DNA from: Bacillota bacterium
GTDB lineage: Bacteria; Bacillota; UBA994; PWPR01
Assembly: GCA_028280325.1 (NCBI GenBank)
Contig: JANQLZ010000064.1
Location: 1 to 58,974, forward strand
Direction of reading: 5' to 3'
DNA length: 58,974 bases
Under the pieces are notes generated by a model that was given only the letters and a program-made list of their open reading frames with translations, had not been told where the DNA came from and ran no database searches. A program made the translations under genes and the position numbers. Shown here piece after piece: positions 1 to 58,974 of the stretch (positions within the stretch are counted from its first letter, which is position 1; the number at the start of each line of letters is the position of its first letter).

Positions 1-3000
1 TCATCACTGTCCTGAATACCATCCATATCTCGGTCATTCCAGACCAGGTCGCCAATACTCGCCTTTTGATATATACCCAAATCAATATCTAAATTATCAT
101 CATCTGTTTCAATGTTTATTACAACAGGATCAGATTCCCAACTAACTGGATCTACATCTGAATCCTCAGACTCAGCTACTCCCAACACATTTTGGGGGGT
201 AACCAGGTACTCTGGAAAGTAGGATGGCAGAGTGAATTTAACATAATATGTACCAGACTCCTTTATGTAGGGGAATAGATAAAACCCCGGAGCCCCTTTG
301 TGAATATCTTCTGGATGAGAATCCCCAGAACGGGTATAGGCTATGGGATCAGGGTTCCCCTGTTGGAACAGCTCCACCAGCACGCCATTAATACCTGGTT
401 CACCTGAATCCTGTTGACCATTCATATTCATATCTTCCCAAATGAAGTCTCCAAGATTAACTGGTCGCTGATATCTTACGGCAAAACCAACTTTTCGAGG
501 TTCAGATGGTAGAAATGGCTCCTGTACTTCCACTCCATTTCTTTCATCAGGATATGTTGCGCCATAAGCAAATGTATTCCAGGCAATATAGTCTTCTGGT
601 GTTCCAACAGGGGCTCGCATCGGCCACTCCAGCACAACCTGAGTTCCATCATCTGGTTGCAGGACAATATCACCGAAATCAAACTTTACTGCTGTTACCG
701 AGGTTATATCCTCAGGCACAACTGTGCTCCACCCATCTGAGCCATCTGTTACTTTGGTTGTTGGGTCATATAATTGAGATAAATCTGGCTCTTCTTCAGT
801 TGTATAATAAACAGTTACTCTACTGTCTAATATAGCTCCATCTTTTCCGGTAATTTCATTTACTAAATTTGGTCGCCAGGCTGATTCTCTGGGCCGGGTA
901 TCGATTATTCCCTTATCACCAATTCTGGGCAATACATCGATTATAACTATATTAGCTATTGGGCCGTTTGAACCCCTGTTTTCGACGATTAGTCTATAAT
1001 CTGATATACCGCCCGGAACAGTTTCACCATGGTCTGGATATTGATTCCATCCAGCTTCAGTCTGAACATCCAGTTCCCCTCTCTGCCATTTATCTGAGGT
1101 TAAATTACCTTTAAACTTAACAAAAAACCTGGTCGTTGAGGGCACTACTTTTTCAGTAATATTGCCGTCATTGTCATGATCATCAGTATCGGTTTCACTT
1201 ACCCCAGACTTATAATCTATGCCATTCGGAAATATGTAAAAAGTATTATTGATAAAACCAGCCTTCGTTTCTTCTTTGATTTTAGCTTTAACTCTGATGT
1301 GCACATCTTCTCCAGGCTCAAGAGTGATACCTGAGAAAGTCCATTTAAAGTAGTCAATATCGTCCTTAGTGTATGGGGTAAAACCCGTTACATTGTTGCT
1401 GGAATCATAGTAATGTTCAGCACCTGTTTCGTCATACCAACTCAGAAATTGAAAATCCTCCAATTCTGCTGGCAGCCTTTCTATGGCAACCGGGCTAAGG
1501 AAATCGCCTGTTGCAAATTCATGATTTTTAATCTGGAGATTAAACTCTACATATTCTCCTTCAAAAGCTGCGGAATTACCTACTACTGTTTTATTGGCAA
1601 CAATCCAGGGCTTAGCATCTACAACTTTGATAGTTTCACTGCTGTTTTTAGTAAATACCTGAGTTACAGGTGCAGGTGGGTCGCCAACTTCCTCAGTGTA
1701 AGAGGCAGTTAACTGTACTATATTAGTTATCTCATGGGGAGGATCAGTAATTTGGATTAGATTGTATTCATTATCAATCTCTAATACTTTACCAAATACA
1801 TTAATACTGCTGCTTTGAGCAAAGCCAGGAACTACTGTACCATAGTCCCATTTAATTTCTGTAATATACTCAGTAGGGTTAAGTGGAGGGATAATGTCAA
1901 GTAAATCGTATGTTTCACTTGAGCTTGCCGAATTTGCTCCCCAAAAACGCCAGTTGGCAGGGTCTTCGTTTGTTTTAAAACTTAAAGTAACGTTTCCACC
2001 GTCAGCATTGGCAAAACTACCAGTTGTTACAGAGGTTATATCTATTTCTAAGGGTACTGTATCAACTAAGACAAACTCATCTAATGGTACATTCCCTGAG
2101 TTTTCCAGTCCGTTTATATAAAACTTGGCTATTTGATTAAAATAGTATTCGTCATTAGCCTGTCGAGATGTTTTATTAATTCCATTTATTTTAGGATCAG
2201 AAGTTGCAAATCCATGCGAAACAGAATCAGACCTCTCATAAACAGTCGTATCATCACCGTAGACTTTGGCTGCTACTGTCACCCTATTTTCAACTGTATC
2301 AGCCAGGTTAAAGTCGGTATCTGGGTAACTAACAGTTATATAATAGTTTTTAGATTGTCCGACACCTAACTCACTCAATTCCCAGGTAATAATATTATTA
2401 TTTTGATGATAGCCACTTGTAGCTCCCTCCAATATACTATTACCTTCAATGGTATCTGTTATTACTAAATCAGTTAAGTTCAGACCGCCAATTGTACTGT
2501 TTGAATTCACAGTAATCTTATATTTAACATCACTATTTAAAGTAGGTGTTGTTGATTGGCCAGGTATTATCCTCTCTTTAGTAACAGTAAAGTCCGGGTC
2601 TTTTATTTTGGTTGTTACTGTCACAATATTACTATTTTCCTGAGCTACATTATCTCCAACAATATACGCACTATTATCTATGGTGATATCTTTTTGGGTT
2701 ATGCCTTCTTTAAACTTAGCTCTTATTTTCAAGGTGCCTGTCGTACCGTCTGCTAAAATATTATCGAATGTAAACGTTACAACATTGTTGTTTTCAATGA
2801 CACTTTGAATGACTTCAGAATCTTCATATCCTAAATAAACCAACTCTGCTGGCAAGGTATCTACAACAGTCACATTTTTAGCGGAATCTATTGTACTTGA
2901 GTAGGAATACTTAATCGTAAAAGTAATTTCCTCTCCCGGGTAAACCTCAGTTTTATCTACCAGCATTTCTATTCCAAATACACCATCCGATGCAAATGAC

Positions 3001-3086
3001 ACTTTGGGCATAATGTTCAATATTAATACAACTAAAATTAACGTAGCTAATACCTTATTCCAATATTTAATAAACCCTTTATACAA
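1..3086 (-). CDS. Large secreted surface protein with DUF11-like and SdrD_B repeats (3' end outside window)
   Basis: I read one open frame from a TTG codon at 3086-3084 to the window edge (1028 codons visible). A GGGGTG ribosome binding site lies 7 bases upstream and no ATG fits. The N-terminus is a signal peptide: a basic stretch, then a hydrophobic run ending near PKVSFA at about residue 32. Then follow several immunoglobulin-like DUF11-type units ('VDTLPAEL', 'ITDTIEG', 'VDTVPLE' signatures). From about residue 877 come SdrD_B units, shown by LGDFIWEDMNMNGQQD and again by IGDLVWNDRDMDGIQD at about 1010. Such proteins form stalks or adhesins at the cell surface, often with isopeptide-stabilised domains. 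The anchor (LPXTG, SLH or other) would lie beyond the window. Function beyond a surface role is unknown. Confidence 0.85.
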   Translation of the reverse strand, partial: MYKGFIKYWNKVLATLILVVLILNIMPKVSFASDGVFGIEMLVDKTEVYPGEEITFTIKYSYSSTIDSAKNVTVVDTLPAELVYLGYEDSEVIQSVIENNNVVTFTFDNILADGTTGTLKIRAKFKEGITQKDITIDNSAYIVGDNVAQENSNIVTVTTKIKDPDFTVTKERIIPGQSTTPTLNSDVKYKITVNSNSTIGGLNLTDLVITDTIEGNSILEGATSGYHQNNNIITWELSELGVGQSKNYYITVSYPDTDFNLADTVENRVTVAAKVYGDDTTVYERSDSVSHGFATSDPKINGINKTSRQANDEYYFNQIAKFYINGLENSGNVPLDEFVLVDTVPLEIDITSVTTGSFANADGGNVTLSFKTNEDPANWRFWGANSASSSETYDLLDIIPPLNPTEYITEIKWDYGTVVPGFAQSSSINVFGKVLEIDNEYNLIQITDPPHEITNIVQLTASYTEEVGDPPAPVTQVFTKNSSETIKVVDAKPWIVANKTVVGNSAAFEGEYVEFNLQIKNHEFATGDFLSPVAIERLPAELEDFQFLSWYDETGAEHYYDSSNNVTGFTPYTKDDIDYFKWTFSGITLEPGEDVHIRVKAKIKEETKAGFINNTFYIFPNGIDYKSGVSETDTDDHDNDGNITEKVVPSTTRFFVKFKGNLTSDKWQRGELDVQTEAGWNQYPDHGETVPGGISDYRLIVENRGSNGPIANIVIIDVLPRIGDKGIIDTRPRESAWRPNLVNEITGKDGAILDSRVTVYYTTEEEPDLSQLYDPTTKVTDGSDGWSTVVPEDITSVTAVKFDFGDIVLQPDDGTQVVLEWPMRAPVGTPEDYIAWNTFAYGATYPDERNGVEVQEPFLPSEPRKVGFAVRYQRPVNLGDFIWEDMNMNGQQDSGEPGINGVLVELFQQGNPDPIAYTRSGDSHPEDIHKGAPGFYLFPYIKESGTYYVKFTLPSYFPEYLVTPQNVLGVAESEDSDVDPVSWESDPVVINIETDDDNLDIDLGIYQKASIGDLVWNDRDMDGIQDSD

Positions 3087-3553
3087 CTTTCAACACCCCA
3101 ATAATAAATTTTGTATTTAATATTAATGATAAATGCTGGGGTGTTAGAGTCAATCAATTTAATGTAAAATTATCATTAAAATAGTTTTATTTATAAGTTT
3201 TTTTGACAATCATTAAAGATAAATTAAAGATAATATTAAGCAATTTGTCTTCCTTAAGTAAATATAATGTTTATTTTTAAGATATATTTAAAAACGTTTC
3301 ATTACACTTTTTCTTACTGTTAATGTGATAGCCAAATCTATTTAACTTTCAAATAGTCTCATCGGGTTAAAAACCCTAAGTAAGATCATTAATGGACTAT
3401 CAGTTTTACCTGATAGCCCATTGTTAAGTTTCTTATTATGTCTTTTTTATCTTTGCTCGAAACAACATCCAACCCGCGAACAAAGTGAGCCCAGCCCAGA
3501 TTACCAAAGGTAATACCCAACCCGCAATGCGCAGCAAGCCCAACGCAACTGCT
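3087..3553. other. Intergenic gap with hairpin and repeat remnant
   Basis: No gene is visible here. It holds the upstream region of the surface protein gene, an imperfect 13-bp inverted repeat at 3390-3421 (AATGGACTATCAG pairing with CTGATAGCCCATT, one G-T pair) that lies downstream of the minus-strand small gene ending at 3554 but lacks a T-run, and a degenerate hairpin-repeat segment at about 3470-3545. Confidence 0.6.
3470..3545 (-). repeat. Degenerate short-hairpin repeat segment
   Basis: Read on the minus strand, GGGTTGGG-like spacers separate small inverted repeats. One is perfect (ATTACC-TTT-GGTAAT, 3500-3514). Its neighbours (GCTCAC-TTT-GTTCGC and a TTGCTGCG-containing unit) are partly decayed. 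Spacer and loop style match the array at 51.9 kb, so I treat it as a diverged member of the same family. Confidence 0.5.
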
Positions 3554-3901
3554 TTAGCTTTTCTTATACCTCTTCAGCTTAATCTCAATGGTGTCTTCAG
3601 TAACTTCAATAGTTTTATCATCGGTCATCATTCCTACCAAAGTCAATTCTGTGTCGATATCACTCTCTCCAGCCAGCTCCCAATAGTATTCTTCCATTTC
3701 TTCTGATTTAGGATGGTTAATGTATTTAATCAGCTTGTCTAACTTCTTTTTGTTCATACTTGTATAATTGCATTTTAAATTAATCTGATAATGATCATCT
3801 TTATCCTTAAAATTTACCGTAATGTCATTAGCACCAATATTCAAAAAATAAGTGAATACTTCATCAACTATTTTGCATAATCTTTTATTGACATGTTTCA
3901 T
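3554..3901 (-). CDS. Small uncharacterised protein (paralogue of the next upstream gene)
   Basis: A 115-residue soluble protein starting with ATG after a good AGAAAGGAAG site. I do not recognise a named family. It begins MKHVNKRLCKIVDE, has an alpha/beta-looking pattern, and carries acidic patches in its second half. It is clearly paralogous to the gene at 4029-4369: both share the MKHVNKR start, a GAN(D/N)ITxNFKD segment and the LAGESDIDT motif. Both lie downstream of the DUF1576 membrane protein on the same strand, so a role linked to that protein is plausible by context only. It lacks a signal peptide and membrane segments. It is the intact copy of the pair. Confidence 0.7.
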   Translation of the reverse strand: MKHVNKRLCKIVDEVFTYFLNIGANDITVNFKDKDDHYQINLKCNYTSMNKKKLDKLIKYINHPKSEEMEEYYWELAGESDIDTELTLVGMMTDDKTIEVTEDTIEIKLKRYKKS

Positions 3902-4028
3902 CCAGCGTCTTCCTTTCTAGAGCATCGAAAATTGGCACTAGTACTACTTACAATAAACAATTGCCCTTCTCACTATTATAATATAAGTTGCAACCATAAT
4001 TCCATGATTAATATTGCTACTTTAATTA

Positions 4029-4369
4029 TTACTTGTTCTTGTACCTTATCAAATCAATTTCAACTGTATCATCAGTTATATCTACCGATTTGGCATCAAT
4101 CCTACTAAAGTCAACTTAGTATCAATATCACTTTCACCGGCTAACTCCCCGTAGTAATTTTCAATTTCCTCTGACTTCGGATAATTTAAATACTTAATTA
4201 GTTGATCTAATTTTTTCTTGTCCATGGTTTTATAATTGCTTTTCAGGTAAAGCCTGTAATGATCGTCAGTATCTTTAAAATTAGCTGTAATATTATTAGC
4301 ACCAATATCTACAAAATATGTAAAAAATTCGTCGACTATTTTGCACATTCTTTTGTTAACATGCTTCAT
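4029..4369 (-). pseudogene. Frameshifted paralogue of the small protein at 3554-3901
   Basis: The ATG at 4369 overlaps the stop of the DUF1576 gene as ATGA, indicating translational coupling. The reading frame matches its paralogue up to LVGLM, then hits a stop at 4082 (95 residues). Moving to the -1 frame at about 4094-4096 restores the homologous tail (AKSVDITDDTVEID...YKNK, stop at 4029-4031), which corresponds to the last 25 or so residues of the intact copy. A single-base deletion explains this best. A sequencing error or a real recoding event cannot be excluded. No membrane segment or signal peptide is present. Function is unknown. Confidence 0.65.
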
Positions 4370-5610
4370 TCAACCTCCTCCTTTCTGAAGGCATTAATAA
4401 CTGGCACCAAAAATGCAGCGACTAGTCCGGCCGAAAATCCGTTATTGTATAGATTAGTTCCTCCATGCAGGATGCCGACATTAAGTACCACTGAAGAGTG
4501 GACAAATCCGGCAATAACACCATAGATCCAGCCAAACTCACCTGCAATCGGCGCTAAACAAGTACCGAACAGTGCTGCCAATAAAATCGCTGGGTCATTT
4601 ATAGCCCATACCTTAGTCAACGAGCCTAAAAATACTCCGATAAAGATAGGTATGATGTTTCTGCAGTGTTTTCCAAAGGCACTAAAACCAACTATGGTAA
4701 ATATTCCGGCCAAAGTAGGCCCATTTATGGCTCCCCTTACTATTATGACATAAGTAGTAGCGATAATTCCATTTAGACCCATATTGACCAAGGTCGGACC
4801 AATACCTTCTAGAAAAACAAAGTCTTCAATAAGTCGCCCGGGGTATTCAAAAATGTTTTTAAGTTTTGAAAGAGAATCTCTATCTAGATAGAAACCGGCT
4901 ACAATCATAGAAATAAACACGACAGCTAAATAACAAGCAATGGTAAAATTGTTTCCGGTCGACCAAATCATTTGCGACTCTGGAAAAAATCCATATGATT
5001 TAAAAACTGAGACAAACATTGTTCCGATAATTCCGGCAGTAAAACCAATATTATATAAGTTAAAACCCTGATGTGCTCGTAATAAAAAAGTGGATAATGG
5101 TGGTAATATAAAGCCCACTGCCAGACCAATTAAAACTGAAACCACTATTCTCATGCTCAGCGACCATATGTCTGAAAATAATATTTCCGTCACTAAAGGG
5201 GAAAGTGCCGTACCGAACAGGGCAATGTAAACGTACTTGGCAAACTTTTCTTTTTGAAAGCGGGCATAAACAAAAACGCCTAATACGATCACCCAAACAT
5301 TAACGATATTCTTGCCAAAAAAAGCAAAACCAGAAATAGTAAATAAAGCGGCTATCGTCACGCCACTATAGTTTAGTTTCAGCTTATAGAGAATAAATAT
5401 AAACATTAAAGTCAGCAAACCAGAATTAACAAAAGCAGCCCCCATGCCCCCTACACCGATATAGTCGGTGACCAAGGTATCGGGCCGGGTCAATATTCTT
5501 AATAATCCCGCTGCTATTTCATATGGTGTATCTACTATAAAACCAAAAGCCACCAGTGAAGCTGCATATATTGTTATAACTGTAATCTTTATTTTATTAT
5601 TTGGTTCCAT
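4366..5610 (-). CDS. DUF1576 family polytopic membrane protein
   Basis: A 414-residue integral membrane protein with roughly ten to twelve hydrophobic segments and an internal repeat: 'FGKNIVNVWVIVLGVF' in the first half resembles 'FGKHCRNIIPIFIGVFLGS' in the second, and 'GFNLYNIGFTAGIIGTMF' resembles 'GTNLYNNGFSAGLVAAFL'. That pattern fits the DUF1576 family, whose function is not established; a transporter fold is likely. I prefer the ATG at 5610 because AAGGTGGGG sits 9 bases upstream. An in-frame GTG at 5625 would leave almost no spacing. It is the first gene of a unit with the small coupled genes downstream (ATGA overlap). Confidence 0.85.
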   Translation of the reverse strand: MEPNNKIKITVITIYAASLVAFGFIVDTPYEIAAGLLRILTRPDTLVTDYIGVGGMGAAFVNSGLLTLMFIFILYKLKLNYSGVTIAALFTISGFAFFGKNIVNVWVIVLGVFVYARFQKEKFAKYVYIALFGTALSPLVTEILFSDIWSLSMRIVVSVLIGLAVGFILPPLSTFLLRAHQGFNLYNIGFTAGIIGTMFVSVFKSYGFFPESQMIWSTGNNFTIACYLAVVFISMIVAGFYLDRDSLSKLKNIFEYPGRLIEDFVFLEGIGPTLVNMGLNGIIATTYVIIVRGAINGPTLAGIFTIVGFSAFGKHCRNIIPIFIGVFLGSLTKVWAINDPAILLAALFGTCLAPIAGEFGWIYGVIAGFVHSSVVLNVGILHGGTNLYNNGFSAGLVAAFLVPVINAFRKEEVE

Positions 5611-5720
5611 TGAATATATCCCCACCTTCGTTTTATATTATAGTATAACCTTTACTGAATTTGTATGATTGTAAGATGATTTTATTAAATAAACCTGAGT
5701 TTGATAATTCTTTCCACTGA

Positions 5721-5840
5721 TGCCCCCATAATTGAGCTATCTCAGGGTCAAAAAGAAAATTTACTCAAAGATATACTACTCGTATTATCTTTGTCGCAGA
5801 TTTTCTCTTTTCCTTGATCTAGTTTCAATTATGGGAGCCA
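5721..5840. repeat. MITE-like imperfect inverted repeat
   Basis: The arms at 5721-5773 and 5786-5840 are inverted copies of each other over about 53 bases. Well-matched blocks are CCATAATTGA near the outer ends, AGAAAAT in the middle and CAAAGATA near the loop, separated by mismatched stretches. The loop is about 12 bases. It encodes nothing. It could be a miniature transposable element or a decayed element end pair. I could not identify a clear target-site duplication. Confidence 0.5.
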
Positions 5841-5870
5841 CATTATGCCTGGCTTTTCGTCGTTTATTTA

Positions 5871-6010
5871 CAATGGGTTGGCAGTAGGTTGGCAGTTGGT
5901 ATTGGCAATAGCGAACAATTGCTGGAACGTAGTTTGACAATTGCTGGAACGATTGCTGAACAGTCGTTGGGCAATGGTTTGGCAGTTGTTTGGGCGATTT
6001 TTGGAGGTTG
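5871..6010 (+). repeat. Degenerate ~11-base G/T-rich tandem repeats
   Basis: A run of diverged units of about 10-12 bases resembling TTGGCAGTTGG, CAATTGCTGGAACG and GTTTGGGCGATT. The same words (GAACGATTGCTGAAC, GTTTGGCAGTTG, TTGGGCGATT) recur in inverse orientation at 52340-52440, so the two tracts belong to one dispersed family. Confidence 0.5.
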
Positions 6011-6096
6011 GGGTATTAGGTAGGGCAAAATAACCATAAGATATTTTAAATGTGAATAACTATGTAGGGAACGCATTGCATGCCTTCTGATTGTAC

Positions 6097-6140
6097 AAAA
6101 GCCTGACTTCATATACTTAAAAATCAGGCTTTTATTATTT
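6097..6140. terminator. Stem-loop terminator downstream of corA
   Basis: The arms AAAAGCCTGA (6097-6106) and TCAGGCTTTT (6124-6133) are perfectly complementary. The T-rich tail is better on the plus strand (TTTTATTATTTT), but the hairpin also lies 30-70 bases after the corA stop on the minus strand. Confidence 0.6.
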
Positions 6141-6165
6141 TATTAACTTTTACATTGCGCCATAA

Positions 6166-7098
6166 TCAAAACATTTTGTTTTTCAGCAGTGCAAATATTG
6201 ATATTATGCTGACAAAAATTGTAACAGCAATGGTAACTACATAAGCCAGCGGATGATTCTGTAGCGGTAAGGCCACATTCATGCCGTAAAAGCTAAATAC
6301 TATTGTTGGAATCGCCAATACAATTGTCACTGATGCCAGGAACTTCATCACCATATTGAGATTATTGGAAATAACAGAGGCAAAAGCATCCATAGTTCCA
6401 CTTAATATGCTGCTATAAATAGTTGCCATTTCGATGGCCTGCTTATTCTCAATAATTACGTCATCAAGCAGTTCTGCATCTTCTTCATACATTTTGAACT
6501 CTGCCATACGCCGCAATCTTTCCAACACCACTTCATTTGATTTAAGAGATGTAGAAAAATAAACCAGAGACTTTTCCAGTTTTAACAGCTCTATCAGCTC
6601 ACTGTTTTTCAGTGACTTGTGTAGCTCTTTTTCTATTTTACTACTCTTATTATCTATCCTTCTTAAATAGATCAGGTAGCGGGTTGAGGTGCGCAGTAGA
6701 ATCTGTAATACAAATCTGTTTTTATAATTTGTATAAAATCCTCTGATTCTTTTGTTAATAAAGTCCTTTAAAAAGGTGTTTTCATATAAGCAAACTGTTA
6801 CAACACCCTGGTCAGCCAGAATAATGCCCAACGGGATAGTGGTATGAAAATCATCGTCATCTTCTCTGCCGATAACTGGTATATCAATGATAATCAGGAT
6901 TTGGCCATTATCTGCTTCGATATGGGATCTTTCTTCTTCGTCCAGCGCAGCACGGATAAGGTCAGTTTCAATTCCCAGCTTGCTTACTCTTTGAATCTCA
7001 CTTTCAGTTGGATTAGTCAAATTAATCCAAACATCATTTTCAAACTGATTTAGTTCTTGCAAAGTATTATCGACTGTTTTAAAAATCTGTAACATCAT
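6166..7098 (-). CDS. corA: CorA family Mg2+/divalent cation channel
   Basis: A 310-residue protein with the CorA layout: a long cytoplasmic N-terminal alpha/beta domain and extended helices (to about residue 245), then two C-terminal transmembrane helices with the signature YGMN loop (about residues 269-272) between them. CorA pentamers carry magnesium (or cobalt/nickel) through the inner membrane; the N-terminal domain gates by binding Mg2+. Two adjacent ATGs (7098 and 7095) follow AAGGGAGGG, and the second has slightly better spacing. Upstream on the same strand lie an M-box riboswitch, its terminator and a 31-codon ORF, so expression is predicted to rise when Mg2+ is scarce. Confidence 0.93.
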   Translation of the reverse strand: MMLQIFKTVDNTLQELNQFENDVWINLTNPTESEIQRVSKLGIETDLIRAALDEEERSHIEADNGQILIIIDIPVIGREDDDDFHTTIPLGIILADQGVVTVCLYENTFLKDFINKRIRGFYTNYKNRFVLQILLRTSTRYLIYLRRIDNKSSKIEKELHKSLKNSELIELLKLEKSLVYFSTSLKSNEVVLERLRRMAEFKMYEEDAELLDDVIIENKQAIEMATIYSSILSGTMDAFASVISNNLNMVMKFLASVTIVLAIPTIVFSFYGMNVALPLQNHPLAYVVTIAVTIFVSIISIFALLKNKMF

Positions 7099-7126
7099 TA
7101 TCCCTCCCTTTTGTTGCAGGAGATAC

Positions 7127-7222
7127 TTATCCGACCCTCACTTTGTGGCAATAAAATGAAAGGCAGACTGGGTATTCTCCATAGCTAAGTGTCATCATAG
7201 ATTTACAAGGGTCGCCGTCCAT
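7127..7222 (-). CDS. 31-residue Cys-containing small ORF between M-box and corA
   Basis: ATG at 7222 is preceded by AGGAGGTGAT, one of the strongest ribosome binding sites in the window. The frame runs 31 codons to TAA, 28 bases before corA. The peptide starts MDGDPCKSMMTLSYGEYPVC and contains three cysteines (residues 6, 20 and 25). It is too short and too polar for a clear membrane helix. It lies in the M-box-controlled transcript with corA. It may be a small regulatory protein for the channel or a leader peptide; I recognise no family. Confidence 0.55.
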   Translation of the reverse strand: MDGDPCKSMMTLSYGEYPVCLSFYCHKVRVG

Positions 7223-7276
7223 TCCATCACCTCCTATGCTGGTCCAATAAATCGTTACTTTTAAAACATGTAATAA

Positions 7277-7312
7277 TAAAAATGGCTGCTTTCAACAAGT
7301 GAAAGAAGCCAT
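7277..7312 (-). terminator. Terminator in the M-box expression platform
   Basis: The 13-base arms at 7282-7294 and 7300-7312 (12 of 13 paired on the minus strand) are followed by five Ts. It lies between the M-box aptamer and the 31-codon ORF. An AGCCAT segment upstream (about 7339-7346) could pair with the ATGGCT arm as an antiterminator, which would allow Mg2+-dependent control. Confidence 0.75.
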
Positions 7313-7421
7313 GATTACCAACAATGTTTATCTTTTAGTTCATGGCTAATATAGTCTGAACTAAAACATAAAAATTATTCGCAATTCCTACAAAATGCCG
7401 ATAGCATTCTGTGCTTATTCA

Positions 7422-7568
7422 CTCGTTGAGCTTTAGCACTGCACAGCTTTGGCAGAACCAGCTACATTAAGTAAAGCCTTGAATTCGGCAGTACCTGTTA
7501 ACCCATTGGCATCTCTCGATGTTTCCGAGTAGTAGCATATATCTGTACAGGAACCTCACCTAACGAGG
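7422..7568 (-). promoter_or_regulatory. M-box (ykoK leader) magnesium riboswitch
   Basis: On the minus strand the P1 stem is CTCGTT (5') with AACGAG (3'). Between them are conserved M-box words in order: GTTAGGTGAGG, a GTTCCTGTACAG segment, CTCGGAAACATCGAGAG, GCCAATGGGT and AACAGG. This matches the ykoK-leader aptamer, which binds Mg2+ and favours termination when magnesium is plentiful. It controls the 31-codon ORF and corA downstream. Confidence 0.88.
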
Positions 7569-7661
7569 TATTTTGTTATCATTATTATATCACAAAACCG
7601 TCAGATTATAATACCAAAAGTCTGGCAATTGACTTACAAGAAAGTCTTGAACCGTTGGGAT

Positions 7662-8021
7662 TTACTCCTTTAACTGGATATATTCAATGTTCTCCCCATC
7701 CGGGCCTTTAAAAAAAGCTATTCTCCCATTCTCAATAGCAAGAGGTGGATACGTCAGTGATATTCCCTTAGAGTTAAGATCAGCAATCTCCTGGTCAAGA
7801 TCTGCCACCCTGAAAGCAATATGATTTATCGGGCCCCTGCCCCCATCTTGATTAGTAGGATTGTAAAGCAGCTCCAATACAGTTCCATGGGCATCCATAA
7901 AGACCAGTGTATTATCATTCACCACCCGTTCGGCAGTTATTTTACAGCCTAAAACTCTTGTGTAAAAATCCTTAGACTTCTCCAGGTTACTAACGTTTAT
8001 TCCGACAAGTTCAAACCTCAT
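7662..8021 (-). CDS. VOC family (glyoxalase/bleomycin-resistance fold) protein
   Basis: 119 residues, the usual size of a single-module vicinal-oxygen-chelate protein with two beta-alpha-beta-beta-beta halves. Visible family marks are the opening 'ELVGINVSNLEKSKDFYTRV', a 'GTVLELL' strand carrying the metal-ligand glutamate, 'INHIAFRVADLD' with a ligand histidine, and the C-terminal 'FKGPDGENIEYIQ' with the last glutamate. These positions fit a metal-binding lyase or dioxygenase-like enzyme such as methylmalonyl-CoA epimerase or lactoylglutathione lyase relatives, but the substrate cannot be read from the sequence. The RBS AAGGAGGATGG precedes the ATG. Confidence 0.85.
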   Translation of the reverse strand: MRFELVGINVSNLEKSKDFYTRVLGCKITAERVVNDNTLVFMDAHGTVLELLYNPTNQDGGRGPINHIAFRVADLDQEIADLNSKGISLTYPPLAIENGRIAFFKGPDGENIEYIQLKE

Positions 8022-8066
8022 CCTCTACCATCCTCCTTGTTTAGATTATGCTAACACCATATTACA

Positions 8067-9416
8067 TTATAGCATTGAAATTCTTTTTGTTAAGCTGATA
8101 GCTTTAATCTCTTCAGCAATACCAAAGACTCCCTCTTGAATCTGCTGTTTGCTTAAAGCTGAAATGCATAATCTGAATCCATTTACCGGGGAACACATCT
8201 TAATGTAAAAATGATCTGAAGTCATGATCTCAATGTTCTTCTGGGCTAACCTCAGAGCCAGGGTTTTGGCATTGATAGTTTCAGGCAGTTTAATCCAAAT
8301 AAAAAAGCCTGAATTACCAGCAGAATAATCGACATTTTTCAGCCCTGCTGCTTTTAAACACGCTTTGACAAATCTCATTTTACTTTGATACTGATATTTA
8401 ACCTTTTTCAGATGATTTTTATACATGCCACTTTTTATAAATACCTCCAGGCCCCCTTGGGCTAAAACAGAGGTAGTCAAATCATCATACCGTTTATACT
8501 GTTTAAAATTCTGCTGCAGGATTTTAGGTAGAACTGCTGCGCCAATTCTAATACCGGGCATAAACGACTTGGAAAAACTTTTAACATAGATAACCCGATT
8601 ATCAGTATCGTAATGATGCAGAGCAAGATTATTGTGAGTAGCTAAATCACCCAAGTAATCGTCCTCAACCAGATACACCTGGTACTTGCTGGCTAACTCT
8701 ACTATCCTTTTCTTATCTGACTCCGAATAGCTTGTTCCCAATGGGTTATGAAAGCGAGGGATTGTATAAAAGAATTTAAACTGCTGTGTTGCAAATAACG
8801 ACTCCAGCTCTTTCAGGTCAATCCCTTGAGCCGTCCTTTCTATTCCCACCAGATCAAAGCCATAAAGCTCAAGAAGGCGTTGAAGAACGCTATAGCTGGG
8901 CTGCTCGACCAGGATCTTTTTTTGTCCGTTGGGGAAAGGTATCTTGACTAACAGGCTCAAGGCCTGCTGTGCTCCAGAGGTAATCAGAATATCATCCTGA
9001 TCGGCAAATACTTGCTGCTCCCAAAAAAGCCGGGCCAGCACTGCTCTCAGTGACGCTAAACCTTCAACCTGGCCGTAAGAGAATAGCTCCTGTTTATAAT
9101 TCTCAATTGCCTTGTTAATAGAGTGATTGAACTCGTTGTACGGTAGCAATCTGGAATCTGGCAACGTCGTTTTAAAATCAATTGTTTCATTCTTATGAGC
9201 CACTGCTTTTCCTGACTCAACCAAATAATAACCGCTTTTGGGTAGAGCATATACCCTGTGGTGCAACTCCAGCTCTTTATAGGCCCTGATTACGGTGTCC
9301 TTATTGCAGCTAAATAAATTAGCCAATTCTCTGATAGATGGCAGTTTGTGGCCGCCTTTAATCTTTCCGGTTTCAATTTGCTGTTCAATATAATTTATTA
9401 CCTGCTGATACTTCAT
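8067..9416 (-). CDS. MocR-type regulator (GntR HTH fused to aminotransferase fold)
   Basis: 449 residues. An N-terminal GntR winged helix (residues 1-70, 'KLPSIRELANLFSCNKDTVIRAYKEL') is joined to a class I aminotransferase-like domain. PLP-site features are present: 'RFHNPLG', 'LVEDDYLGDL' and the Schiff-base lysine context 'VKSFSKSFMPGIRIG'. MocR proteins sense PLP, amino acids or related ligands and control adjacent genes. It is transcribed divergently from the aminotransferase/EamA pair, with a perfect palindrome in the shared control region. The natural inference is that it regulates those two genes and itself. Confidence 0.92.
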   Translation of the reverse strand: MKYQQVINYIEQQIETGKIKGGHKLPSIRELANLFSCNKDTVIRAYKELELHHRVYALPKSGYYLVESGKAVAHKNETIDFKTTLPDSRLLPYNEFNHSINKAIENYKQELFSYGQVEGLASLRAVLARLFWEQQVFADQDDILITSGAQQALSLLVKIPFPNGQKKILVEQPSYSVLQRLLELYGFDLVGIERTAQGIDLKELESLFATQQFKFFYTIPRFHNPLGTSYSESDKKRIVELASKYQVYLVEDDYLGDLATHNNLALHHYDTDNRVIYVKSFSKSFMPGIRIGAAVLPKILQQNFKQYKRYDDLTTSVLAQGGLEVFIKSGMYKNHLKKVKYQYQSKMRFVKACLKAAGLKNVDYSAGNSGFFIWIKLPETINAKTLALRLAQKNIEIMTSDHFYIKMCSPVNGFRLCISALSKQQIQEGVFGIAEEIKAISLTKRISML

Positions 9417-9463
9417 TTACATCACCCGAAATTAGTATTGCTATTACTCCTTACTATACCAGA

Positions 9464-9487
9464 TTACTCTGTACCGGTACAGAGTAA
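9464..9487. promoter_or_regulatory. Perfect 24-bp palindrome, predicted MocR operator
   Basis: The half-site TTACTCTGTACC is followed directly by its exact complement. It lies between the divergent mocR-like gene and the aminotransferase gene. GTAC-rich palindromes of this sort are typical operator candidates for MocR/GntR proteins. Confidence 0.75.
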
Positions 9488-9575
9488 GAATTTTTGAATT
9501 GTGTTGGTAGAGAAATGCCCATATAATTTAAATACAAAACTATTATGGAGCATTAGCTGCCAAAGGAGGAGCCCC

Positions 9576-10775
9576 ATGGATAAGCAATACCCAGCACATA
9601 TTCTTAAATGTCACCCAATGATGGGCACTAATATTATCAAGGCCAACAATACCCTGTTAAGCAGTGCAGCAGGAAAAGAACTTATCGATTTTGAATCAGG
9701 GATATGGTGTGCGGCACTGGGACATAACCCAGACCGGCTGAACGGAGTAATTGTAGACCAGCTCCAATATGTCAGCCATTTGAATACCCGTCTGGTCAGC
9801 GACTTGGCAGAAAAGCTGGCCGTTGATTTGTTAGAATTAGTAAGTTTTAAACAGGGTAAAGCTGTTTTTTTGAGTTCAGGCAGTGAGGCTGTGGAGATGG
9901 CTATAACCCTGGCTCGACTGGCAACCGACAAGCCCAAAATGCTCAGTTTTTCTAACTCCTACCTATCTGCCTACAGCCATATGACCATGCCCCGAAAAAC
10001 AGCTGCCTGGTTAGAACTGGATCTGACGCAGTGCAACAGGTGCCCCAGGAAGGACTGTTATTCAGAATGTCCGATAGTTCGGGATATAGACTTCTCTCAG
10101 ATAGCCGCTTTTGTTTTGGAACCCGGTAACTCAGGTGGCCGAGTACTGCTCCCGACAGCCCAGTTGGTAGAGTACCTGGCTGACAATGTCCAAAATGATG
10201 GCGGCAAGGTTGTGGTCAACGAGGTAACCACCGGCTTTGGCAGAACCGGTAAATGGTTTGGCTACAATCACTACAATCTGCAGCCAGACCTGATATCTAT
10301 GGGCAAGGCACTTGGCAACGGATACCCGATCAGTGCCGTGGTTATGACCCGGGATATCGCTGCAACTGTCGAGAGCCAGGGCTTTAAGTATGCTCAATCG
10401 CACCAGAATGATCCTTTGGGCTGTAGAATAGCAGCTGAAGTTATTCAAATTTTCAAAGACGATAATATTATTCAACGCTCAGAACAACTGGGCAGCTTTT
10501 TTGTCAAACAGCTGAGAAAGATTGAAAACCCTTTAATCAAAGAGGTTCGAGGCAGAGGCATGATGATTGCTATAGAATTAAATTGCCCTGCTTTAGCTGA
10601 AGAGGTGTTTCAGCAGCTATATGATCAGGGGTTCTATGTAGGCTGTTTACCTTATGCCAGCGTTGTCAGATTTTACCCGGCTCTGACCATAGAGCAGCGG
10701 CATATTGTTGATGTCTGTCAGGCCTTAACCGGGATTTTAAACAATTTAACCAAAGACAGTGGCAGCCATGAATAA
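9576..10775 (+). CDS. Class III PLP-dependent aminotransferase with Cys-motif insertion
   Basis: 399 residues from the ATG at 9576, chosen because AAAGGAGG lies 6 bases upstream; an upstream in-frame start at 9501 has no such site. Class III hallmarks are 'FLSSGSEAVEMAITLAR' (PLP phosphate loop), 'EVTTGFGRTGKWFGY' and the lysine in 'ISMGKALGNGYP'. Two features are unusual. A cysteine cluster CX2CX4CX3C sits at about residues 152-164. The residue before EVTTG, normally the aspartate that contacts the PLP ring nitrogen, is asparagine. The likely activity is transamination of an omega-amino acid or diamine; the substrate is undetermined. It forms an operon with the EamA transporter gene and is likely controlled by the divergent MocR. 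Confidence 0.88.
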   Translation: MDKQYPAHILKCHPMMGTNIIKANNTLLSSAAGKELIDFESGIWCAALGHNPDRLNGVIVDQLQYVSHLNTRLVSDLAEKLAVDLLELVSFKQGKAVFLSSGSEAVEMAITLARLATDKPKMLSFSNSYLSAYSHMTMPRKTAAWLELDLTQCNRCPRKDCYSECPIVRDIDFSQIAAFVLEPGNSGGRVLLPTAQLVEYLADNVQNDGGKVVVNEVTTGFGRTGKWFGYNHYNLQPDLISMGKALGNGYPISAVVMTRDIAATVESQGFKYAQSHQNDPLGCRIAAEVIQIFKDDNIIQRSEQLGSFFVKQLRKIENPLIKEVRGRGMMIAIELNCPALAEEVFQQLYDQGFYVGCLPYASVVRFYPALTIEQRHIVDVCQALTGILNNLTKDSGSHE

Positions 10776-11625
10776 GAGAAAGGCGGTTGCTTATTTAATA
10801 ATTTCCGCCCTGTTATGGAGTACTGGGGGTATTCTGATCAAAAACATCGATCAGAGCCCCCTGGTTATTGCGGGAGCCAGAAGCGGTATTGCCGCCCTGG
10901 TGATCTTATTATATGTCAGGAGGCACTCCCCTAAAATAACTTTCACGGTCTCTAAATCAGTGGGCAGCCTAATGTATATGCTGATGGTTGTGCTATATGT
11001 AATTGCTAACAAAATGACTACCCCGGCTAATGCCATATTACTGCAGTTCACCGCCCCAATTTGGGTCGCACTCATGGCCAGATGGTTTCTGGACGAAAAG
11101 ATCAGAGTCCACGATTGGCTGGCTATAGCAGTTGTCATATCGGGACTGGCCCTGTTTTTTCTGGAGGACTTGTCTTTTAACTGGCTCTTAGGCAATTCTC
11201 TGGCAGTTTTAAGCGGCGTAGCACTGGCCGGAGTCTTGATTTCCTTAAAAAAGCAGTCAGAAAATTCTGCAGTTGAAGTAACCTTTTTGGGCAATGCCCT
11301 GACCTTTGCTGTCTGCGTTTTCTTCATTTTCCGAGCCCAGCTCAGCGGCAGTGATTTGTTGTATTTGGCCGTGTTAGGCACCCTGCAGTTGGGAGTTTCC
11401 TATATTATCTATGCTATAGCGGTGCAGTACGTTTCAGCAGTAGAGGCTATTTTGATTCTAGTTATTGAGCCCATCCTCAACCCGATCTGGGTCTATGTTT
11501 TTTCCGGTGAGGGGCTGAGCATTAATGCCTTAATTGGCGGTGCTATTGTCATAATAACCATTACCCTCAGAGGGTTGCTGCCTTATTGGCAGGAGTTGAA
11601 AGCAAAAAGTGTCAGCAGCAACTGA
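10768..11625 (+). CDS. EamA/DMT family transporter
   Basis: 285 residues from the ATG at 10768, which overlaps the aminotransferase stop by 8 bases. An in-frame GTG at 10759 is the alternative. About ten hydrophobic segments form two five-helix EamA repeats, with the typical first-helix 'ALLWSTGGILIK' and 'AILLQFTAPIWVALMARWFLDEKI' in the first half, mirrored by 'AVEAILILVIEPILNPIWVYVFSGE' in the second. DMT exporters move amino acids, nucleosides or related metabolites out across the cell membrane. Overlap with the aminotransferase and the shared MocR region suggest export or uptake of that enzyme's substrate or product. Confidence 0.9.
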   Translation: MNKRKAVAYLIISALLWSTGGILIKNIDQSPLVIAGARSGIAALVILLYVRRHSPKITFTVSKSVGSLMYMLMVVLYVIANKMTTPANAILLQFTAPIWVALMARWFLDEKIRVHDWLAIAVVISGLALFFLEDLSFNWLLGNSLAVLSGVALAGVLISLKKQSENSAVEVTFLGNALTFAVCVFFIFRAQLSGSDLLYLAVLGTLQLGVSYIIYAIAVQYVSAVEAILILVIEPILNPIWVYVFSGEGLSINALIGGAIVIITITLRGLLPYWQELKAKSVSSN

Positions 11626-11731
11626 CTTTTCTCCTTTCAACTGGAGAGGTAACCTGTTATTATCAAGCTATGAATTGCTAACTCCGTTGGGGGCCCAGCC
11701 TGTATATAGGTGCCTTTTTTAGGGGTACTAA

Positions 11732-12580
11732 TCATAATTCTATTCCCAGGCAATATAGAATTATTGCCTGTTGAACATAAATCAGATTCTTTTTAAACTG
11801 ATACCCGACAAAGAACTTTGATTCTATAACCTCTGCACTAACCTCCTGGCCACGGAAAAAAGGTGGACAGGGATTTAAGATAGCATTGCTCCGACACTTG
11901 TTCATTCGCTCCACAGTTACCTGATACTTGTCAATATACTCTGTCTGACGCAACCCCTCTGACAGTGAATCTGTCAATATTACATTACTTAATGGCAGCA
12001 CTTCTTCGAGTTCAAGGTGAAATGTATAGTTTTTATCATCATGCTTAAGGCGATTTCCTTCGATACACACATGATGCAGCCTTAAATTCAAGGCCTCGGC
12101 TGCTATTGTCCAGGAGTTTGCGATATTGCCTTTTTCGCCAATGAAGGTATAATTTAAGGACTTAAAGTTAGTAAATATTTTGCTGATAGAGTAGATATCA
12201 GCTAAAATCTCGCAGGGATGATTATAGGATGTCATGGCGTTGATCACCGGTATCCTTGATTCTTCCGCCAACTTCTCAACTTTAGCATAATCGGCATGCC
12301 TGACAACAATACCATCGACCCAGTTTTCTAGGTACCTGACAACATCTCTAAGCGATTCACGCTTATCCAGAGTTGAAGGAGGAAAAAGCAGGCATCTGCC
12401 TCCCAATTCCTGAATTCCTTTCTCAAAAGACAATCTGGTTCTAATACTTGATTCGGGGAAAAATAATATAAAGAATTTATCCTTCAGCACTAGCTTTTTA
12501 CTATGTTGCAAAGCATCTGCCACCTTAAACATCTCCACAATATCTTCAATGCTTTTATCCCTGATACTTATAAAATTCAT
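11732..12580 (-). CDS. Divergent ornithine/aspartate carbamoyltransferase family protein
   Basis: 282 residues. The ATG at 12580 follows TTAGGAGGG with ideal spacing; the longer start at 12598 lies over that site. The carbamoyl-phosphate loop is present as 'ESSIRTRLSFEKG' and the family fold is clear throughout ('RHADYAKVEKLA', 'PVINAMTSYNHPCEILADI', 'FIGEKGNIANSW'). Key substrate positions differ from true OTCase: HPCQ is HPCE, the SMG loop reads 'SLSEGL', and HCLPxxRG reads NPCPPFFRG. Carbamoyl phosphate binding may be retained while the second substrate has changed. It stands alone, without arginine or pyrimidine genes nearby, so the pathway is unknown. Confidence 0.8.
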   Translation of the reverse strand: MNFISIRDKSIEDIVEMFKVADALQHSKKLVLKDKFFILFFPESSIRTRLSFEKGIQELGGRCLLFPPSTLDKRESLRDVVRYLENWVDGIVVRHADYAKVEKLAEESRIPVINAMTSYNHPCEILADIYSISKIFTNFKSLNYTFIGEKGNIANSWTIAAEALNLRLHHVCIEGNRLKHDDKNYTFHLELEEVLPLSNVILTDSLSEGLRQTEYIDKYQVTVERMNKCRSNAILNPCPPFFRGQEVSAEVIESKFFVGYQFKKNLIYVQQAIILYCLGIEL

Positions 12581-12747
12581 TTTTTCCCTCCTAATCATTA
12601 GCCAGTTAAAAAAAATATATTAGTGTCGTGTTTACAAGACTTAGTTAATATTTCTTTGGCCATCAGTAAAAACCTTTTACTAATATAAAAAACTCACCCC
12701 TTCCACAATTATTGATTATCTGACAATTAACCTTGGTTGGGTGTAAG

Positions 12748-12765
12748 TTAAGAAATTCTTAAGAA
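12748..12765 (+). promoter_or_regulatory. 11-bp-spaced TTAAGAA direct repeat
   Basis: TTAAGAA occurs at 12748-12754 and again at 12759-12765, exactly one helical turn apart, about 105 bases upstream of the response regulator start. OmpR/PhoB-family regulators bind direct repeats with this spacing, so autoregulation is a reasonable inference. The rest of the gap 12581-12868 shows no gene. Confidence 0.45.
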
Positions 12766-12868
12766 TTACAAGCTGTAATTTGTAAGATCTGCTTGCTAGA
12801 ATCTAGTATAGGGTTAGCATTAACAGCACTGAGTAGTGATATAATATGGCTGATTGAGGTGATTATAG

Positions 12869-13555
12869 ATGAATATTTTAGTTTGTGATGATGATAGAGA
12901 GATTGTGGAAGCAATCAATATCTACCTGAGCAGCGAAGGATACCAGGTTTTTAAAGCCTACAATGGTTTAGATGCCATAAATCTCTTAACTGAAAACGAA
13001 ATCCAGCTGGTAATCATGGATATTATGATGCCTCACCTGGACGGCCTGAGAGCGACAAACAGAATACGGGCCGTTAAAAATGTACCGATAATAATGCTTT
13101 CTGCCAAATCTGAAGATACCGATAAAATAATGGGTCTCAATGTCGGAGCCGATGATTATATCACTAAACCTTTTAATCCTTTAGAGCTGATTGCCCGAGT
13201 AAAATCCCAGCTCAGAAGATATACTTCTCTGGGTTCGATAACCTTCGAATCAGATGTTTATCAATCAGGAGGGTTAATCATAGATGACAGAAAAAAAGAG
13301 GTATCGGTAGATGGTGAAGTCATCAGGCTAACCCCCATTGAATACAACATTCTCAAGCTGCTGGTTGCCAATGTTGGTAAAGTATTTTCTATCGATCAAA
13401 TTTATGAAAGGGTTTGGAATGAACCCGCTTTTAAATCTGAGAACACCGTTGCTGTGCATATCAGAAGAATCAGGCAGAAAATCGAGATAAATCCCAAAGA
13501 ACCCCGCTATTTAAAGGTGGTTTGGGGCGTTGGTTACAAAGTCAAAAAGTACTAG
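12869..13555 (+). CDS. OmpR/PhoB-family response regulator
   Basis: 228 residues. The receiver domain (1-115) has the acidic pocket 'CDDD', the phospho-acceptor in 'LVIMDIMMP' (about residue 51), 'IIMLSA' and the lysine of 'YITKPF'. A winged-helix DNA-binding domain follows (about 130-226, 'LTPIEYNILKLLVANVGKVFS', 'TVAVHIRRIRQKIE', 'VWGVGYK'). It is paired with the histidine kinase immediately downstream, and the reading frames almost touch (13555 to 13587). The signal sensed is not evident from the receiver side. No transporter gene of the BceAB type is adjacent, so a simple bacitracin-type assignment is not supported. Confidence 0.95.
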   Translation: MNILVCDDDREIVEAINIYLSSEGYQVFKAYNGLDAINLLTENEIQLVIMDIMMPHLDGLRATNRIRAVKNVPIIMLSAKSEDTDKIMGLNVGADDYITKPFNPLELIARVKSQLRRYTSLGSITFESDVYQSGGLIIDDRKKEVSVDGEVIRLTPIEYNILKLLVANVGKVFSIDQIYERVWNEPAFKSENTVAVHIRRIRQKIEINPKEPRYLKVVWGVGYKVKKY

Positions 13556-13586
13556 TTCCTGGTTAAAGTCCAAGGGGGAAGCTCAC

Positions 13587-15587
13587 ATGACAGCTAAAAA
13601 AATTTTATATAATCCAATCCTGAAGATAATTGCTTTTATCATAATCGTTACGTTAACGACCAGTGCAATACTGGTGCTTATTGAGACGATTAAAAAAATC
13701 ACCTACCCCGAAGCAATTTTACAAAGCAGTTATGAAGACAGTTATGAATTACGGTCTGCGGTTTTTAACAATGCTTCATTTATATCAAGAACATTCTTTT
13801 ACTATCGTAGTGAAGATTATATCAAAAGCGGGGGTACTATCCCGAACAGCTACCATTATGACTCTTCTTTATCAGAATTATATAGTCAATATACAAGAGG
13901 CTTAATTGAGGAAGATTACCAGGCTTTCAATGAAATGAGTGAAGATGAATTCCGAGACCGCTTTGCCAAACAGTACGAGAAGGAAATCGAGCAAGCCAGA
14001 AATCGCAAAATTAAGATAGATTTAAAACAGTATCAGGACCGGCTGGATCAGTTAAACTCTACACCTGGTTTATTCTTCTACATTGCCAGTGATGGCCGGG
14101 TATTGTCTAACACTGCAAATATTGATGAAGAGTTCATAAAAAGTAAGCCGGTATATTTAGCAATAAGCAATAATCTGCTCGATACCAATCTTAAGCTGGA
14201 CCGTTACGCCTTGAACTCATATAGATATAAGTATGGTCTGGTGCCTGAATCGGAAGATATTTTCTACCTGGCTCTCAGCAATGAGTTTTTCAAGGAAAGC
14301 ATTGAGCAATGGAATACTGACAGAACTAATATCTTAGCTGCCCTCAGTAATATCGCCTGGAAATTGATCATTGCACTGCTTTGCTTTATCTATCTGGCCC
14401 TGGTAGCCGGCAAAAGGGCTAACAATGACGGTATCCATTTGTGTTTTTACAACAGGCTGTTCCTGGAAATTCAGGGTATGATGGTAGTTCTGGCTGGGTT
14501 GGGGGCCTTTCAACAGATGACCTATGCCGATCTATTGATACCAAGCGACTATATATTCAGCGCATTGCTGCTCAGCATTTTTGTAGCATTAGGCCTGGGG
14601 CTGGTCCTATCTGCTATCGTGCAGTTGAAGAATAAATCCTTTCTCAACTTTGTGTTAATTTATTATATATTGTCAAAGATGTTTAAACTGCTTAAAATGA
14701 CTGTCAACAGCTTTCCGGTAGGGTTAAAAATGTTGCCGACACCTCAAAAAGCAACCAATCTGAAAAACATAATTGAGGGCACCAAACACATTAAGAACGG
14801 CAACCTGGACTACATTATCAGAACCAGGGGCGGCGGAATATATGCTCAGCTTGCTGCTGATATCAATAATATCAATGAAGGATTGAAAGCCTCAATTGAC
14901 AATGAATTAAAAAGCGAGAGATTGAAAACAGAGCTAATCACCAATGTGTCGCATGATATCCGCACGCCTCTTACTTCGATAATAACCTATATTGATCTGC
15001 TTAAAAATGAAGAAAGCGCTGAGAATGCCAAAGAATTCTTGTTGGTTCTGGAAAAAAAGGCTCTACGACTTAAAAACCTGACCGACGATCTGTTTGAGGC
15101 CTCTAAAGCTTCCAGCGGTAGTATTCCTACTAATTTGGAGAGAATTGATATTATTGCTTTGCTGGAGCAGGGGCTCGGGGAATTAGAACTTAAAATTAAG
15201 GAATCTGGTTTGCAGTTTAGATTCAGCCACCCCCCAGATAAGATATTTATCCGAGCTGATGGCAGGCTGTTATGGCGGGCAGTTGAAAACCTGCTCTCAA
15301 ACGCCCTTAAATACTCACTCCCCAATTCCCGGGTTTATATAGAAATCATAGACAATAAACATCGTGTTGACCTGGTAGTAAAAAATATTTCTGCTTATGA
15401 GTTAAATGTTGATGCCAGTGAACTGGTTAAGCGTTTCACCCGTTCCGATGAGTCCCGTTCCAGTGAAGGCAGCGGTCTGGGGCTTAACATTGCCAAAAGC
15501 CTGATTCAACTCCAACACGGAGAACTGACCATAGAGATAGATGGAGATTTGTTCAAGGTGATCGTCACCATGCCCAAATGGCAATAA
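13587..15587 (+). CDS. Multi-pass sensor histidine kinase
   Basis: 666 residues from the ATG at 13587, chosen for the AGGGGGAA site 6 bases upstream. One transmembrane helix at about 9-31 precedes a roughly 230-residue extracytoplasmic region. At least three more membrane helices follow (about 265-285, 305-320, 335-360, possibly another near 370), then a HAMP-like linker, the DHp phospho-acceptor 'NVSHDIRTPLTS', the N box 'NLLSNALKYS', and 'GSGLGLNIAKSL' in the ATPase domain. It autophosphorylates on the histidine and passes phosphate to the regulator encoded just before it. The large external region suggests an envelope or extracellular signal. Partner and order are those of a standard two-component operon. 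Confidence 0.93.
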   Translation: MTAKKILYNPILKIIAFIIIVTLTTSAILVLIETIKKITYPEAILQSSYEDSYELRSAVFNNASFISRTFFYYRSEDYIKSGGTIPNSYHYDSSLSELYSQYTRGLIEEDYQAFNEMSEDEFRDRFAKQYEKEIEQARNRKIKIDLKQYQDRLDQLNSTPGLFFYIASDGRVLSNTANIDEEFIKSKPVYLAISNNLLDTNLKLDRYALNSYRYKYGLVPESEDIFYLALSNEFFKESIEQWNTDRTNILAALSNIAWKLIIALLCFIYLALVAGKRANNDGIHLCFYNRLFLEIQGMMVVLAGLGAFQQMTYADLLIPSDYIFSALLLSIFVALGLGLVLSAIVQLKNKSFLNFVLIYYILSKMFKLLKMTVNSFPVGLKMLPTPQKATNLKNIIEGTKHIKNGNLDYIIRTRGGGIYAQLAADINNINEGLKASIDNELKSERLKTELITNVSHDIRTPLTSIITYIDLLKNEESAENAKEFLLVLEKKALRLKNLTDDLFEASKASSGSIPTNLERIDIIALLEQGLGELELKIKESGLQFRFSHPPDKIFIRADGRLLWRAVENLLSNALKYSLPNSRVYIEIIDNKHRVDLVVKNISAYELNVDASELVKRFTRSDESRSSEGSGLGLNIAKSLIQLQHGELTIEIDGDLFKVIVTMPKWQ

Positions 15588-15608
15588 GATCAGTTACAGA
15601 TTTGCTAT

Positions 15609-16100
15609 TTAATTTACAGCCCTGAACTTAATACCTTCTCCTGTTAAACTGAGCTTTAGCTCAGTTTCTGTCTCTTTTCCGACAATTTTTATCCGGCTTT
15701 GCCCGGGCATAATTGAAATCTCTTTCTGGCCAGCAGCACTGCCTTCGACAATAGTTTCAACCTCATTATTTGGTGAGATCAATACCACTTTAAACTGTCC
15801 GCTCTTCATTGTAATATCGAAACTGACTGTTAAAGAGCAGTTCTCTTCAGCCGATAACTGCCAGATAGTATCCATACCTGTCAGATAAAACTTCATATCT
15901 GTAGAATTGCCCTCGCTCCGACCGGTTCTATTGCGGAATGAATAGCTGTCTGCCTCGCTGGCAATAGCCTCGTCATTGTCGTAAAGCGTTTTTTGATCAA
16001 TAACGCCAAAGAAAGTCTTTAGAAAAAACGGCCTAAAGAGTGGATTCAACAATATTACGATGGCCAGTATTATTAAAATAACAATTGTATTCCTTTTCAT
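15609..16100 (-). CDS. Membrane-anchored protein of unknown function
   Basis: 163 residues. The ATG at 16100 has GAGGT 8 bases upstream, better than the ATG at 16106. A single N-terminal hydrophobic helix ('TIVILIILAIVILLNPLF') is followed by an extracytoplasmic domain of about 130 residues predicted to be mostly beta strands ('CSLTVSFDITMKSGQFKVVLI', 'ELKLSLTGEGIKF'). I recognise no family. It converges on the histidine kinase gene (21-base gap), so it is not in that operon. A role as a small envelope protein or accessory sensor is conceivable only by proximity. Confidence 0.7.
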   Translation of the reverse strand: MKRNTIVILIILAIVILLNPLFRPFFLKTFFGVIDQKTLYDNDEAIASEADSYSFRNRTGRSEGNSTDMKFYLTGMDTIWQLSAEENCSLTVSFDITMKSGQFKVVLISPNNEVETIVEGSAAGQKEISIMPGQSRIKIVGKETETELKLSLTGEGIKFRAVN

Positions 16101-16268
16101 AATCATCTACCTCATTTCTAGACTTGCCATGGGGTATTCTATTTATTAGCCTCATTTATTAGTGTATTATTAATGTGCTCTAGTATAATACTTATTACTT
16201 CATTATCTGTCAACCTTATCTAAGTACAAGCTCTGTGTGAAAAAAATTTGATCTGCCATGTATATTTT

Positions 16269-16298
16269 GTTGATAATCATTATCAACACCTTTATACT
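16269..16298 (+). promoter_or_regulatory. Fur box overlapping a promoter
   Basis: GTTGATAATCATTATCAAC (16269-16287) is a 9-1-9 palindrome matching the classical Fur box. It overlaps a -35 element TTGATA (16270-16275) which, with 17-base spacing, leads to TATACT (16293-16298). Iron-dependent repression of the three genes downstream is predicted. Confidence 0.85.
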
Positions 16299-16348
16299 AT
16301 ATATATCAATCAATATTTTGCTTTAAGTTTAGAATTGGGGGAGTCCCT

Positions 16349-16720
16349 GTGGTTAGAATTATTTTGATAGTGATTGGCATTATTTCACTTGCTGTGGGGG
16401 TTGTGGGAATTATTTTACCCGTTCTGCCTACCACTCCTTTTTTGCTTTTAGCTTCATTCTGCTTTTTACGGAGTTCAACCAGGCTCAATACCTGGTTTGA
16501 AAACAGTAAAATGTATACCAAATATGTGGTTCCGGTTAAAGAGGGGCATGGGTTAACTCTAAGGGCCAAACTGTCAATTCTAATATTTGTCTATATCTCT
16601 CTGGGATTGGTTTATTTTAATACCCAAAGCTGGCATCTAAAAATTACTATTATCATTTTGGTAACAGTAAAAACAGTGTTCTTTGCCAAAATGAAAACGA
16701 GAAGCAATCATGATCAATAG
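16349..16720 (+). CDS. DUF454 (YbaN-like) small membrane protein
   Basis: 123 residues. The start is GTG at 16349 with GGGGGA upstream. It has the DUF454 signature 'GIILPVLPTTPFLLLASFCFLRSS' after a first membrane helix, and two further hydrophobic stretches near the C-terminus. YbaN-type proteins are inner-membrane proteins of unknown function, often next to transport or iron genes. It is the first gene after a Fur-boxed promoter and overlaps the next ABC gene by 11 bases, so it is probably co-regulated with and functionally tied to the ABC pair. Confidence 0.88.
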   Translation: MVRIILIVIGIISLAVGVVGIILPVLPTTPFLLLASFCFLRSSTRLNTWFENSKMYTKYVVPVKEGHGLTLRAKLSILIFVYISLGLVYFNTQSWHLKITIIILVTVKTVFFAKMKTRSNHDQ

Positions 16721-18437
16721 ACGTATTTTTAACCTGTGCAAGGATTCAAAAAAGTATATCTTTTTAAAGGTTCTGACCACCTGGATCGCACTGGTCTGTA
16801 ATATTAGTATAATTATGATTATCGGCTCAGGCCTGGAAAAGGTATTGCAAGGCTCTTACCTACCCTCTGGCTCTTACGCTCTGGCAGTTTTTGCACTGCT
16901 GACCATCAGGTTTATATGTAATATCTACAGCAGCAAATTCTCCGGCCTGGCCGCAGCCAGGGCAAAATATACGCTGCGCCAGAGTATTTACCAAAAACTG
17001 CTGCGTTTGGGCAGTGAATATGTAAACTCTATTTCTACCTCTAATACCATTCAAATTGCAGTGGAAGGTGTTGAGGCTTTAGATACCTACTTTAGCAATT
17101 ATTTACCCCAGCTGGTTTATGCCCTGTTGGCCCCCCTCACTTTGTTCACCGCTCTATCCTTTATTTCAGTTAAAGTGGCGCTTATCTTATTAATATCGGT
17201 ACCCTTGATTCCGATTTCAATTATTGCCGTTATGCGTCTGGCTAAGAAAAGATTTGATAATTTCTGGGGATCATACACCGACCTGGGCCATACTTTTTTG
17301 GAAAACCTCCAGGGGCTGACGACCCTCAAGGTTTATGATATTGACCACCACAGGCAGCAAAAAATGAATGATCAAGCTGAGAACTTTCGTAAAGCTACCA
17401 TGAAAGTGCTGTCGATGCAGCTGAATTCTATCAATGTAATGGATTTAATAGCTTACGGAGGAGCAGCTGCAGGTATAGTTTTTGCTCTGTTGGAGTTTAA
17501 AGCCGGCTTAATCTCCCCAGGCGCTTTGCTGGTCATCATCCTGTTGTCGGCTGAATTTTTTCTGCCCTTGCGTTTATTGGGCTCATTCTTTCATGTCGCC
17601 ATGAGTGGCATCGCTGCCAGTGATCATATTTTCAGACTGCTGGATTTAAAAGAGCCCAACAGCAATTTAGAGATGTCTTTGCCAGTACCCACCTCTGTGT
17701 TAATGACAATGCAACAGGTGTTTTTCACATACGATCAACAGCGAGAGGTTTTAAGGGACATTAACTTAACAATCAATAAAGGTAGCTTTACGGCGCTGGT
17801 AGGCCCAAGTGGCAGCGGTAAAAGCACCATTGCCGCTTTAATACTCAAATTTTATCGGGCCGAACGAGGAGAGATAAGATTCCATAATCGGGATATTGCT
17901 GACCTGGCACCGACTGTCTTAGCTGAAAAAATCAGTCTGCTGGCTGCTAACAGCTATATCTTTGGAGGTACTATTTTAAATAACCTGTTAATGGCCAAAG
18001 CCGATGCTACCCAAACTGAACTGGCCAGGGCCTTACAACATGCCAGATTAGCTGAATTTGTAGAAAAATTACCCGATAAAATGGATACTGAGGTGGGTGA
18101 AGGCGGTTGTTTATTGTCAGGAGGACAGCGGCAGCGTTTAGCACTGGCCAGAGTTTTGCTTGCTGACAGGGATTTTATTATTTTCGATGAGGCGACTTCC
18201 AATATTGACATCGAAAGCGAGAGTCAGATTTGGCAGGCCATTCAAGATTTAGTTGGTAAGAAAACAATTTTGGCCATTACCCACAGATTGAGAAGTATTG
18301 CCAGTGCCGACCAGATATATGTCCTGGACAAGGGTTCGATAGCAGAAAGCGGCAACCATCAAAGCCTGTTGAGTAATGGCGGCGTCTACGCCCAACTCTG
18401 GCTGGAACAGCAGGCCTTAGAAAATATAAGGAAATAA
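16710..18437 (+). CDS. ABC exporter half-transporter, CydD-like (subunit 1)
   Basis: 575 residues: six-helix type I exporter membrane domain (about 1-310) fused to an ATPase. Walker A 'GPSGSGKST', signature 'LSGGQRQRLALAR', Walker B 'FIIFDEAT' and the H-loop 'AITHRL' are all intact. Its sequence style and pairing with a second half-transporter two bases downstream resemble the heterodimeric CydDC/thiol exporters, but the Fur-box promoter hints at an iron-related cargo such as a siderophore, heme or metallo-chelate. The substrate is undetermined. The gene overlaps the DUF454 gene and is co-transcribed with it. Confidence 0.9.
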   Translation: MINRRIFNLCKDSKKYIFLKVLTTWIALVCNISIIMIIGSGLEKVLQGSYLPSGSYALAVFALLTIRFICNIYSSKFSGLAAARAKYTLRQSIYQKLLRLGSEYVNSISTSNTIQIAVEGVEALDTYFSNYLPQLVYALLAPLTLFTALSFISVKVALILLISVPLIPISIIAVMRLAKKRFDNFWGSYTDLGHTFLENLQGLTTLKVYDIDHHRQQKMNDQAENFRKATMKVLSMQLNSINVMDLIAYGGAAAGIVFALLEFKAGLISPGALLVIILLSAEFFLPLRLLGSFFHVAMSGIAASDHIFRLLDLKEPNSNLEMSLPVPTSVLMTMQQVFFTYDQQREVLRDINLTINKGSFTALVGPSGSGKSTIAALILKFYRAERGEIRFHNRDIADLAPTVLAEKISLLAANSYIFGGTILNNLLMAKADATQTELARALQHARLAEFVEKLPDKMDTEVGEGGCLLSGGQRQRLALARVLLADRDFIIFDEATSNIDIESESQIWQAIQDLVGKKTILAITHRLRSIASADQIYVLDKGSIAESGNHQSLLSNGGVYAQLWLEQQALENIRK

Positions 18438-18439
18438 AC

Positions 18440-20125
18440 ATGAAAAAACAATCAGGATTAAAAATTATGAAAAGGCTCATTGTGGAGCTTAAATCCCTGA
18501 CTCCAATGATGTTGCTAACCATTGTGCTGGGTGTACTCGGCTCTTTGGCAGCGATTGCTATTCCTGCAGCCGGGGCTTTAGCTTTGTCTGCGCTACTAAC
18601 TGACCAGATAATGTTAAACTTTCAAACCGCCCTGACGCTCATGATTACAGCTGCAGTTTTACGTGGTTTTCTACGTTACGGAGAACAGTTATCAGGACAT
18701 TATATCGCATTTAAAATATTGGCCATTTTAAGGGATAAAGTTTTTCAGGCTCTCAGAAAACTGGCGCCCGCAAAACTTGAGATGAAGCAAAAAGGGAATT
18801 TAGTCAGCATTATAACCTCAGATATTGAACTGCTGGAGGTTTTTTACGCCCATACAATTGCTCCTGTTGCTATTGCCTTCATTTTCTCTTTAATTATTGC
18901 CCTGGTGCTGGCCAAAATCAATTATTATTTTGGAATCCTGGCCATAGTGTTTTACCTTATTATCGGCCTGGTTATTCCCCAAGTTTCCTCCCGATATGGC
19001 AGAAAACCCGGAATGGAGTATCGACAGGAATTTGGCAGAACAAATTCATTTCTGCTCGACTCTTTGAGAGGCCTGCGAGAAATCCTGCTGTTTCGAAATG
19101 AGAACCGACGTTTAGAGCAAATAAACAGTAACTCAAAAACACTGAATGAAAAGCTGAGCCAAATCAAAATGCACGAAGGAACAGTAAAGGCCTGGACAGA
19201 TTTAATGATTATGATCGCCATTTTGGCGCTGGCCACAACGGGGGCATATTTCTACAGACTTGGAACATTAAATGTAGGAGAGTATGTCCTGGCAGTCGTA
19301 ATCCTGGCCTCATCTTTTGGCCCGGTTACAGCCTTGAGTAATTTAGCAAATACCCTGGTTCATACCTTTGCCTGTGCTCAAAGAATATTTGATATTTTGG
19401 ATGAGCAGCCGGTAATTAATGAGGTAGATGGCCATACACTGCTTCCCAATCATGACATTGCTTATCAAAATGTCAGCTTTTCTTACGAAAATCGGGAGAT
19501 TGAGGTAGTAAAGGATATTCAGCTTGAGATTAAAAAAGGAGATAAGCTGGCTATCATTGGCCCAAGCGGCAGCGGTAAAAGTACTCTGATAAAGTTATTA
19601 ATGAGATTTTGGGACCCTCAAAAAGGTGCAATTCTACTCGGTAATCAGTCGCTTAAAACAATTGCCACCAAAAGCTTAAGGAAAAGCCAGTCTCTGGTAG
19701 CTCAGCAGACCTGCCTTTTTAACGAAACTATTGAAGAAAATATTAAAATAGGCAAGCTTACTGCTTCCAGGCACGAGGTGGAGCTTGCGGCCCAAAAGGC
19801 CGCCGTTAGCACTTTTATAGAATCATTGCCAGAAGGCTATCAAACTAAAATAGGTGAACTAGGCGGCAAGCTGTCCTCTGGAGAAAGGCAAAGAATCGGT
19901 CTGGCCAGAGCATTTCTGCATAGCGCACCTATCTTTATTTTAGATGAGCCAACCAGCAATCTGGATACCCTCAATGAAGCACAGATACTAAAGTCTATTC
20001 AGGAGTCCTGTCAGCAGCAAACAGTTATTCTTATCTCCCATCGGGAATCTACAGCAGCCATAGCTGAGGTCAAGATGGAGCTGAGAAATCAACAATTAAA
20101 AATATTTAAACAAAAGTTTAATTAA
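18440..20125 (+). CDS. ABC exporter half-transporter, CydC-like (subunit 2)
   Basis: 561 residues with an N-terminal six-helix membrane domain and a C-terminal ATPase. Walker A is 'GPSGSGKST', Walker B 'IFILDEPTSNLD', and the signature reads 'LSSGERQRIGLAR'. The ATG follows the previous stop by two bases, so the two half-transporters are made together and presumably form a heterodimer. It ends an operon of three genes; a strong terminator lies about 95 bases after the stop. The substrate is unknown; the Fur box upstream makes an iron-linked role the leading guess. Confidence 0.9.
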   Translation: MKKQSGLKIMKRLIVELKSLTPMMLLTIVLGVLGSLAAIAIPAAGALALSALLTDQIMLNFQTALTLMITAAVLRGFLRYGEQLSGHYIAFKILAILRDKVFQALRKLAPAKLEMKQKGNLVSIITSDIELLEVFYAHTIAPVAIAFIFSLIIALVLAKINYYFGILAIVFYLIIGLVIPQVSSRYGRKPGMEYRQEFGRTNSFLLDSLRGLREILLFRNENRRLEQINSNSKTLNEKLSQIKMHEGTVKAWTDLMIMIAILALATTGAYFYRLGTLNVGEYVLAVVILASSFGPVTALSNLANTLVHTFACAQRIFDILDEQPVINEVDGHTLLPNHDIAYQNVSFSYENREIEVVKDIQLEIKKGDKLAIIGPSGSGKSTLIKLLMRFWDPQKGAILLGNQSLKTIATKSLRKSQSLVAQQTCLFNETIEENIKIGKLTASRHEVELAAQKAAVSTFIESLPEGYQTKIGELGGKLSSGERQRIGLARAFLHSAPIFILDEPTSNLDTLNEAQILKSIQESCQQQTVILISHRESTAAIAEVKMELRNQQLKIFKQKFN

Positions 20126-20219
20126 ATTTAACATAGAACACAGCTAAAAGCCGATATAATGTGGTTAGTAGACGGTGCTTAGATAAGACCAGTTATGCCC
20201 AAAGATTATTTAAGCATGT

Positions 20220-20262
20220 AAAGTCATATTTTCTGTACTTATCGAAAATATGACTTTTTATT
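20220..20262. terminator. Bidirectional terminator
   Basis: A perfect 14-bp stem (AAAGTCATATTTTC at 20220-20233 with its complement at 20244-20257) has a 10-base loop and T-rich flanks on both strands. It separates the ABC operon (plus) from padR (minus), which converge here. Confidence 0.85.
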
Positions 20263-20602
20263 TTCCTCTGCCCCTCAGTTCTCGATACATCTCCATAAAA
20301 TAGTTTAAATGTTTAATACTAATTTCAATCTCAGAGCTATATTTGTCCAACAGTTTTAATCCTGATTCAGTAATGTGGTAGACCTTTTTAGGGGCTCCAG
20401 ATTCACTCTCCACCCACTCTGAAGCTACTCTGCCATCAGCTTCTAAGGACTTGAGCGATCGGTAAATAACTGCAGTGTCCAGATTATTCTCAGCAATGCC
20501 TTCATTTAACTTTGACAGTATTTCCAGCCCGTAAGCAGGTTTCTGGGCGATGATCAACAGAACAAATGCCGGCGCATGCCGGCCGCGTTTCAGTTTTTTC
20601 AA
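20258..20602 (-). CDS. PadR family transcriptional regulator
   Basis: 114 residues, typical of the short PadR-s2 class. The winged-helix motif is clear ('APAFVLLIIAQKPAYGLEILSKL', 'LDTAVIYRSLKSLEADGRV', 'GAPKKVYHITESGLKLL'), followed by one C-terminal dimerisation helix. PadR proteins are ligand- or redox-responsive repressors of transport and detoxification genes. It lies downstream of a split permease on the same strand, whose promoter region carries ATGT/ACAT palindromes of the kind PadR proteins bind, so autoregulation of the three-gene unit is likely. Confidence 0.9.
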   Translation of the reverse strand: MKKLKRGRHAPAFVLLIIAQKPAYGLEILSKLNEGIAENNLDTAVIYRSLKSLEADGRVASEWVESESGAPKKVYHITESGLKLLDKYSSEIEISIKHLNYFMEMYRELRGRGK

Positions 20603-20706
20603 CTATTATCCCTCCCTTAGCCCTGAACCCGCCACCTCAACCAGCAGCTTGCTCATCACAATGTTATCAGCAAAATGATGCTGTACTTGATCTGCGGCTG
20701 TTCCCA

Positions 20707-21237
20707 TTATACCAGCTCAATATTAGAATAGATAATATCCCTGGCTTTGCTACTCAACAAGCGTTCCATTAATAAACTGCCTAAAACATACACAGCTAAA
20801 CTGCTTATGATATGGATAGTAGTGAATCTGCCCCCTAATGAGGCCCACTCATACATTAGAAGCGGCAGTTTCATACTCGACCAGATGCATAGAAATAAAA
20901 ATACATTGGCCAGGCGAGCGCCCTTTTTAAGCAATAGCGCAGCTACCGGAAACGCCACATATAATGGCCCTGCCCCAAACGCACCCATTAATACGGCTAA
21001 AATGCCCCCTAATATTCCAGATTTATCACCCATGTACTTTATCATGGTTTCTCGAGGCACCCAAACATCCAAAAGCCCAATAATAATAAAAATTGGGGGC
21101 AGTACACTTAACATTGTCTTAAAATTATTTACTGTTAAAGTAACTGCCATCAGGCCTTTGGAACTATTCACTAAATAGATCGCCAAGATAATTAAAACAG
21201 ATATTATCGTCCATTTATATTTTTTAACCGTATTCAT
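20707..21237 (-). CDS. Permease, C-terminal-half subunit (YraQ/ArsP-like)
   Basis: 176 residues from the ATG at 21237, which overlaps the upstream gene's stop as ATGA; the longer start at 21276 lies within that gene. Four to five membrane helices are visible, with the loop 'YMGDKSGILGGILAVLMGAFGAGPLYVAFP' typical of the second half of DUF318/YraQ permeases. In many genomes the family is one protein of about 300 residues; here it is two coupled proteins. Substrates in the family include organoarsenicals and possibly metals, but none is indicated here. The gene for a PadR repressor follows. Confidence 0.82.
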   Translation of the reverse strand: MNTVKKYKWTIISVLIILAIYLVNSSKGLMAVTLTVNNFKTMLSVLPPIFIIIGLLDVWVPRETMIKYMGDKSGILGGILAVLMGAFGAGPLYVAFPVAALLLKKGARLANVFLFLCIWSSMKLPLLMYEWASLGGRFTTIHIISSLAVYVLGSLLMERLLSSKARDIIYSNIELV

Positions 21238-21731
21238 TTCATTAACCCCCAAACTAATATCACAAATACAATACAAGCAAGCAGGCCCAGCAGATTACGA
21301 ATAAGAGCTGTTTTTGCACCAAAAAATCTGCTTTCAACCCCAAAACTAATAAAACCAACTGCCATCAGTGATGAAATAAATCCTGCAACCTGAGGATAGC
21401 CAGCTCCATACTGCAGTAAATTTGCCCCTAAAGGAAAGGCAACAAAGCTGGGAATAAAAGCTACAGCGCCCAGGGCTAACCCCAGTATCACACCATAAAT
21501 GCCCGAGCTATTACCAAATACCCTGGAAATAAATTGAGCATCTACTAAGGATAAAACTGCGCCAATGATTATCATCATCGGTAATAAAACTGGAACAAGC
21601 TTAACGATAGATTTTAGAGCCTTTTTAACACCAAGCCTGGTTTTTTCACGGCTTTTGATAAAAGATACTATAAGGCAAATAGCAGCAATAGCATAGACAA
21701 CTGACCCATTCATATTGGCACTTCCTTGCAT
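21234..21731 (-). CDS. Permease, N-terminal-half subunit (YraQ/ArsP-like)
   Basis: 165 residues with four or five membrane helices and the family pattern 'VFGNSSGIYGVILGLALGAVAFIPSFVAFPLG'. This parallels the 'GDKSGILGGILAVLMGAFGAGPLYVAFP' loop of the downstream partner, which shows that the two genes are diverged halves of one inverted-repeat permease. Translational coupling (ATGA) implies equal synthesis. Upstream lie palindromes likely recognised by the PadR regulator encoded third in the operon. The substrate is unknown. Confidence 0.82.
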   Translation of the reverse strand: MQGSANMNGSVVYAIAAICLIVSFIKSREKTRLGVKKALKSIVKLVPVLLPMMIIIGAVLSLVDAQFISRVFGNSSGIYGVILGLALGAVAFIPSFVAFPLGANLLQYGAGYPQVAGFISSLMAVGFISFGVESRFFGAKTALIRNLLGLLACIVFVILVWGLMK

Positions 21732-21750
21732 AATAGTTTAGCTGTTTATT

Positions 21751-21791
21751 ACATATATATGTTTTTTACATTTATATGTTAATAACATATA
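21751..21791. promoter_or_regulatory. PadR-type operator palindromes
   Basis: Two AT-rich palindromes lie upstream of the split permease: ACATATATATGT (21751-21762) and the 9-1-9 repeat TATATGTTAATAACATATA (21773-21791). ATGT...ACAT half-sites are what PadR proteins usually recognise, and a padR gene is third in this operon. Confidence 0.6.
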
Positions 21792-21859
21792 TAGTGCTTA
21801 TAGTTTAATGAGTTTTAGATTATTTGTCAATAGCCTTAAATAAAAAAAATAGCATGCAC

Positions 21860-21882
21860 AAAAAAAGGCGGGAAGAACCCGC
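21860..21882 (-). terminator. Terminator of the flavoprotein gene
   Basis: On the minus strand, GCGGG-TTCTT-CCCGC is followed by a run of seven Ts, 15 bases after the stop at 21897. Confidence 0.85.
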
Positions 21883-21896
21883 TATTGATATTATTA

Positions 21897-22478
21897 TTAT
21901 TCCAGTGAACTGATAACCTTATTGGCAAATTGTTTTGCCAGCTTCACAGTTTTATCATTAGTAAATGCTGTTTTGCTCTCTATATCACGTACTGCCAGCA
22001 TTCCTAAATAATGCAGATTGGAGTGTTTAGCATATCTCCTTACCCCCTCTTCAAACACCCCTGCTCCAGCCTCAATTTCATAGCCGCAGGTTGTTATCAG
22101 CGCCAACTTTTTATTCTTCCATAAACAGGGCCCTGGTTCCTTACCATAGTACTTGTTCATGCCGTACACTAGCCTATCCATAACCGCCTTAAAAGGAGGG
22201 GTGCAGTACCAGGAATATACTGGAGAAGCAAACACTATACAGTCTGCCTTTTGAACAGAGTCATAGATAAGATTCATGTCATCATTCTTCGGACAACCTG
22301 GTTTACTAAAAATATCCTGGCACACCCAGCACGCTGTACATGGCTCAATATGCAAATTTTTCACAGTAATAAAATCTAACTCCGCTTTATGCCTTTTTAA
22401 TTCATCCATAAACGGAAGCAACAACTTCTTAGTATTACTGTTATCTCGCAGACTGCCATATAAAATGCTTATTTTCAT
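21897..22478 (-). CDS. Flavodoxin-fold NAD(P)H-dependent FMN reductase, Isf-like
   Basis: 193 residues with the FMN-binding start 'ISILYGSLRDNSNTKKL', the 'FASPVYSWYCTPPFKAVMDR' flavin loop and a compact cysteine motif CX2CX2CX8C (about residues 47-62, 'CTACWVC...GC'). That motif resembles the 4Fe-4S site of archaeal iron-sulfur flavoproteins (Isf), though in many relatives it is partial. Such proteins move electrons from NAD(P)H or ferredoxin to small acceptors and oxidants. It is a single gene with a strong terminator and a hairpin-rich leader region at 22498-22572. Confidence 0.85.
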   Translation of the reverse strand: MKISILYGSLRDNSNTKKLLLPFMDELKRHKAELDFITVKNLHIEPCTACWVCQDIFSKPGCPKNDDMNLIYDSVQKADCIVFASPVYSWYCTPPFKAVMDRLVYGMNKYYGKEPGPCLWKNKKLALITTCGYEIEAGAGVFEEGVRRYAKHSNLHYLGMLAVRDIESKTAFTNDKTVKLAKQFANKVISSLE

Positions 22479-22497
22479 GTTACTGTCTCCTATATAT

Positions 22498-22572
22498 AGT
22501 CATAACCCAGTGCTTTTGGTTATGACTGTAATCAGGGCTTACTGAAGAACTCAGACTCATTCAATAAGCCCT
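22498..22572. repeat. Two inverted repeats between multicopper oxidase and flavoprotein genes
   Basis: AGTCATAACC (22498-22507) pairs perfectly with 22518-22527 across a 10-base loop. A second pair, AGGGCTTA (22534-22541) with TAAGCCCT (22565-22572), lies next to it. Neither has a proper T-run. They may be operators or leader structures for the flavoprotein gene, or processing signals after the oxidase gene. Confidence 0.5.
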
Positions 22573-22593
22573 AATTATAATACCATAGTTGAG

Positions 22594-24132
22594 TTAGTAA
22601 GGCTGAATTTCAAAAGGCAGCATCATTTCATGATCTTCATGCTCGAGTATATGGCAATGCCAAGGGTATAGGCCACTGAAGGGTTCAAACTTCATTATTA
22701 TTCTTGTAATTTCACCGGGATTAGCTCTTACTGTATCTTTCCAACCTCGTTCATTGGGATCAGGTGGTATTGCTAAACCAGTAGCTTTAATTTTATTGGT
22801 TTTATTGAAGTAGTCTAAATCGAAAGGTTGCCTGTCTAGTATTTGAAAATTAACCAAATGGATATGAATAGGGTGGGTAGCATTGGTACGATTAATCAAT
22901 GTCCACACCTCTGTATCCCATAACCGCGGCTTGATAGAAATGGGATCTGTCCACCTGGTGTTGTTAAGCAGCAAGAATGACCGGCCAAACCTGTCTGTCT
23001 GCCGGTCAAGAGTCAGATTTCTGTTAACGTTAGCCTGTGCTGCCCTCAAGGGTTTAATCTTGCTCAGCCTGGCAGGAATTTCGCTGTAATCGGGACCAGC
23101 TAAAGGCTGATTGACTCTAAACTGCATGATCTGGCCAGTTGTATTGGGGTCAACTGGACTGCCATTGGGGTAAGAAGCGGGGGCGTCATTGGTTAAGGTT
23201 ATTTGATCACCCATATATGGACAAAAGTCTAAAACAACCTCAGCCCTCTCGGCAGGCGACAGGAGCAGCTGATTGACCACAACAGGAGCCTCTAACAGAC
23301 CACCATCGCTGCCTATTTGATAAAAAGGCTGCCCAGAAGAGAGTTTCATGTTATAGAACCGAGAATTAGAGCCATTAATAATTCTAAATCTATATTTTCT
23401 GGGTTCGACCTCTAAGTAGGGCCATACCTTGCCATTTACTAAGATCGTATCACCAAAAAAGTCTGATACTATGGAAGGATTAACCCCTGGGGTCGGGGGA
23501 TCAGTTTGACTGGGGTAATACAGAGAACCGTCATCGTTAAAGGATTTATCTGAGATAAATAGGACAATGTCATATGCTCTTCTGGGTAGATTAAGCCTGT
23601 ATTCCAACGGATCACGAATTAAGTAAACGCCGGCCAGGCCGGCATACACATTGAGCCGGGTAATACCTATCGCATGGGCATGGTACCATAGTGTTGTCGG
23701 GCGCTGAAGATTGGGGTAGTCATAAATTTTTCTTTCGAATTTTGGACCCACCACCCGATATCCTCTGGTAAACCAGGCATCCGGGTAGCCATCGCTTTCC
23801 GGACGAACTACAGCCCCGTGTAAGTGAATAACCGTCCTTACCCGTGGGACATTGGGCTCTGCTCCATGAATCGTAGTATCTACCGGCAATAGATGTTTGA
23901 CGGGCAGGTGATTAACCCACTTCACTTTTATCTTCTGATTGGGCCTAACCTCAATTACCGGTCCGGGATAACTGCCTTCAAATCCCCAGGTAGTTGTCTG
24001 AGGCATGCTGCTGTGAAAACTATGCTTAAACTGCTGCATTCTTACTATATAATAGGGAACGCCCTGTTTTTTACGCCTGGGTTTTAATACCTGCGGAATA
24101 GGAAGTTTGTCAGCAAACAGATCTAAATTCAT
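22594..24132 (-). CDS. cotA: CotA-like multicopper oxidase (laccase/bilirubin oxidase type)
   Basis: 512 residues, three cupredoxin domains and no signal peptide, as in spore-coat CotA. All four copper motifs are visible: 'HLHG' (about 103-106), 'WYHAHAIG', 'HPIHIH' and the C-terminal 'PWHCHILEHEDHEMM' carrying the type-1 cysteine with an axial methionine. The type-2/3 histidine set is therefore complete. It oxidises phenolics, bilirubin or metals with reduction of O2 to water, which is unusual cargo for an anaerobe and fits a spore-coat role. I cannot verify sporulation-sigma control. The ATG follows GGGGG with 8-base spacing. Confidence 0.9.
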   Translation of the reverse strand: MNLDLFADKLPIPQVLKPRRKKQGVPYYIVRMQQFKHSFHSSMPQTTTWGFEGSYPGPVIEVRPNQKIKVKWVNHLPVKHLLPVDTTIHGAEPNVPRVRTVIHLHGAVVRPESDGYPDAWFTRGYRVVGPKFERKIYDYPNLQRPTTLWYHAHAIGITRLNVYAGLAGVYLIRDPLEYRLNLPRRAYDIVLFISDKSFNDDGSLYYPSQTDPPTPGVNPSIVSDFFGDTILVNGKVWPYLEVEPRKYRFRIINGSNSRFYNMKLSSGQPFYQIGSDGGLLEAPVVVNQLLLSPAERAEVVLDFCPYMGDQITLTNDAPASYPNGSPVDPNTTGQIMQFRVNQPLAGPDYSEIPARLSKIKPLRAAQANVNRNLTLDRQTDRFGRSFLLLNNTRWTDPISIKPRLWDTEVWTLINRTNATHPIHIHLVNFQILDRQPFDLDYFNKTNKIKATGLAIPPDPNERGWKDTVRANPGEITRIIMKFEPFSGLYPWHCHILEHEDHEMMLPFEIQPY

Positions 24133-24230
24133 TAGTGATACCCCCTAATATGATGTTATTTTATAGAGGGTATGGGAATTACTATTTTATTGAATTAATT
24201 GAACTTTATTTACGCCAACATTCTAAATTA

Positions 24231-25541
24231 TTAACTAAAATTCTTTTTGCGATATCTGATCAAACCAACAATGTATGCTAACAAGCAAATACTAATCAAT
24301 ATCATAACATTAGACAACTCAAATCCATAGTTAGGGTCAGCAACATTTGTATTGATATAACCAAAAGGAGTTAGACGTTTTAGAAACTCTGTTTTTGCTG
24401 ATATCCCGGCAAAGGAGTTGATGAAATACATTATTAATATAGTTATCATTGCCACTTGTGCAGCACTGAAATCACCCTTCATCAGTGCAGAAAATGCAAA
24501 ACTCAAGCTGGCCAAGACAATAATAATTAAGAACATATTCATAGTGAGAGTAAGGTACTTAGTGATATCATATTTGGAAAATATGCCTGTCTCAATTGCC
24601 GCCCCATTTAGCAGAGTGTTTAATTCTACTACCTTGTTTTTATTTTTGATTTTGCTTAAGAAATAGCTTGGTGACATGCTGTAGTAATCCTTCACCTGGT
24701 TATTCGAAGACAGAAAGTCGATTTTAAGTTCCTTAAACATTTGCTCAGAATCATTGAGCTCTTTGATAAACTCCTCTTCACTTAGCTCCTGAATGTTAAA
24801 CATATCCATATACTTGCGCGGATTCTGTTTCATCTGTTCAAAAAAACCCTCTGGGGACTCCTGCAGATTTTGCAAAATTTCATCTATGTCCTGCTGTTGA
24901 ATACCGCTGTCTTTGATCTCCTGCTCATTTGCCTGATATTCTGATAACAGCATAGAATAGGTAAACTGATTGAAATCTGATTCTACAGGATCTAACCAGG
25001 AAGAGATTGTGGCGGAATTATCTAAAACATTCTTTTCAAAAGCCGGGCTATGCTTGGTCATATCCAATTGGTATGGCGCAGCGCTTTTCTGCAGTTCCAA
25101 TGAGCCATAACCTATTATTCCTATTACTATCATATATCCGATTATTAAGATGATCAGCGTAAAATATTTAGCTGCATATATTTCAGATCGGCTGGTAGGC
25201 CGGGCCAGCAGGTATTCAATTGTGCCCCGCTTTTCCTCTTTTGCGGTCATTTCTGCACTAAAATAACTGAAGAATATGGCCCCGATCAACATAATCCACA
25301 TCGAGGCATAAGCTGAATAGAACCCCAACAGCGATCCAAAGGAGGCCGCGTTAATCCCAAATACAGACAATACATTTCTCATCAATCCTACCTGCAGAAA
25401 GTCTTCCAAAACCCCCATATTATCGGCAACTGTTGGAAAGAAAAACATACTGCCAAAAACCAGCCCGGCCATAATTAAGGTTGGTATTATTATTTTTTTA
25501 TAGTTCATTTTCAGCTCAATAAAAAATTGGTTTTTCATCAT
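24231..25541 (-). CDS. ABC-2 type transporter permease
   Basis: 436 residues. The first membrane helix is near residues 15-35, followed by helices around 75-150, a roughly 150-residue extracytoplasmic insertion rich in Asp/Glu/Gln ('QEIKDSGIQQQDIDEILQNLQESPEGF'), and four more helices to the C-terminus. 'AKEEKRGTIEYLLARPTSRSEIYAAKY' is the usual cytoplasmic coupling segment of ABC-2 permeases. It pairs with the ATPase gene 8 bases upstream. A TetR regulator heads the operon, so drug or lipid efflux is the likely role. A second ATG three bases downstream is equally well placed relative to GGAGGG. Confidence 0.9.
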   Translation of the reverse strand: MMKNQFFIELKMNYKKIIIPTLIMAGLVFGSMFFFPTVADNMGVLEDFLQVGLMRNVLSVFGINAASFGSLLGFYSAYASMWIMLIGAIFFSYFSAEMTAKEEKRGTIEYLLARPTSRSEIYAAKYFTLIILIIGYMIVIGIIGYGSLELQKSAAPYQLDMTKHSPAFEKNVLDNSATISSWLDPVESDFNQFTYSMLLSEYQANEQEIKDSGIQQQDIDEILQNLQESPEGFFEQMKQNPRKYMDMFNIQELSEEEFIKELNDSEQMFKELKIDFLSSNNQVKDYYSMSPSYFLSKIKNKNKVVELNTLLNGAAIETGIFSKYDITKYLTLTMNMFLIIIVLASLSFAFSALMKGDFSAAQVAMITILIMYFINSFAGISAKTEFLKRLTPFGYINTNVADPNYGFELSNVMILISICLLAYIVGLIRYRKKNFS

Positions 25542-25549
25542 TACCCTCC

Positions 25550-26530
25550 CTACATATAATAGTGTTTAAAAATGTCCTCTAGTGTTGGCTCATTTATGGT
25601 TAAGTTCTGAACATTAAAATTGCTTAGTTTGCTTATCAAGATATTTACCTGCCCCGCATTTTTAAAAGTCAGCTTACTGATATCATCATAGGCCTTGGTA
25701 ATATTGACATCCTCAGCTGTTTCAGTTAAGCCAAAGCTATTTAAGAGATTATTGATATCGGAGCTGCTTATCCACAGGCTGACTTGCTTTAGGCTCTTTT
25801 GTTTTAACACCTCAATACCTTCAGCTCTGATTATCTCGCCATTTTTAATGATGGCTACCATATCACAGACCTTTTCGACTTCATTTAGAATATGGGAAGA
25901 AAAGAAAATAGTACAACCCTGCTTATGCTCTTCATTTAGCAGCTCAAAGTATTTATCTTGCATTAAGGGGTCTAGTCCTCCAGTCGGTTCGTCTAGAATC
26001 AATATTTTAGGGCTGTGTAGCATACTGAGAGTAATACCCATTTTTTTGGTATTACCAAACGATAGGTCGCCTATCTTTTTATTAATATCTAGTTGTAAAG
26101 TATTGACAATATGATTGACCTTATCATGCATCGCTTTCTTGCGCTGCCCTCTCTCTAAACTATAAATGCAGTTAGCCCAATCTGCCATAATAGCTTTATC
26201 TTGCCACCTTGAATTCTGATAAAAGCTAATGGCCTGTGCTAGCATTTCAGATACTTTTAAATCTTGATAGAGATTTATCTCAGATGGCAGGTAGCCCACA
26301 AAATGCTTAATATCAAAGGCATCTTTGACGATATCCTTCCCTAATATTTTAGCCTGACCTCGGCTGGGAAAAATGATATTCAACAGCATCCTTAAAGTTG
26401 TTGACTTACCAGCCCCATTGGGACCGATAAAGCCATAAAAGCTCCCTTGAGGTATATTCAGATTAAGGTTTTTTGCCCCTAGAGTTTTGCCATAGTATTT
26501 AGTTAAGCCTTTCATCTCAATGGCATTCAT
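25550..26530 (-). CDS. ABC transporter ATP-binding protein
   Basis: 326 residues. Walker A 'GPNGAGKST' and Walker B 'ILILDEPTGGLD' are intact; the signature motif is altered from LSGGQ to LSFGN, as seen in some ABC-2 ATPases. The C-terminal 90 residues form the usual extra domain of this subfamily. It powers the adjacent ABC-2 permease. The operon order is tetR, ATPase, permease, with gaps of 11 and 8 bases, so all three are co-transcribed. Confidence 0.93.
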   Translation of the reverse strand: MNAIEMKGLTKYYGKTLGAKNLNLNIPQGSFYGFIGPNGAGKSTTLRMLLNIIFPSRGQAKILGKDIVKDAFDIKHFVGYLPSEINLYQDLKVSEMLAQAISFYQNSRWQDKAIMADWANCIYSLERGQRKKAMHDKVNHIVNTLQLDINKKIGDLSFGNTKKMGITLSMLHSPKILILDEPTGGLDPLMQDKYFELLNEEHKQGCTIFFSSHILNEVEKVCDMVAIIKNGEIIRAEGIEVLKQKSLKQVSLWISSSDINNLLNSFGLTETAEDVNITKAYDDISKLTFKNAGQVNILISKLSNFNVQNLTINEPTLEDIFKHYYM

Positions 26531-26541
26531 ATTCCATCCCC

Positions 26542-27123
26542 CTACTCAAAAATTTCATTGACAACTGCAGATATCAGATGATAGTTATAAGTATCGATAT
26601 CACATTGAAGGTCATTAGTTATAGATTGTAAATAAAAAACAGCCCTTAACATATCAACAGCTACTTCTATAGGAACCTTTAACTGTAATTCATTACTGAC
26701 TAACTTAATCAGTAACTCCTCATCGGCCTTAAACATTTCAACCTTTTGCTCCTCAGGAATTTTTTTAAGCAGTGATTGCAATGCTTCGTTATTGAAGATT
26801 ATTTTAAATAGCTCATTATTACGACACTCAGTGGCATAATACTGCATAATTTTAATTAAAAAATTTTTTTTGTCTTTCTCAGCACTCATGAGCGAAAGAA
26901 TCTTTTGATGAAAGTCCTTCTCGATATCTGCTAATACTGCAAGCAGAAGTGACTCTTTTGAGCTAAAAAAATTATAGAAACTGCCCTTGGCTATTCCTAA
27001 CTTTTGGGTTATATCACTCACTTTTACGTCTTTAAAGGGTTGCTCTTTAAAAAGCTCTGCAGCAAGAACCACCATTTTTTGTTTGATTTCAGCTTTCTCA
27101 TTATCTGTAAATGGTCTTACCAT
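26542..27123 (-). CDS. TetR/AcrR family transcriptional regulator
   Basis: 193 residues. The N-terminal helix-turn-helix reads 'VSDITQKLGIAKGSFYNFFSSKESLL' (about residues 30-56), followed by an all-helical ligand-binding domain. It heads the efflux operon with the ABC ATPase and permease, and presumably represses it until a toxic ligand binds. The ATG has an AGGAGAAAG site upstream. The operator was not clearly identified. Confidence 0.92.
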   Translation of the reverse strand: MVRPFTDNEKAEIKQKMVVLAAELFKEQPFKDVKVSDITQKLGIAKGSFYNFFSSKESLLLAVLADIEKDFHQKILSLMSAEKDKKNFLIKIMQYYATECRNNELFKIIFNNEALQSLLKKIPEEQKVEMFKADEELLIKLVSNELQLKVPIEVAVDMLRAVFYLQSITNDLQCDIDTYNYHLISAVVNEIFE

Positions 27124-27493
27124 TATTCTTTCTCCTTTGCAACAGTAGTTATATTTAATCTAATATTATTCTTTACTAGATTTGTTTGATTAAGATGAAG
27201 AGAATTGTTTTCCTCGTTCAATCAGTTACTTATAAGGAATTATTGCTTCTCATACAGCTTGTAAAAAGTATATGATTAAGCACCAAGCTTTAGCGATAGC
27301 TAAAAATGCAAAACCATGCTATGACCCAAATCTAATTCTCAGTCATACAGCAAGCTAAAAAAATCTGTGACCAATTTAATAATCACAGTCATGGCAATCA
27401 TATCAATGGTTTAAGCTATTGTCAACACTTTTATAACCCCAGGTAAAAAAGAACTCTAAAAAAAACTATAGTATTTAAGAGTTTAGAATCTGA
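27124..27493. other. Intergenic region upstream of the TetR operon
   Basis: No gene is visible. A minus-strand terminator-like hairpin (CTGTGA pairing with TCACAG, 12-base loop, then seven Ts) lies at about 27352-27380, below the small gene that ends at 27494. The rest is AT-rich and should contain the tetR promoter. Confidence 0.5.
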
Positions 27494-27958
27494 TTATTTC
27501 CCAACTATCTTGCTTATCTCGTTTAAAACAATTTGCATTGAAGTATGCTTCACATACCTGATTGATGATAATCCTGTAATTTGTCTGTTTATTGATCCGC
27601 CAGCACTTCCTTTACCCCATGAGTGTTGATATTCATACTCAAAATCGACAGTATAGTTTTTATAAAGTGGAAAAAAGTAATTTCCTGAATGTTTTAGTTT
27701 AGTGATATAAACATCAATATTAACTGGCTCTTCATCTGCCCTAAGATGCTCTATTTTGTCAATAACTTCACTCCCCTTAAATACTGTAAGAATATAAGAC
27801 TTATCTTCAAGATTCAATGTAGAGTAGCCACTGGCAATTGATGAATTGCTTTGATAGAGATGTAAGTCAATTATACCTATCTCATTTACTACTAAGACAA
27901 GAATAAATACTATTATGGCTTTTTTTAAATATTGGATCAGTGTTTTATATTCTATAAT
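27494..27958 (-). CDS. Small membrane-anchored protein, probable ATT start
   Basis: The supported coding frame continues upstream of its first TTG (27817) as a signal-anchor segment 'AIIVFILVLVVNEIGIIDL' that only makes sense if translated. AGGGGGAGG at about 27966-27974 lies 9 bases before an in-frame ATT at 27958, while no ATG, GTG or TTG exists between that site and the TTG. I therefore propose an ATT start and 154 residues. The soluble part is of unknown family, with beta-rich, Tyr/Phe-rich sequence ('YFFPLYKNYTVDFEYEYQHSW'). It lies divergent to the gene at 28066 and could act with it. Identity remains open. Confidence 0.45.
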   Translation of the reverse strand: MIEYKTLIQYLKKAIIVFILVLVVNEIGIIDLHLYQSNSSIASGYSTLNLEDKSYILTVFKGSEVIDKIEHLRADEEPVNIDVYITKLKHSGNYFFPLYKNYTVDFEYEYQHSWGKGSAGGSINRQITGLSSIRYVKHTSMQIVLNEISKIVGK

Positions 27959-28065
27959 AACTAGAAACCTCCCCCTGTAATCATTATAATAATATTATTA
28001 TGTAATCATTTCTATCATGTGTTTATATAGTACCACTTAATCAGTTTTCAGGGAAAGGTTTTATT

Positions 28066-28440
28066 ATGGACAGTTCTGGCAATTTATCCAGAGTAAAAAA
28101 TATTGTTATAAGATGCTCTTTTACTTTAATGATTATGATGTTAGTTCATACCTTAAGAGTTATGTATGACACTATCAGTGATTCAATTATTGATTATATC
28201 CTTAATTATTTTATTCCAGTGATGGTTTTAATTCTTCTCGTTAATATTGATAAGTTAAAAAGCCAAGTAAATTATAATTTTATAACTATAGCTGAAGTAC
28301 TAATTGCTCTTAACCTAATCATTTGTCATCCATTGAGAATAGAGCATAGTATTGAAATAGATACTTTATTTTATGTATCAGGATTTTACTTACTCTTCTA
28401 TTTTGCTGTCTTTCAATATGTGTCTAGAAGAGATTACTAA
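28066..28440 (+). CDS. Small integral membrane protein, unknown
   Basis: 124 residues from an ATG with GGAAAGG 7 bases upstream. Four hydrophobic segments (about 14-35, 42-60, 70-88, 98-117) leave short polar ends. I recognise no family. The gene is isolated on the plus strand between the divergent small anchored protein and the convergent MATE gene. AT-rich codon use is similar to its neighbours. Confidence 0.65.
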   Translation: MDSSGNLSRVKNIVIRCSFTLMIMMLVHTLRVMYDTISDSIIDYILNYFIPVMVLILLVNIDKLKSQVNYNFITIAEVLIALNLIICHPLRIEHSIEIDTLFYVSGFYLLFYFAVFQYVSRRDY

Positions 28441-28629
28441 TAGCTATTAGCGTGGTAAGAAAACAAAAATTCTTAAATGGTGGACACAAGGCCCGGCCCA
28501 CCACCAATGTCATTAAGTTAAGGAAAGGCAGTAAAATATAAAACAGATATATACTGATTCTTTCATAAACGTATAGCCAATAGCCGGTAGTAAAAACACA
28601 ACATCCCAAGATGAAAAAGAAACAATTGT

Positions 28630-30039
28630 TTAACTCAAACTTTTATTAGCCAGGATTGTTTCCTCATTACCAAGTACATCTGGCAATGGTGCAGCCTCTT
28701 TTCTCAGACTAGTAAAAGATTTGATTAGTATTGCCGCTACAATAATTGTTACGAGTACATCAATTAGAAATGACCCCAGATAAACAAATCTCAAGCCAAA
28801 AAGTCTGGGCAATAAAATCATGCCCGGAATATATAAGATGACTTGTCTTAATATTGCCACAAAAGATGCTGTTTTACCCTTACTAATTGACGGAAAATAA
28901 GACATGCCGTTCATCGTGATTGAAAGCAAAGGAATAACGGAAATAAATATTCTAAAGTTTAGAATATAGGCATCAGATATGCTGCCAGTCAGCATTAGTC
29001 CAAGTATGGCCCGAGGATTAACCATGGCTAATAACCATAGCGGCAAGATAAGGATAATAGAACCCAGAATATAAATTTTTGTGCCCCTAACAACCCTATC
29101 ATAATTTTTAGCCCCATAATTAATGCCCACTGTTGGCTGCAAGGAGCGCATTAAAGCAATTAAGGGAGTCATCATAAACATATATATTCTGAATGACACT
29201 CCATAAAAAGCCAGATCATAGTCATTGCCAACTGCTCCAATGGCATTTAGGATTACTACTCCCTGAATAATGGACATAATACTCATAATCAATGAAGGCA
29301 TCCCCAAAGAGAAAATTTTCTTAATCACTTTCTTATCTCGATAAATAGCAGCTAGATTGGCTTTAAAAGATGGTTTATTACTCTTAAAATAAAATATAGA
29401 GAAGAGCGTATAGGCTGTCATCCCAATATTGGTTCCCCAGGCGGCACCCTCAACACCAAAATCAAGTATCCCCATGAAAATATAATTGGCGATAATATTT
29501 ATGACCAAACCCGTTCCCATAATCAGAGCAGCTTTAGCCATTTTACCTTCGGCTCTGATTACCAGGTTATAGGCTAAAGCAAATACCCAAACTAAAGCTC
29601 CCCAGATGGTAATCCTGAAATATGAAAGGCCAATCTCCAGGACTTCACCGGTACCGCCCATGAAGCTTAATAAGGATCTGGCCGTTAAGAACAAACCTAT
29701 CATTAAAGCAATAGTTGAAATGATTCCTACAAAATTTACATTTCCTAATATTCTGGATTGTACTCTTTCTTCCTTTTTGCCTATCGCAATACTTAAATAG
29801 GCACCTGCGCCACCACCTATCATCGACCCAAATCCAATGGCAATTTGAGTTAAAGGATAAGCTAGAGAAACCCCACTTAAGGCTGTCTCTCCCACAAAAT
29901 TACCGACAAAAATTGCATCAAAAACTGTATTTAGACCATGCAAAAGCATACCTATAACAGCTGGTATTGATAACTTAATCATTACCTTCCACAAGTTATC
30001 GTTTAAAATCATCTGAGATTGCTTTTGTTTTTCAAGCAT
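28630..30039 (-). CDS. MATE family efflux transporter
   Basis: 469 residues, twelve membrane helices in two six-helix bundles, with MATE marks such as 'FGSMIGGGAGAYLSIAIGKK' and 'PTVGINYGAKNYDRV'. MATE proteins export cationic drugs or small metabolites by Na+ or H+ antiport. It is the last gene of a minus-strand run that begins with ECF genes behind a Fur box, so a role in siderophore or metabolite export linked to iron is possible. The start ATG follows GGAAGGGAAG. Confidence 0.9.
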   Translation of the reverse strand: MLEKQKQSQMILNDNLWKVMIKLSIPAVIGMLLHGLNTVFDAIFVGNFVGETALSGVSLAYPLTQIAIGFGSMIGGGAGAYLSIAIGKKEERVQSRILGNVNFVGIISTIALMIGLFLTARSLLSFMGGTGEVLEIGLSYFRITIWGALVWVFALAYNLVIRAEGKMAKAALIMGTGLVINIIANYIFMGILDFGVEGAAWGTNIGMTAYTLFSIFYFKSNKPSFKANLAAIYRDKKVIKKIFSLGMPSLIMSIMSIIQGVVILNAIGAVGNDYDLAFYGVSFRIYMFMMTPLIALMRSLQPTVGINYGAKNYDRVVRGTKIYILGSIILILPLWLLAMVNPRAILGLMLTGSISDAYILNFRIFISVIPLLSITMNGMSYFPSISKGKTASFVAILRQVILYIPGMILLPRLFGLRFVYLGSFLIDVLVTIIVAAILIKSFTSLRKEAAPLPDVLGNEETILANKSLS

Positions 30040-30105
30040 CTGCCGTCTTCCCTTCCTTTTATCTTCAGCAACTTGGTTAAAATAAATCTTTTAGCTAAAC
30101 TACGC

Positions 30106-31869
30106 CTAAACTGACCAGGGCTTCACCCGCTGTTGGGCTGCCCACATTTCATAATACTTTCCTTTGAGAGCGATTAACTGATGATGCTTTCCTTCTTCTA
30201 TAATCCTCCCATTGTCCATAACCATAATCTGATCAGCGCCGACAATAGTCGATAATCTGTGGGCTATGACGATGACAGTTTTGTCTTTTACCAGTCTATC
30301 AATAGCCTGTTGAACCAATACTTCGCTCTCTGTATCAAGTGCTGCTGTAGGTTCATCCAGAATAACAATGGGAGCCTGCTTCAGGATAGCTCTGGCAATA
30401 CTGATTCTCTGACGTTCTCCACCAGAGAGGGTACCACCAATATCGCCAATTACCGTATCATATCCTGCAGGCAGTCTATTGATAAAATCGTCACAATGAG
30501 CAGCCTTAACAGCCGCAGCAACTTCATCATGAGTAGCATGATGATTATCCATCCGAATATTATTGATCACTGTATCATCAAACAAATAAACGTCCTGAAA
30601 AACAACTGAGATACGTTTCATCAACTCTATTTGAGACATATGACGAATATCAGCACCACCTATGCGAATGCTTCCTTTTTGAATATCTGCATAACGCATC
30701 AATAATTTTGTTAAGGTAGTTTTTCCGCATCCGGAATGCCCCACAATGGCAGTCATACTTTTTTCCCTTATTTGAAAACTAGCATCTTTAATAGTTCTAT
30801 GCTTTTGTCCTGCATAACTGAAATCAACATTATCAAAGCTGATTTCATGGCCTCGAGCATATTCTAATGGCATCAAAGTTTTAAGAGGTTTAATATTTAA
30901 AATATTATTTATGTTATTTAAGGCTACATCTGTCATCTCAAATACATTAATAACCGCTACAAATAAGGACATTGGTTCAACTAATCTCGCTACTATCAGT
31001 AAGCACGCTGCGAGAGTAAGAAATTGCAAACTATTTCCCAAAACAAAGGAGGCTCCAAAGAACAATAACAGCAACAGAACTCCTTCGATCATTAAACCCA
31101 GAACAGCATAAGGTAACTGGGTTCTACTTAAGCCAGCTACTTGAATACGTCTGACGTCATCAATCGATGATTGCAGTTTTTGTTCATTAGCTCCAGTCCG
31201 GTTTACTGCTCTAAGTACCGGCAGGCCTTGGATATATTCAATGATACCAGCCTCTAATTGGGCATTGGCCTTACTAAAAGCTGTCTTTTCAGAAACATTG
31301 ATGTTTCTGATTTTATGATACAGAGGTAAGGCCAGCGGAAACATGATCATCATCAGCAAGGCCAGCCGCCAATCTATAAAGATGGTTACTACCGTAATTG
31401 TCAGTGGTACAAAAATCAGCTCGATAATCATAGAGGCAACTATGCCCAACGCTATAACTGATTCCTCAACATTATTTGAGAATACGGCATTTAGTTCACC
31501 TGTCTTAAAGGCTGTCAGGGTTTCAAGGGGCATTTCTCTCAGGCTTTGGCCTAATCTCGTTCTTAAATTATGGGCAATGTCTACAATGTTACCCGAAAAG
31601 TCAAAGCCATGGGCAATCCATTTTGCTACTAATGAAACACCCCCCATACTTATCATAACTCCTGTAATAATCATCACCTGTTGTTGGTTAGGGTTAGGTG
31701 AAAACAACTGTTGGAGCAGCGGATAAAACAGGGCAAAGACAACTCCCTGGGCGATATAAGCTATGACAAATAATCTTAGTGATCGTAAAAAGAGCTCTTT
31801 TTTCTCTCCAGTTGCCTTAACAGTAAGTTGATAAAGCTGCTTCAGAGGTGTATACATTTTCTTTTTCAT
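30106..31869 (-). CDS. YbtQ-like ABC half-transporter
   Basis: 587 residues from the ATG at 31869 (GGAG 6 bases upstream); the longer start at 31944 sits deep in the upstream gene. Six membrane helices, then an ATPase with 'GHSGCGKTT', 'LSGGERQRISIARAIL', 'IVILDEPTAALD' and 'IAHRL'. The gene overlaps its partner's 3' end by 53 bases. Pairs of exporter-type ABC proteins of this sort (YbtPQ) import metallophore-iron complexes in other bacteria. The linked ECF genes, AraC regulator and Fur box support an iron-chelate role here. The direction of transport is inferred, not seen. Confidence 0.85.
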   Translation of the reverse strand: MKKKMYTPLKQLYQLTVKATGEKKELFLRSLRLFVIAYIAQGVVFALFYPLLQQLFSPNPNQQQVMIITGVMISMGGVSLVAKWIAHGFDFSGNIVDIAHNLRTRLGQSLREMPLETLTAFKTGELNAVFSNNVEESVIALGIVASMIIELIFVPLTITVVTIFIDWRLALLMMIMFPLALPLYHKIRNINVSEKTAFSKANAQLEAGIIEYIQGLPVLRAVNRTGANEQKLQSSIDDVRRIQVAGLSRTQLPYAVLGLMIEGVLLLLLFFGASFVLGNSLQFLTLAACLLIVARLVEPMSLFVAVINVFEMTDVALNNINNILNIKPLKTLMPLEYARGHEISFDNVDFSYAGQKHRTIKDASFQIREKSMTAIVGHSGCGKTTLTKLLMRYADIQKGSIRIGGADIRHMSQIELMKRISVVFQDVYLFDDTVINNIRMDNHHATHDEVAAAVKAAHCDDFINRLPAGYDTVIGDIGGTLSGGERQRISIARAILKQAPIVILDEPTAALDTESEVLVQQAIDRLVKDKTVIVIAHRLSTIVGADQIMVMDNGRIIEEGKHHQLIALKGKYYEMWAAQQRVKPWSV

Positions 31870-33649
31870 CCTGCACTCCTTTATGATGTACATTCCAGTT
31901 TTGGGCCAGGGTATAGTTTCTCCATAAGCTGGCATAGGTGCCACCTAAAGCGAGTAATTCATCATGGGTACCAAATTCTTTTGCTTCCCCTTTTTCAAAA
32001 GCAATTATCTGATCTACATCCTTAATCGTGGCCAGCTTATGAGCAATAACAATAACCGTCTTATCTCTCATAAGATTAGCAAGTGCTTTAACTATTTCCT
32101 CTTCATTTTCAGGATCTGCAAAGGCTGTTGCCTCGTCAAGGACAATAACAGGAGTATCTCTGAGCATTGCTCTGGCTATGGTAATCCTTTGCTTTTGCCC
32201 TCCCGACAAATTAACCCCTCTATCACCGGCCATCGTTTCATAGCCATCAGGCAAGCCCATAATAAAATCATGAATTTGCGCAGCTTTAGCTGCCTTAATA
32301 ATTTCATCATCTGCGGCATTCATCTTGGCAATCCTAATATTTGCCGCTAAAGTATCATTGAACAGAAAGGCCTCTTGAAAAACAAAGGAAACTGTATCCA
32401 TTAGTATATTGGTGTCCATATCTCTGATATCAACGCCACCCAGGCAAATAGCTCCCTCTGTGACATCCCAGAATCTGGGGATTAATCTGGCTACTGTACT
32501 TTTTCCCGCACCACTTGGGCCAACGAGAGCAGCTGTTGTTTTTTCAGATACAGTAAAATTTACATTTTTTAGGGCTTGAATATGGTTATTATTATAGCTA
32601 AAAGAAACATTCTTAAAGGTAATATCATAGCTACTGGGAACCTTGGCGACCTTTGGTTTGGCAAGAACTGGCAATTCATTTGTTTCATGAATTCGCACTG
32701 CCGAGGCGTGGGCTTTCTTTAGTGCTTTATTAAACCACATTAGCGGCATTAGAACCTCGGCCAGACCAGTACTGATCATAACAGCTGCTATAAAACCCGA
32801 TAAGCTGAGCTGATTACTAAGAACAAGTAATATGCTGACTCCTGTGACAGCTAATAATGTTGGCAGGGGACTCAAAATAATCAAGGCAATCTTGCCAGGA
32901 ATGGCCGTGAGATTAATCCAGGTTTTTGTGTAATGTTTGTATCGTTCAAGAGCTGCGTTATATCGTTTAGAAGAAGTACTTCCATCATCAAAGATTCTGA
33001 CAACAGGCATGGCCTGCACAAACTCAATAACTGCTTTATTAATACCTGCCTGGCTCTGCTCATATTTCTGTCTATGCTCGGCATCATCTTTTGTTGCTGA
33101 ATACATCAGAATGACACCTAAAATGAGCACCCCAATAGCCACCAAAGCTATTCGCCAGTCAATAGCAAACATTATTATTAAAGATATAATTGGGGTTATG
33201 GCACTTTTCCCTATCATGGGGATACTATCTGCCACAAAGATGTGCAGGCTCTTAATATCGTCTAATATAACTTTCTTTAACGACCCAGTACCTGTGGTAA
33301 TCACATAGCCTAAAGGCACCTCGGCCAAACGACTTGTCAGATTCTTCCTTAAGATGGTTTCCAGTTTAAATGCACCAAGATGTGAAAAAATAAAGCTGTA
33401 ATAACGGATAATGAAGGTAATGATAATTACAGCAGTAAAAAGCCAAAAAGACTGCCTGAAATTCAAGCTTAAGCCAAGTAGTTGAAGCTCTCCTTCAAGA
33501 ATAATGCCAATAATATTTGCTAATAGCACTATTCCTAAAATCATTAATACTCCTTGAAGCATCGCCAGCAGCATTGACCCTGTTATATATTTATTAACAG
33601 GTTTTGTAATAGCCCAAAGTCCCTTTTTATTCTGCTTACTTTTAGCCAT
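31817..33649 (-). CDS. YbtP-like ABC half-transporter
   Basis: 610 residues. Exporter-type membrane domain in the first 330 residues, then an ATPase with 'GPSGAGKST', 'LSGGQKQRITIARAML' and 'VIVLDEATAFAD' (the usual TALD altered to AFAD). The ATG at 33649 overlaps the S-component stop as TAATG, so it is coupled to that gene. It presumably pairs with the half-transporter encoded next. Function is inferred from context: iron-chelate transport in the Fur- and AraC-linked operon. Confidence 0.87.
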   Translation of the reverse strand: MAKSKQNKKGLWAITKPVNKYITGSMLLAMLQGVLMILGIVLLANIIGIILEGELQLLGLSLNFRQSFWLFTAVIIITFIIRYYSFIFSHLGAFKLETILRKNLTSRLAEVPLGYVITTGTGSLKKVILDDIKSLHIFVADSIPMIGKSAITPIISLIIMFAIDWRIALVAIGVLILGVILMYSATKDDAEHRQKYEQSQAGINKAVIEFVQAMPVVRIFDDGSTSSKRYNAALERYKHYTKTWINLTAIPGKIALIILSPLPTLLAVTGVSILLVLSNQLSLSGFIAAVMISTGLAEVLMPLMWFNKALKKAHASAVRIHETNELPVLAKPKVAKVPSSYDITFKNVSFSYNNNHIQALKNVNFTVSEKTTAALVGPSGAGKSTVARLIPRFWDVTEGAICLGGVDIRDMDTNILMDTVSFVFQEAFLFNDTLAANIRIAKMNAADDEIIKAAKAAQIHDFIMGLPDGYETMAGDRGVNLSGGQKQRITIARAMLRDTPVIVLDEATAFADPENEEEIVKALANLMRDKTVIVIAHKLATIKDVDQIIAFEKGEAKEFGTHDELLALGGTYASLWRNYTLAQNWNVHHKGVQDEKENVYTSEAALSTYC

Positions 33650-34257
33650 TACACAATGCCAGCCTTCTGGAAGTGTTTCTTAAGTACGGTTCTACCAATA
33701 TAAGCACCAACTAAGGCCATGACAACTGTGGTAATTAGTCCAGCTGTAAAACCAAAGCCTTTAATATAATTAATCATAATCATGAGTGTTGCTTCATTTT
33801 GCCCGCCAGCAACAGCAGTTTGAATATATTGCTCTGTAGTTAAAATTATTGGATACATAAAACCCAACCATTGAAAGGTAAGAACAACAATAAAAGCCAC
33901 AGTATTTTTAGAAAACTTTTTATACTGACCTGTTCTGGCTATAAAATCTGCAATTAAACCACCTGTTACCCCAAATAGAGGTGTCCATATACCATATGTA
34001 CCTACTAAGAAATACAAGATAGAGCACAATGCTATAACAGATGCTATAACCCATCGTTTAGGAACCTTGGCGATAATGTACATAAAGATGATGCCACATG
34101 GTATTGCTGCAATAGCAAATGTAAAAGCAAAAGCAGCAGGAGCTATTAAAACACCAAAAGCAGCAATTACCTCAACAATCATAAATAGCAGTCCAAAGAT
34201 GCCAATAATAATAAAATCTCTTCCTTTTAACTTCTCTATAATAGTAGTGTCTTTCAT
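33649..34257 (-). CDS. ECF transporter S component (MptD/Trep_Strep type)
   Basis: 202 residues from the ATG at 34257, chosen because GAGAGGA precedes it; the start at 34272 covers that site. Five or six membrane helices and the family patterns 'AFGVLIAPAAFAFTFAIAAIPCGIIFMY', 'GTYGIWTPLFGVTGGLIADF' and a C-terminal 'VVMALVGAYIGRTVLKKHF' place it in the MptD/Trep_Strep group of substrate-binding S components. It lies between EcfA/EcfT genes and the Ybt-like pair. The substrate is unknown; an iron chelate is suggested by the operon's Fur box. Confidence 0.85.
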   Translation of the reverse strand: MKDTTIIEKLKGRDFIIIGIFGLLFMIVEVIAAFGVLIAPAAFAFTFAIAAIPCGIIFMYIIAKVPKRWVIASVIALCSILYFLVGTYGIWTPLFGVTGGLIADFIARTGQYKKFSKNTVAFIVVLTFQWLGFMYPIILTTEQYIQTAVAGGQNEATLMIMINYIKGFGFTAGLITTVVMALVGAYIGRTVLKKHFQKAGIV

Positions 34258-34328
34258 GTTAATTCCTCTCATTCTTAATTGCTCGTTACCTTCAATGTAA
34301 GAGCTAGTAACTTATTAGTTGTTGTGAG

Positions 34329-35717
34329 TTATAGTTCTATAACTCTTTCGCAGACGGTAGTTAAAAATTCCTGATCATGGGTGATAACTATGATATATTT
34401 ATCTTTATTTTTTAAAATTTTAAGTACCTTTTTTACGATTAACATATTGTTGTAATCAAGGCCGCTGGTAGGCTCATCCAATACAATAACTTCTGAATTT
34501 TGGACAATTCCTACAGCTACAGCAAGTCGCTGCTTTTCACCACCTGAAAGACTCATCGGATGTCGTTGCTCAAGATGCTGAAGACCTAACATCTTCAATA
34601 CCTCATCATGACTATAAGCACAATCACTCTCACTGGTTCTACTTGCCAATATCAATTCTCCTAGAACACTATCGGCGAAGAGCTGTGACGTCGTATTCTG
34701 AAGTACCATATAAATCTTTCCTAACCGTTTTTTGTACGAATACCGTTTACCACTGATAGAGATATATCCTTTGTCTTCTTTAAGCATGCCACAAAGACAT
34801 TTTATGAAGGTCGTTTTACCACACCCATTGCGCCCGACAATGCCATTTATAATGCCCCGCCCAAAGCACTGATACAAACCAGTAAATACTGGAGGACCAT
34901 TTTTATAGCCTACAGTTAAGTTTTCAACCAAAATACTTTTGTCAGCTGTAACAGCTGCTTCTGCAGGCCTTATCTGCTCAAGATTTAGTGCTCTAAGTCC
35001 TTTAGCATGAAGCTCTTTGGTAGATAAACTAATTATCTCTTTCCTTTTCAAGTCTTCTTTGATATTTCCATCCTCAATAATGAGTAATCTATCTACATGC
35101 TCTTTTAAGTAATGTAATCGATGCTCAGCAATTATTACTGTTTTTCCCTGGTCTTTAAGTATGCCAATAACTCTCTGCAACTGTTTTGTTGCTATTTTGT
35201 CTAGATTTGCTGACGGTTCATCCATCAGGAATATTTCAACTCCCATGGCATAGATTGAGGCGATGGCGATCAGCTGTTTTTCTCCCCCGGAAAGTGAAAA
35301 AATACTTCTATTTAAAAGATGATTTATCCCTAAGATTTCAGCAGTGCCTAACACACGCCTGGCTATTTTTTCTCTGCTAATACCCAAATTCTCACAACCA
35401 AAAGCTATTTCGCTCTCAGTATCCACATTGAAGAATTGACTACTTGGGTTTTGAAAAACACAGCCCACTTTAGCAACCAGCTCATCGTTACTATATTCGT
35501 TAATATTTTTGCCATTAATACTTATAGATCCGTTCAGTGTCCCTTTATAGTAATTTGGAATTAGTCTGTTAATGAGTCTAAGCAAGGTAGATTTTCCGCA
35601 TCCGCTCTTACCTGTAATAACAACACAACTGCCTTTGGCAAATGTTATATGGATATTTCTTAGCTCAATCCTGTTTGTACTTTCATAACTAAACTCATTT
35701 ATTAATAACCTCACCAT
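34329..35717 (-). CDS. ECF transporter double ATPase (EcfA-EcfA' fusion)
   Basis: 462 residues with two complete ATPase cassettes. The first has 'GKSGCGKST', 'LSGGEKQLIAIA' and 'IFLMDEPSANLD'; the second has 'GRNGCGKTT', 'LSGGEKQRLAVA' and 'VIVLDEPTSGLD'. Most ECF modules use two separate ATPases, so this is the fused arrangement seen with MptD-type S components. It follows EcfT with a single-base gap and drives import through the membrane T and S subunits. Confidence 0.93.
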   Translation of the reverse strand: MVRLLINEFSYESTNRIELRNIHITFAKGSCVVITGKSGCGKSTLLRLINRLIPNYYKGTLNGSISINGKNINEYSNDELVAKVGCVFQNPSSQFFNVDTESEIAFGCENLGISREKIARRVLGTAEILGINHLLNRSIFSLSGGEKQLIAIASIYAMGVEIFLMDEPSANLDKIATKQLQRVIGILKDQGKTVIIAEHRLHYLKEHVDRLLIIEDGNIKEDLKRKEIISLSTKELHAKGLRALNLEQIRPAEAAVTADKSILVENLTVGYKNGPPVFTGLYQCFGRGIINGIVGRNGCGKTTFIKCLCGMLKEDKGYISISGKRYSYKKRLGKIYMVLQNTTSQLFADSVLGELILASRTSESDCAYSHDEVLKMLGLQHLEQRHPMSLSGGEKQRLAVAVGIVQNSEVIVLDEPTSGLDYNNMLIVKKVLKILKNKDKYIIVITHDQEFLTTVCERVIEL

Positions 35718-35718
35718 A

Positions 35719-36435
35719 TCAATACACCCCTAACAAAGCCAAAAATGCCAACGAAGTAAACACAAAAATAATAAACGCATCTATCATACTAAATTTTAGT
35801 TCATAATAAGAGGTTCTTTTTTGCTCTGAATCAATACCTCTTGTCATTGATGAAATGGCTAATTCGTCAGCAATAATGGTTATTCGCATCATAATAGGCA
35901 CTAATATATTCTCGATTACCAAAACAGGATGACGTAATACACTAATCAAATTAGTGCTTAGACCTCTCATTTTCATTGAATTAACAACAATACCACCCTC
36001 TTCTTTTAATGTTGGGAAAAACCGTAGCCCAACAGCCAAAGCAATCGTGATACCTCTGGGAAAATTAATTTGCTGTAAGGCAGCAATTAGTTTTCCTACT
36101 TTAGTACTGGCAATGATACTTGAAGCAAACATAATAGTAGGCACTACTTTTCTACCCATAGCACCTAACATCGCCAGCAGCGCCGTATATGAATTTGGCA
36201 ATATAATGGAAATGTATATAAAAGCCCAAACCAGACCATAAGCAATACAATAGCGTATACACTTTTTCCCCATTCCCTGCCAAAGTAGCAGTAAGGTAAT
36301 CAACACTAAACTGAAGATCTCCACTTTTGGACTCTTACTGGTCATTCCAATGACATTGATTAAGACTAATGTTACCAATTTAGTTCTGGGATCAATATCC
36401 TGCTGCTTCCTACCCATGGTAGCTGCTATCTTCAT
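35719..36435 (-). CDS. ECF transporter transmembrane subunit EcfT
   Basis: 238 residues from the ATG at 36435 with GGGGGTGAGG just upstream; the longer start at 36486 has no site. It has the CbiQ/EcfT pattern: several N-terminal helices, the 'ALAVGLRFFPTLKEEG' coupling helix and an 'MKMRGL' second coupling motif, with a C-terminal helix. EcfT couples ATP hydrolysis by the fused ATPase to the S component. It is the first gene of the iron-linked minus-strand operon; the Fur box lies about 55 bases upstream. Confidence 0.9.
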   Translation of the reverse strand: MKIAATMGRKQQDIDPRTKLVTLVLINVIGMTSKSPKVEIFSLVLITLLLLWQGMGKKCIRYCIAYGLVWAFIYISIILPNSYTALLAMLGAMGRKVVPTIMFASSIIASTKVGKLIAALQQINFPRGITIALAVGLRFFPTLKEEGGIVVNSMKMRGLSTNLISVLRHPVLVIENILVPIMMRITIIADELAISSMTRGIDSEQKRTSYYELKFSMIDAFIIFVFTSLAFLALLGVY

Positions 36436-36486
36436 TTCCTCACCCCCGGTAAATTGACATGGCCAAAGTAAAATGCTACGATTCAA

Positions 36487-36517
36487 TTGATAATCATTAT
36501 CATTGCATTAGTATAAT
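36487..36517. promoter_or_regulatory. Fur box in the divergent araC/ecfT region
   Basis: TGATAATCATTATCA (36488-36502) is a perfect 7-1-7 Fur core between the plus-strand araC gene and the minus-strand ECF operon. On the plus strand TTGATA (36487-36492) and TATAAT (36512-36517) form a promoter with a long 19-base spacer that the box overlaps. One site can repress both directions. Confidence 0.8.
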
Positions 36518-36610
36518 ATTAATTGCCTGCAAAAAACTTATATTTAATTAACTATAGATAATTGCCGCAGCATTTTGGATAGTTGCCATAATATTTTGTG
36601 AGGGAAGCAA

Positions 36611-37573
36611 ATGCAGATATTTATTGATAGGGTATATCAGAGTTTTTTAAGTAACAATGGATATCATTATATTGATAGTAATATGCCTGGTTATAACTTT
36701 AGACTTGATAAAGACTTGGGAAACGGACATTACTGGATATTTCCAGTTAATAATTGCTTTGCGGTCACATCAAACAATGCCCAATTTGAAAAAGCTTACA
36801 CATCTAAGAATTATACTCCCGAATGTGTTGGTTTTGGACATTACACTGCTTCCAACCCAAAAGACTGGTACGGCAGCACAAGTGACTCTAAGCACCAAAA
36901 TATAGCGCTTTATTCATCTGAATCAATAGTAGAATTACAAGTCGTTCCAGGTGATTTTATTGCTTCAAAAAGCATTGTTATCTTACCAGAATATTACCAA
37001 GAACGAATTAAACCACTAATCGGTTTAGATATTGAAGAATTTGCCAGCGTGATGTCTACAATCTTGACTCCCTGGAATGAACCTCCTGAATTCACCCAAT
37101 TAATTGACAGCATATCTTCTCTTTCATATGGTAGTAATTATATAAATTTTATATTAGAAAATAAGATTTTAGGAATCATTGAAACAATTCTTACTCATCA
37201 GGAATCATTAAATTTTGATGCGCCAAGAAGACAGGCAGACGTAGCTGACTTAAAAAAACTACAGCTTGTTAGAGCGCATATAGATCAACACTTTAATGAA
37301 AATATCATGATTAAGGAATTAGTGCAATTAGCATGTATGAGCAGAAGTAAGCTTCATCAACTTTTTAAAGGTAAAGAAGGAATTACTATAACCTGTTACA
37401 TCCAGCAACAGCGGATTCATTCCGCAAAAAAACTCCTGGTAACAACAGACCTGCCAATTAGTCTGGTTGCCAAGCAAGTAGGATATAACTGTCACAGTAG
37501 TTTTTCAGAGGTATTTAAATCGAGAGTTGGAATGTCCCCAAGTCAGTTTAGGAAGGCTTTCTTTTTAGATTGA
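36611..37573 (+). CDS. AraC family transcriptional regulator (YbtA-like context)
   Basis: 320 residues. The C-terminal AraC domain (about 220-318) holds both helix-turn-helix motifs: 'IMIKELVQLACMSRSKLHQLFKG' and 'PISLVAKQVGYNCHSSFSEVFKSRVGMSPSQFRK'. The N-terminal 200 residues are a ligand-binding region without a recognised family. It is divergent from the ECF/Ybt-like operon behind a shared Fur box. By analogy to YbtA, which activates yersiniabactin uptake genes when it binds the ferric chelate, it probably activates that operon. The ligand is unknown. Confidence 0.9.
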   Translation: MQIFIDRVYQSFLSNNGYHYIDSNMPGYNFRLDKDLGNGHYWIFPVNNCFAVTSNNAQFEKAYTSKNYTPECVGFGHYTASNPKDWYGSTSDSKHQNIALYSSESIVELQVVPGDFIASKSIVILPEYYQERIKPLIGLDIEEFASVMSTILTPWNEPPEFTQLIDSISSLSYGSNYINFILENKILGIIETILTHQESLNFDAPRRQADVADLKKLQLVRAHIDQHFNENIMIKELVQLACMSRSKLHQLFKGKEGITITCYIQQQRIHSAKKLLVTTDLPISLVAKQVGYNCHSSFSEVFKSRVGMSPSQFRKAFFLD

Positions 37574-37628
37574 GTTTTTAATCAGGACTTATTAAACAAT
37601 TTAATACGCTTGTACCTGCCAAGTTACT

Positions 37629-38420
37629 CTAACCTATCACCCTTCTTCCTTTTCCATGGGGGATGCATATTGGAGTACCAAACAGGCTGTCTGTACCAAT
37701 CTCACATTCCATTTTAAAAACATTACGAACCATTTCTTTTGTAACAATATCCTCTGGTTTTCCTTGATCATAGATTTTTTTATCCTGAATCGCTACAATG
37801 TTGTGGGCATACCTGCAGGCCAGATTCAAATCATGCAGCACCATTACAATAGTTCTGTTCTCTGTTTCATTCAGCTCAAAAAGCAGATCCAGTATTTCAA
37901 TTTGATGAGCCAGGTCCAGATACGTGGTCGGCTCATCCAGCAAAATAATGTCTGTATTTTGAGCCAGGCTCATAGCAATCCAAGCCCTTTGTTTTTGCCC
38001 CCCAGACAAAGAATTAACATTACGATTCTCTAAATCTTCTAATTTAGTAGCTGCCAGGACTTGCTTAACCAATTGTTCATCCTCACGTGACCACTGCTTC
38101 AGCCAGTTCTGATAAGGGTATCTGCCCTGTTTGACCAACTGCAGAACTGTCAGCCCTTCCGGGGCCACCGGACCCTGAGGTAATATTGCCAGCTTTCTGG
38201 CAACTTCCTTGGTTGACAAAGCTCTAATCTCCCTGTTCCCCAGTAAGACCTGCCCTGATATCGGCTTTAGCAGACGAGCCAGCGAGCGTAATAAAGTAGA
38301 TTTTCCACAGCCATTTGCTCCTACAAAAACAGTAATTTTTCCAACAGGTATTTCTAAATCAAGCTGATCGATGATGATTGTTTTACCATATCCCAATGTA
38401 AGATGCCTAGTTTGCAGCAT
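37629..38420 (-). CDS. Iron-siderophore ABC transporter ATPase (FecE/FepC type)
   Basis: 263 residues with 'GANGCGKST', 'LSGGQKQRAWIAMSLAQ', 'IILLDEPTTYLD' and the FepC-type 'VLHDLNLACRYA'. These patterns are typical of ATPases that drive BtuCD/FecCD permeases for ferric siderophores, heme or cobalamin. It is last in a four-gene minus-strand operon (binding protein, two permeases, ATPase) under a Fur box, so ferric siderophore import is the best call. It lies 79 bases after the permease gene. Confidence 0.92.
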   Translation of the reverse strand: MLQTRHLTLGYGKTIIIDQLDLEIPVGKITVFVGANGCGKSTLLRSLARLLKPISGQVLLGNREIRALSTKEVARKLAILPQGPVAPEGLTVLQLVKQGRYPYQNWLKQWSREDEQLVKQVLAATKLEDLENRNVNSLSGGQKQRAWIAMSLAQNTDIILLDEPTTYLDLAHQIEILDLLFELNETENRTIVMVLHDLNLACRYAHNIVAIQDKKIYDQGKPEDIVTKEMVRNVFKMECEIGTDSLFGTPICIPHGKGRRVIG

Positions 38421-38499
38421 ATTTATTATATTTAAACTCCCTGTATTTTTGTTTAGGCCAGTATTATGTGTAATTGCTCAACTGTTATCAAGTATCTAC

Positions 38500-39537
38500 T
38501 CACATGTTTCGATTTCTGTACAGTAGAAAAACAAAGAATGGCGCCCCTATCAACGACACAAATACTCCGGCCGGCAAATCAAGAGGCAGGAACAGTGTTC
38601 TGGCAACGACATCAGCTGACATCACTGTTAGGCCTCCGATGATAGCTGCAACCGGAGCCAGACCTCCAAAAGATCTGCCAACCAGTTTTCTGGCAATGTG
38701 AGGTGCGATCAAACCCACAAAACCTATCCCCCCGGCAAAGGCCACCGCAGAGCCGGCCAAGGCCACGCTGATCGCAATCAAAATAAACCGATTTAGCTCT
38801 ACATTAGAGCCCAGGCCTAGAGCTATGTCATCGCCAAGCTCCAGAAGGTTGATCTTTCGAGCCCATAAAAGTGCGGCTGTTATAAAGATCAGGGCCCAGG
38901 GCAGCATTGCCGAGACATCTTGCCAGTTAGCCCCATATACACTGCCTGTCAGCCAGATATACGCCTCGCTGGTGGTCACCGTCGGACCTAATACTATCAT
39001 CATTGTCACCAGAGCACCCATACCTGCCTCAAACCCTATCCCAATGAGGACAAGCCTGATCGGATTAACCCCTCTTTTCCAGGCTAAGAAATAAATAATC
39101 ATTGAAGCAATACCGGCTCCCAGAATTGCGACAACAGGCAGCCAGTGGACGCTGACAGCCGAAAAATAGGTGATAAACAGCACAGCCGCCACTTTGGCCC
39201 CACCGGTAATTCCGATAATATCCGGAGAAGCCAGAGGATTTCGGACAATCCCCTGTAAAATCAGTCCGGAAACAGCCAGAGAGCCGCCAGCCATAAAAGC
39301 GAGCAACATCCTTGGCATTCTCAAGACTTCAATAATAAAGGTGTAATCACTGGTATTAATCCTCAAAGCATGTTTAAGTATAGTCACAGGATGAATCATA
39401 GTGCTTCCCAGAGATAGCCCTACAATTAGCAGTATTAAAGCGAACAACAGCAAAACGGGCAGGATAATCAGAGTTTTCTTTTCTATTAAAAAGGACATTT
39501 TATCAGAGCTGCTTCTTAAAAGGGTATGTTTTTTCAT
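38500..39537 (-). CDS. FecCD family siderophore permease (subunit 2)
   Basis: 345 residues and nine or ten membrane helices. Family motifs include 'GGSLAVSGLILQGIVRNPLASPDIIGI' and 'GGIGFVGLIAPHIARKLVG'. The start ATG overlaps the preceding permease gene by 4 bases (ATGA), so the two subunits are translationally coupled and presumably form a heterodimer, as FecCD/FepDG do. Its partner ATPase follows. Confidence 0.93.
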   Translation of the reverse strand: MKKHTLLRSSSDKMSFLIEKKTLIILPVLLLFALILLIVGLSLGSTMIHPVTILKHALRINTSDYTFIIEVLRMPRMLLAFMAGGSLAVSGLILQGIVRNPLASPDIIGITGGAKVAAVLFITYFSAVSVHWLPVVAILGAGIASMIIYFLAWKRGVNPIRLVLIGIGFEAGMGALVTMMIVLGPTVTTSEAYIWLTGSVYGANWQDVSAMLPWALIFITAALLWARKINLLELGDDIALGLGSNVELNRFILIAISVALAGSAVAFAGGIGFVGLIAPHIARKLVGRSFGGLAPVAAIIGGLTVMSADVVARTLFLPLDLPAGVFVSLIGAPFFVFLLYRNRNM

Positions 39538-40544
39538 GCCCTATGCACCCTTCTGGCAATAGAGATGAATAAGGGCACTCCAATGAAGGCAGTCATTACT
39601 CCGATGGGCAGCTCTTCCGGTACAATAGCCAGCCTGGCAACTACATCGGCCAGTAATAACAGGGTTCCCCCGAAAACAGCACAATAGGGAATTATCCAGC
39701 GATAGTCAATACCGACAAGGGAGCGAACCAGATGGGGGACAATTAAACCGATAAAACCGATCGACCCTCCTACTGCCACTGAACTGCCTGCCAACAGCAC
39801 AATAATAATCCCCATCAGTATTTTTACCAATAAAACTCGTTGCCCCAGTCCCTTGGCAATGTCTTCTCCAGAGGTCAGTACATTGATTGAGTTTCCTAAA
39901 AACATGGCCACTATACCTGCTCCAATAATAAACGGTAAAAGCGGTAATAACATATCTAAGGTACGCCCTGCTACTGAGCCACCCAACCAAAACAACACTT
40001 CTTCTAAACCCTGTTCGTCAATTACCAGCAGGCCCTGGGTCAAAGAGCTGAAAAATGCCGCAATTGCTGCTCCAGCCAGAACTATCCTTATTGGAGACAG
40101 GCTGTCTCGACCGAGTGAAGCGAGAAAAAATACCATGACAGCAGCAACAGCAGCCCCCAGGAAAGCTATCCACATTAACTGGACCAAAGAGTTAATAGAA
40201 AAAAATGCCGTAGCAAAAACAACAAAAAACAAGGCCCCGGCGTTTATCCCAAAAATACTTGGAGAAGCCAAAGGGTTTCTGGTTAGAGCCTGCATCAGTG
40301 CACCTGCTACTGCTAAACTGGCCCCCATAAACATCGCTATTGAAGTTCTCGAAATCCTGGTAGTGGTAATAATGATATGTTCAGTTGACGATGGGTCATA
40401 ACTTGTAAAGGCTTCTACTAATGCTTTTACCGGGGTTGATACCTGTCCCAAAACCATACTCAGTACCAAAGCCAGTCCTAAAACACACAGACCTGTTATC
40501 AGGCCTGCAACCTTCGATTTTTTCTTGGGTAGCAACGGATTCAT
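39534..40544 (-). CDS. FecCD family siderophore permease (subunit 1)
   Basis: 336 residues from the ATG at 40544, which gives the usual family length and starts just before the first helix; the longer start at 40631 would run into the upstream hairpin. Motifs 'GASLAVAGALMQALTRNPLASPSIFGI' and 'GGSIGFIGLIVPHLVRSLVG' identify a FecCD permease. The RBS is weak. A hairpin at 40596-40622 separates it from the binding-protein gene. Confidence 0.92.
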   Translation of the reverse strand: MNPLLPKKKSKVAGLITGLCVLGLALVLSMVLGQVSTPVKALVEAFTSYDPSSTEHIIITTTRISRTSIAMFMGASLAVAGALMQALTRNPLASPSIFGINAGALFFVVFATAFFSINSLVQLMWIAFLGAAVAAVMVFFLASLGRDSLSPIRIVLAGAAIAAFFSSLTQGLLVIDEQGLEEVLFWLGGSVAGRTLDMLLPLLPFIIGAGIVAMFLGNSINVLTSGEDIAKGLGQRVLLVKILMGIIIVLLAGSSVAVGGSIGFIGLIVPHLVRSLVGIDYRWIIPYCAVFGGTLLLLADVVARLAIVPEELPIGVMTAFIGVPLFISIARRVHRA

Positions 40545-40595
40545 GGAAATCACTCTTTCACTAATTTCTTGGCTACTGCGTACTCGACAAAAATA

Positions 40596-40622
40596 GTCAG
40601 GGTAGAACCAGCCTACCCTGAC
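40596..40622 (-). terminator. Intra-operon hairpin after the binding-protein gene
   Basis: A perfect 10-bp stem (GTCAGGGTAG with its complement, 7-base loop) followed on the minus strand by TATTTTTG lies between the binding-protein stop (40639) and the permease start (40544). A partial terminator or RNA-stabilising stem here would give more binding protein than permease. Confidence 0.7.
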
Positions 40623-40638
40623 GTGCTCCAAGAGATAG

Positions 40639-41640
40639 CTATTTTTCCAGCCCGAAGTGCTGGTATATTTGATCCAGCATTTTATTAGCAGCCACTATAC
40701 CGCCACCCATGTTCCAGATAACATCATCGACAATATAATCCCGATCATTTTTTACTGCATCTAAATTATGCCATAAAGGATGATTTGTCCAATCGTCGTA
40801 GGTTTGCTGAATTGCCTCCGGTGCATTTTGTCCGCCAGGGATGAAGGTAAAAAAGACATCGGCATTCATCGACGGAATACTTTCTTTGGTGGTTAGTTTA
40901 AGAACTACATTGCCTTCTTCGGCAGCCTTTCTTTGGGATTCAGGCCTGATAAAGCCCAACTCACCCAAAATATCTCCAGCAAAACCTGTAACATAAATAC
41001 GAGCATGATCTGCTCTAAAGTTGAGAACAGAGACCTCAATTGGCCACTCGCTGCCCAATTCAGCGGCAGCCTTTTCTTTAAAATCAGCAGTTCTATCAGC
41101 CCAGTCAGCAAGCAGTTTTTCAGCCTGATCTTCTTTATTGAGGGCTTTGCCCATCAGTTCAACTGTCTCTTTAAATTTAAAAACTGTTTCATGGGTTACC
41201 GTGGGGGCAATTTGAGAGAGCTGCTGATAAACCTTTTCATGACGCAGTTTAGAAGCAATAATTAAATCTGGCTTAAGCTTGGCAATTTCTTCTAAATTGG
41301 GCTGGGTTTCCAACCCAACGATTGCAACACCCTCCAGATCATCTCGAAGGTATTCATAAACCGGCTTTTGCACCCAAGATTCAACAGCTCCGACCGGGGT
41401 AATTTCTAACGCAATGGCTACATCTGTTGCCCCCTGGTATAGGGTGATAATTCGCTCCGGGGTACCCTTAATCTCTGTTTGGCCCAGGGCATGTTCCACA
41501 ATTCTCGTTTCACCTTCAACTCCTGCAGCTGGATTTGGATCTTTATCCGGATCTGCAGCTGGGTTAGCTTCACAACCTACTGCAAAAACAAGTATTAAAA
41601 TAGTTAAAAGTGCTATAAAAACTGTTCTTAACTTTAACAT
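40639..41640 (-). CDS. Siderophore-binding lipoprotein (FecB/FhuD type)
   Basis: 333 residues. The signal peptide ends in a lipobox 'FAVGC' (Cys at about 23), followed by a linker rich in Asp and Pro, so the protein is lipid-anchored outside the membrane. The fold is that of class III periplasmic binding proteins ('ERIITLYQGATDVAIAL', 'LKPDLIIASKLRHEKVYQQL', 'AAEEGNVVLKLT'). It delivers ferric chelates to the FecCD permeases encoded downstream. AAGGAGAACTAA precedes the ATG, and a Fur box lies about 120 bases upstream. Confidence 0.93.
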   Translation of the reverse strand: MLKLRTVFIALLTILILVFAVGCEANPAADPDKDPNPAAGVEGETRIVEHALGQTEIKGTPERIITLYQGATDVAIALEITPVGAVESWVQKPVYEYLRDDLEGVAIVGLETQPNLEEIAKLKPDLIIASKLRHEKVYQQLSQIAPTVTHETVFKFKETVELMGKALNKEDQAEKLLADWADRTADFKEKAAAELGSEWPIEVSVLNFRADHARIYVTGFAGDILGELGFIRPESQRKAAEEGNVVLKLTTKESIPSMNADVFFTFIPGGQNAPEAIQQTYDDWTNHPLWHNLDAVKNDRDYIVDDVIWNMGGGIVAANKMLDQIYQHFGLEK

Positions 41641-42120
41641 TTAGTTCTCCTTAATTTATATTTAATAGTCAGATGCTAATAACCAACTAAAGTGAGTAAT
41701 AAAACCAAGCCCTGTTGCAGCTATAACTTTGTTACTTCATCCTTTTTCAAGTTCACTTTTTGATAATGATAACTATTCTCATATTATATTCTATACATTT
41801 TTATTATCTTGTCAATAAGTTTTAACTGATAGAATTGATTATATTTGCAATATTAATAGCCAATCATGATAACACTGCCTTAAACTAACACATATTTCCC
41901 AGGAAATTAATAAGTCAGGTAATAACTTAATAAGCAATTTATTAATTGAGCCAATTCCCCAGGATAAACTCCATTACAAGCTGCAATCCCAGCACCTGAT
42001 CCACCTGCCTGTAAATTTGATGTCGTCACAATTTTTTTTATTATTATGCTAATTCTGTTATACTTAATTTGCTCCTGAATTTTAAGGCCTCGATCTGAGG
42101 CTGGGAAGGATGTGGTTTAA
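41641..42120. other. Intergenic region between divergent siderophore and helicase genes
   Basis: No gene is visible. It carries the Fur-box promoter of the siderophore operon at 41761-41815. Just before the helicase RBS, GCCTC and GAGGC (about 42087-42101) form a small leader stem. The middle, 41820-42040, shows nothing I can interpret. Confidence 0.55.
41761..41815 (-). promoter_or_regulatory. Fur-boxed promoter of the siderophore operon
   Basis: On the minus strand TTGACA (41810-41815) and TAGAAT (41788-41793), 16 bases apart, form the promoter; a TATAAT slightly downstream is an alternative -10. GAGAATAGTTATCATTATCA (41761-41780) overlaps the start region and matches overlapping Fur half-sites. 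Confidence 0.7.
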
Positions 42121-43413
42121 ATGAAAGGCTTTAAAAAGCTGGGGATAAATGATGCTTTGCTGGGGGTATTGGCCAAACAGGGAATTAAAAAACCTACTCC
42201 AATCCAAAAAGAAACGATTGATTTGATAAAATCGGGGAAAAATGTTATTGCTAAAGCCCAGACCGGCACCGGCAAAACCCTGGCATTCTTACTGCCAATG
42301 TTTGAGAATATGGTAGTTGAAAATGATTTTGTGCAGGGGTTAATTGTCACCCCCACTCGCGAGCTGGCTATTCAGATCACCGCTGAAGCAGAGAAGCTTG
42401 CTCAGGCTAAACCGATCAGTATTTTAGCCGTTTACGGTGGTAAAAACATTGATACTCAGTTAAAAAAACTCAAAGGAAGTGTTCAGCTGATAATCGGCAC
42501 TCCGGGCAGAATTATAGATCATCTTCGACGAAGAACCATTGATTTAAGCAGGCTTAAAGTTTTGGTTCTGGATGAGGCTGATCAGATGCTGCAGATGGGA
42601 TTTTTAACTGAGGTAGAGGCGATCATTAATGAGGCTCCCAACCGGCGCCAGTCTCTCTGCTTTTCAGCAACTATCGGTCATAAAGTAAAAAAACTGGCCA
42701 AAAAATTCATGAAAAACCCAGTTTACATTTCGATTGAAAATGAAAAAATCACTTTAGAAAATATTGAACAGCTGGTGATAGAAACTACTGAAAAAAGCAA
42801 GCTGGCAGATTTGTGTACCGTGATTAGTTCTCATAACCCCTTTATGGCTATTATTTTTTGTGCCACTAAAAAAAGGGCTATTGTTTTAGATGAAGAGCTG
42901 TTTCAAAGAGGGTATAATTGTGCCGCCCTGCATGGCGACTTATCACAGGTTAAAAGAGAAGATGTCATGAAAAGGTTTAGGGATGCCAAAATTCAGTATC
43001 TAATAGCAACAGATATTGCGGCCCGAGGTTTAGATATCGAAGGGGTCACCCATGTTTACAGTTACGATATCGCCGAAGACGTCAAATGGTATATTCACCG
43101 CATTGGCCGTACAGGCCGAGCTGGACGTCAGGGATTCGCTATTACTTTTGTCACACCCAAAGACAGCATCAATTTAAACAATATTGAGCGCGGCATTCAA
43201 TTTGATATACCGAGCCGCAAGCTCTCTGTCTCAGGCGTGCCGCAGCCCAAAAGCCTGCGAAGAAAGAAAACAGCTTACAGGGAAGCTGATGATGCTGACC
43301 CTAAAACAAAAAAGAGGACCAGGAAGAAAGCTTTACATCAAAAAAAAGATAAATCTAAAAAGAATAAGGCCCGACGGAGTAATAAATCCGCAAAAAAAGG
43401 GGTAAAAAGGTAA
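42121..43413 (+). CDS. DEAD-box RNA helicase
   Basis: 430 residues. All core motifs are visible: Q motif 'KPTPIQKETI', Walker A 'AQTGTGKT', Ia 'PTRELA', 'DEAD', 'SAT', 'ARGLDIEGVTHV' and 'HRIGRTGRAGR'. A strongly basic tail of about 50 residues (Lys/Arg-rich) follows the helicase core, typical of CshA/RhlE-like enzymes that act on rRNA or mRNA. ATP-dependent duplex unwinding in ribosome assembly or RNA decay is expected. It is a single gene; the RBS is GGAAGGA. A short stem just upstream could contribute to cold regulation, which is speculative. Confidence 0.95.
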   Translation: MKGFKKLGINDALLGVLAKQGIKKPTPIQKETIDLIKSGKNVIAKAQTGTGKTLAFLLPMFENMVVENDFVQGLIVTPTRELAIQITAEAEKLAQAKPISILAVYGGKNIDTQLKKLKGSVQLIIGTPGRIIDHLRRRTIDLSRLKVLVLDEADQMLQMGFLTEVEAIINEAPNRRQSLCFSATIGHKVKKLAKKFMKNPVYISIENEKITLENIEQLVIETTEKSKLADLCTVISSHNPFMAIIFCATKKRAIVLDEELFQRGYNCAALHGDLSQVKREDVMKRFRDAKIQYLIATDIAARGLDIEGVTHVYSYDIAEDVKWYIHRIGRTGRAGRQGFAITFVTPKDSINLNNIERGIQFDIPSRKLSVSGVPQPKSLRRKKTAYREADDADPKTKKRTRKKALHQKKDKSKKNKARRSNKSAKKGVKR

Positions 43414-43435
43414 CTCACCTGATATTGACTATGAT

Positions 43436-44389
43436 TTAATTGGTTATCTGCTCAACTATTTGTGCTAATCTACTTGCAATGTTTTGGTATGAATCTGCTG
43501 TTTTGTACATCTGAGGTTCCATATAAACTCCCATAGCCGCACAAAGCTGATGCATTAAAGAATATAATAATAGCCTTTTTTCTTCCGGAACGCTATTATA
43601 GGATTCTAAAAATGACTGCCAGCTTGCTTCGTCGTATGCACCAAAAGGGGGGTATTTGAGGGTGGCCAGATCATAGGCGCTATCCCACCACATTACGTCT
43701 CCCATAGACATAATTTTAGTTACCTGCCATTTCTGGTCACATTTGCCCAAGTAGATATTCCAAAGAAATGGGCTGACATGAGTCATTACTGGCTGGTGGT
43801 CATTCAGATATTCTATATTCTGCTGCCAGATATCAACTATTTGCTGGTACAGACTTTTGCTGATTAATCCTGATGCTAATGCTTTTCGGCCGCTTCCCTC
43901 AATTATCTCAGCCTGCAGCATATAATTGTTAGGCGATATCTCGTATTTTACTTTATAAGGGTCTTTTACATCCCATAAACCCGACTTTATTCCTCTAATC
44001 TGATGCATTTTGCGATAGAACTTGCCTATCGCTTTATATATTTGCTGTTTTTCAGTTGAAGATACTTTATGAAGCAGGTCTGAAAGCTTTTCTCCTCCTA
44101 CTTGCTCCTGTATTAAAAATGGAAAATCTATTAGATGACCGGTGTTATCCATAGTTAAAACCTTAGGAGCTGTTAAATCATGTTTTATCATCACGTCAAC
44201 CACATTAGCTTCGTGCTTTAACTCCGCCCAGTCTGGGTTAGTGATTACCTTAAGAAAAACCGTCTGGCCACTACTAAGCTCCACCTGATATATTCTCCTT
44301 ACCCACTGGCCTCTATCAAAAACTTTTGTCACAATTGCACCAGGTAGATGGCTTTCAACTGCTTGCTTAATTTTGCTCAGATCAATCAT
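43436..44389 (-). CDS. Aminoglycoside phosphotransferase-fold protein lacking catalytic residues
   Basis: 317 residues. The N-lobe pattern ('GQTVFLKVITN', 'ELKHEANVVDVM', 'FPFLIQEQVGGEKLSDLLH') fits the APH/choline-kinase family. In the C-lobe the catalytic loop normally reading HGDxxxxN is 'HVSPFLWN' (Asp replaced by Ser), and the metal-binding IDW/IDF is 'IMSMGD'. The downstream 'WWDSAYDLA' is preserved. A normal phosphotransfer reaction is therefore doubtful; the protein may be a pseudokinase or bind nucleotide without transfer. It is single and convergent with the helicase gene. Confidence 0.8.
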   Translation of the reverse strand: MIDLSKIKQAVESHLPGAIVTKVFDRGQWVRRIYQVELSSGQTVFLKVITNPDWAELKHEANVVDVMIKHDLTAPKVLTMDNTGHLIDFPFLIQEQVGGEKLSDLLHKVSSTEKQQIYKAIGKFYRKMHQIRGIKSGLWDVKDPYKVKYEISPNNYMLQAEIIEGSGRKALASGLISKSLYQQIVDIWQQNIEYLNDHQPVMTHVSPFLWNIYLGKCDQKWQVTKIMSMGDVMWWDSAYDLATLKYPPFGAYDEASWQSFLESYNSVPEEKRLLLYSLMHQLCAAMGVYMEPQMYKTADSYQNIASRLAQIVEQITN

Positions 44390-44504
44390 CTAAATCTCCT
44401 TTAAACTTATAAAATTATCAGTACCATAAGAGGTTAAGTGGTTATTGATTGGAACTGCTGTTTAATATTTTAACATGTAGCTTAGTTAAATAAGCTGTAA
44501 TCTT

Positions 44505-44999
44505 TTACTCCCTGGTAAAATTTTTTAACAGGGATTTTAAAACTCCGGATTTTATTAACATTAAAGCTATAATGGAGCCGGCTAAAGAACTCAGAAAGAA
44601 TGGAATAACAAAATAAAAAATTGGAAAATTTATGCCCATAACCAATCTGGCAACAGGGTAGGCCAGTACTGCTCCAAATAAGCCAGTACCAATCAGTTCT
44701 CCTGCAGCACAAAGTACAGTATTCCTGGTTTGTTTATAAATTAATGCCGCCATTAAGGCTCCGACCATACTGCCTGGAAAGGCCAGAACGCTCCCAATAG
44801 CCAATAAATTTCTGAGCAGTGAGATTGAGAAAGCGACCAAAACAGCATAGCCCGGACCCAAAGCCACGGCCGCAATGATATTAATAAAATGTTGTAGGGG
44901 ATACAGTTTAGCAGCACCTAATGGGATAAATATTAAGGTTCCCAACCCTGTTCCCAAGGCAACTAAGGCAGCGCCCAGAGATAATTTTTTGGTGTTCAT
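44505..44999 (-). CDS. thiW: ThiW family ECF S component (thiamin precursor uptake)
   Basis: 164 residues from the ATG at 44999, chosen for the AAAGGA just upstream; the alternative at 45014 overlies it. Five or six membrane helices and the ThiW signatures 'FIPLGAAKLYPLQHFINIIAAV' and 'AFPGSMVGALMAALIY' are clear. ThiW is the substrate-binding component for a thiazole-type thiamin precursor, working with a shared ECF energy module encoded elsewhere. It is directly controlled by the TPP riboswitch and terminator immediately upstream, so high TPP shuts it off. Confidence 0.93.
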   Translation of the reverse strand: MNTKKLSLGAALVALGTGLGTLIFIPLGAAKLYPLQHFINIIAAVALGPGYAVLVAFSISLLRNLLAIGSVLAFPGSMVGALMAALIYKQTRNTVLCAAGELIGTGLFGAVLAYPVARLVMGINFPIFYFVIPFFLSSLAGSIIALMLIKSGVLKSLLKNFTRE

Positions 45000-45046
45000 A
45001 ATTATTCCTTTCATTTTTGCTGTGGAACTTGGGGATTATTTGCGAA

Positions 45047-45072
45047 ATAAAAAAACAGCCTGACCAGGGCTG
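45047..45072 (-). terminator. Terminator of the TPP riboswitch
   Basis: On the minus strand CAGCC-CTGGTCA-GGCTG is followed by eight or nine Ts (45047-45055). It lies between the riboswitch and thiW, as expected for a transcription-off switch. Confidence 0.88.
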
Positions 45073-45084
45073 CATTAAATAATT

Positions 45085-45178
45085 ATTAATCCCTCCGCTA
45101 GCATTACCTAGATCAGGTTATGGGTCAAAGAATCAAGTTCTTTTTCTCAGCCAGCATTAACCAGCTCCCCAGTTTTGA
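45085..45178 (-). promoter_or_regulatory. TPP riboswitch (THI element)
   Basis: Read on the minus strand it contains the conserved words in order: ACTGGGGAGCTGGT, GGCTGAGAA, GACCC, AACCTGATCTAGGTAATGC and AGCGGAGGGA. It binds thiamin pyrophosphate and controls thiW by premature termination. Confidence 0.95.
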
Positions 45179-45225
45179 TTTATACCAGTTAAGTCTAGCA
45201 TATAACTGGCTGGCAATCAACAGCC

Positions 45226-48200
45226 TCAGATAACCACGAATTCAGTAGAACTTCCGGAACTGGAGGCCTTCACTTCCAGCCGGGCTTCAATTCGCTCTTT
45301 TAGCTCCGGCACATGGGAGATTATGCCAACTAACCTTCCGGTTTTTTGCAGGTCAATCAGGCAATTGATGGCACTGTCCAGCGATTCAGGGTCGAGAGTT
45401 CCAAAACCCTCGTCAACAAACATGGTATCTAGCTTTATTCCGCCGACATAAGACTGAATTACATCTGATAATCCCAGGGCCATTGATAAAGAGGCTTTAA
45501 AGCTCTCACCACCGGAAAGTGTTTTCACGTGGCGATAATACCCGGTATAATTATCATAGACTTGGAGCTCTAAACCACTCTGCTTGTTTTTGCGATCTAC
45601 CTCATCAGATCTGGACAATAGATATCTGCCACTGGTCATTTTTCGCAGATGCTGATTAGCAGCCTCTAATATATCTTCTAAAAAAGCTGCCAGCACATAG
45701 CGTTCAAAGGTTATCTTCACTGCTTCGGAGCTTTTTCCATTAGCAATTTTAGCTAAATGGCCAACCGTATGATACTTCTTTTCCTGGATATTAATCTCAG
45801 CTGTTATATGCTTAATATTTCGCAAAATCTTTTCATTAGCAGCCAGTCTGCTACGTATTTGGCTGCTCTGGTGATGCAGTTGCTGCAGCTCCTGATCAAT
45901 GTTATCAATCAATCTTTCCAGCACTCCGATATCAATGAAATCGACATCTTCGGTCTGCTCGATTAATACTGCTAATTGCTGCTGAACAGTATGCAGCTGC
46001 TGTTGATAAGCTGTTAACTGTTGCTTATAAAGCTTTATCTGAGCCTCTTCCAGTTTAAACTGCTGATACTCCTGCTCAGTGGAAACCTCCAACCTGATAA
46101 GCGCATCAGTCAACTGTTCCTGAGCAGCTGTGATCTGCTCTCGGCTTTCAGTAATATGTTTATCTAACTGCTGCTTTTTTGCCTGCAGCCCTGCCAATTG
46201 CCGGGCAGCTTGCTCCTGTTCCTGGGAAACCAGCTTTTCCTGCTGCTGCAACTGCTGATATACCTTATCTTGATCTGCTATTTGCAGCATTAAATCCTGG
46301 TATGACCTGATATTAGAGGGTAGTTCCCGATAGACTGTTTGTAGATCCGAATCCAGCTTGGTGTATTGCTCCAGGGCCTGCAGCTGCTTTTTATTAATCT
46401 CGGCGACGGTGGTCTCGGCTGTACTAATCAGCTCGCCCAGTTTGGCGTGCTCCTGTTCATATTCAGATAATAAGCCCGCCTGCCTGAGCAGTTCCTGTTT
46501 GGTTTGCAACACCAAATTTAACTCATCGACATAGTCCTGCTTGAGCAGTCGAAAATGGCCGATTAGCTGCCCTTCATCCATATCCGGGTTAATATTCAAT
46601 TTCTCAGTCAACTCTGACCGCAAACGGTGATACTCTGCACCTGTTTGCTCGGCCCTTTCAGACAGTTTAGCCAGTTTTTCATTCTCAGAATTGACTGTTC
46701 TTTGCTGCTCTTCCAAGCTGTACTCCATTTCAGTTATCTCCTGCAGGTTGGGCAACTCTGAAGTAAACGCCGCCAATTTATGATGCTCAGTGGAACCACA
46801 GACCGGACAGGGTTGACCGGCTTGCAGATCCTGAGCTAAAACAGCGGCCTGATTGGCCAGCAGGTTTTTTCGCCGCTGTTTCAGGTCGTTTGCTTTGGTT
46901 TGTAGCGCTTTTATTAAACTGATTACTTTTCTTTCCTGGGTCAGACTCTGCCGGAGATAGCCATGCCAGCTTTCATAGGCTTTTATGGCGCTTTGCAGGG
47001 TGTTGAGCAGGCTCTGACGATTGGCTATTTCGTATTTCTGTTTGGCCAGCTTCAGGCCTGCTGCCCGACTGCTCTCTATTTTCTTGTAGATAGCTTTTTC
47101 AGTTGCTCTCAGTTGAGCCTGTTCCTGTTCGACCTGCTGCCTCTTTTTTTTCAAAAGAGTTAAACTATTATTAGCCTGGGCAGTTGCCTGCTTCAGTTCA
47201 TCGATTTTTTTCATCCTTTGCTCCAGGTTTTGCAAACGAAGCAACTGGGCATAGACTTGCTGGCGGTAGTTTCTGGCCTGATCGGAAGTCTGTTGCTCAT
47301 AATTGGCCTTAGCCTGTTCCAGTCGATGTTCTGCTGCACTAGTTCTTTCGATCAGCTCAGCTAGCTCTGTCTGCTGACGGTTCAACTGAGCTCTTCTCTG
47401 TTTCAGGTTGCTCTCCAGCGGCAATACTCGCTGAACCCTTTCAGCCTTAACTAGCGACTCCTCCAGCTTGCGATAATATTTTTCCTGGCTTTGAAGTTGT
47501 ATCAGCTCGTTTTGCAGCTGCTGCCGGCCAGCTAGTTTTTTATTGCTTTCTTCGGCATCTTTTTTTTGCTCCAACTGCTGCCGGAGCAGGTTATTTTTTT
47601 GTTTAATTCTTACATCAACTGCCTGAGCTTTAGCCAAGTCTGTGGCAATTACTGCTTCGGTAGCGGCAATAATTTCAGTAATTTTTTCTGGAGTCTGCAA
47701 CAGCTCAGCCATAATGTCATTGGCCTCGAATTCAATACTTTTGGCGGCTGCTGTCCGCAGCATAGTTTTATCCTTTATCGAGTTATAAATCTGCTTTGAC
47801 TCATGCTCGAGCTTTTCCTGAACACGGCTGTAAATATTGGTGTCAAACAGTTTTTGCAAAACCTTTTGACGATCTCTGCTATCGGCGATCAGCAGCTTTC
47901 TAAACTCCCCCTGAGGTATCATCATGATCTGTCTGAACTGCTCAGCATTAATACCGATAATGTTTAACAGCTTGGCAGTTACCTTAGCAGATCCTGCGAT
48001 GGTATTTACCTCATCTCCATCAGTTATTTTTAAGGTAGCTGCGGCGGCCTGCTCGGTAAATCCTCTGCCCCGAGTTTTAGGCTTAAGCTGTTTAGGGGTT
48101 CTACTGACCAGATATTTGATACTATGGAGCTCAAACTCAAGCTCTACCTGGGTCAATACTTCCGGCGGAGCAAACTGGCTTTTCAAACTGTCAGTAGTCC

Positions 48201-48381
48201 GAATACTTCCACTGCATTCCCCATAGATTGCGTAGCAGATAGCATCAAAGATAGTGGTCTTTCCGGATCCCGTTGGACCCGTTATTAAAAATAAGTTCTT
48301 GTTATTTAATTTAGTAAAATCTATGATCTCCTGCTGGGCATAGGGGCCAAAGGCTGTCATAACCAGTCTTAAGGGCTTCAT
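45226..48381 (-). CDS. sbcC: SbcC exonuclease subunit (SMC-like ATPase)
   Basis: 1051 residues, the usual SbcC size. Walker A 'GPTGSGKTTIFDAI' is at residue 35 or so, followed by two very long Gln/Leu-rich coiled-coil arms. The zinc-hook CPVC is in the middle, and the C-terminal half of the ATPase holds 'LSGGESFKASLSMALGLSD' and 'FVDEGFGTLD'. Together with SbcD it cleaves hairpins and processes double-strand ends. Its ATG overlaps the SbcD stop by one base. It is the last gene of the recQ-sbcD-sbcC operon. Confidence 0.97.
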   Translation of the reverse strand: MKPLRLVMTAFGPYAQQEIIDFTKLNNKNLFLITGPTGSGKTTIFDAICYAIYGECSGSIRTTDSLKSQFAPPEVLTQVELEFELHSIKYLVSRTPKQLKPKTRGRGFTEQAAAATLKITDGDEVNTIAGSAKVTAKLLNIIGINAEQFRQIMMIPQGEFRKLLIADSRDRQKVLQKLFDTNIYSRVQEKLEHESKQIYNSIKDKTMLRTAAAKSIEFEANDIMAELLQTPEKITEIIAATEAVIATDLAKAQAVDVRIKQKNNLLRQQLEQKKDAEESNKKLAGRQQLQNELIQLQSQEKYYRKLEESLVKAERVQRVLPLESNLKQRRAQLNRQQTELAELIERTSAAEHRLEQAKANYEQQTSDQARNYRQQVYAQLLRLQNLEQRMKKIDELKQATAQANNSLTLLKKKRQQVEQEQAQLRATEKAIYKKIESSRAAGLKLAKQKYEIANRQSLLNTLQSAIKAYESWHGYLRQSLTQERKVISLIKALQTKANDLKQRRKNLLANQAAVLAQDLQAGQPCPVCGSTEHHKLAAFTSELPNLQEITEMEYSLEEQQRTVNSENEKLAKLSERAEQTGAEYHRLRSELTEKLNINPDMDEGQLIGHFRLLKQDYVDELNLVLQTKQELLRQAGLLSEYEQEHAKLGELISTAETTVAEINKKQLQALEQYTKLDSDLQTVYRELPSNIRSYQDLMLQIADQDKVYQQLQQQEKLVSQEQEQAARQLAGLQAKKQQLDKHITESREQITAAQEQLTDALIRLEVSTEQEYQQFKLEEAQIKLYKQQLTAYQQQLHTVQQQLAVLIEQTEDVDFIDIGVLERLIDNIDQELQQLHHQSSQIRSRLAANEKILRNIKHITAEINIQEKKYHTVGHLAKIANGKSSEAVKITFERYVLAAFLEDILEAANQHLRKMTSGRYLLSRSDEVDRKNKQSGLELQVYDNYTGYYRHVKTLSGGESFKASLSMALGLSDVIQSYVGGIKLDTMFVDEGFGTLDPESLDSAINCLIDLQKTGRLVGIISHVPELKERIEARLEVKASSSGSSTEFVVI

Positions 48382-49547
48382 TAAGATTTTCTCTCCTCTA
48401 TTTCAATTTCATCAAGGACTGCAGCTATGATACTGCGCTTCTCATCGCTAAACTGCTCTTGAGCAATATTCTGGTAAAACTCTTCAAACAGCTCTAAGGC
48501 ACCTTTTTTTAAAAAATTAACACCTGCGGAGGTCCTCTTATCCCCGGCCTCTCTGGAAAACTGCTCTCGCTCCAGCTTTAAAATATTCGGGTAAACAGCA
48601 CGCAGTTTGCCAATTGCATCAATGACCTCGCCTCTGTCGGTTAATTCTGCTTTTATATAGTCATTGGTATCAGCTAAGGAGTAGATTTTTTGATTGATCA
48701 AATCATCGAGATTACCTTTAATTATTCTTAAATCTCTGAAAGGCTTTAAGTCGATCAGGCTGAACTCAATTTTGCCGGCTTCATCTACATCTACCATAGT
48801 CACTGTTTTACGGTGCTGAGCCTCTGAAAACGAATATTTCATTAATGAGCCGGAGTACCTGATGTACTCGTACTTTACTTTTTGAGCCTTATGCAAATGT
48901 CCCAGAGCCACATAATTAAAACCTTTAAAATAGTCAACACTGACCTGCTCTGAGCCGCCAATTGCCAACGGCCGCTCAGATTCACTGGTTTCTAAGGACT
49001 CTGTACCGGTAATGTAACCGTGAGCCAGGCATACGGTTCTAATCCCCGGCTGCTTAACTGCATTTATCTTATCCACTATTGCTTTCATCGCCAAATCATG
49101 GCTGGTGATACTTTTATCCTGGTATAGATCCCTGACAACGGCATAATCCGTAAAAGGGATAGCATAAAAATGAACCTCTCCAAATTGATCGGCAAGTTTA
49201 ACAGGCTTAATCGTATCAGACAGTTTGCCAATAATACTCAGGCCTTTATCCTGCAGTATTTTGCTGGCAAAGCCCAATCGATCGGGGCTGTCATGGTTGC
49301 CAGCTATGATCAGTACTTTTGTCTTTAACTCCAGTAATATCTTTGACAGGATCTCATCGAGCAGCTCTACTGCTTCAATCGGAGGCACAGAACGATCATA
49401 TATATCTCCAGCAACAACTACCACGTCGGGTTGATGCTGATCGATAAGCTGAAAAAGCTGCTCAAAAATATATCGCTGATCTGTAGTAAAATGCACCCCA
49501 TGCACTAGTTTGCCAATATGCCAATCTGCGGTGTGCAGTATTCTCAT
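48381..49547 (-). CDS. sbcD: SbcD nuclease subunit
   Basis: 388 residues. All five metallophosphoesterase motifs are present: 'ADWHIGK', 'GDIYDRS', 'GNHDS', 'HGYI' and 'GHLHK'. With SbcC it forms an Mn2+-dependent nuclease for DNA ends and hairpins. Start and stop nearly touch the neighbours (1-base gap to recQ, 1-base overlap with sbcC), so the three are co-transcribed. Confidence 0.97.
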   Translation of the reverse strand: MRILHTADWHIGKLVHGVHFTTDQRYIFEQLFQLIDQHQPDVVVVAGDIYDRSVPPIEAVELLDEILSKILLELKTKVLIIAGNHDSPDRLGFASKILQDKGLSIIGKLSDTIKPVKLADQFGEVHFYAIPFTDYAVVRDLYQDKSITSHDLAMKAIVDKINAVKQPGIRTVCLAHGYITGTESLETSESERPLAIGGSEQVSVDYFKGFNYVALGHLHKAQKVKYEYIRYSGSLMKYSFSEAQHRKTVTMVDVDEAGKIEFSLIDLKPFRDLRIIKGNLDDLINQKIYSLADTNDYIKAELTDRGEVIDAIGKLRAVYPNILKLEREQFSREAGDKRTSAGVNFLKKGALELFEEFYQNIAQEQFSDEKRSIIAAVLDEIEIEERKS

Positions 49548-49548
49548 A

Positions 49549-51723
49549 TCACCCCTCCTGACTTTGCGGCGGCTGCAGGATTAACTGAGCCAGCTTAATG
49601 TCGTTATAGGTGTAGGCAGCTGGCAGCAGCTCTTTCAACTGCTTTAAGGATTGAGGATGGTGCTGCTGGGTAACAGTGCTGATATGATCCAGCTTTTGCT
49701 GGCTGAGATACCTGGTTAAATCTATTGAATAGCCTCTTTCCAGGCATTTATGAAAATGACTGATTATAGTTGAAATGGTCAGTTCTCGAGCCTGAGCAAT
49801 TTCTTTCAGGCTTTTGCCCTGTAGATACTGCTGATAGGTAAGTTGATAACGATCAGTTTTAACCTGATCAGAAGAGTCTTTTGCAGTATCTGTTGGAGCA
49901 GGAGCTGTCAGGTTATTTGTAGCGCAAAACTGCACGATCAGATCTAGAAACTGCTGGCCATAGCTCTCATATTTTTTTTCTCCAATTCCCTTTATCTGAA
50001 GCATTTCTTCCTTGGTAGCAGGTAAATAATAGGCCATGGCCTGTAAAGCACTATTATGAAAGATTATGTAATTTGGTATATTCTTAGCTGCCCCAATTGT
50101 TGACCTCAATGCAGCCAGTTCAGTAAACAGCTCTTGATTATACGCCAGGTTTGCAGCTGACTTCAATTGCTTCTTCTCACTTTTGGGAGGAATATTTAGT
50201 CTGGCCTGTTTCAGGTAGATGGCCTGCTTACCTTTTAATATTGGCTTGGCAGACTCCAGCAGTTTAAGCACCGGATAAGAGTCTGCGGTCATGTAAATAT
50301 AGCCTTCAGCAATTAAGGTCATAATCAGCTCCCGCACTTCACCAACAGTACTGTCTGTCATCAGGGCATAGGTAGAGATTTGATCCAGCCCCTGTTGAAG
50401 GATACGTTTCTCTTTTGAACCACGCAGAATATTTATTATCATCCTAACGCCAAATCTTTGCCCAGACTTGTAAATGCAGGAGAGTATCTTTTGAGCTTTT
50501 ACAGTAACATCAATTAACTCGGACTGGTCTAAACAATTGCCGCAATTATTGCATTTTTCAACTCCCGCTTCACCCTCAAAATACTCAATAATTACTTTTC
50601 GCAGGCAGTCATTGGTATGGCAGTAATTAACCAAGTGCTGTAAATTGTTGTATTGCAGCTGCTCTCGGACTTCATCACTTCCACTGCTGCTGATGATCAG
50701 TTTTTGTTTAACAATGTCTGACGGGGAATAGAGTAACAGGCATTCGCTGCTATTACCGTCTCTGCCGGCCCGCCCGGCTTCCTGATAATAGGCTTCCATG
50801 TTTTTCGGCATATTGTAATGCACTACAAATCTGACGTCAGGCTTATCTATGCCCATACCAAAGGCATTAGTGGCGACAATAATCTGGGTTTTATCGAACA
50901 TAAAGTTTTCCTGGGCCCGTTTGCGCACCTCGGCATCCATAGCCCCATGATAGCCTTCTACTCTGAACCCCTGCTCCTGCAGTTTTTGGGTCAGTGACTC
51001 TACTGTTTTCCGGGTAGAGCAATAGATTATGCCAGACTCATGCTGATAGTTGTCTTTCAGGTACTGAAGGATGTATTTAAACTTGTCCTGTGGTTTAATA
51101 ACCCGATAGAACAAATTGGGGCGATCAAATCCGGTAGATATTTCTAAAGGCTGGTTAAGGTGCAATAAGAATTTTATATCTTTGATAATGTGTTTTGTTG
51201 CTGTTGCCGTAAAAGCTGCTACCACTGGCCTTTTTGATAAATTTTCGATAAACAAAGGTATTTGAGCATAACTTGGTCTAAAATCATGCCCCCACTGACT
51301 TATGCAATGGGCTTCGTCAACGGCCACAAAAGGTATGGTTATCCGTTGAGTAAGGTTTAAAAAACCATTAGTATTTAATCGTTCAGGTGCCACATATACC
51401 AGCTTGTATTTGCCGGCAGCAATTTCTCGCGTTCTCTGATAAATGACATCATTGGGCACAGTACTATTGATATATGTAGCAGCGATTCCCATTTCCCTCA
51501 GGCTGTCTACCTGATCCTTCATTAAAGAGATTAACGGAGAAACTACTATCGTCACCCCTGGAAGCAATAGTGCCGGTAATTGATAACAAAGTGACTTTCC
51601 GCCACCGGTAGGCATTATACCCAGGCAATCCCGGCCGGTTAAGATGCTGTCAACCAGATACTCCTGTCCCTCAAGGAATTTATCGAAGCCAAAGTATTTC
51701 TTTAAGAAATTGTATTTGCTCAT
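49549..51723 (-). CDS. recQ: RecQ family ATP-dependent DNA helicase
   Basis: 724 residues. The helicase core has 'MPTGGGKS', 'VDEAHCISQWGHDFR' and 'YYQEAGRAGRDG'. The RQC zinc site is 'CNNCGNC' with further cysteines at 'CLRKV', and an HRDC domain ('FHNSALQAMAYYLPATKEEMLQIKGIGEKK') follows. A further C-terminal winged-helix-like part ('SLKEIAQARELTISTIISHFHKCLERG') is the helicase-associated HTH seen in Bacillus-type RecQ. It unwinds DNA forks and joint molecules in recombination repair. It is first in the operon with sbcD and sbcC. Confidence 0.97.
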   Translation of the reverse strand: MSKYNFLKKYFGFDKFLEGQEYLVDSILTGRDCLGIMPTGGGKSLCYQLPALLLPGVTIVVSPLISLMKDQVDSLREMGIAATYINSTVPNDVIYQRTREIAAGKYKLVYVAPERLNTNGFLNLTQRITIPFVAVDEAHCISQWGHDFRPSYAQIPLFIENLSKRPVVAAFTATATKHIIKDIKFLLHLNQPLEISTGFDRPNLFYRVIKPQDKFKYILQYLKDNYQHESGIIYCSTRKTVESLTQKLQEQGFRVEGYHGAMDAEVRKRAQENFMFDKTQIIVATNAFGMGIDKPDVRFVVHYNMPKNMEAYYQEAGRAGRDGNSSECLLLYSPSDIVKQKLIISSSGSDEVREQLQYNNLQHLVNYCHTNDCLRKVIIEYFEGEAGVEKCNNCGNCLDQSELIDVTVKAQKILSCIYKSGQRFGVRMIINILRGSKEKRILQQGLDQISTYALMTDSTVGEVRELIMTLIAEGYIYMTADSYPVLKLLESAKPILKGKQAIYLKQARLNIPPKSEKKQLKSAANLAYNQELFTELAALRSTIGAAKNIPNYIIFHNSALQAMAYYLPATKEEMLQIKGIGEKKYESYGQQFLDLIVQFCATNNLTAPAPTDTAKDSSDQVKTDRYQLTYQQYLQGKSLKEIAQARELTISTIISHFHKCLERGYSIDLTRYLSQQKLDHISTVTQQHHPQSLKQLKELLPAAYTYNDIKLAQLILQPPQSQEG

Positions 51724-51901
51724 TATGATTAACCTCTATTATTTTAGTTTTTCTGATTCTTTTCCTGATAGCTAAATATAAAAAACAATGTAGTAGTTAG
51801 TTTGAATTTCATATCAATTATACCTTGATTTAATAGCAAATTAAAACATATATAATGGATTAAACCAAACAAACTTTTAATTTGACGACTGACGGGTCCC
51901 T

Positions 51902-51999
51902 GGGGGGTGGGTTTACTGCGTAAACGGGGTGGGCTTGCCTTTGGCAAGCGGGGTGGAATTGCTATGCAATTGGTTTGGGCTTGCTTTTGGCAAGCGTGG
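51902..51999 (+). repeat. Hairpin array 1: GGGGTGGG-spaced mini-hairpins
   Basis: Four stem-loops occur in a row: GTTTAC-TGC-GTAAAC (51911-51925), CTTGCC-TTT-GGCAAG (51934-51948), AATTGC-TAT-GCAATT (51957-51971) and CTTGCT-TTT-GGCAAG (51980-51994, one G-T pair). They are separated by 8-base spacers close to GGGGTGGG. Stem sequences differ, yet each remains self-complementary; centre-to-centre period is about 23 bases. Confidence 0.85.
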
Positions 52000-52110
52000 T
52001 GCAGTTGGTTTTTTAAAGATAGTTGGGCGATTGTTTTTTCCTTATGTACAGCTGCTATCGCCAAGGTATTATACATACAGGGAGAGCCTATGTTCTTTAG
52101 CTAAGGCTAA

Positions 52111-52190
52111 ATGAAGTGTTGTTATCACAACATGAAGTATTGCTTCGCAATATGAAGTGCCTGTGGCATGAAGTGTTACTTCGTAACATT
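52111..52190 (+). repeat. Hairpin array 2: ATGAAGT-spaced mini-hairpins
   Basis: ATGAAGT occurs four times (52111, 52132, 52152, 52168). Each copy is followed by a short stem-loop: GTTGT-TATC-ACAAC (52118-52131), ATTGC-TTC-GCAAT (52139-52151), GCC-TGT-GGC (52159-52167) and GTTAC-TTC-GTAAC (52175-52187). Stems change, pairing is kept, and the spacer is invariant. Confidence 0.85.
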
Positions 52191-52339
52191 TTTTCAAATA
52201 GAAAAAACATTGTATCTGCAACAAAAAAAACCGTCCCCAATGCTTCAGATCATTGCAAATTAAACTTATTTTTAGCGTTTTTCTCGGTAGCCAGCTAGCA
52301 AACTCAATATCCCAAAGCAGCCAAATACCCTAGGAAAAA

Positions 52340-52440
52340 CAATGGTTCAGCAATCGTTCAAGCTATTGTGCAACTATTGTTAAGCTTGCAAGAACCAACT
52401 GCCAAACTATTGCCCTACAATCGCCCAACTATTGCCAACC
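52340..52440 (-). repeat. Inverse copy of the G/T-rich degenerate repeat
   Basis: Read on the minus strand it contains GGTTGGCAATAGTTGGGCG, AGTTTGGCAGTTGG and GAACGATTGCTGAAC, words also found at 5871-6010 on the plus strand. It follows the hairpin arrays in the same island. Confidence 0.5.
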
Positions 52441-52553
52441 GGCTTGCTTGACAGCAAGCCATTGGTAAACAAGCCTGCACTTTTATTTCTTTTTTTCATA
52501 CTATAGTACCGAGGGTTGTCTCAATATCCTGAGAGAGGAGATTGAATATTTCT

Positions 52554-52754
52554 ATGCAAAAATATTGCCCAATGATGAAGCATTACATGACAGAACAGCA
52601 AAAAATGATGAAAAAGTGCAAAGATATGATGGCGGTGGCACCCACAAAATGTGCTAAAGACATGCTTATGGGTCAATACCGTGATATGAGCATGCATTAC
52701 AGAAATAATAAAACAATGTACGAAATGTATTGTACTAAAAAAGGTAAACTTTAG
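52554..52754 (+). CDS. Met/Cys-rich small protein, ferritin-like paralogue without ligands
   Basis: 66 residues from the ATG at 52554 (GAGAGGAG 13 bases upstream; a TTG at 52542 is too close to the site). It has 14 methionines and 4 cysteines (5, 22, 33, 60). It aligns without gaps to the next gene, sharing C5, C33, C60 and the MHYRNNK segment (47-53). The two acidic positions that could bind metal in that paralogue are Gln15 and Met45 here, leaving only His48. Two helices are likely. The family is not recognised with certainty. A thiol- or metal-related role is inferred from composition. Confidence 0.65.
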   Translation: MQKYCPMMKHYMTEQQKMMKKCKDMMAVAPTKCAKDMLMGQYRDMSMHYRNNKTMYEMYCTKKGKL

Positions 52755-52772
52755 CCTGTAAGGGAGTTGAAA

Positions 52773-52967
52773 ATGGATAAATTTTGTAAGATGTTAAAAG
52801 CCGCAATCCCTGATGAGTATCAGGCCAGTAAAATGTACAAGAAAATGGCCGCTATCGCCCCAAGCAAATGTGCCCGGGAGATTCTGCTGCGACAATCGCG
52901 CGACGAAGCTATGCATTACCGTAACAACAAAGTTATGTATAAAACATACTGCAAGAAAAAATGTTAG
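52773..52967 (+). CDS. Two-helix ferritin-like small protein
   Basis: 64 residues; AAGGGAG lies 6 bases before the ATG at 52773. Helix 1 holds 'PDEYQASKMYKKM' (Glu15), helix 2 holds 'RQSRDEAMHYRN' with an ExxH pair (Glu45, His48). That is the ligand pattern of one half of a rubrerythrin-type four-helix bundle, so a dimer could form a complete diiron site. Cysteines at 5, 33, 60 and 64 may add thiols. It follows its Met-rich paralogue after 18 bases, so both are probably co-transcribed. Assignment to the ferritin-like superfamily is my inference. Confidence 0.68.
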   Translation: MDKFCKMLKAAIPDEYQASKMYKKMAAIAPSKCAREILLRQSRDEAMHYRNNKVMYKTYCKKKC

Positions 52968-52970
52968 TAA

Positions 52971-52994
52971 AACGATTTGCCTGAGCAAATCGTT
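52971..52994 (+). repeat. Perfect 10-bp hairpin after the small-protein genes
   Basis: AACGATTTGC-CTGA-GCAAATCGTT lies four bases after the second small gene's stop codon. It lacks a T-run, so it may be an RNA-protecting stem rather than a terminator. Confidence 0.6.
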
Positions 52995-53037
52995 ACCTTA
53001 CAAACATTCAATAATAAAAGATGCTAAGGCAAATAGA

Positions 53038-53070
53038 AAAGAGGTAGAGCCGTGATTACTCTACCTCTTT
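53038..53070. terminator. Bidirectional terminator
   Basis: A 12-bp perfect stem (AAAGAGGTAGAG with its complement), 9-base loop, A-rich before and T-rich after. It serves the small plus-strand genes and the convergent peroxiredoxin gene. Confidence 0.8.
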
Positions 53071-53094
53071 GTTCCTTATTCCGCTTTATGTACT

Positions 53095-53700
53095 CTATCT
53101 TTTGCTACTTACCTTCCATTCCTGCCACACATTGCCGACCAGATCGGCACCTGGTTTAAGGGTTTTATCCCCTGGCTGCCACTCGGAAGGAGTAGCTTCA
53201 TTTCCATTTGATTTTCTGACATGCTGAAATGCCTTAATTAAACGTATAGTTTCTCCAATGTTCCTGCCAACTGGAGGAGTTAATACTTCGTAGCCCTGAA
53301 TGATTCCATCAGGATCTATAATAAATCTTCCTCGATTACTAACATTGTTTTCTTCATCGTAAACTCCGTACATAGCTCCGATTTTTCCGCCTTGATCGGC
53401 CAGCATCGGATACCTGATTCCACCGTCTACCATTTTGGTCAGTTCTTTATCGTTCCATACTTTATGAACAAAAATACTGTCAACACTTATTGAGAGAACT
53501 TCGACACCGATTTTTTGCAAGTCATCATATTTGTCAGCAACTGCTGTTACTTCTGTTGCTCAAACAAAAGTAAAGTCACCTGGGTAAAAACAGAGTAATA
53601 CCCATTTTCCTTTATACTCATCTAAACTGACATTGGTAAATTTACCATTGTGATACGCCGGAGCGCTAAAAACTGGTGCTTCTTTTCCTACTTGTACCAT
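53095..53700 (-). CDS. Selenocysteine-containing peroxiredoxin (AhpC/Prx type)
   Basis: From the ATG at 53700 (AGAAAGGAT upstream) the frame encodes 'PGDFTFV', an in-frame UGA at 53562-53560, then 'ATEVTAVADKYDDL', and continues to a stop at 53095: 201 residues with Sec at position 47. The UGA occupies exactly the peroxidatic cysteine position of the conserved FTFVCPTE motif. The C-terminal resolving-cysteine region reads 'NEATPSEWQPGDKT' with no cysteine; the only Cys is residue 41. It would reduce peroxides through a selenol, recycled by an external thiol. An annotation tool that treats UGA as a stop would report only 53095-53520. A nonsense mutation is the alternative but is unlikely at this exact site. 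Confidence 0.88.
53536..53560 (-). promoter_or_regulatory. Candidate SECIS stem-loop
   Basis: Starting at the last base of the UGA codon, AGCAAC pairs with GTTGCT across a 13-base loop containing an apical GU. Bacterial SECIS elements sit immediately after UGA and present a GU in the loop to SelB. Placement fits; the fold was judged by eye only. Confidence 0.5.
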
Positions 53701-53960
53701 ATAAAACATCCTTTCTAATATTTTTTCACTTGTTTACTCGCTGTTTCAGTCCGGTCGACAACCGACCATGATTTCTACAGGCATCGGTGAGTTTTAATTA
53801 CAGCAACAATATAAATGAAATATTCTAATACTCAGCCTCGCTGTGAAAAAGAATATAAATTATATTTTCGCTATACTATTAATATTCCCTTTTTTAAACT
53901 GAAGAAACATTAATCCGCTCATATCAAGTAGGAAAGTCTGAATAAAGAACAACCTAAAGT

Positions 53961-53982
53961 AAAAGAGAGCTATACGCTCTCC
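53961..53982 (-). terminator. Terminator after the DUF5320 gene
   Basis: On the minus strand GAGAGC-GTATA-GCTCTC is followed by TTTTA, 10 bases past the stop of the DUF5320 gene. Confidence 0.75.
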
Positions 53983-53991
53983 TGTACCTGA

Positions 53992-54243
53992 TTATTCAGT
54001 TTGATCTTTCTGCAGTTTTTTCAACTCATTCAAATGGGTTTCAACAGCATTAATTCTGCTTTCCAAATTTTTATCATCGTATTTAAAAGAATTGTTAAAT
54101 CCTCTTCCTAAGCCAAATCCCCGGCCTCTGAATCTGCCACAGCCCCGGCCATAGTTATAGCCGTAAGTACCTTCACAGTTACCTCTGCCTCTGCCAGTTC
54201 CGACACCCTGACCATTAGGTCCGGTACCATCCAATCTAGGCAT
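53992..54243 (-). CDS. DUF5320 Gly/Arg-rich protein
   Basis: 83 residues: MPRLDGTGPNGQGVGTGRG start, a glycine/arginine-rich first half with two cysteines ('GNCEG', 'GRGCGR') and a C-terminal coiled coil ('LESRINAVETHLNELKKLQKD'). This matches DUF5320, a small family commonly found beside Mrp-type ATPases and dinitrogenase-cofactor-like proteins, which is exactly the context here. Function is unknown; metal-cluster handling is suggested. AGGAGGTGAATTT precedes the ATG, and it has its own consensus promoter. Confidence 0.88.
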   Translation of the reverse strand: MPRLDGTGPNGQGVGTGRGRGNCEGTYGYNYGRGCGRFRGRGFGLGRGFNNSFKYDDKNLESRINAVETHLNELKKLQKDQTE

Positions 54244-54260
54244 AAATTCACCTCCTCATT

Positions 54261-54303
54261 ATGTGCTTATGCACATTATAAATCAATTATGTGCATATGT
54301 CAA
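54261..54303 (-). promoter_or_regulatory. Consensus promoter with GACATATG-type operator sites
   Basis: TTGACA (54298-54303) and TATAAT (54275-54280) are spaced exactly 17 bases on the minus strand. GACATATG overlaps the -35 (54294-54301). Just downstream of the -10 is a second related element, the inverted repeat ATGTGC-TTAT-GCACAT (plus strand, 54261-54276). It matches the layout at 56726-56768. Confidence 0.8.
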
Positions 54304-55163
54304 TAATATTTTTTAATTATGTTCAATAGATTTGCCCACATCTGTTCAATATTTTTAGTTGTCACACTATCACTATCATATTTAACTAACGGTAAATTAA
54401 GATTTAAGGCTTCCACAAAGGCTTGATCAAATTTTACCTCACCAATCACTGCTATCTGCTTTTGCCGGCATAACTCACGAATAACACTGGCCTGTTCAGC
54501 AGATAAATCTGCCTTGTTAATACATACTGCTGCTTCAATATTATTTTTACTTATCAGTTCTAAAACCCTTATTAAATCATGAACACCTGAAACAGTTGGT
54601 TCAGCTACTACCAGAGCTACATCGGCTCCGACCAGAGATGACACCACCGGACAGCCAATGCCAGGCGGCCCATCAATGATAATCAGATCCTGGCCGCCAG
54701 CGGCTATTCTGGCTTTCTTTTTAATTTCAGCAACCAGCTTACCGCTATTGCCTTCGGCAATTCCAAGTTTTCCATGCACCATTGTTCCGTAACAGCTATC
54801 TGAAACATAGTACTCCCCTGAAATATGATCATTTAACTCGATTGCCGCCGCCGGGCAGGTGTAATAACATACAGCACAGCCTTCACACTGCATACTGTTA
54901 ACCTGAAAGTCTTTAATGGCGTCAAACCTACAATTCTGCTCGCATTGTCCACATTGGATACAGTCATTATCTTTAATAACTGCTTTCAAGCCGCCTACAA
55001 AACTGTACTTTTCTTTTATTTGCGGGTTTAGTACCAGATGTAAATTGGCAGCATCGACATCACAATCGACAATGATCGACTGCCTTGCCAATACCGCAAA
55101 ACAGGCCGCAATGCTGGTCTTACCCGTACCGCCTTTACCGCTGAGGACTACTAACTCAGGCAT
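54300..55163 (-). CDS. Ferredoxin-MinD/Mrp family ATPase (2)
   Basis: 287 residues from the ATG at 55163, which overlaps the upstream gene by 8 bases. Deviant Walker A 'GKGGTGKTSIAA' and the 'IIDGPPGIGCPV' segment are of MinD/Mrp/NBP35 type. Two 4Fe-4S ferredoxin motifs are inserted at about 60-110 ('CIQCGQCEQNC', 'CEGCAVCYYTC'). ATP-driven assembly or transfer of Fe-S or metal clusters is the usual proposal. It is the second of two paralogous ATPases next to a NifX-like protein, reminiscent of orange-protein (ORP) clusters of anaerobes. Confidence 0.9.
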   Translation of the reverse strand: MPELVVLSGKGGTGKTSIAACFAVLARQSIIVDCDVDAANLHLVLNPQIKEKYSFVGGLKAVIKDNDCIQCGQCEQNCRFDAIKDFQVNSMQCEGCAVCYYTCPAAAIELNDHISGEYYVSDSCYGTMVHGKLGIAEGNSGKLVAEIKKKARIAAGGQDLIIIDGPPGIGCPVVSSLVGADVALVVAEPTVSGVHDLIRVLELISKNNIEAAVCINKADLSAEQASVIRELCRQKQIAVIGEVKFDQAFVEALNLNLPLVKYDSDSVTTKNIEQMWANLLNIIKKYY

Positions 55164-56001
55164 TGTCACTCATCCTCTCAATATCGCCTAAAACATCTCT
55201 GAAACTCTGCTGATAGCCAGGCAGTTCTCTGCTAATGAGTCCTCCCTCAGCGTAGACCTTAGCAATTTTAAGATCATATGGTATTTGCAGCAAAATAGGC
55301 AGGTTATGTTGCAAGCAATACTGCTCTGTTCTGCTGAGATTGCTGTCTGATTTATTTATGATTACCCCAATCGGCACCCCAAGCTTTTGGGTCATTTCAA
55401 CGGCTAGTTTTAAATCATGCAGACCGTATGGTGTAGGCTCTGTAACCAGCAGGCAAAAATCTGCACCAGAAACCGCAGCTACAGCTGAACAGGAGGTCCC
55501 TGGAGGCGCATCCACCAACACTGTTTTCTTGACATTGGCTTTTTGTAATACCTCTTTGATCAACTCTGGGGCTTGAACAGATTTAATGTTAAGTATACCT
55601 GCAACCAAATCAATACCCTGAGAGCTACCCATTATTATCCGCCCAATTGCTTTTTCGCCCTGTTCTATTGCCTGAAAAGGACAATAGATTATACAGCCGC
55701 CACAACTATGGCAAAGATCAGAAAACAACATGACCTTACCTTTGATTACAGACAGGGCATTATACATACACCTTGAAGCGCACAAGCCACAGCCACTGCA
55801 TTTCACGTTGATAATTTCAGGAACTAAGGCAGTAACATGCTCAGTTAAAGGATTTTCAAAGGGCAGAAACAGATGGTCATTGGGTTCCTCCACATCGCAG
55901 TCAAGTAACTGGATACCCTTTGACACTAAACTGAAGGCCATGTTAGTGGCTACCAGGGTTTTGCCTGTACCACCCTTTCCGCTGGCTATAACAATTCGCA
56001 C
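55156..56001 (-). CDS. Ferredoxin-MinD/Mrp family ATPase (1)
   Basis: 281 residues from a GTG at 56001 with AGGTGG upstream; this gives the family-typical MRIVIASGKGG start. A TTG at 56022 is the longer alternative. Walker A 'GKGGTGKTLVATN' and 'VDAPPGTSCSA' are clear, with ferredoxin motifs 'CSGCGLCASRC' and 'CHSCGGCIIYC'. It overlaps the downstream paralogue and follows the NifX-like gene by 8 bases, so these three form one operon. The two ATPases probably act as a heterodimer in metal-cluster handling. Confidence 0.9.
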   Translation of the reverse strand: MRIVIASGKGGTGKTLVATNMAFSLVSKGIQLLDCDVEEPNDHLFLPFENPLTEHVTALVPEIINVKCSGCGLCASRCMYNALSVIKGKVMLFSDLCHSCGGCIIYCPFQAIEQGEKAIGRIIMGSSQGIDLVAGILNIKSVQAPELIKEVLQKANVKKTVLVDAPPGTSCSAVAAVSGADFCLLVTEPTPYGLHDLKLAVEMTQKLGVPIGVIINKSDSNLSRTEQYCLQHNLPILLQIPYDLKIAKVYAEGGLISRELPGYQQSFRDVLGDIERMSDNA

Positions 56002-56009
56002 TGGTCCAC

Positions 56010-56705
56010 CTACTTCTGACAATGGTGCTCTGTTTCACCCACGCAGGAGTTTTCTCCACTGACCAAATTATTATTGAGATAGCCTGCAATGATCTTCTCA
56101 ATCTGCCCCTGGCACCCCAGAGTCACTTCAATATTATGATCTTTAAACAGTTTTTGAGCTTTACTGCCCATACCGGAAGCAATAATACCCGTTATGCCCA
56201 AACCAGCCAGATATTTTGGTAAATACCCTGGTTCATGCCCGGGATTTTCAACCTCTTTAATTTCCACTGCCTTGTCGGCCTCAACTGTAAAAACAGTGTA
56301 TTTCTGGCACCTGCCAAAGTGTGCGGCAACAACACTGCCATCGGTTGGGATAGCTATTTGCACTGAATGGTCGTTTTCAGCTCGCAGTTTTTTCAGCCGG
56401 CCTTCATTAAAGGCTAAAATATTTTCTGCAACTGTACCGGCGACTCCCTGATAGGCTCGAATATCAGCTGCATCTAATACCTGGAAAGCCTTTGGCCCCA
56501 CATGTAACGCTATTACTACATCAATATTTTGCTTGCTAACCAGTTGTGATGTTTTAACTCCTGCTCCGCTGGCAGCACTGACCGCCTGATTTTGAATAAC
56601 CTGGATATTCCCCTCATCATAAACGAGCAGGTTTTCAGACCTGCCAAAACGTTCATTAATTAAATCAGTAACCTTTTCTCCTTTAACAGGAATTGCAATT
56701 CTCAT
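56010..56705 (-). CDS. Two-domain dinitrogenase iron-molybdenum cofactor (NifX/ORP-like) protein
   Basis: 231 residues containing two tandem NifB/X-type cofactor-binding domains: 'NERFGRSENLLVY' in the first (about 1-100) and 'AAHFGRCQKYTVFTVE' in the second (about 112-215). A tail with His/Cys ('ENSCVGETEHHCQK') follows. Single-domain relatives bind Mo/Fe-S clusters, including orange protein. It heads the ATPase operon, ATG preceded by GGAGG. A Mo-Cu or Fe-S carrier role is inferred from family and neighbours. Confidence 0.88.
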   Translation of the reverse strand: MRIAIPVKGEKVTDLINERFGRSENLLVYDEGNIQVIQNQAVSAASGAGVKTSQLVSKQNIDVVIALHVGPKAFQVLDAADIRAYQGVAGTVAENILAFNEGRLKKLRAENDHSVQIAIPTDGSVVAAHFGRCQKYTVFTVEADKAVEIKEVENPGHEPGYLPKYLAGLGITGIIASGMGSKAQKLFKDHNIEVTLGCQGQIEKIIAGYLNNNLVSGENSCVGETEHHCQK

Positions 56706-56725
56706 TATTTCGCCTCCATTAAAAT

Positions 56726-56768
56726 CATATGTCCAATAGTATTATAGTACTTTATTGACCATATGTCC
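56726..56768 (-). promoter_or_regulatory. Promoter flanked by two GACATATG sites
   Basis: On the minus strand GGACATATG occurs at 56760-56768 and 56726-56734, 34 bases apart. The first overlaps a -35 TGGACA that, with 17-base spacing, leads to TATAAT; the second is just downstream of the -10. The same word occurs at the DUF5320 promoter, suggesting one regulator for both. Confidence 0.75.
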
Positions 56769-56839
56769 ATTAAAAAACACTCCTTAAGCTCATATGCTTT
56801 TCAGAGTGTTTTAATTTTTATTTTATTGGATTTAAAATG

Positions 56840-57238
56840 TTACAATTCGGCAGCAAACTTGGGGCAGTCTTTATCTTTATCTACCTTATCACAGACGAAT
56901 GCTTTGTTGTTCCTAAAGTTACAGTGAGGACACTGCAACAGTTCTTCAGCAATTTGATAATTACCACCATTAATCCGAATAGCTCCACCGTTAAGTAAAG
57001 CTAAAGCAATTTTGTGTCGAGCCATACCTAATACCCGTTGAAATGTTGTTCGCGACACAGTCATTTTTGCGGCGCAGTCTTCATTGTCCAGACCTTCAAT
57101 ATCTTTAATCCTAATAGCTTCAAGTTCTTCAAATGTGAGGATATACTCTTTTAGTTTGGATTTGGGTACTCCAGCCGGTTTAAAATAGATATACTCTGGA
57201 ATATTCTCGATTGTTCTTTTCTTTGGCGGTCGTGCCAT
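56840..57238 (-). CDS. DUF134 family DNA-binding protein
   Basis: 132 residues from the ATG at 57238, which has GGAGTGAAATT upstream; the GTG at 57247 overlies it. The core is a sigma-70 region-4-like helix-turn-helix ('[41 protein letters not shown]'), the mark of DUF134. A C-terminal cysteine set ('CPHC', '[11 protein letters not shown]') could bind metal. DUF134 genes usually lie beside NifX-like and Mrp genes, and this one is just upstream of that operon. It is the best candidate for the regulator binding the GACATATG promoters. Confidence 0.9.
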
Positions 57239-57621
57239 TAATTTCACTCCTAGAATTCAATTTGTATTAATATCTTAACACAAATCGCACTTTTTGTAGA
57301 AAATAATTTTACCTATGGCCTTTTTCGGCTCTACTGAAAATGTTTTTGATTCGCTAAGAACCAGTAGTATTAAAAAAAGTTTCTCCTAGAATTAGAAATC
57401 AGTAAATTATGTGTTAAAGTTGCGTAATTACTGCTAATTTATTGTTAACAGGCGCTGGAAATATATCAATAAAAAAGTAGAAATATGATAGTTGATTTAT
57501 TGCATATTTAAATTTAAACAAAAATAAACTAAAATTCGACTACTTTTAGTTCGAAAAAATGTTAAAATGTATGTATTAAAATTAAGCTATAAAAAGAGAA
57601 GGTAAATGGGAGGCTCTTTTG
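57239..57621. other. Intergenic control region of the diguanylate cyclase gene
   Basis: No gene is visible. An inverted pair TTCGA/TCGAA lies at about 57535-57556, and TAAAAT about 25 bases downstream is a possible -10. The rest is AT-rich and shows nothing I can interpret. Confidence 0.5.
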
Positions 57622-58602
57622 GTGGACAAACAAGTTAATACCACTATTTTACTTGTCAATGATAATCCTTTTGTTACTGAAGAAATTACAGCTGCTATTG
57701 CAGACAGTAATTATCACCTTGACCATGCCCAGAATGAAAAACAGGCTTTTGAGCTTATGTCTAATAATCAGCCAGATTTAATTGTGTCTAATGCCAAATT
57801 ATCAGATGCAACAGGCCATGAGTTGTGCGAAAATATTAAGAGAAATGCTGGCTATATCGATGTTCCTTTTATAATTTATGATCTTAATTCCACAGTAGAA
57901 GATATTGTTAGAGGCTTTAAGTCTGGATGCATTGACTATATCTCTAACCCAATAACATCGGAAGAATTACGAGGAAGGGTTAATGCACATTTAAAAATTA
58001 AACGTAAAATTGACAAGCTAAAGCAATCTATCAGCTCACTTCAACAAGTTAATTCTGAAATAAGAGTTAAAAATATTAAACTTGAGCAGATCATGAACAA
58101 ATTTAGGGTTGCCTCTACTACTGATTATTTGACAGGTATTTACAATAAAAGATACGCCCTGGAAACTTTTAAAAAGCATATCGCTGACGATAAACATAAT
58201 TTAGGACCTTTTTCCGTAATTATTGCTGATATAGATTCATTTAAAAGTATCAATGATACATATGGCCATGTATGTGGCGACTATATTCTAAAATCTGTAG
58301 TCAATACCCTGCGGTCTTCTCTGCGAGAAGGAGACCTGTTTTGCAGATGGGGCGGCGAGGAATTTTTATTTTTATTACCGTATGCCACCGTTCAAAACGC
58401 TCAGGTCTTTGCCGAAAGAATGCGCCAACTGATTAAGCAAACCTCTTTTTGTTGTGATTACTCCGAGATTTCGGTAACCATAACTTTAGGTATTGCCGAG
58501 TACAGCCATGAACTGGGTATTGAAGGTACCATTAAAAAAGCCGATGAAGCCCTGTATGAGGGTAAACGGAACGGCAAAAACCAGGTTAAGGTTGCCAAAT
58601 AA
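57622..58602 (+). CDS. Diguanylate cyclase with degenerate receiver domain
   Basis: 326 residues. The GTG at 57622 (or TTG at 57619) follows GGGAGG. Residues 5-125 form a receiver fold but lack its chemistry: the phospho-acceptor position reads 'IVSNAKLSD' (Asn for Asp) and the conserved lysine is replaced in 'YISNPIT'. A coiled-coil linker (130-165) leads to a complete GGDEF domain with 'DYLTGIYNKRY', 'ADIDSFKSINDTYGH' and the active GGEEF motif. It should make c-di-GMP from GTP; control by classical phosphorylation is unlikely. It is a single gene. Confidence 0.93.
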   Translation: MDKQVNTTILLVNDNPFVTEEITAAIADSNYHLDHAQNEKQAFELMSNNQPDLIVSNAKLSDATGHELCENIKRNAGYIDVPFIIYDLNSTVEDIVRGFKSGCIDYISNPITSEELRGRVNAHLKIKRKIDKLKQSISSLQQVNSEIRVKNIKLEQIMNKFRVASTTDYLTGIYNKRYALETFKKHIADDKHNLGPFSVIIADIDSFKSINDTYGHVCGDYILKSVVNTLRSSLREGDLFCRWGGEEFLFLLPYATVQNAQVFAERMRQLIKQTSFCCDYSEISVTITLGIAEYSHELGIEGTIKKADEALYEGKRNGKNQVKVAK

Positions 58603-58675
58603 AGGGGCTGAGCAGAGTTTACATCATAATATTGAAACTCAGCTCCTAACTTAACCGTATTAGGGGACACAGTAA

Positions 58676-58703
58676 AAACTAAACTCGATAAAAAGTTTAG
58701 TTT
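58676..58703. terminator. Hairpin terminator between convergent genes
   Basis: AAACTAAACT (58676-58685) and AGTTTAGTTT (58694-58703) are perfectly complementary around an 8-base loop. On the minus strand the stem ends in TTTTTA, so it terminates the DUF975 gene and possibly the cyclase gene. Confidence 0.7.
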
Positions 58704-58719
58704 AACTTATTCTTTGATT

Positions 58720-58974
58720 TTATAAATCAAAAACAAACATATTCCACTTTTCACCCATAGTCATTGAGTTACTTAACTCCAGGGCTCTATCAGTGCCTAT
58801 AAAGGGATTCTCAGCTAAAATATACGGTACAAATCTATAGGCATATAACTTTATTATTCCTGGAATAATCAATAGTAGAGACCACAAAAAAATATAAAGT
58901 GCTCTAAAGAACATAGCTGATATGACCTTGCCATACCTATTGTTCCTAAATCCAAAGCCTATTAAACCAATATC
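58720..58974 (-). CDS. DUF975 family membrane protein, truncated C-terminus (5' end outside window)
   Basis: The frame is open from the window edge to TAA at 58720 (84 codons visible). The sequence 'LIIPGIIKLYAYRFVPYILAENP' and 'ALELSNSMTMGEKWNMFVFDL' is characteristic of DUF975, a family of multi-pass membrane proteins of unknown function. Family members normally continue after the FxxDL segment with further membrane helices ('SFIGW...'), whereas this one stops there and a terminator follows at once. It may be a truncated copy. The missing N-terminus lies beyond the window. Confidence 0.7.
   Translation of the reverse strand, partial: DIGLIGFGFRNNRYGKVISAMFFRALYIFLWSLLLIIPGIIKLYAYRFVPYILAENPFIGTDRALELSNSMTMGEKWNMFVFDL

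Follow-up and report, generated by a model that had tools for sequence, protein, structure and literature searches.

Both hairpin arrays found beside recQ in this contig are, in our assessment, fairly probably REP/BOX-type repeats: small, non-coding elements dispersed through intergenic DNA, in which swappable mini-hairpin cassettes are carried on a short constant spacer. The second of them (array 2) is best explained as a one-armed member of an extended Gut-1 family. The window below is the whole stretch of DNA analysed (58,974 nt).

The arrays share one gap, between recQ (49549-51723, minus strand; RQC, HRDC and helicase domains in Pfam) and a Met/Cys-rich ORF of 66 aa (52554-52754, plus strand) that had no Pfam match. 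A second small Met/Cys-rich ORF lies next to the latter, from 52774. Four mini-hairpins, all perfectly paired, were located at 51911-51995 (array 1) and four more at 52110-52189 (array 2), where the ATGAAGT spacers start at 52111, 52132, 52152 and 52168, with the hairpins between and after them. The gap contains the following features.

51902..52012, plus strand: array 1, a family-1 element with a G-rich spacer and the order A-B-C-B (at least 40 dispersed copies; alignment A2).
51911..51925, plus strand: hairpin A, GTTTAC-TGC-GTAAAC (DNA fold, chain scan).
51933..51949, plus strand: hairpin B as an extra unit, GCTTGCC-TTT-GGCAAGC (DNA fold; missing from canonical A-C-B copies).
51957..51971, plus strand: hairpin C, AATTGC-TAT-GCAATT (stem nearly invariant and loop variable in 26 copies).
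51979..51995, plus strand: hairpin B, GCTTGC-TTTTG-GCAAGC (DNA fold, chain scan).
52003..52038, plus strand: family-1 tail (GCAGTTGG..., repeats of the 11-nt type), common to other family-1 copies.
52096..52111, plus strand: additional hairpin 5' of array 2, TTTAGC-TAAG-GCTAAA (TTTAGCTAAGGCTAAA), the first hairpin in the Gut-1 model alignment.
52110..52189, plus strand: array 2, an 80-nt family-2 element with ATGAAGT spacers and four hairpins (about ten near-full copies; Gut-1 relative).
52118..52131, plus strand: array-2 hairpin 1, GTTGT-TATC-ACAAC (copy alignment, DNA fold).
52139..52151, plus strand: array-2 hairpin 2, ATTGC-TTC-GCAAT (copy alignment, DNA fold).
52159..52167, plus strand: array-2 hairpin 3, GCC-TGT-GGC (copy alignment, DNA fold).
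52175..52187, plus strand: array-2 hairpin 4, GTTAC-TTC-GTAAC (copy alignment, DNA fold).
52338..52461, minus strand: inverted family-1 tail and B-type hairpin (GGCTTGCTGTCAAGCAAGCC on the minus strand; inverted repeats I1 and I9; likeness to family-1 tails judged by eye).

The presence of two four-hairpin arrays, claimed in a sequence-only reading of this DNA, was confirmed by coordinates, DNA folding and shuffles. A scan of all 59 kb of the window for chains of three or more hairpins (stem length 5 bp or more) found arrays 1 and 2 and no others; in shuffled windows (n = 40) the mean number of such chains was 0.33, and no chain of four arose. Folding of both strands of both arrays as single-stranded DNA returned exactly the hairpins listed above, with z-scores of -5.0 and -6.2 for the two strands of array 1 and -3.2 and -4.4 for those of array 2 (200 dinucleotide shuffles). 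The same reading had asked whether the stems are any better than shuffled controls, and the arrays lie far beyond dinucleotide shuffles. With RNA parameters, the plus strand of array 2 preferred other pairings over the string of hairpins.

At least 40 copies of the array-1 family are scattered through this genome; their flanks are unrelated and their ends sharp. A canonical copy consists of three hairpins in the order A-C-B, and the copy in the window carries an additional B. In an alignment of 26 copies, 96% of cells are paired; one pair of hairpin A shows an A-U to G-C compensation in six of the 26, and one pair of hairpin B a C-G to U-A compensation in eight. Cells changed on both sides numbered 15 against 4.8 in shuffles, a value reached in none of 500. 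The claim of changing but compensated stems on a constant spacer is therefore upheld for the stems of array 1, with two compensated pairs, while the constancy of its spacer is only rough (GGGGTGGG, GGGGTGG, GGTTTGG). As far as can be judged from the sequence, the segment at 52338-52461 (minus strand) is probably the second, inverted arm of the array-1 element, with array 2 lying between the arms. Many array-1 copies, those at L060 and L074 for example, continue into runs of degenerate 11-nt repeats (TTGGCARTWGK / TGAACGATTGC type), which are found at 52338-52440 in the window.

Array 2 represents an 80-nt repeat with about ten near-full and several partial copies at unrelated sites, likewise with sharp ends. 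Its four stems are fixed by position among the ten near-full copies and the loops vary; since no compensatory change was detected in these stems, the description of array 2 as having changing stems was wrong within this genome. Arrays here are mostly one-armed. Another shared repeat (CCGTCCCCAATG...TTTTTAGCGTTTTTCTCG) lies 3' of array 2 in at least two copies (window 52218-52300 and downstream of L027), which makes the island a mosaic of several dispersed families. The genome G001, from the same genus, has arrays of its own with different stems.

The Gut-1 RNA (RF01706) was derived from environmental sequences, found only in the human gut and considered a likely ncRNA (Weinberg et al. 2010, PMC2864571). 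It is filed as an sRNA in Rfam, and our literature search on ATGAAGT arrays and Gut-1 gave nothing useful beyond that founding paper. The anatomy of Gut-1 is that of array 2, with three mini-hairpins, constant unpaired UGAAAU spacers and U-N-C loops closed by C-G. Array 2 aligned to the full length of the model (1-77; 32.9 bits, E 2e-4; non-standard pairs at 2 positions), having three consecutive constant-spacer mini-hairpins over all of it. It differs in its spacer (TGAAGT instead of TGAAAT) and falls below the gathering score of 50, which is reached by a copy in the same genome (G000:C154:192-262, 50.8). Gut-1 matches were obtained in all nine genomes examined, above the cutoff in six including this one, and the Gut-1-type repeat also occurs in a small class of the window's phylum. 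Unlike the human-gut-only ncRNA originally described, it is here a multi-copy dispersed repeat, two-armed in Clostridia. Array 1 had no match to the model at E up to 10, so its kinship is one of architecture and loop type only.

To search for relatives, 85,000 public genomes were scanned with the pattern ATGAAGT-N(8-16)-ATGAAGT-N(8-16)-ATGAAGT, the content between spacers being unconstrained. There were at least 149 triple-spacer matches. Among the matches listed, the paired ones were arrays of Clostridia (uncultured gut Clostridia, Oscillospiraceae, Ruminococcaceae), except for one from Photorhabdus, a simple tandem repeat (TAATGAAGTTA). Unpaired tandem repeats were matched by the same scan and serve as an internal control. 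Array-bearing genomes hold from about a dozen to more than 100 spacer pairs; the reversed-pattern control of this count is void because ATGAAGTA reversed itself contains the pattern. The stems between the Clostridia spacers are very different, and all four outer pairs are Watson-Crick in 84 of 122 distinct inserts, whereas fully paired inserts averaged 11.6 and never exceeded 21 when 3' arms were exchanged within genomes (1000 swaps). The sequence-only reading was right that ATGAAGT-type arrays occur in other Clostridia, as was the claim that pairing is kept despite sequence change, to which both the compensated pairs of array 1 and the Clostridia stems bear witness. Among 399 genomes of the window's phylum, the hairpin-bearing spacer pattern was restricted to the window's genus, and Gut-1 exceeded the cutoff in three of 300, which indicates a patchy distribution. 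In this genome there are also dyads of a third family, spaced by GTGATAT/ATATCAC and placed directly behind tRNA genes and terminators (L470 = G000:C154, L471 = C108, L474 = C155); the same spacer family was found in three gut Clostridia (L476-L478). At L478 (G402), the spacer shifts from GATAT through GTGAAGT to ATGAAGT along a single array.

In Clostridia, 29 of 30 elements are dyads (median length 211 nt; complete dyads roughly 150-370 nt), and in all 29 the ATGAAGT-spaced hairpins come first and the ACTTCAT-spaced hairpins second, so that the left spacers are complementary to the right ones. One dyad was folded: its spacers paired and its mini-hairpins branched off at four-way junctions (z -7.9 for DNA and -7.8 for RNA). 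A complete dyad is therefore predicted to form a stack of four-way junctions, each flanked on both sides by a mini-hairpin. Neighbouring genes, defined by frames conserved in tblastn, were mostly co-directional, with one divergent pair, and several dyads lie between a stop codon and the RBS of the next gene; context counts by longest ORF were set aside, since antisense ORFs make them misleading in GC-rich DNA. The centre of one dyad (L192 4416-4659, G400) holds a REP-like palindrome of the GTAGGGGC...GCCCCTAC type, missing from the orthologous G399 element, apparently a repeat inserted in another repeat.

These elements could also be structured ncRNAs or cis-acting mRNA elements, as was proposed for Gut-1, which would be transcribed and folded to serve as a stabiliser, processing site or regulator. 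We regard this as unlikely, though several points speak for it: strong covariation in array 1 and in the Clostridia stems, the status of Gut-1 as an sRNA in Rfam (PMC2864571), the sites between co-directional genes right before an RBS, and a dyad fold that is significant for RNA too. However, the elements occur in both orientations relative to genes and as near-identical copies at many unrelated loci, and copies in this genome are one-armed, with the plus strand of array 2 avoiding the hairpin string as RNA. The loops also speak on this point. On the ACTTCAT strand, GNA was found in 36 of 58 triloops and GNNA in 39 of 61 tetraloops, with C-G closing pairs in 124 of 135, and the same tendency was seen in this genome, array 1 included. 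Closed by G-C pairs, loops of these two types give DNA mini-hairpins of extraordinary stability (PMC4686876). Since GNRA accounts for only 16 of the 39 GNNA loops, and mismatches of the G-T kind (12) are about equal to A-C (15) and show no excess, a reading at the DNA level is mildly favoured over one at the RNA level.

Comparison of flanking genes revealed the same elements at the same places in genomes G399 and G400, some sites being common to G401 or G403. At S5a, two units were lost exactly between ACTTCAT repeats; at S1, S3, S6 and S7, whole hairpins were exchanged for other well-paired hairpins; and hairpin h1 of S2 had its stem lengthened on both arms. Other orthologous hairpins showed changes in the loop only, and several had one-sided breaks. 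Loss and swap of units, both of which the sequence-only reading had suggested looking for between strains, thus occur at orthologous G399/G400 sites. Because swaps and two-sided changes stand beside one-sided breaks, hairpin pairing is kept strongly but not absolutely. No clean empty site was seen; the G399 site of the second L423 element holds a decayed right arm and other palindromes.

Pairing might instead be kept by mutation, with replication template switching inside hairpins rewriting one arm from the other; that such switching can give rise to hairpins and preserve them has been published as a general idea (PMC8794818). The lengthening of both arms in S2 h1 agrees with this, but a stem of 4-6 bp offers the process little length, several changes on one side stayed unrepaired, and the G..A loop ends are conserved, though template switching would invert loops. 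Replacement hairpins usually belong to types that also occur at other places in the genome, an indication of exchange. We consider template switching distinctly unlikely as the main cause; exchange of whole hairpins as cassettes probably contributes to pairing.

Hairpin transposition, the other copying mechanism suggested earlier, would make the arrays single-stranded DNA transposable elements moved by a Y1/HUH transposase of the REPIN/RAYT or IS200/IS605 type. Such enzymes bind hairpins with short ultrastable loops, the copies are dispersed, and this genome has four Y1_Tnp genes. Nevertheless, an array flanked a Y1 transposase gene at none of 22 Y1_Tnp loci in nine genomes, and Y1_Tnp was not found in G399 (the densest in arrays), G402 or G404, which are array-bearing MAGs and possibly incomplete. 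The conserved ends read from the copy alignments of the two families (AATGAAGT...GTAACAT and TGGGTTTAC...GCAGTTGG) have no GTAG or CGTC tag. Altogether, this reading is quite improbable. The ORFs between neighbouring array copies in this genome were, by eye, ordinary or unnamed, none being transposase-like. Carriage by phages was rejected, as the readable ones among 91 spacer matches in viral contigs had no hairpin array.

It is known that SbcCD cuts hairpins, and a link to the neighbouring recQ-sbcCD had been raised. Although the arrays adjoin recQ, both such a locus-specific origin and chance or low-complexity palindromes are extremely improbable in view of the shuffle results, and are refuted by dispersal: the same arrays lie at at least 50 other places, beside ordinary genes where inspected, and the neighbourhood is most likely a coincidence.

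Among known systems, the REP/BIME/REPIN sequences with their RAYT (PMC3733652, PMC3116915) are likewise short palindromes with many intergenic copies, often in head-to-head pairs; here, in contrast, there are several hairpins per arm, neither a GTAG nor a CGTC tag, and no array-flanked RAYT gene. BOX repeats are modular. Together with RUP and SPRITE of pneumococcus, they are described (PMC3049150) as dispersed, structured, intergenic and slowly moving, as are the present elements, whereas constant spacers, interchangeable hairpins and complementary arm spacers do not appear in the part of that description available for BOX; the comparison is one of descriptions, not of sequences. By this analogy, the behaviour of the elements seems closest to that of BOX/RUP-type interspersed repeats. 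The hairpin-forming repeats of sponge mitochondria (PMC2800124) are alike in recurrent invasion and divergent sequence, but belong to organelle genomes, and the portion of their description consulted mentions no constant spacer. A MITE-type transposon would have terminal inverted repeats and a target-site duplication; the termini here carry ATGAAGT/ACTTCAT, and flanks inspected by eye showed no obvious duplication. On the layout of the repeats, CRISPR was rejected: there, unique spacers and cas genes go with direct repeats of about 21-48 nt, while here the constant part measures 7 nt and what varies between the constant parts is self-complementary.

For the dispersed repeats that we favour, the following course may be suggested. 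An enzyme supplied in trans would once have spread the elements, which would then have come to rest where they do no harm, in the gaps that follow terminators and tRNA genes or separate a stop codon from the next RBS. Pairing would then be kept by selection on a single-stranded fold, likelier of DNA than of RNA given the cGNAg/cGNNAg loops. Exchange of whole hairpins between copies may help to keep it, a third route beside the selection and the palindrome-making copying considered in the sequence-only reading. Against dispersed repeats count the lack of a mobilising enzyme among the loci examined and of a clean empty site, the missing Gut-1 match of array 1, the absence of compensatory change in array 2 here and the one-sided breaks in several orthologous hairpins. 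It is possible, if rather speculative, that constant-spacer hairpin arrays (TGAAAT, TGAAGT, TGATAT and perhaps GGGGTGG) form a general class of DNA repeats, with cassettes swapped between copies and arms joined through complementary spacers into a four-way-junction stack acting as single-stranded DNA; the Gut-1 "RNA" would then be a DNA element.

With the present findings, what was an orphan RNA family, "gut-only" at that, can be counted as a genomic element in many copies, at whose orthologous sites strain comparison can directly test selection, exchange and templated copying as causes of hairpin pairing. The results also carry a warning: dispersed repeats can give rise to strong covariation, which by itself does not prove an RNA gene. 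Elsewhere in the window, an M-box magnesium riboswitch (7411-7574) and a TPP riboswitch (45073-45181) were found, both on the minus strand.
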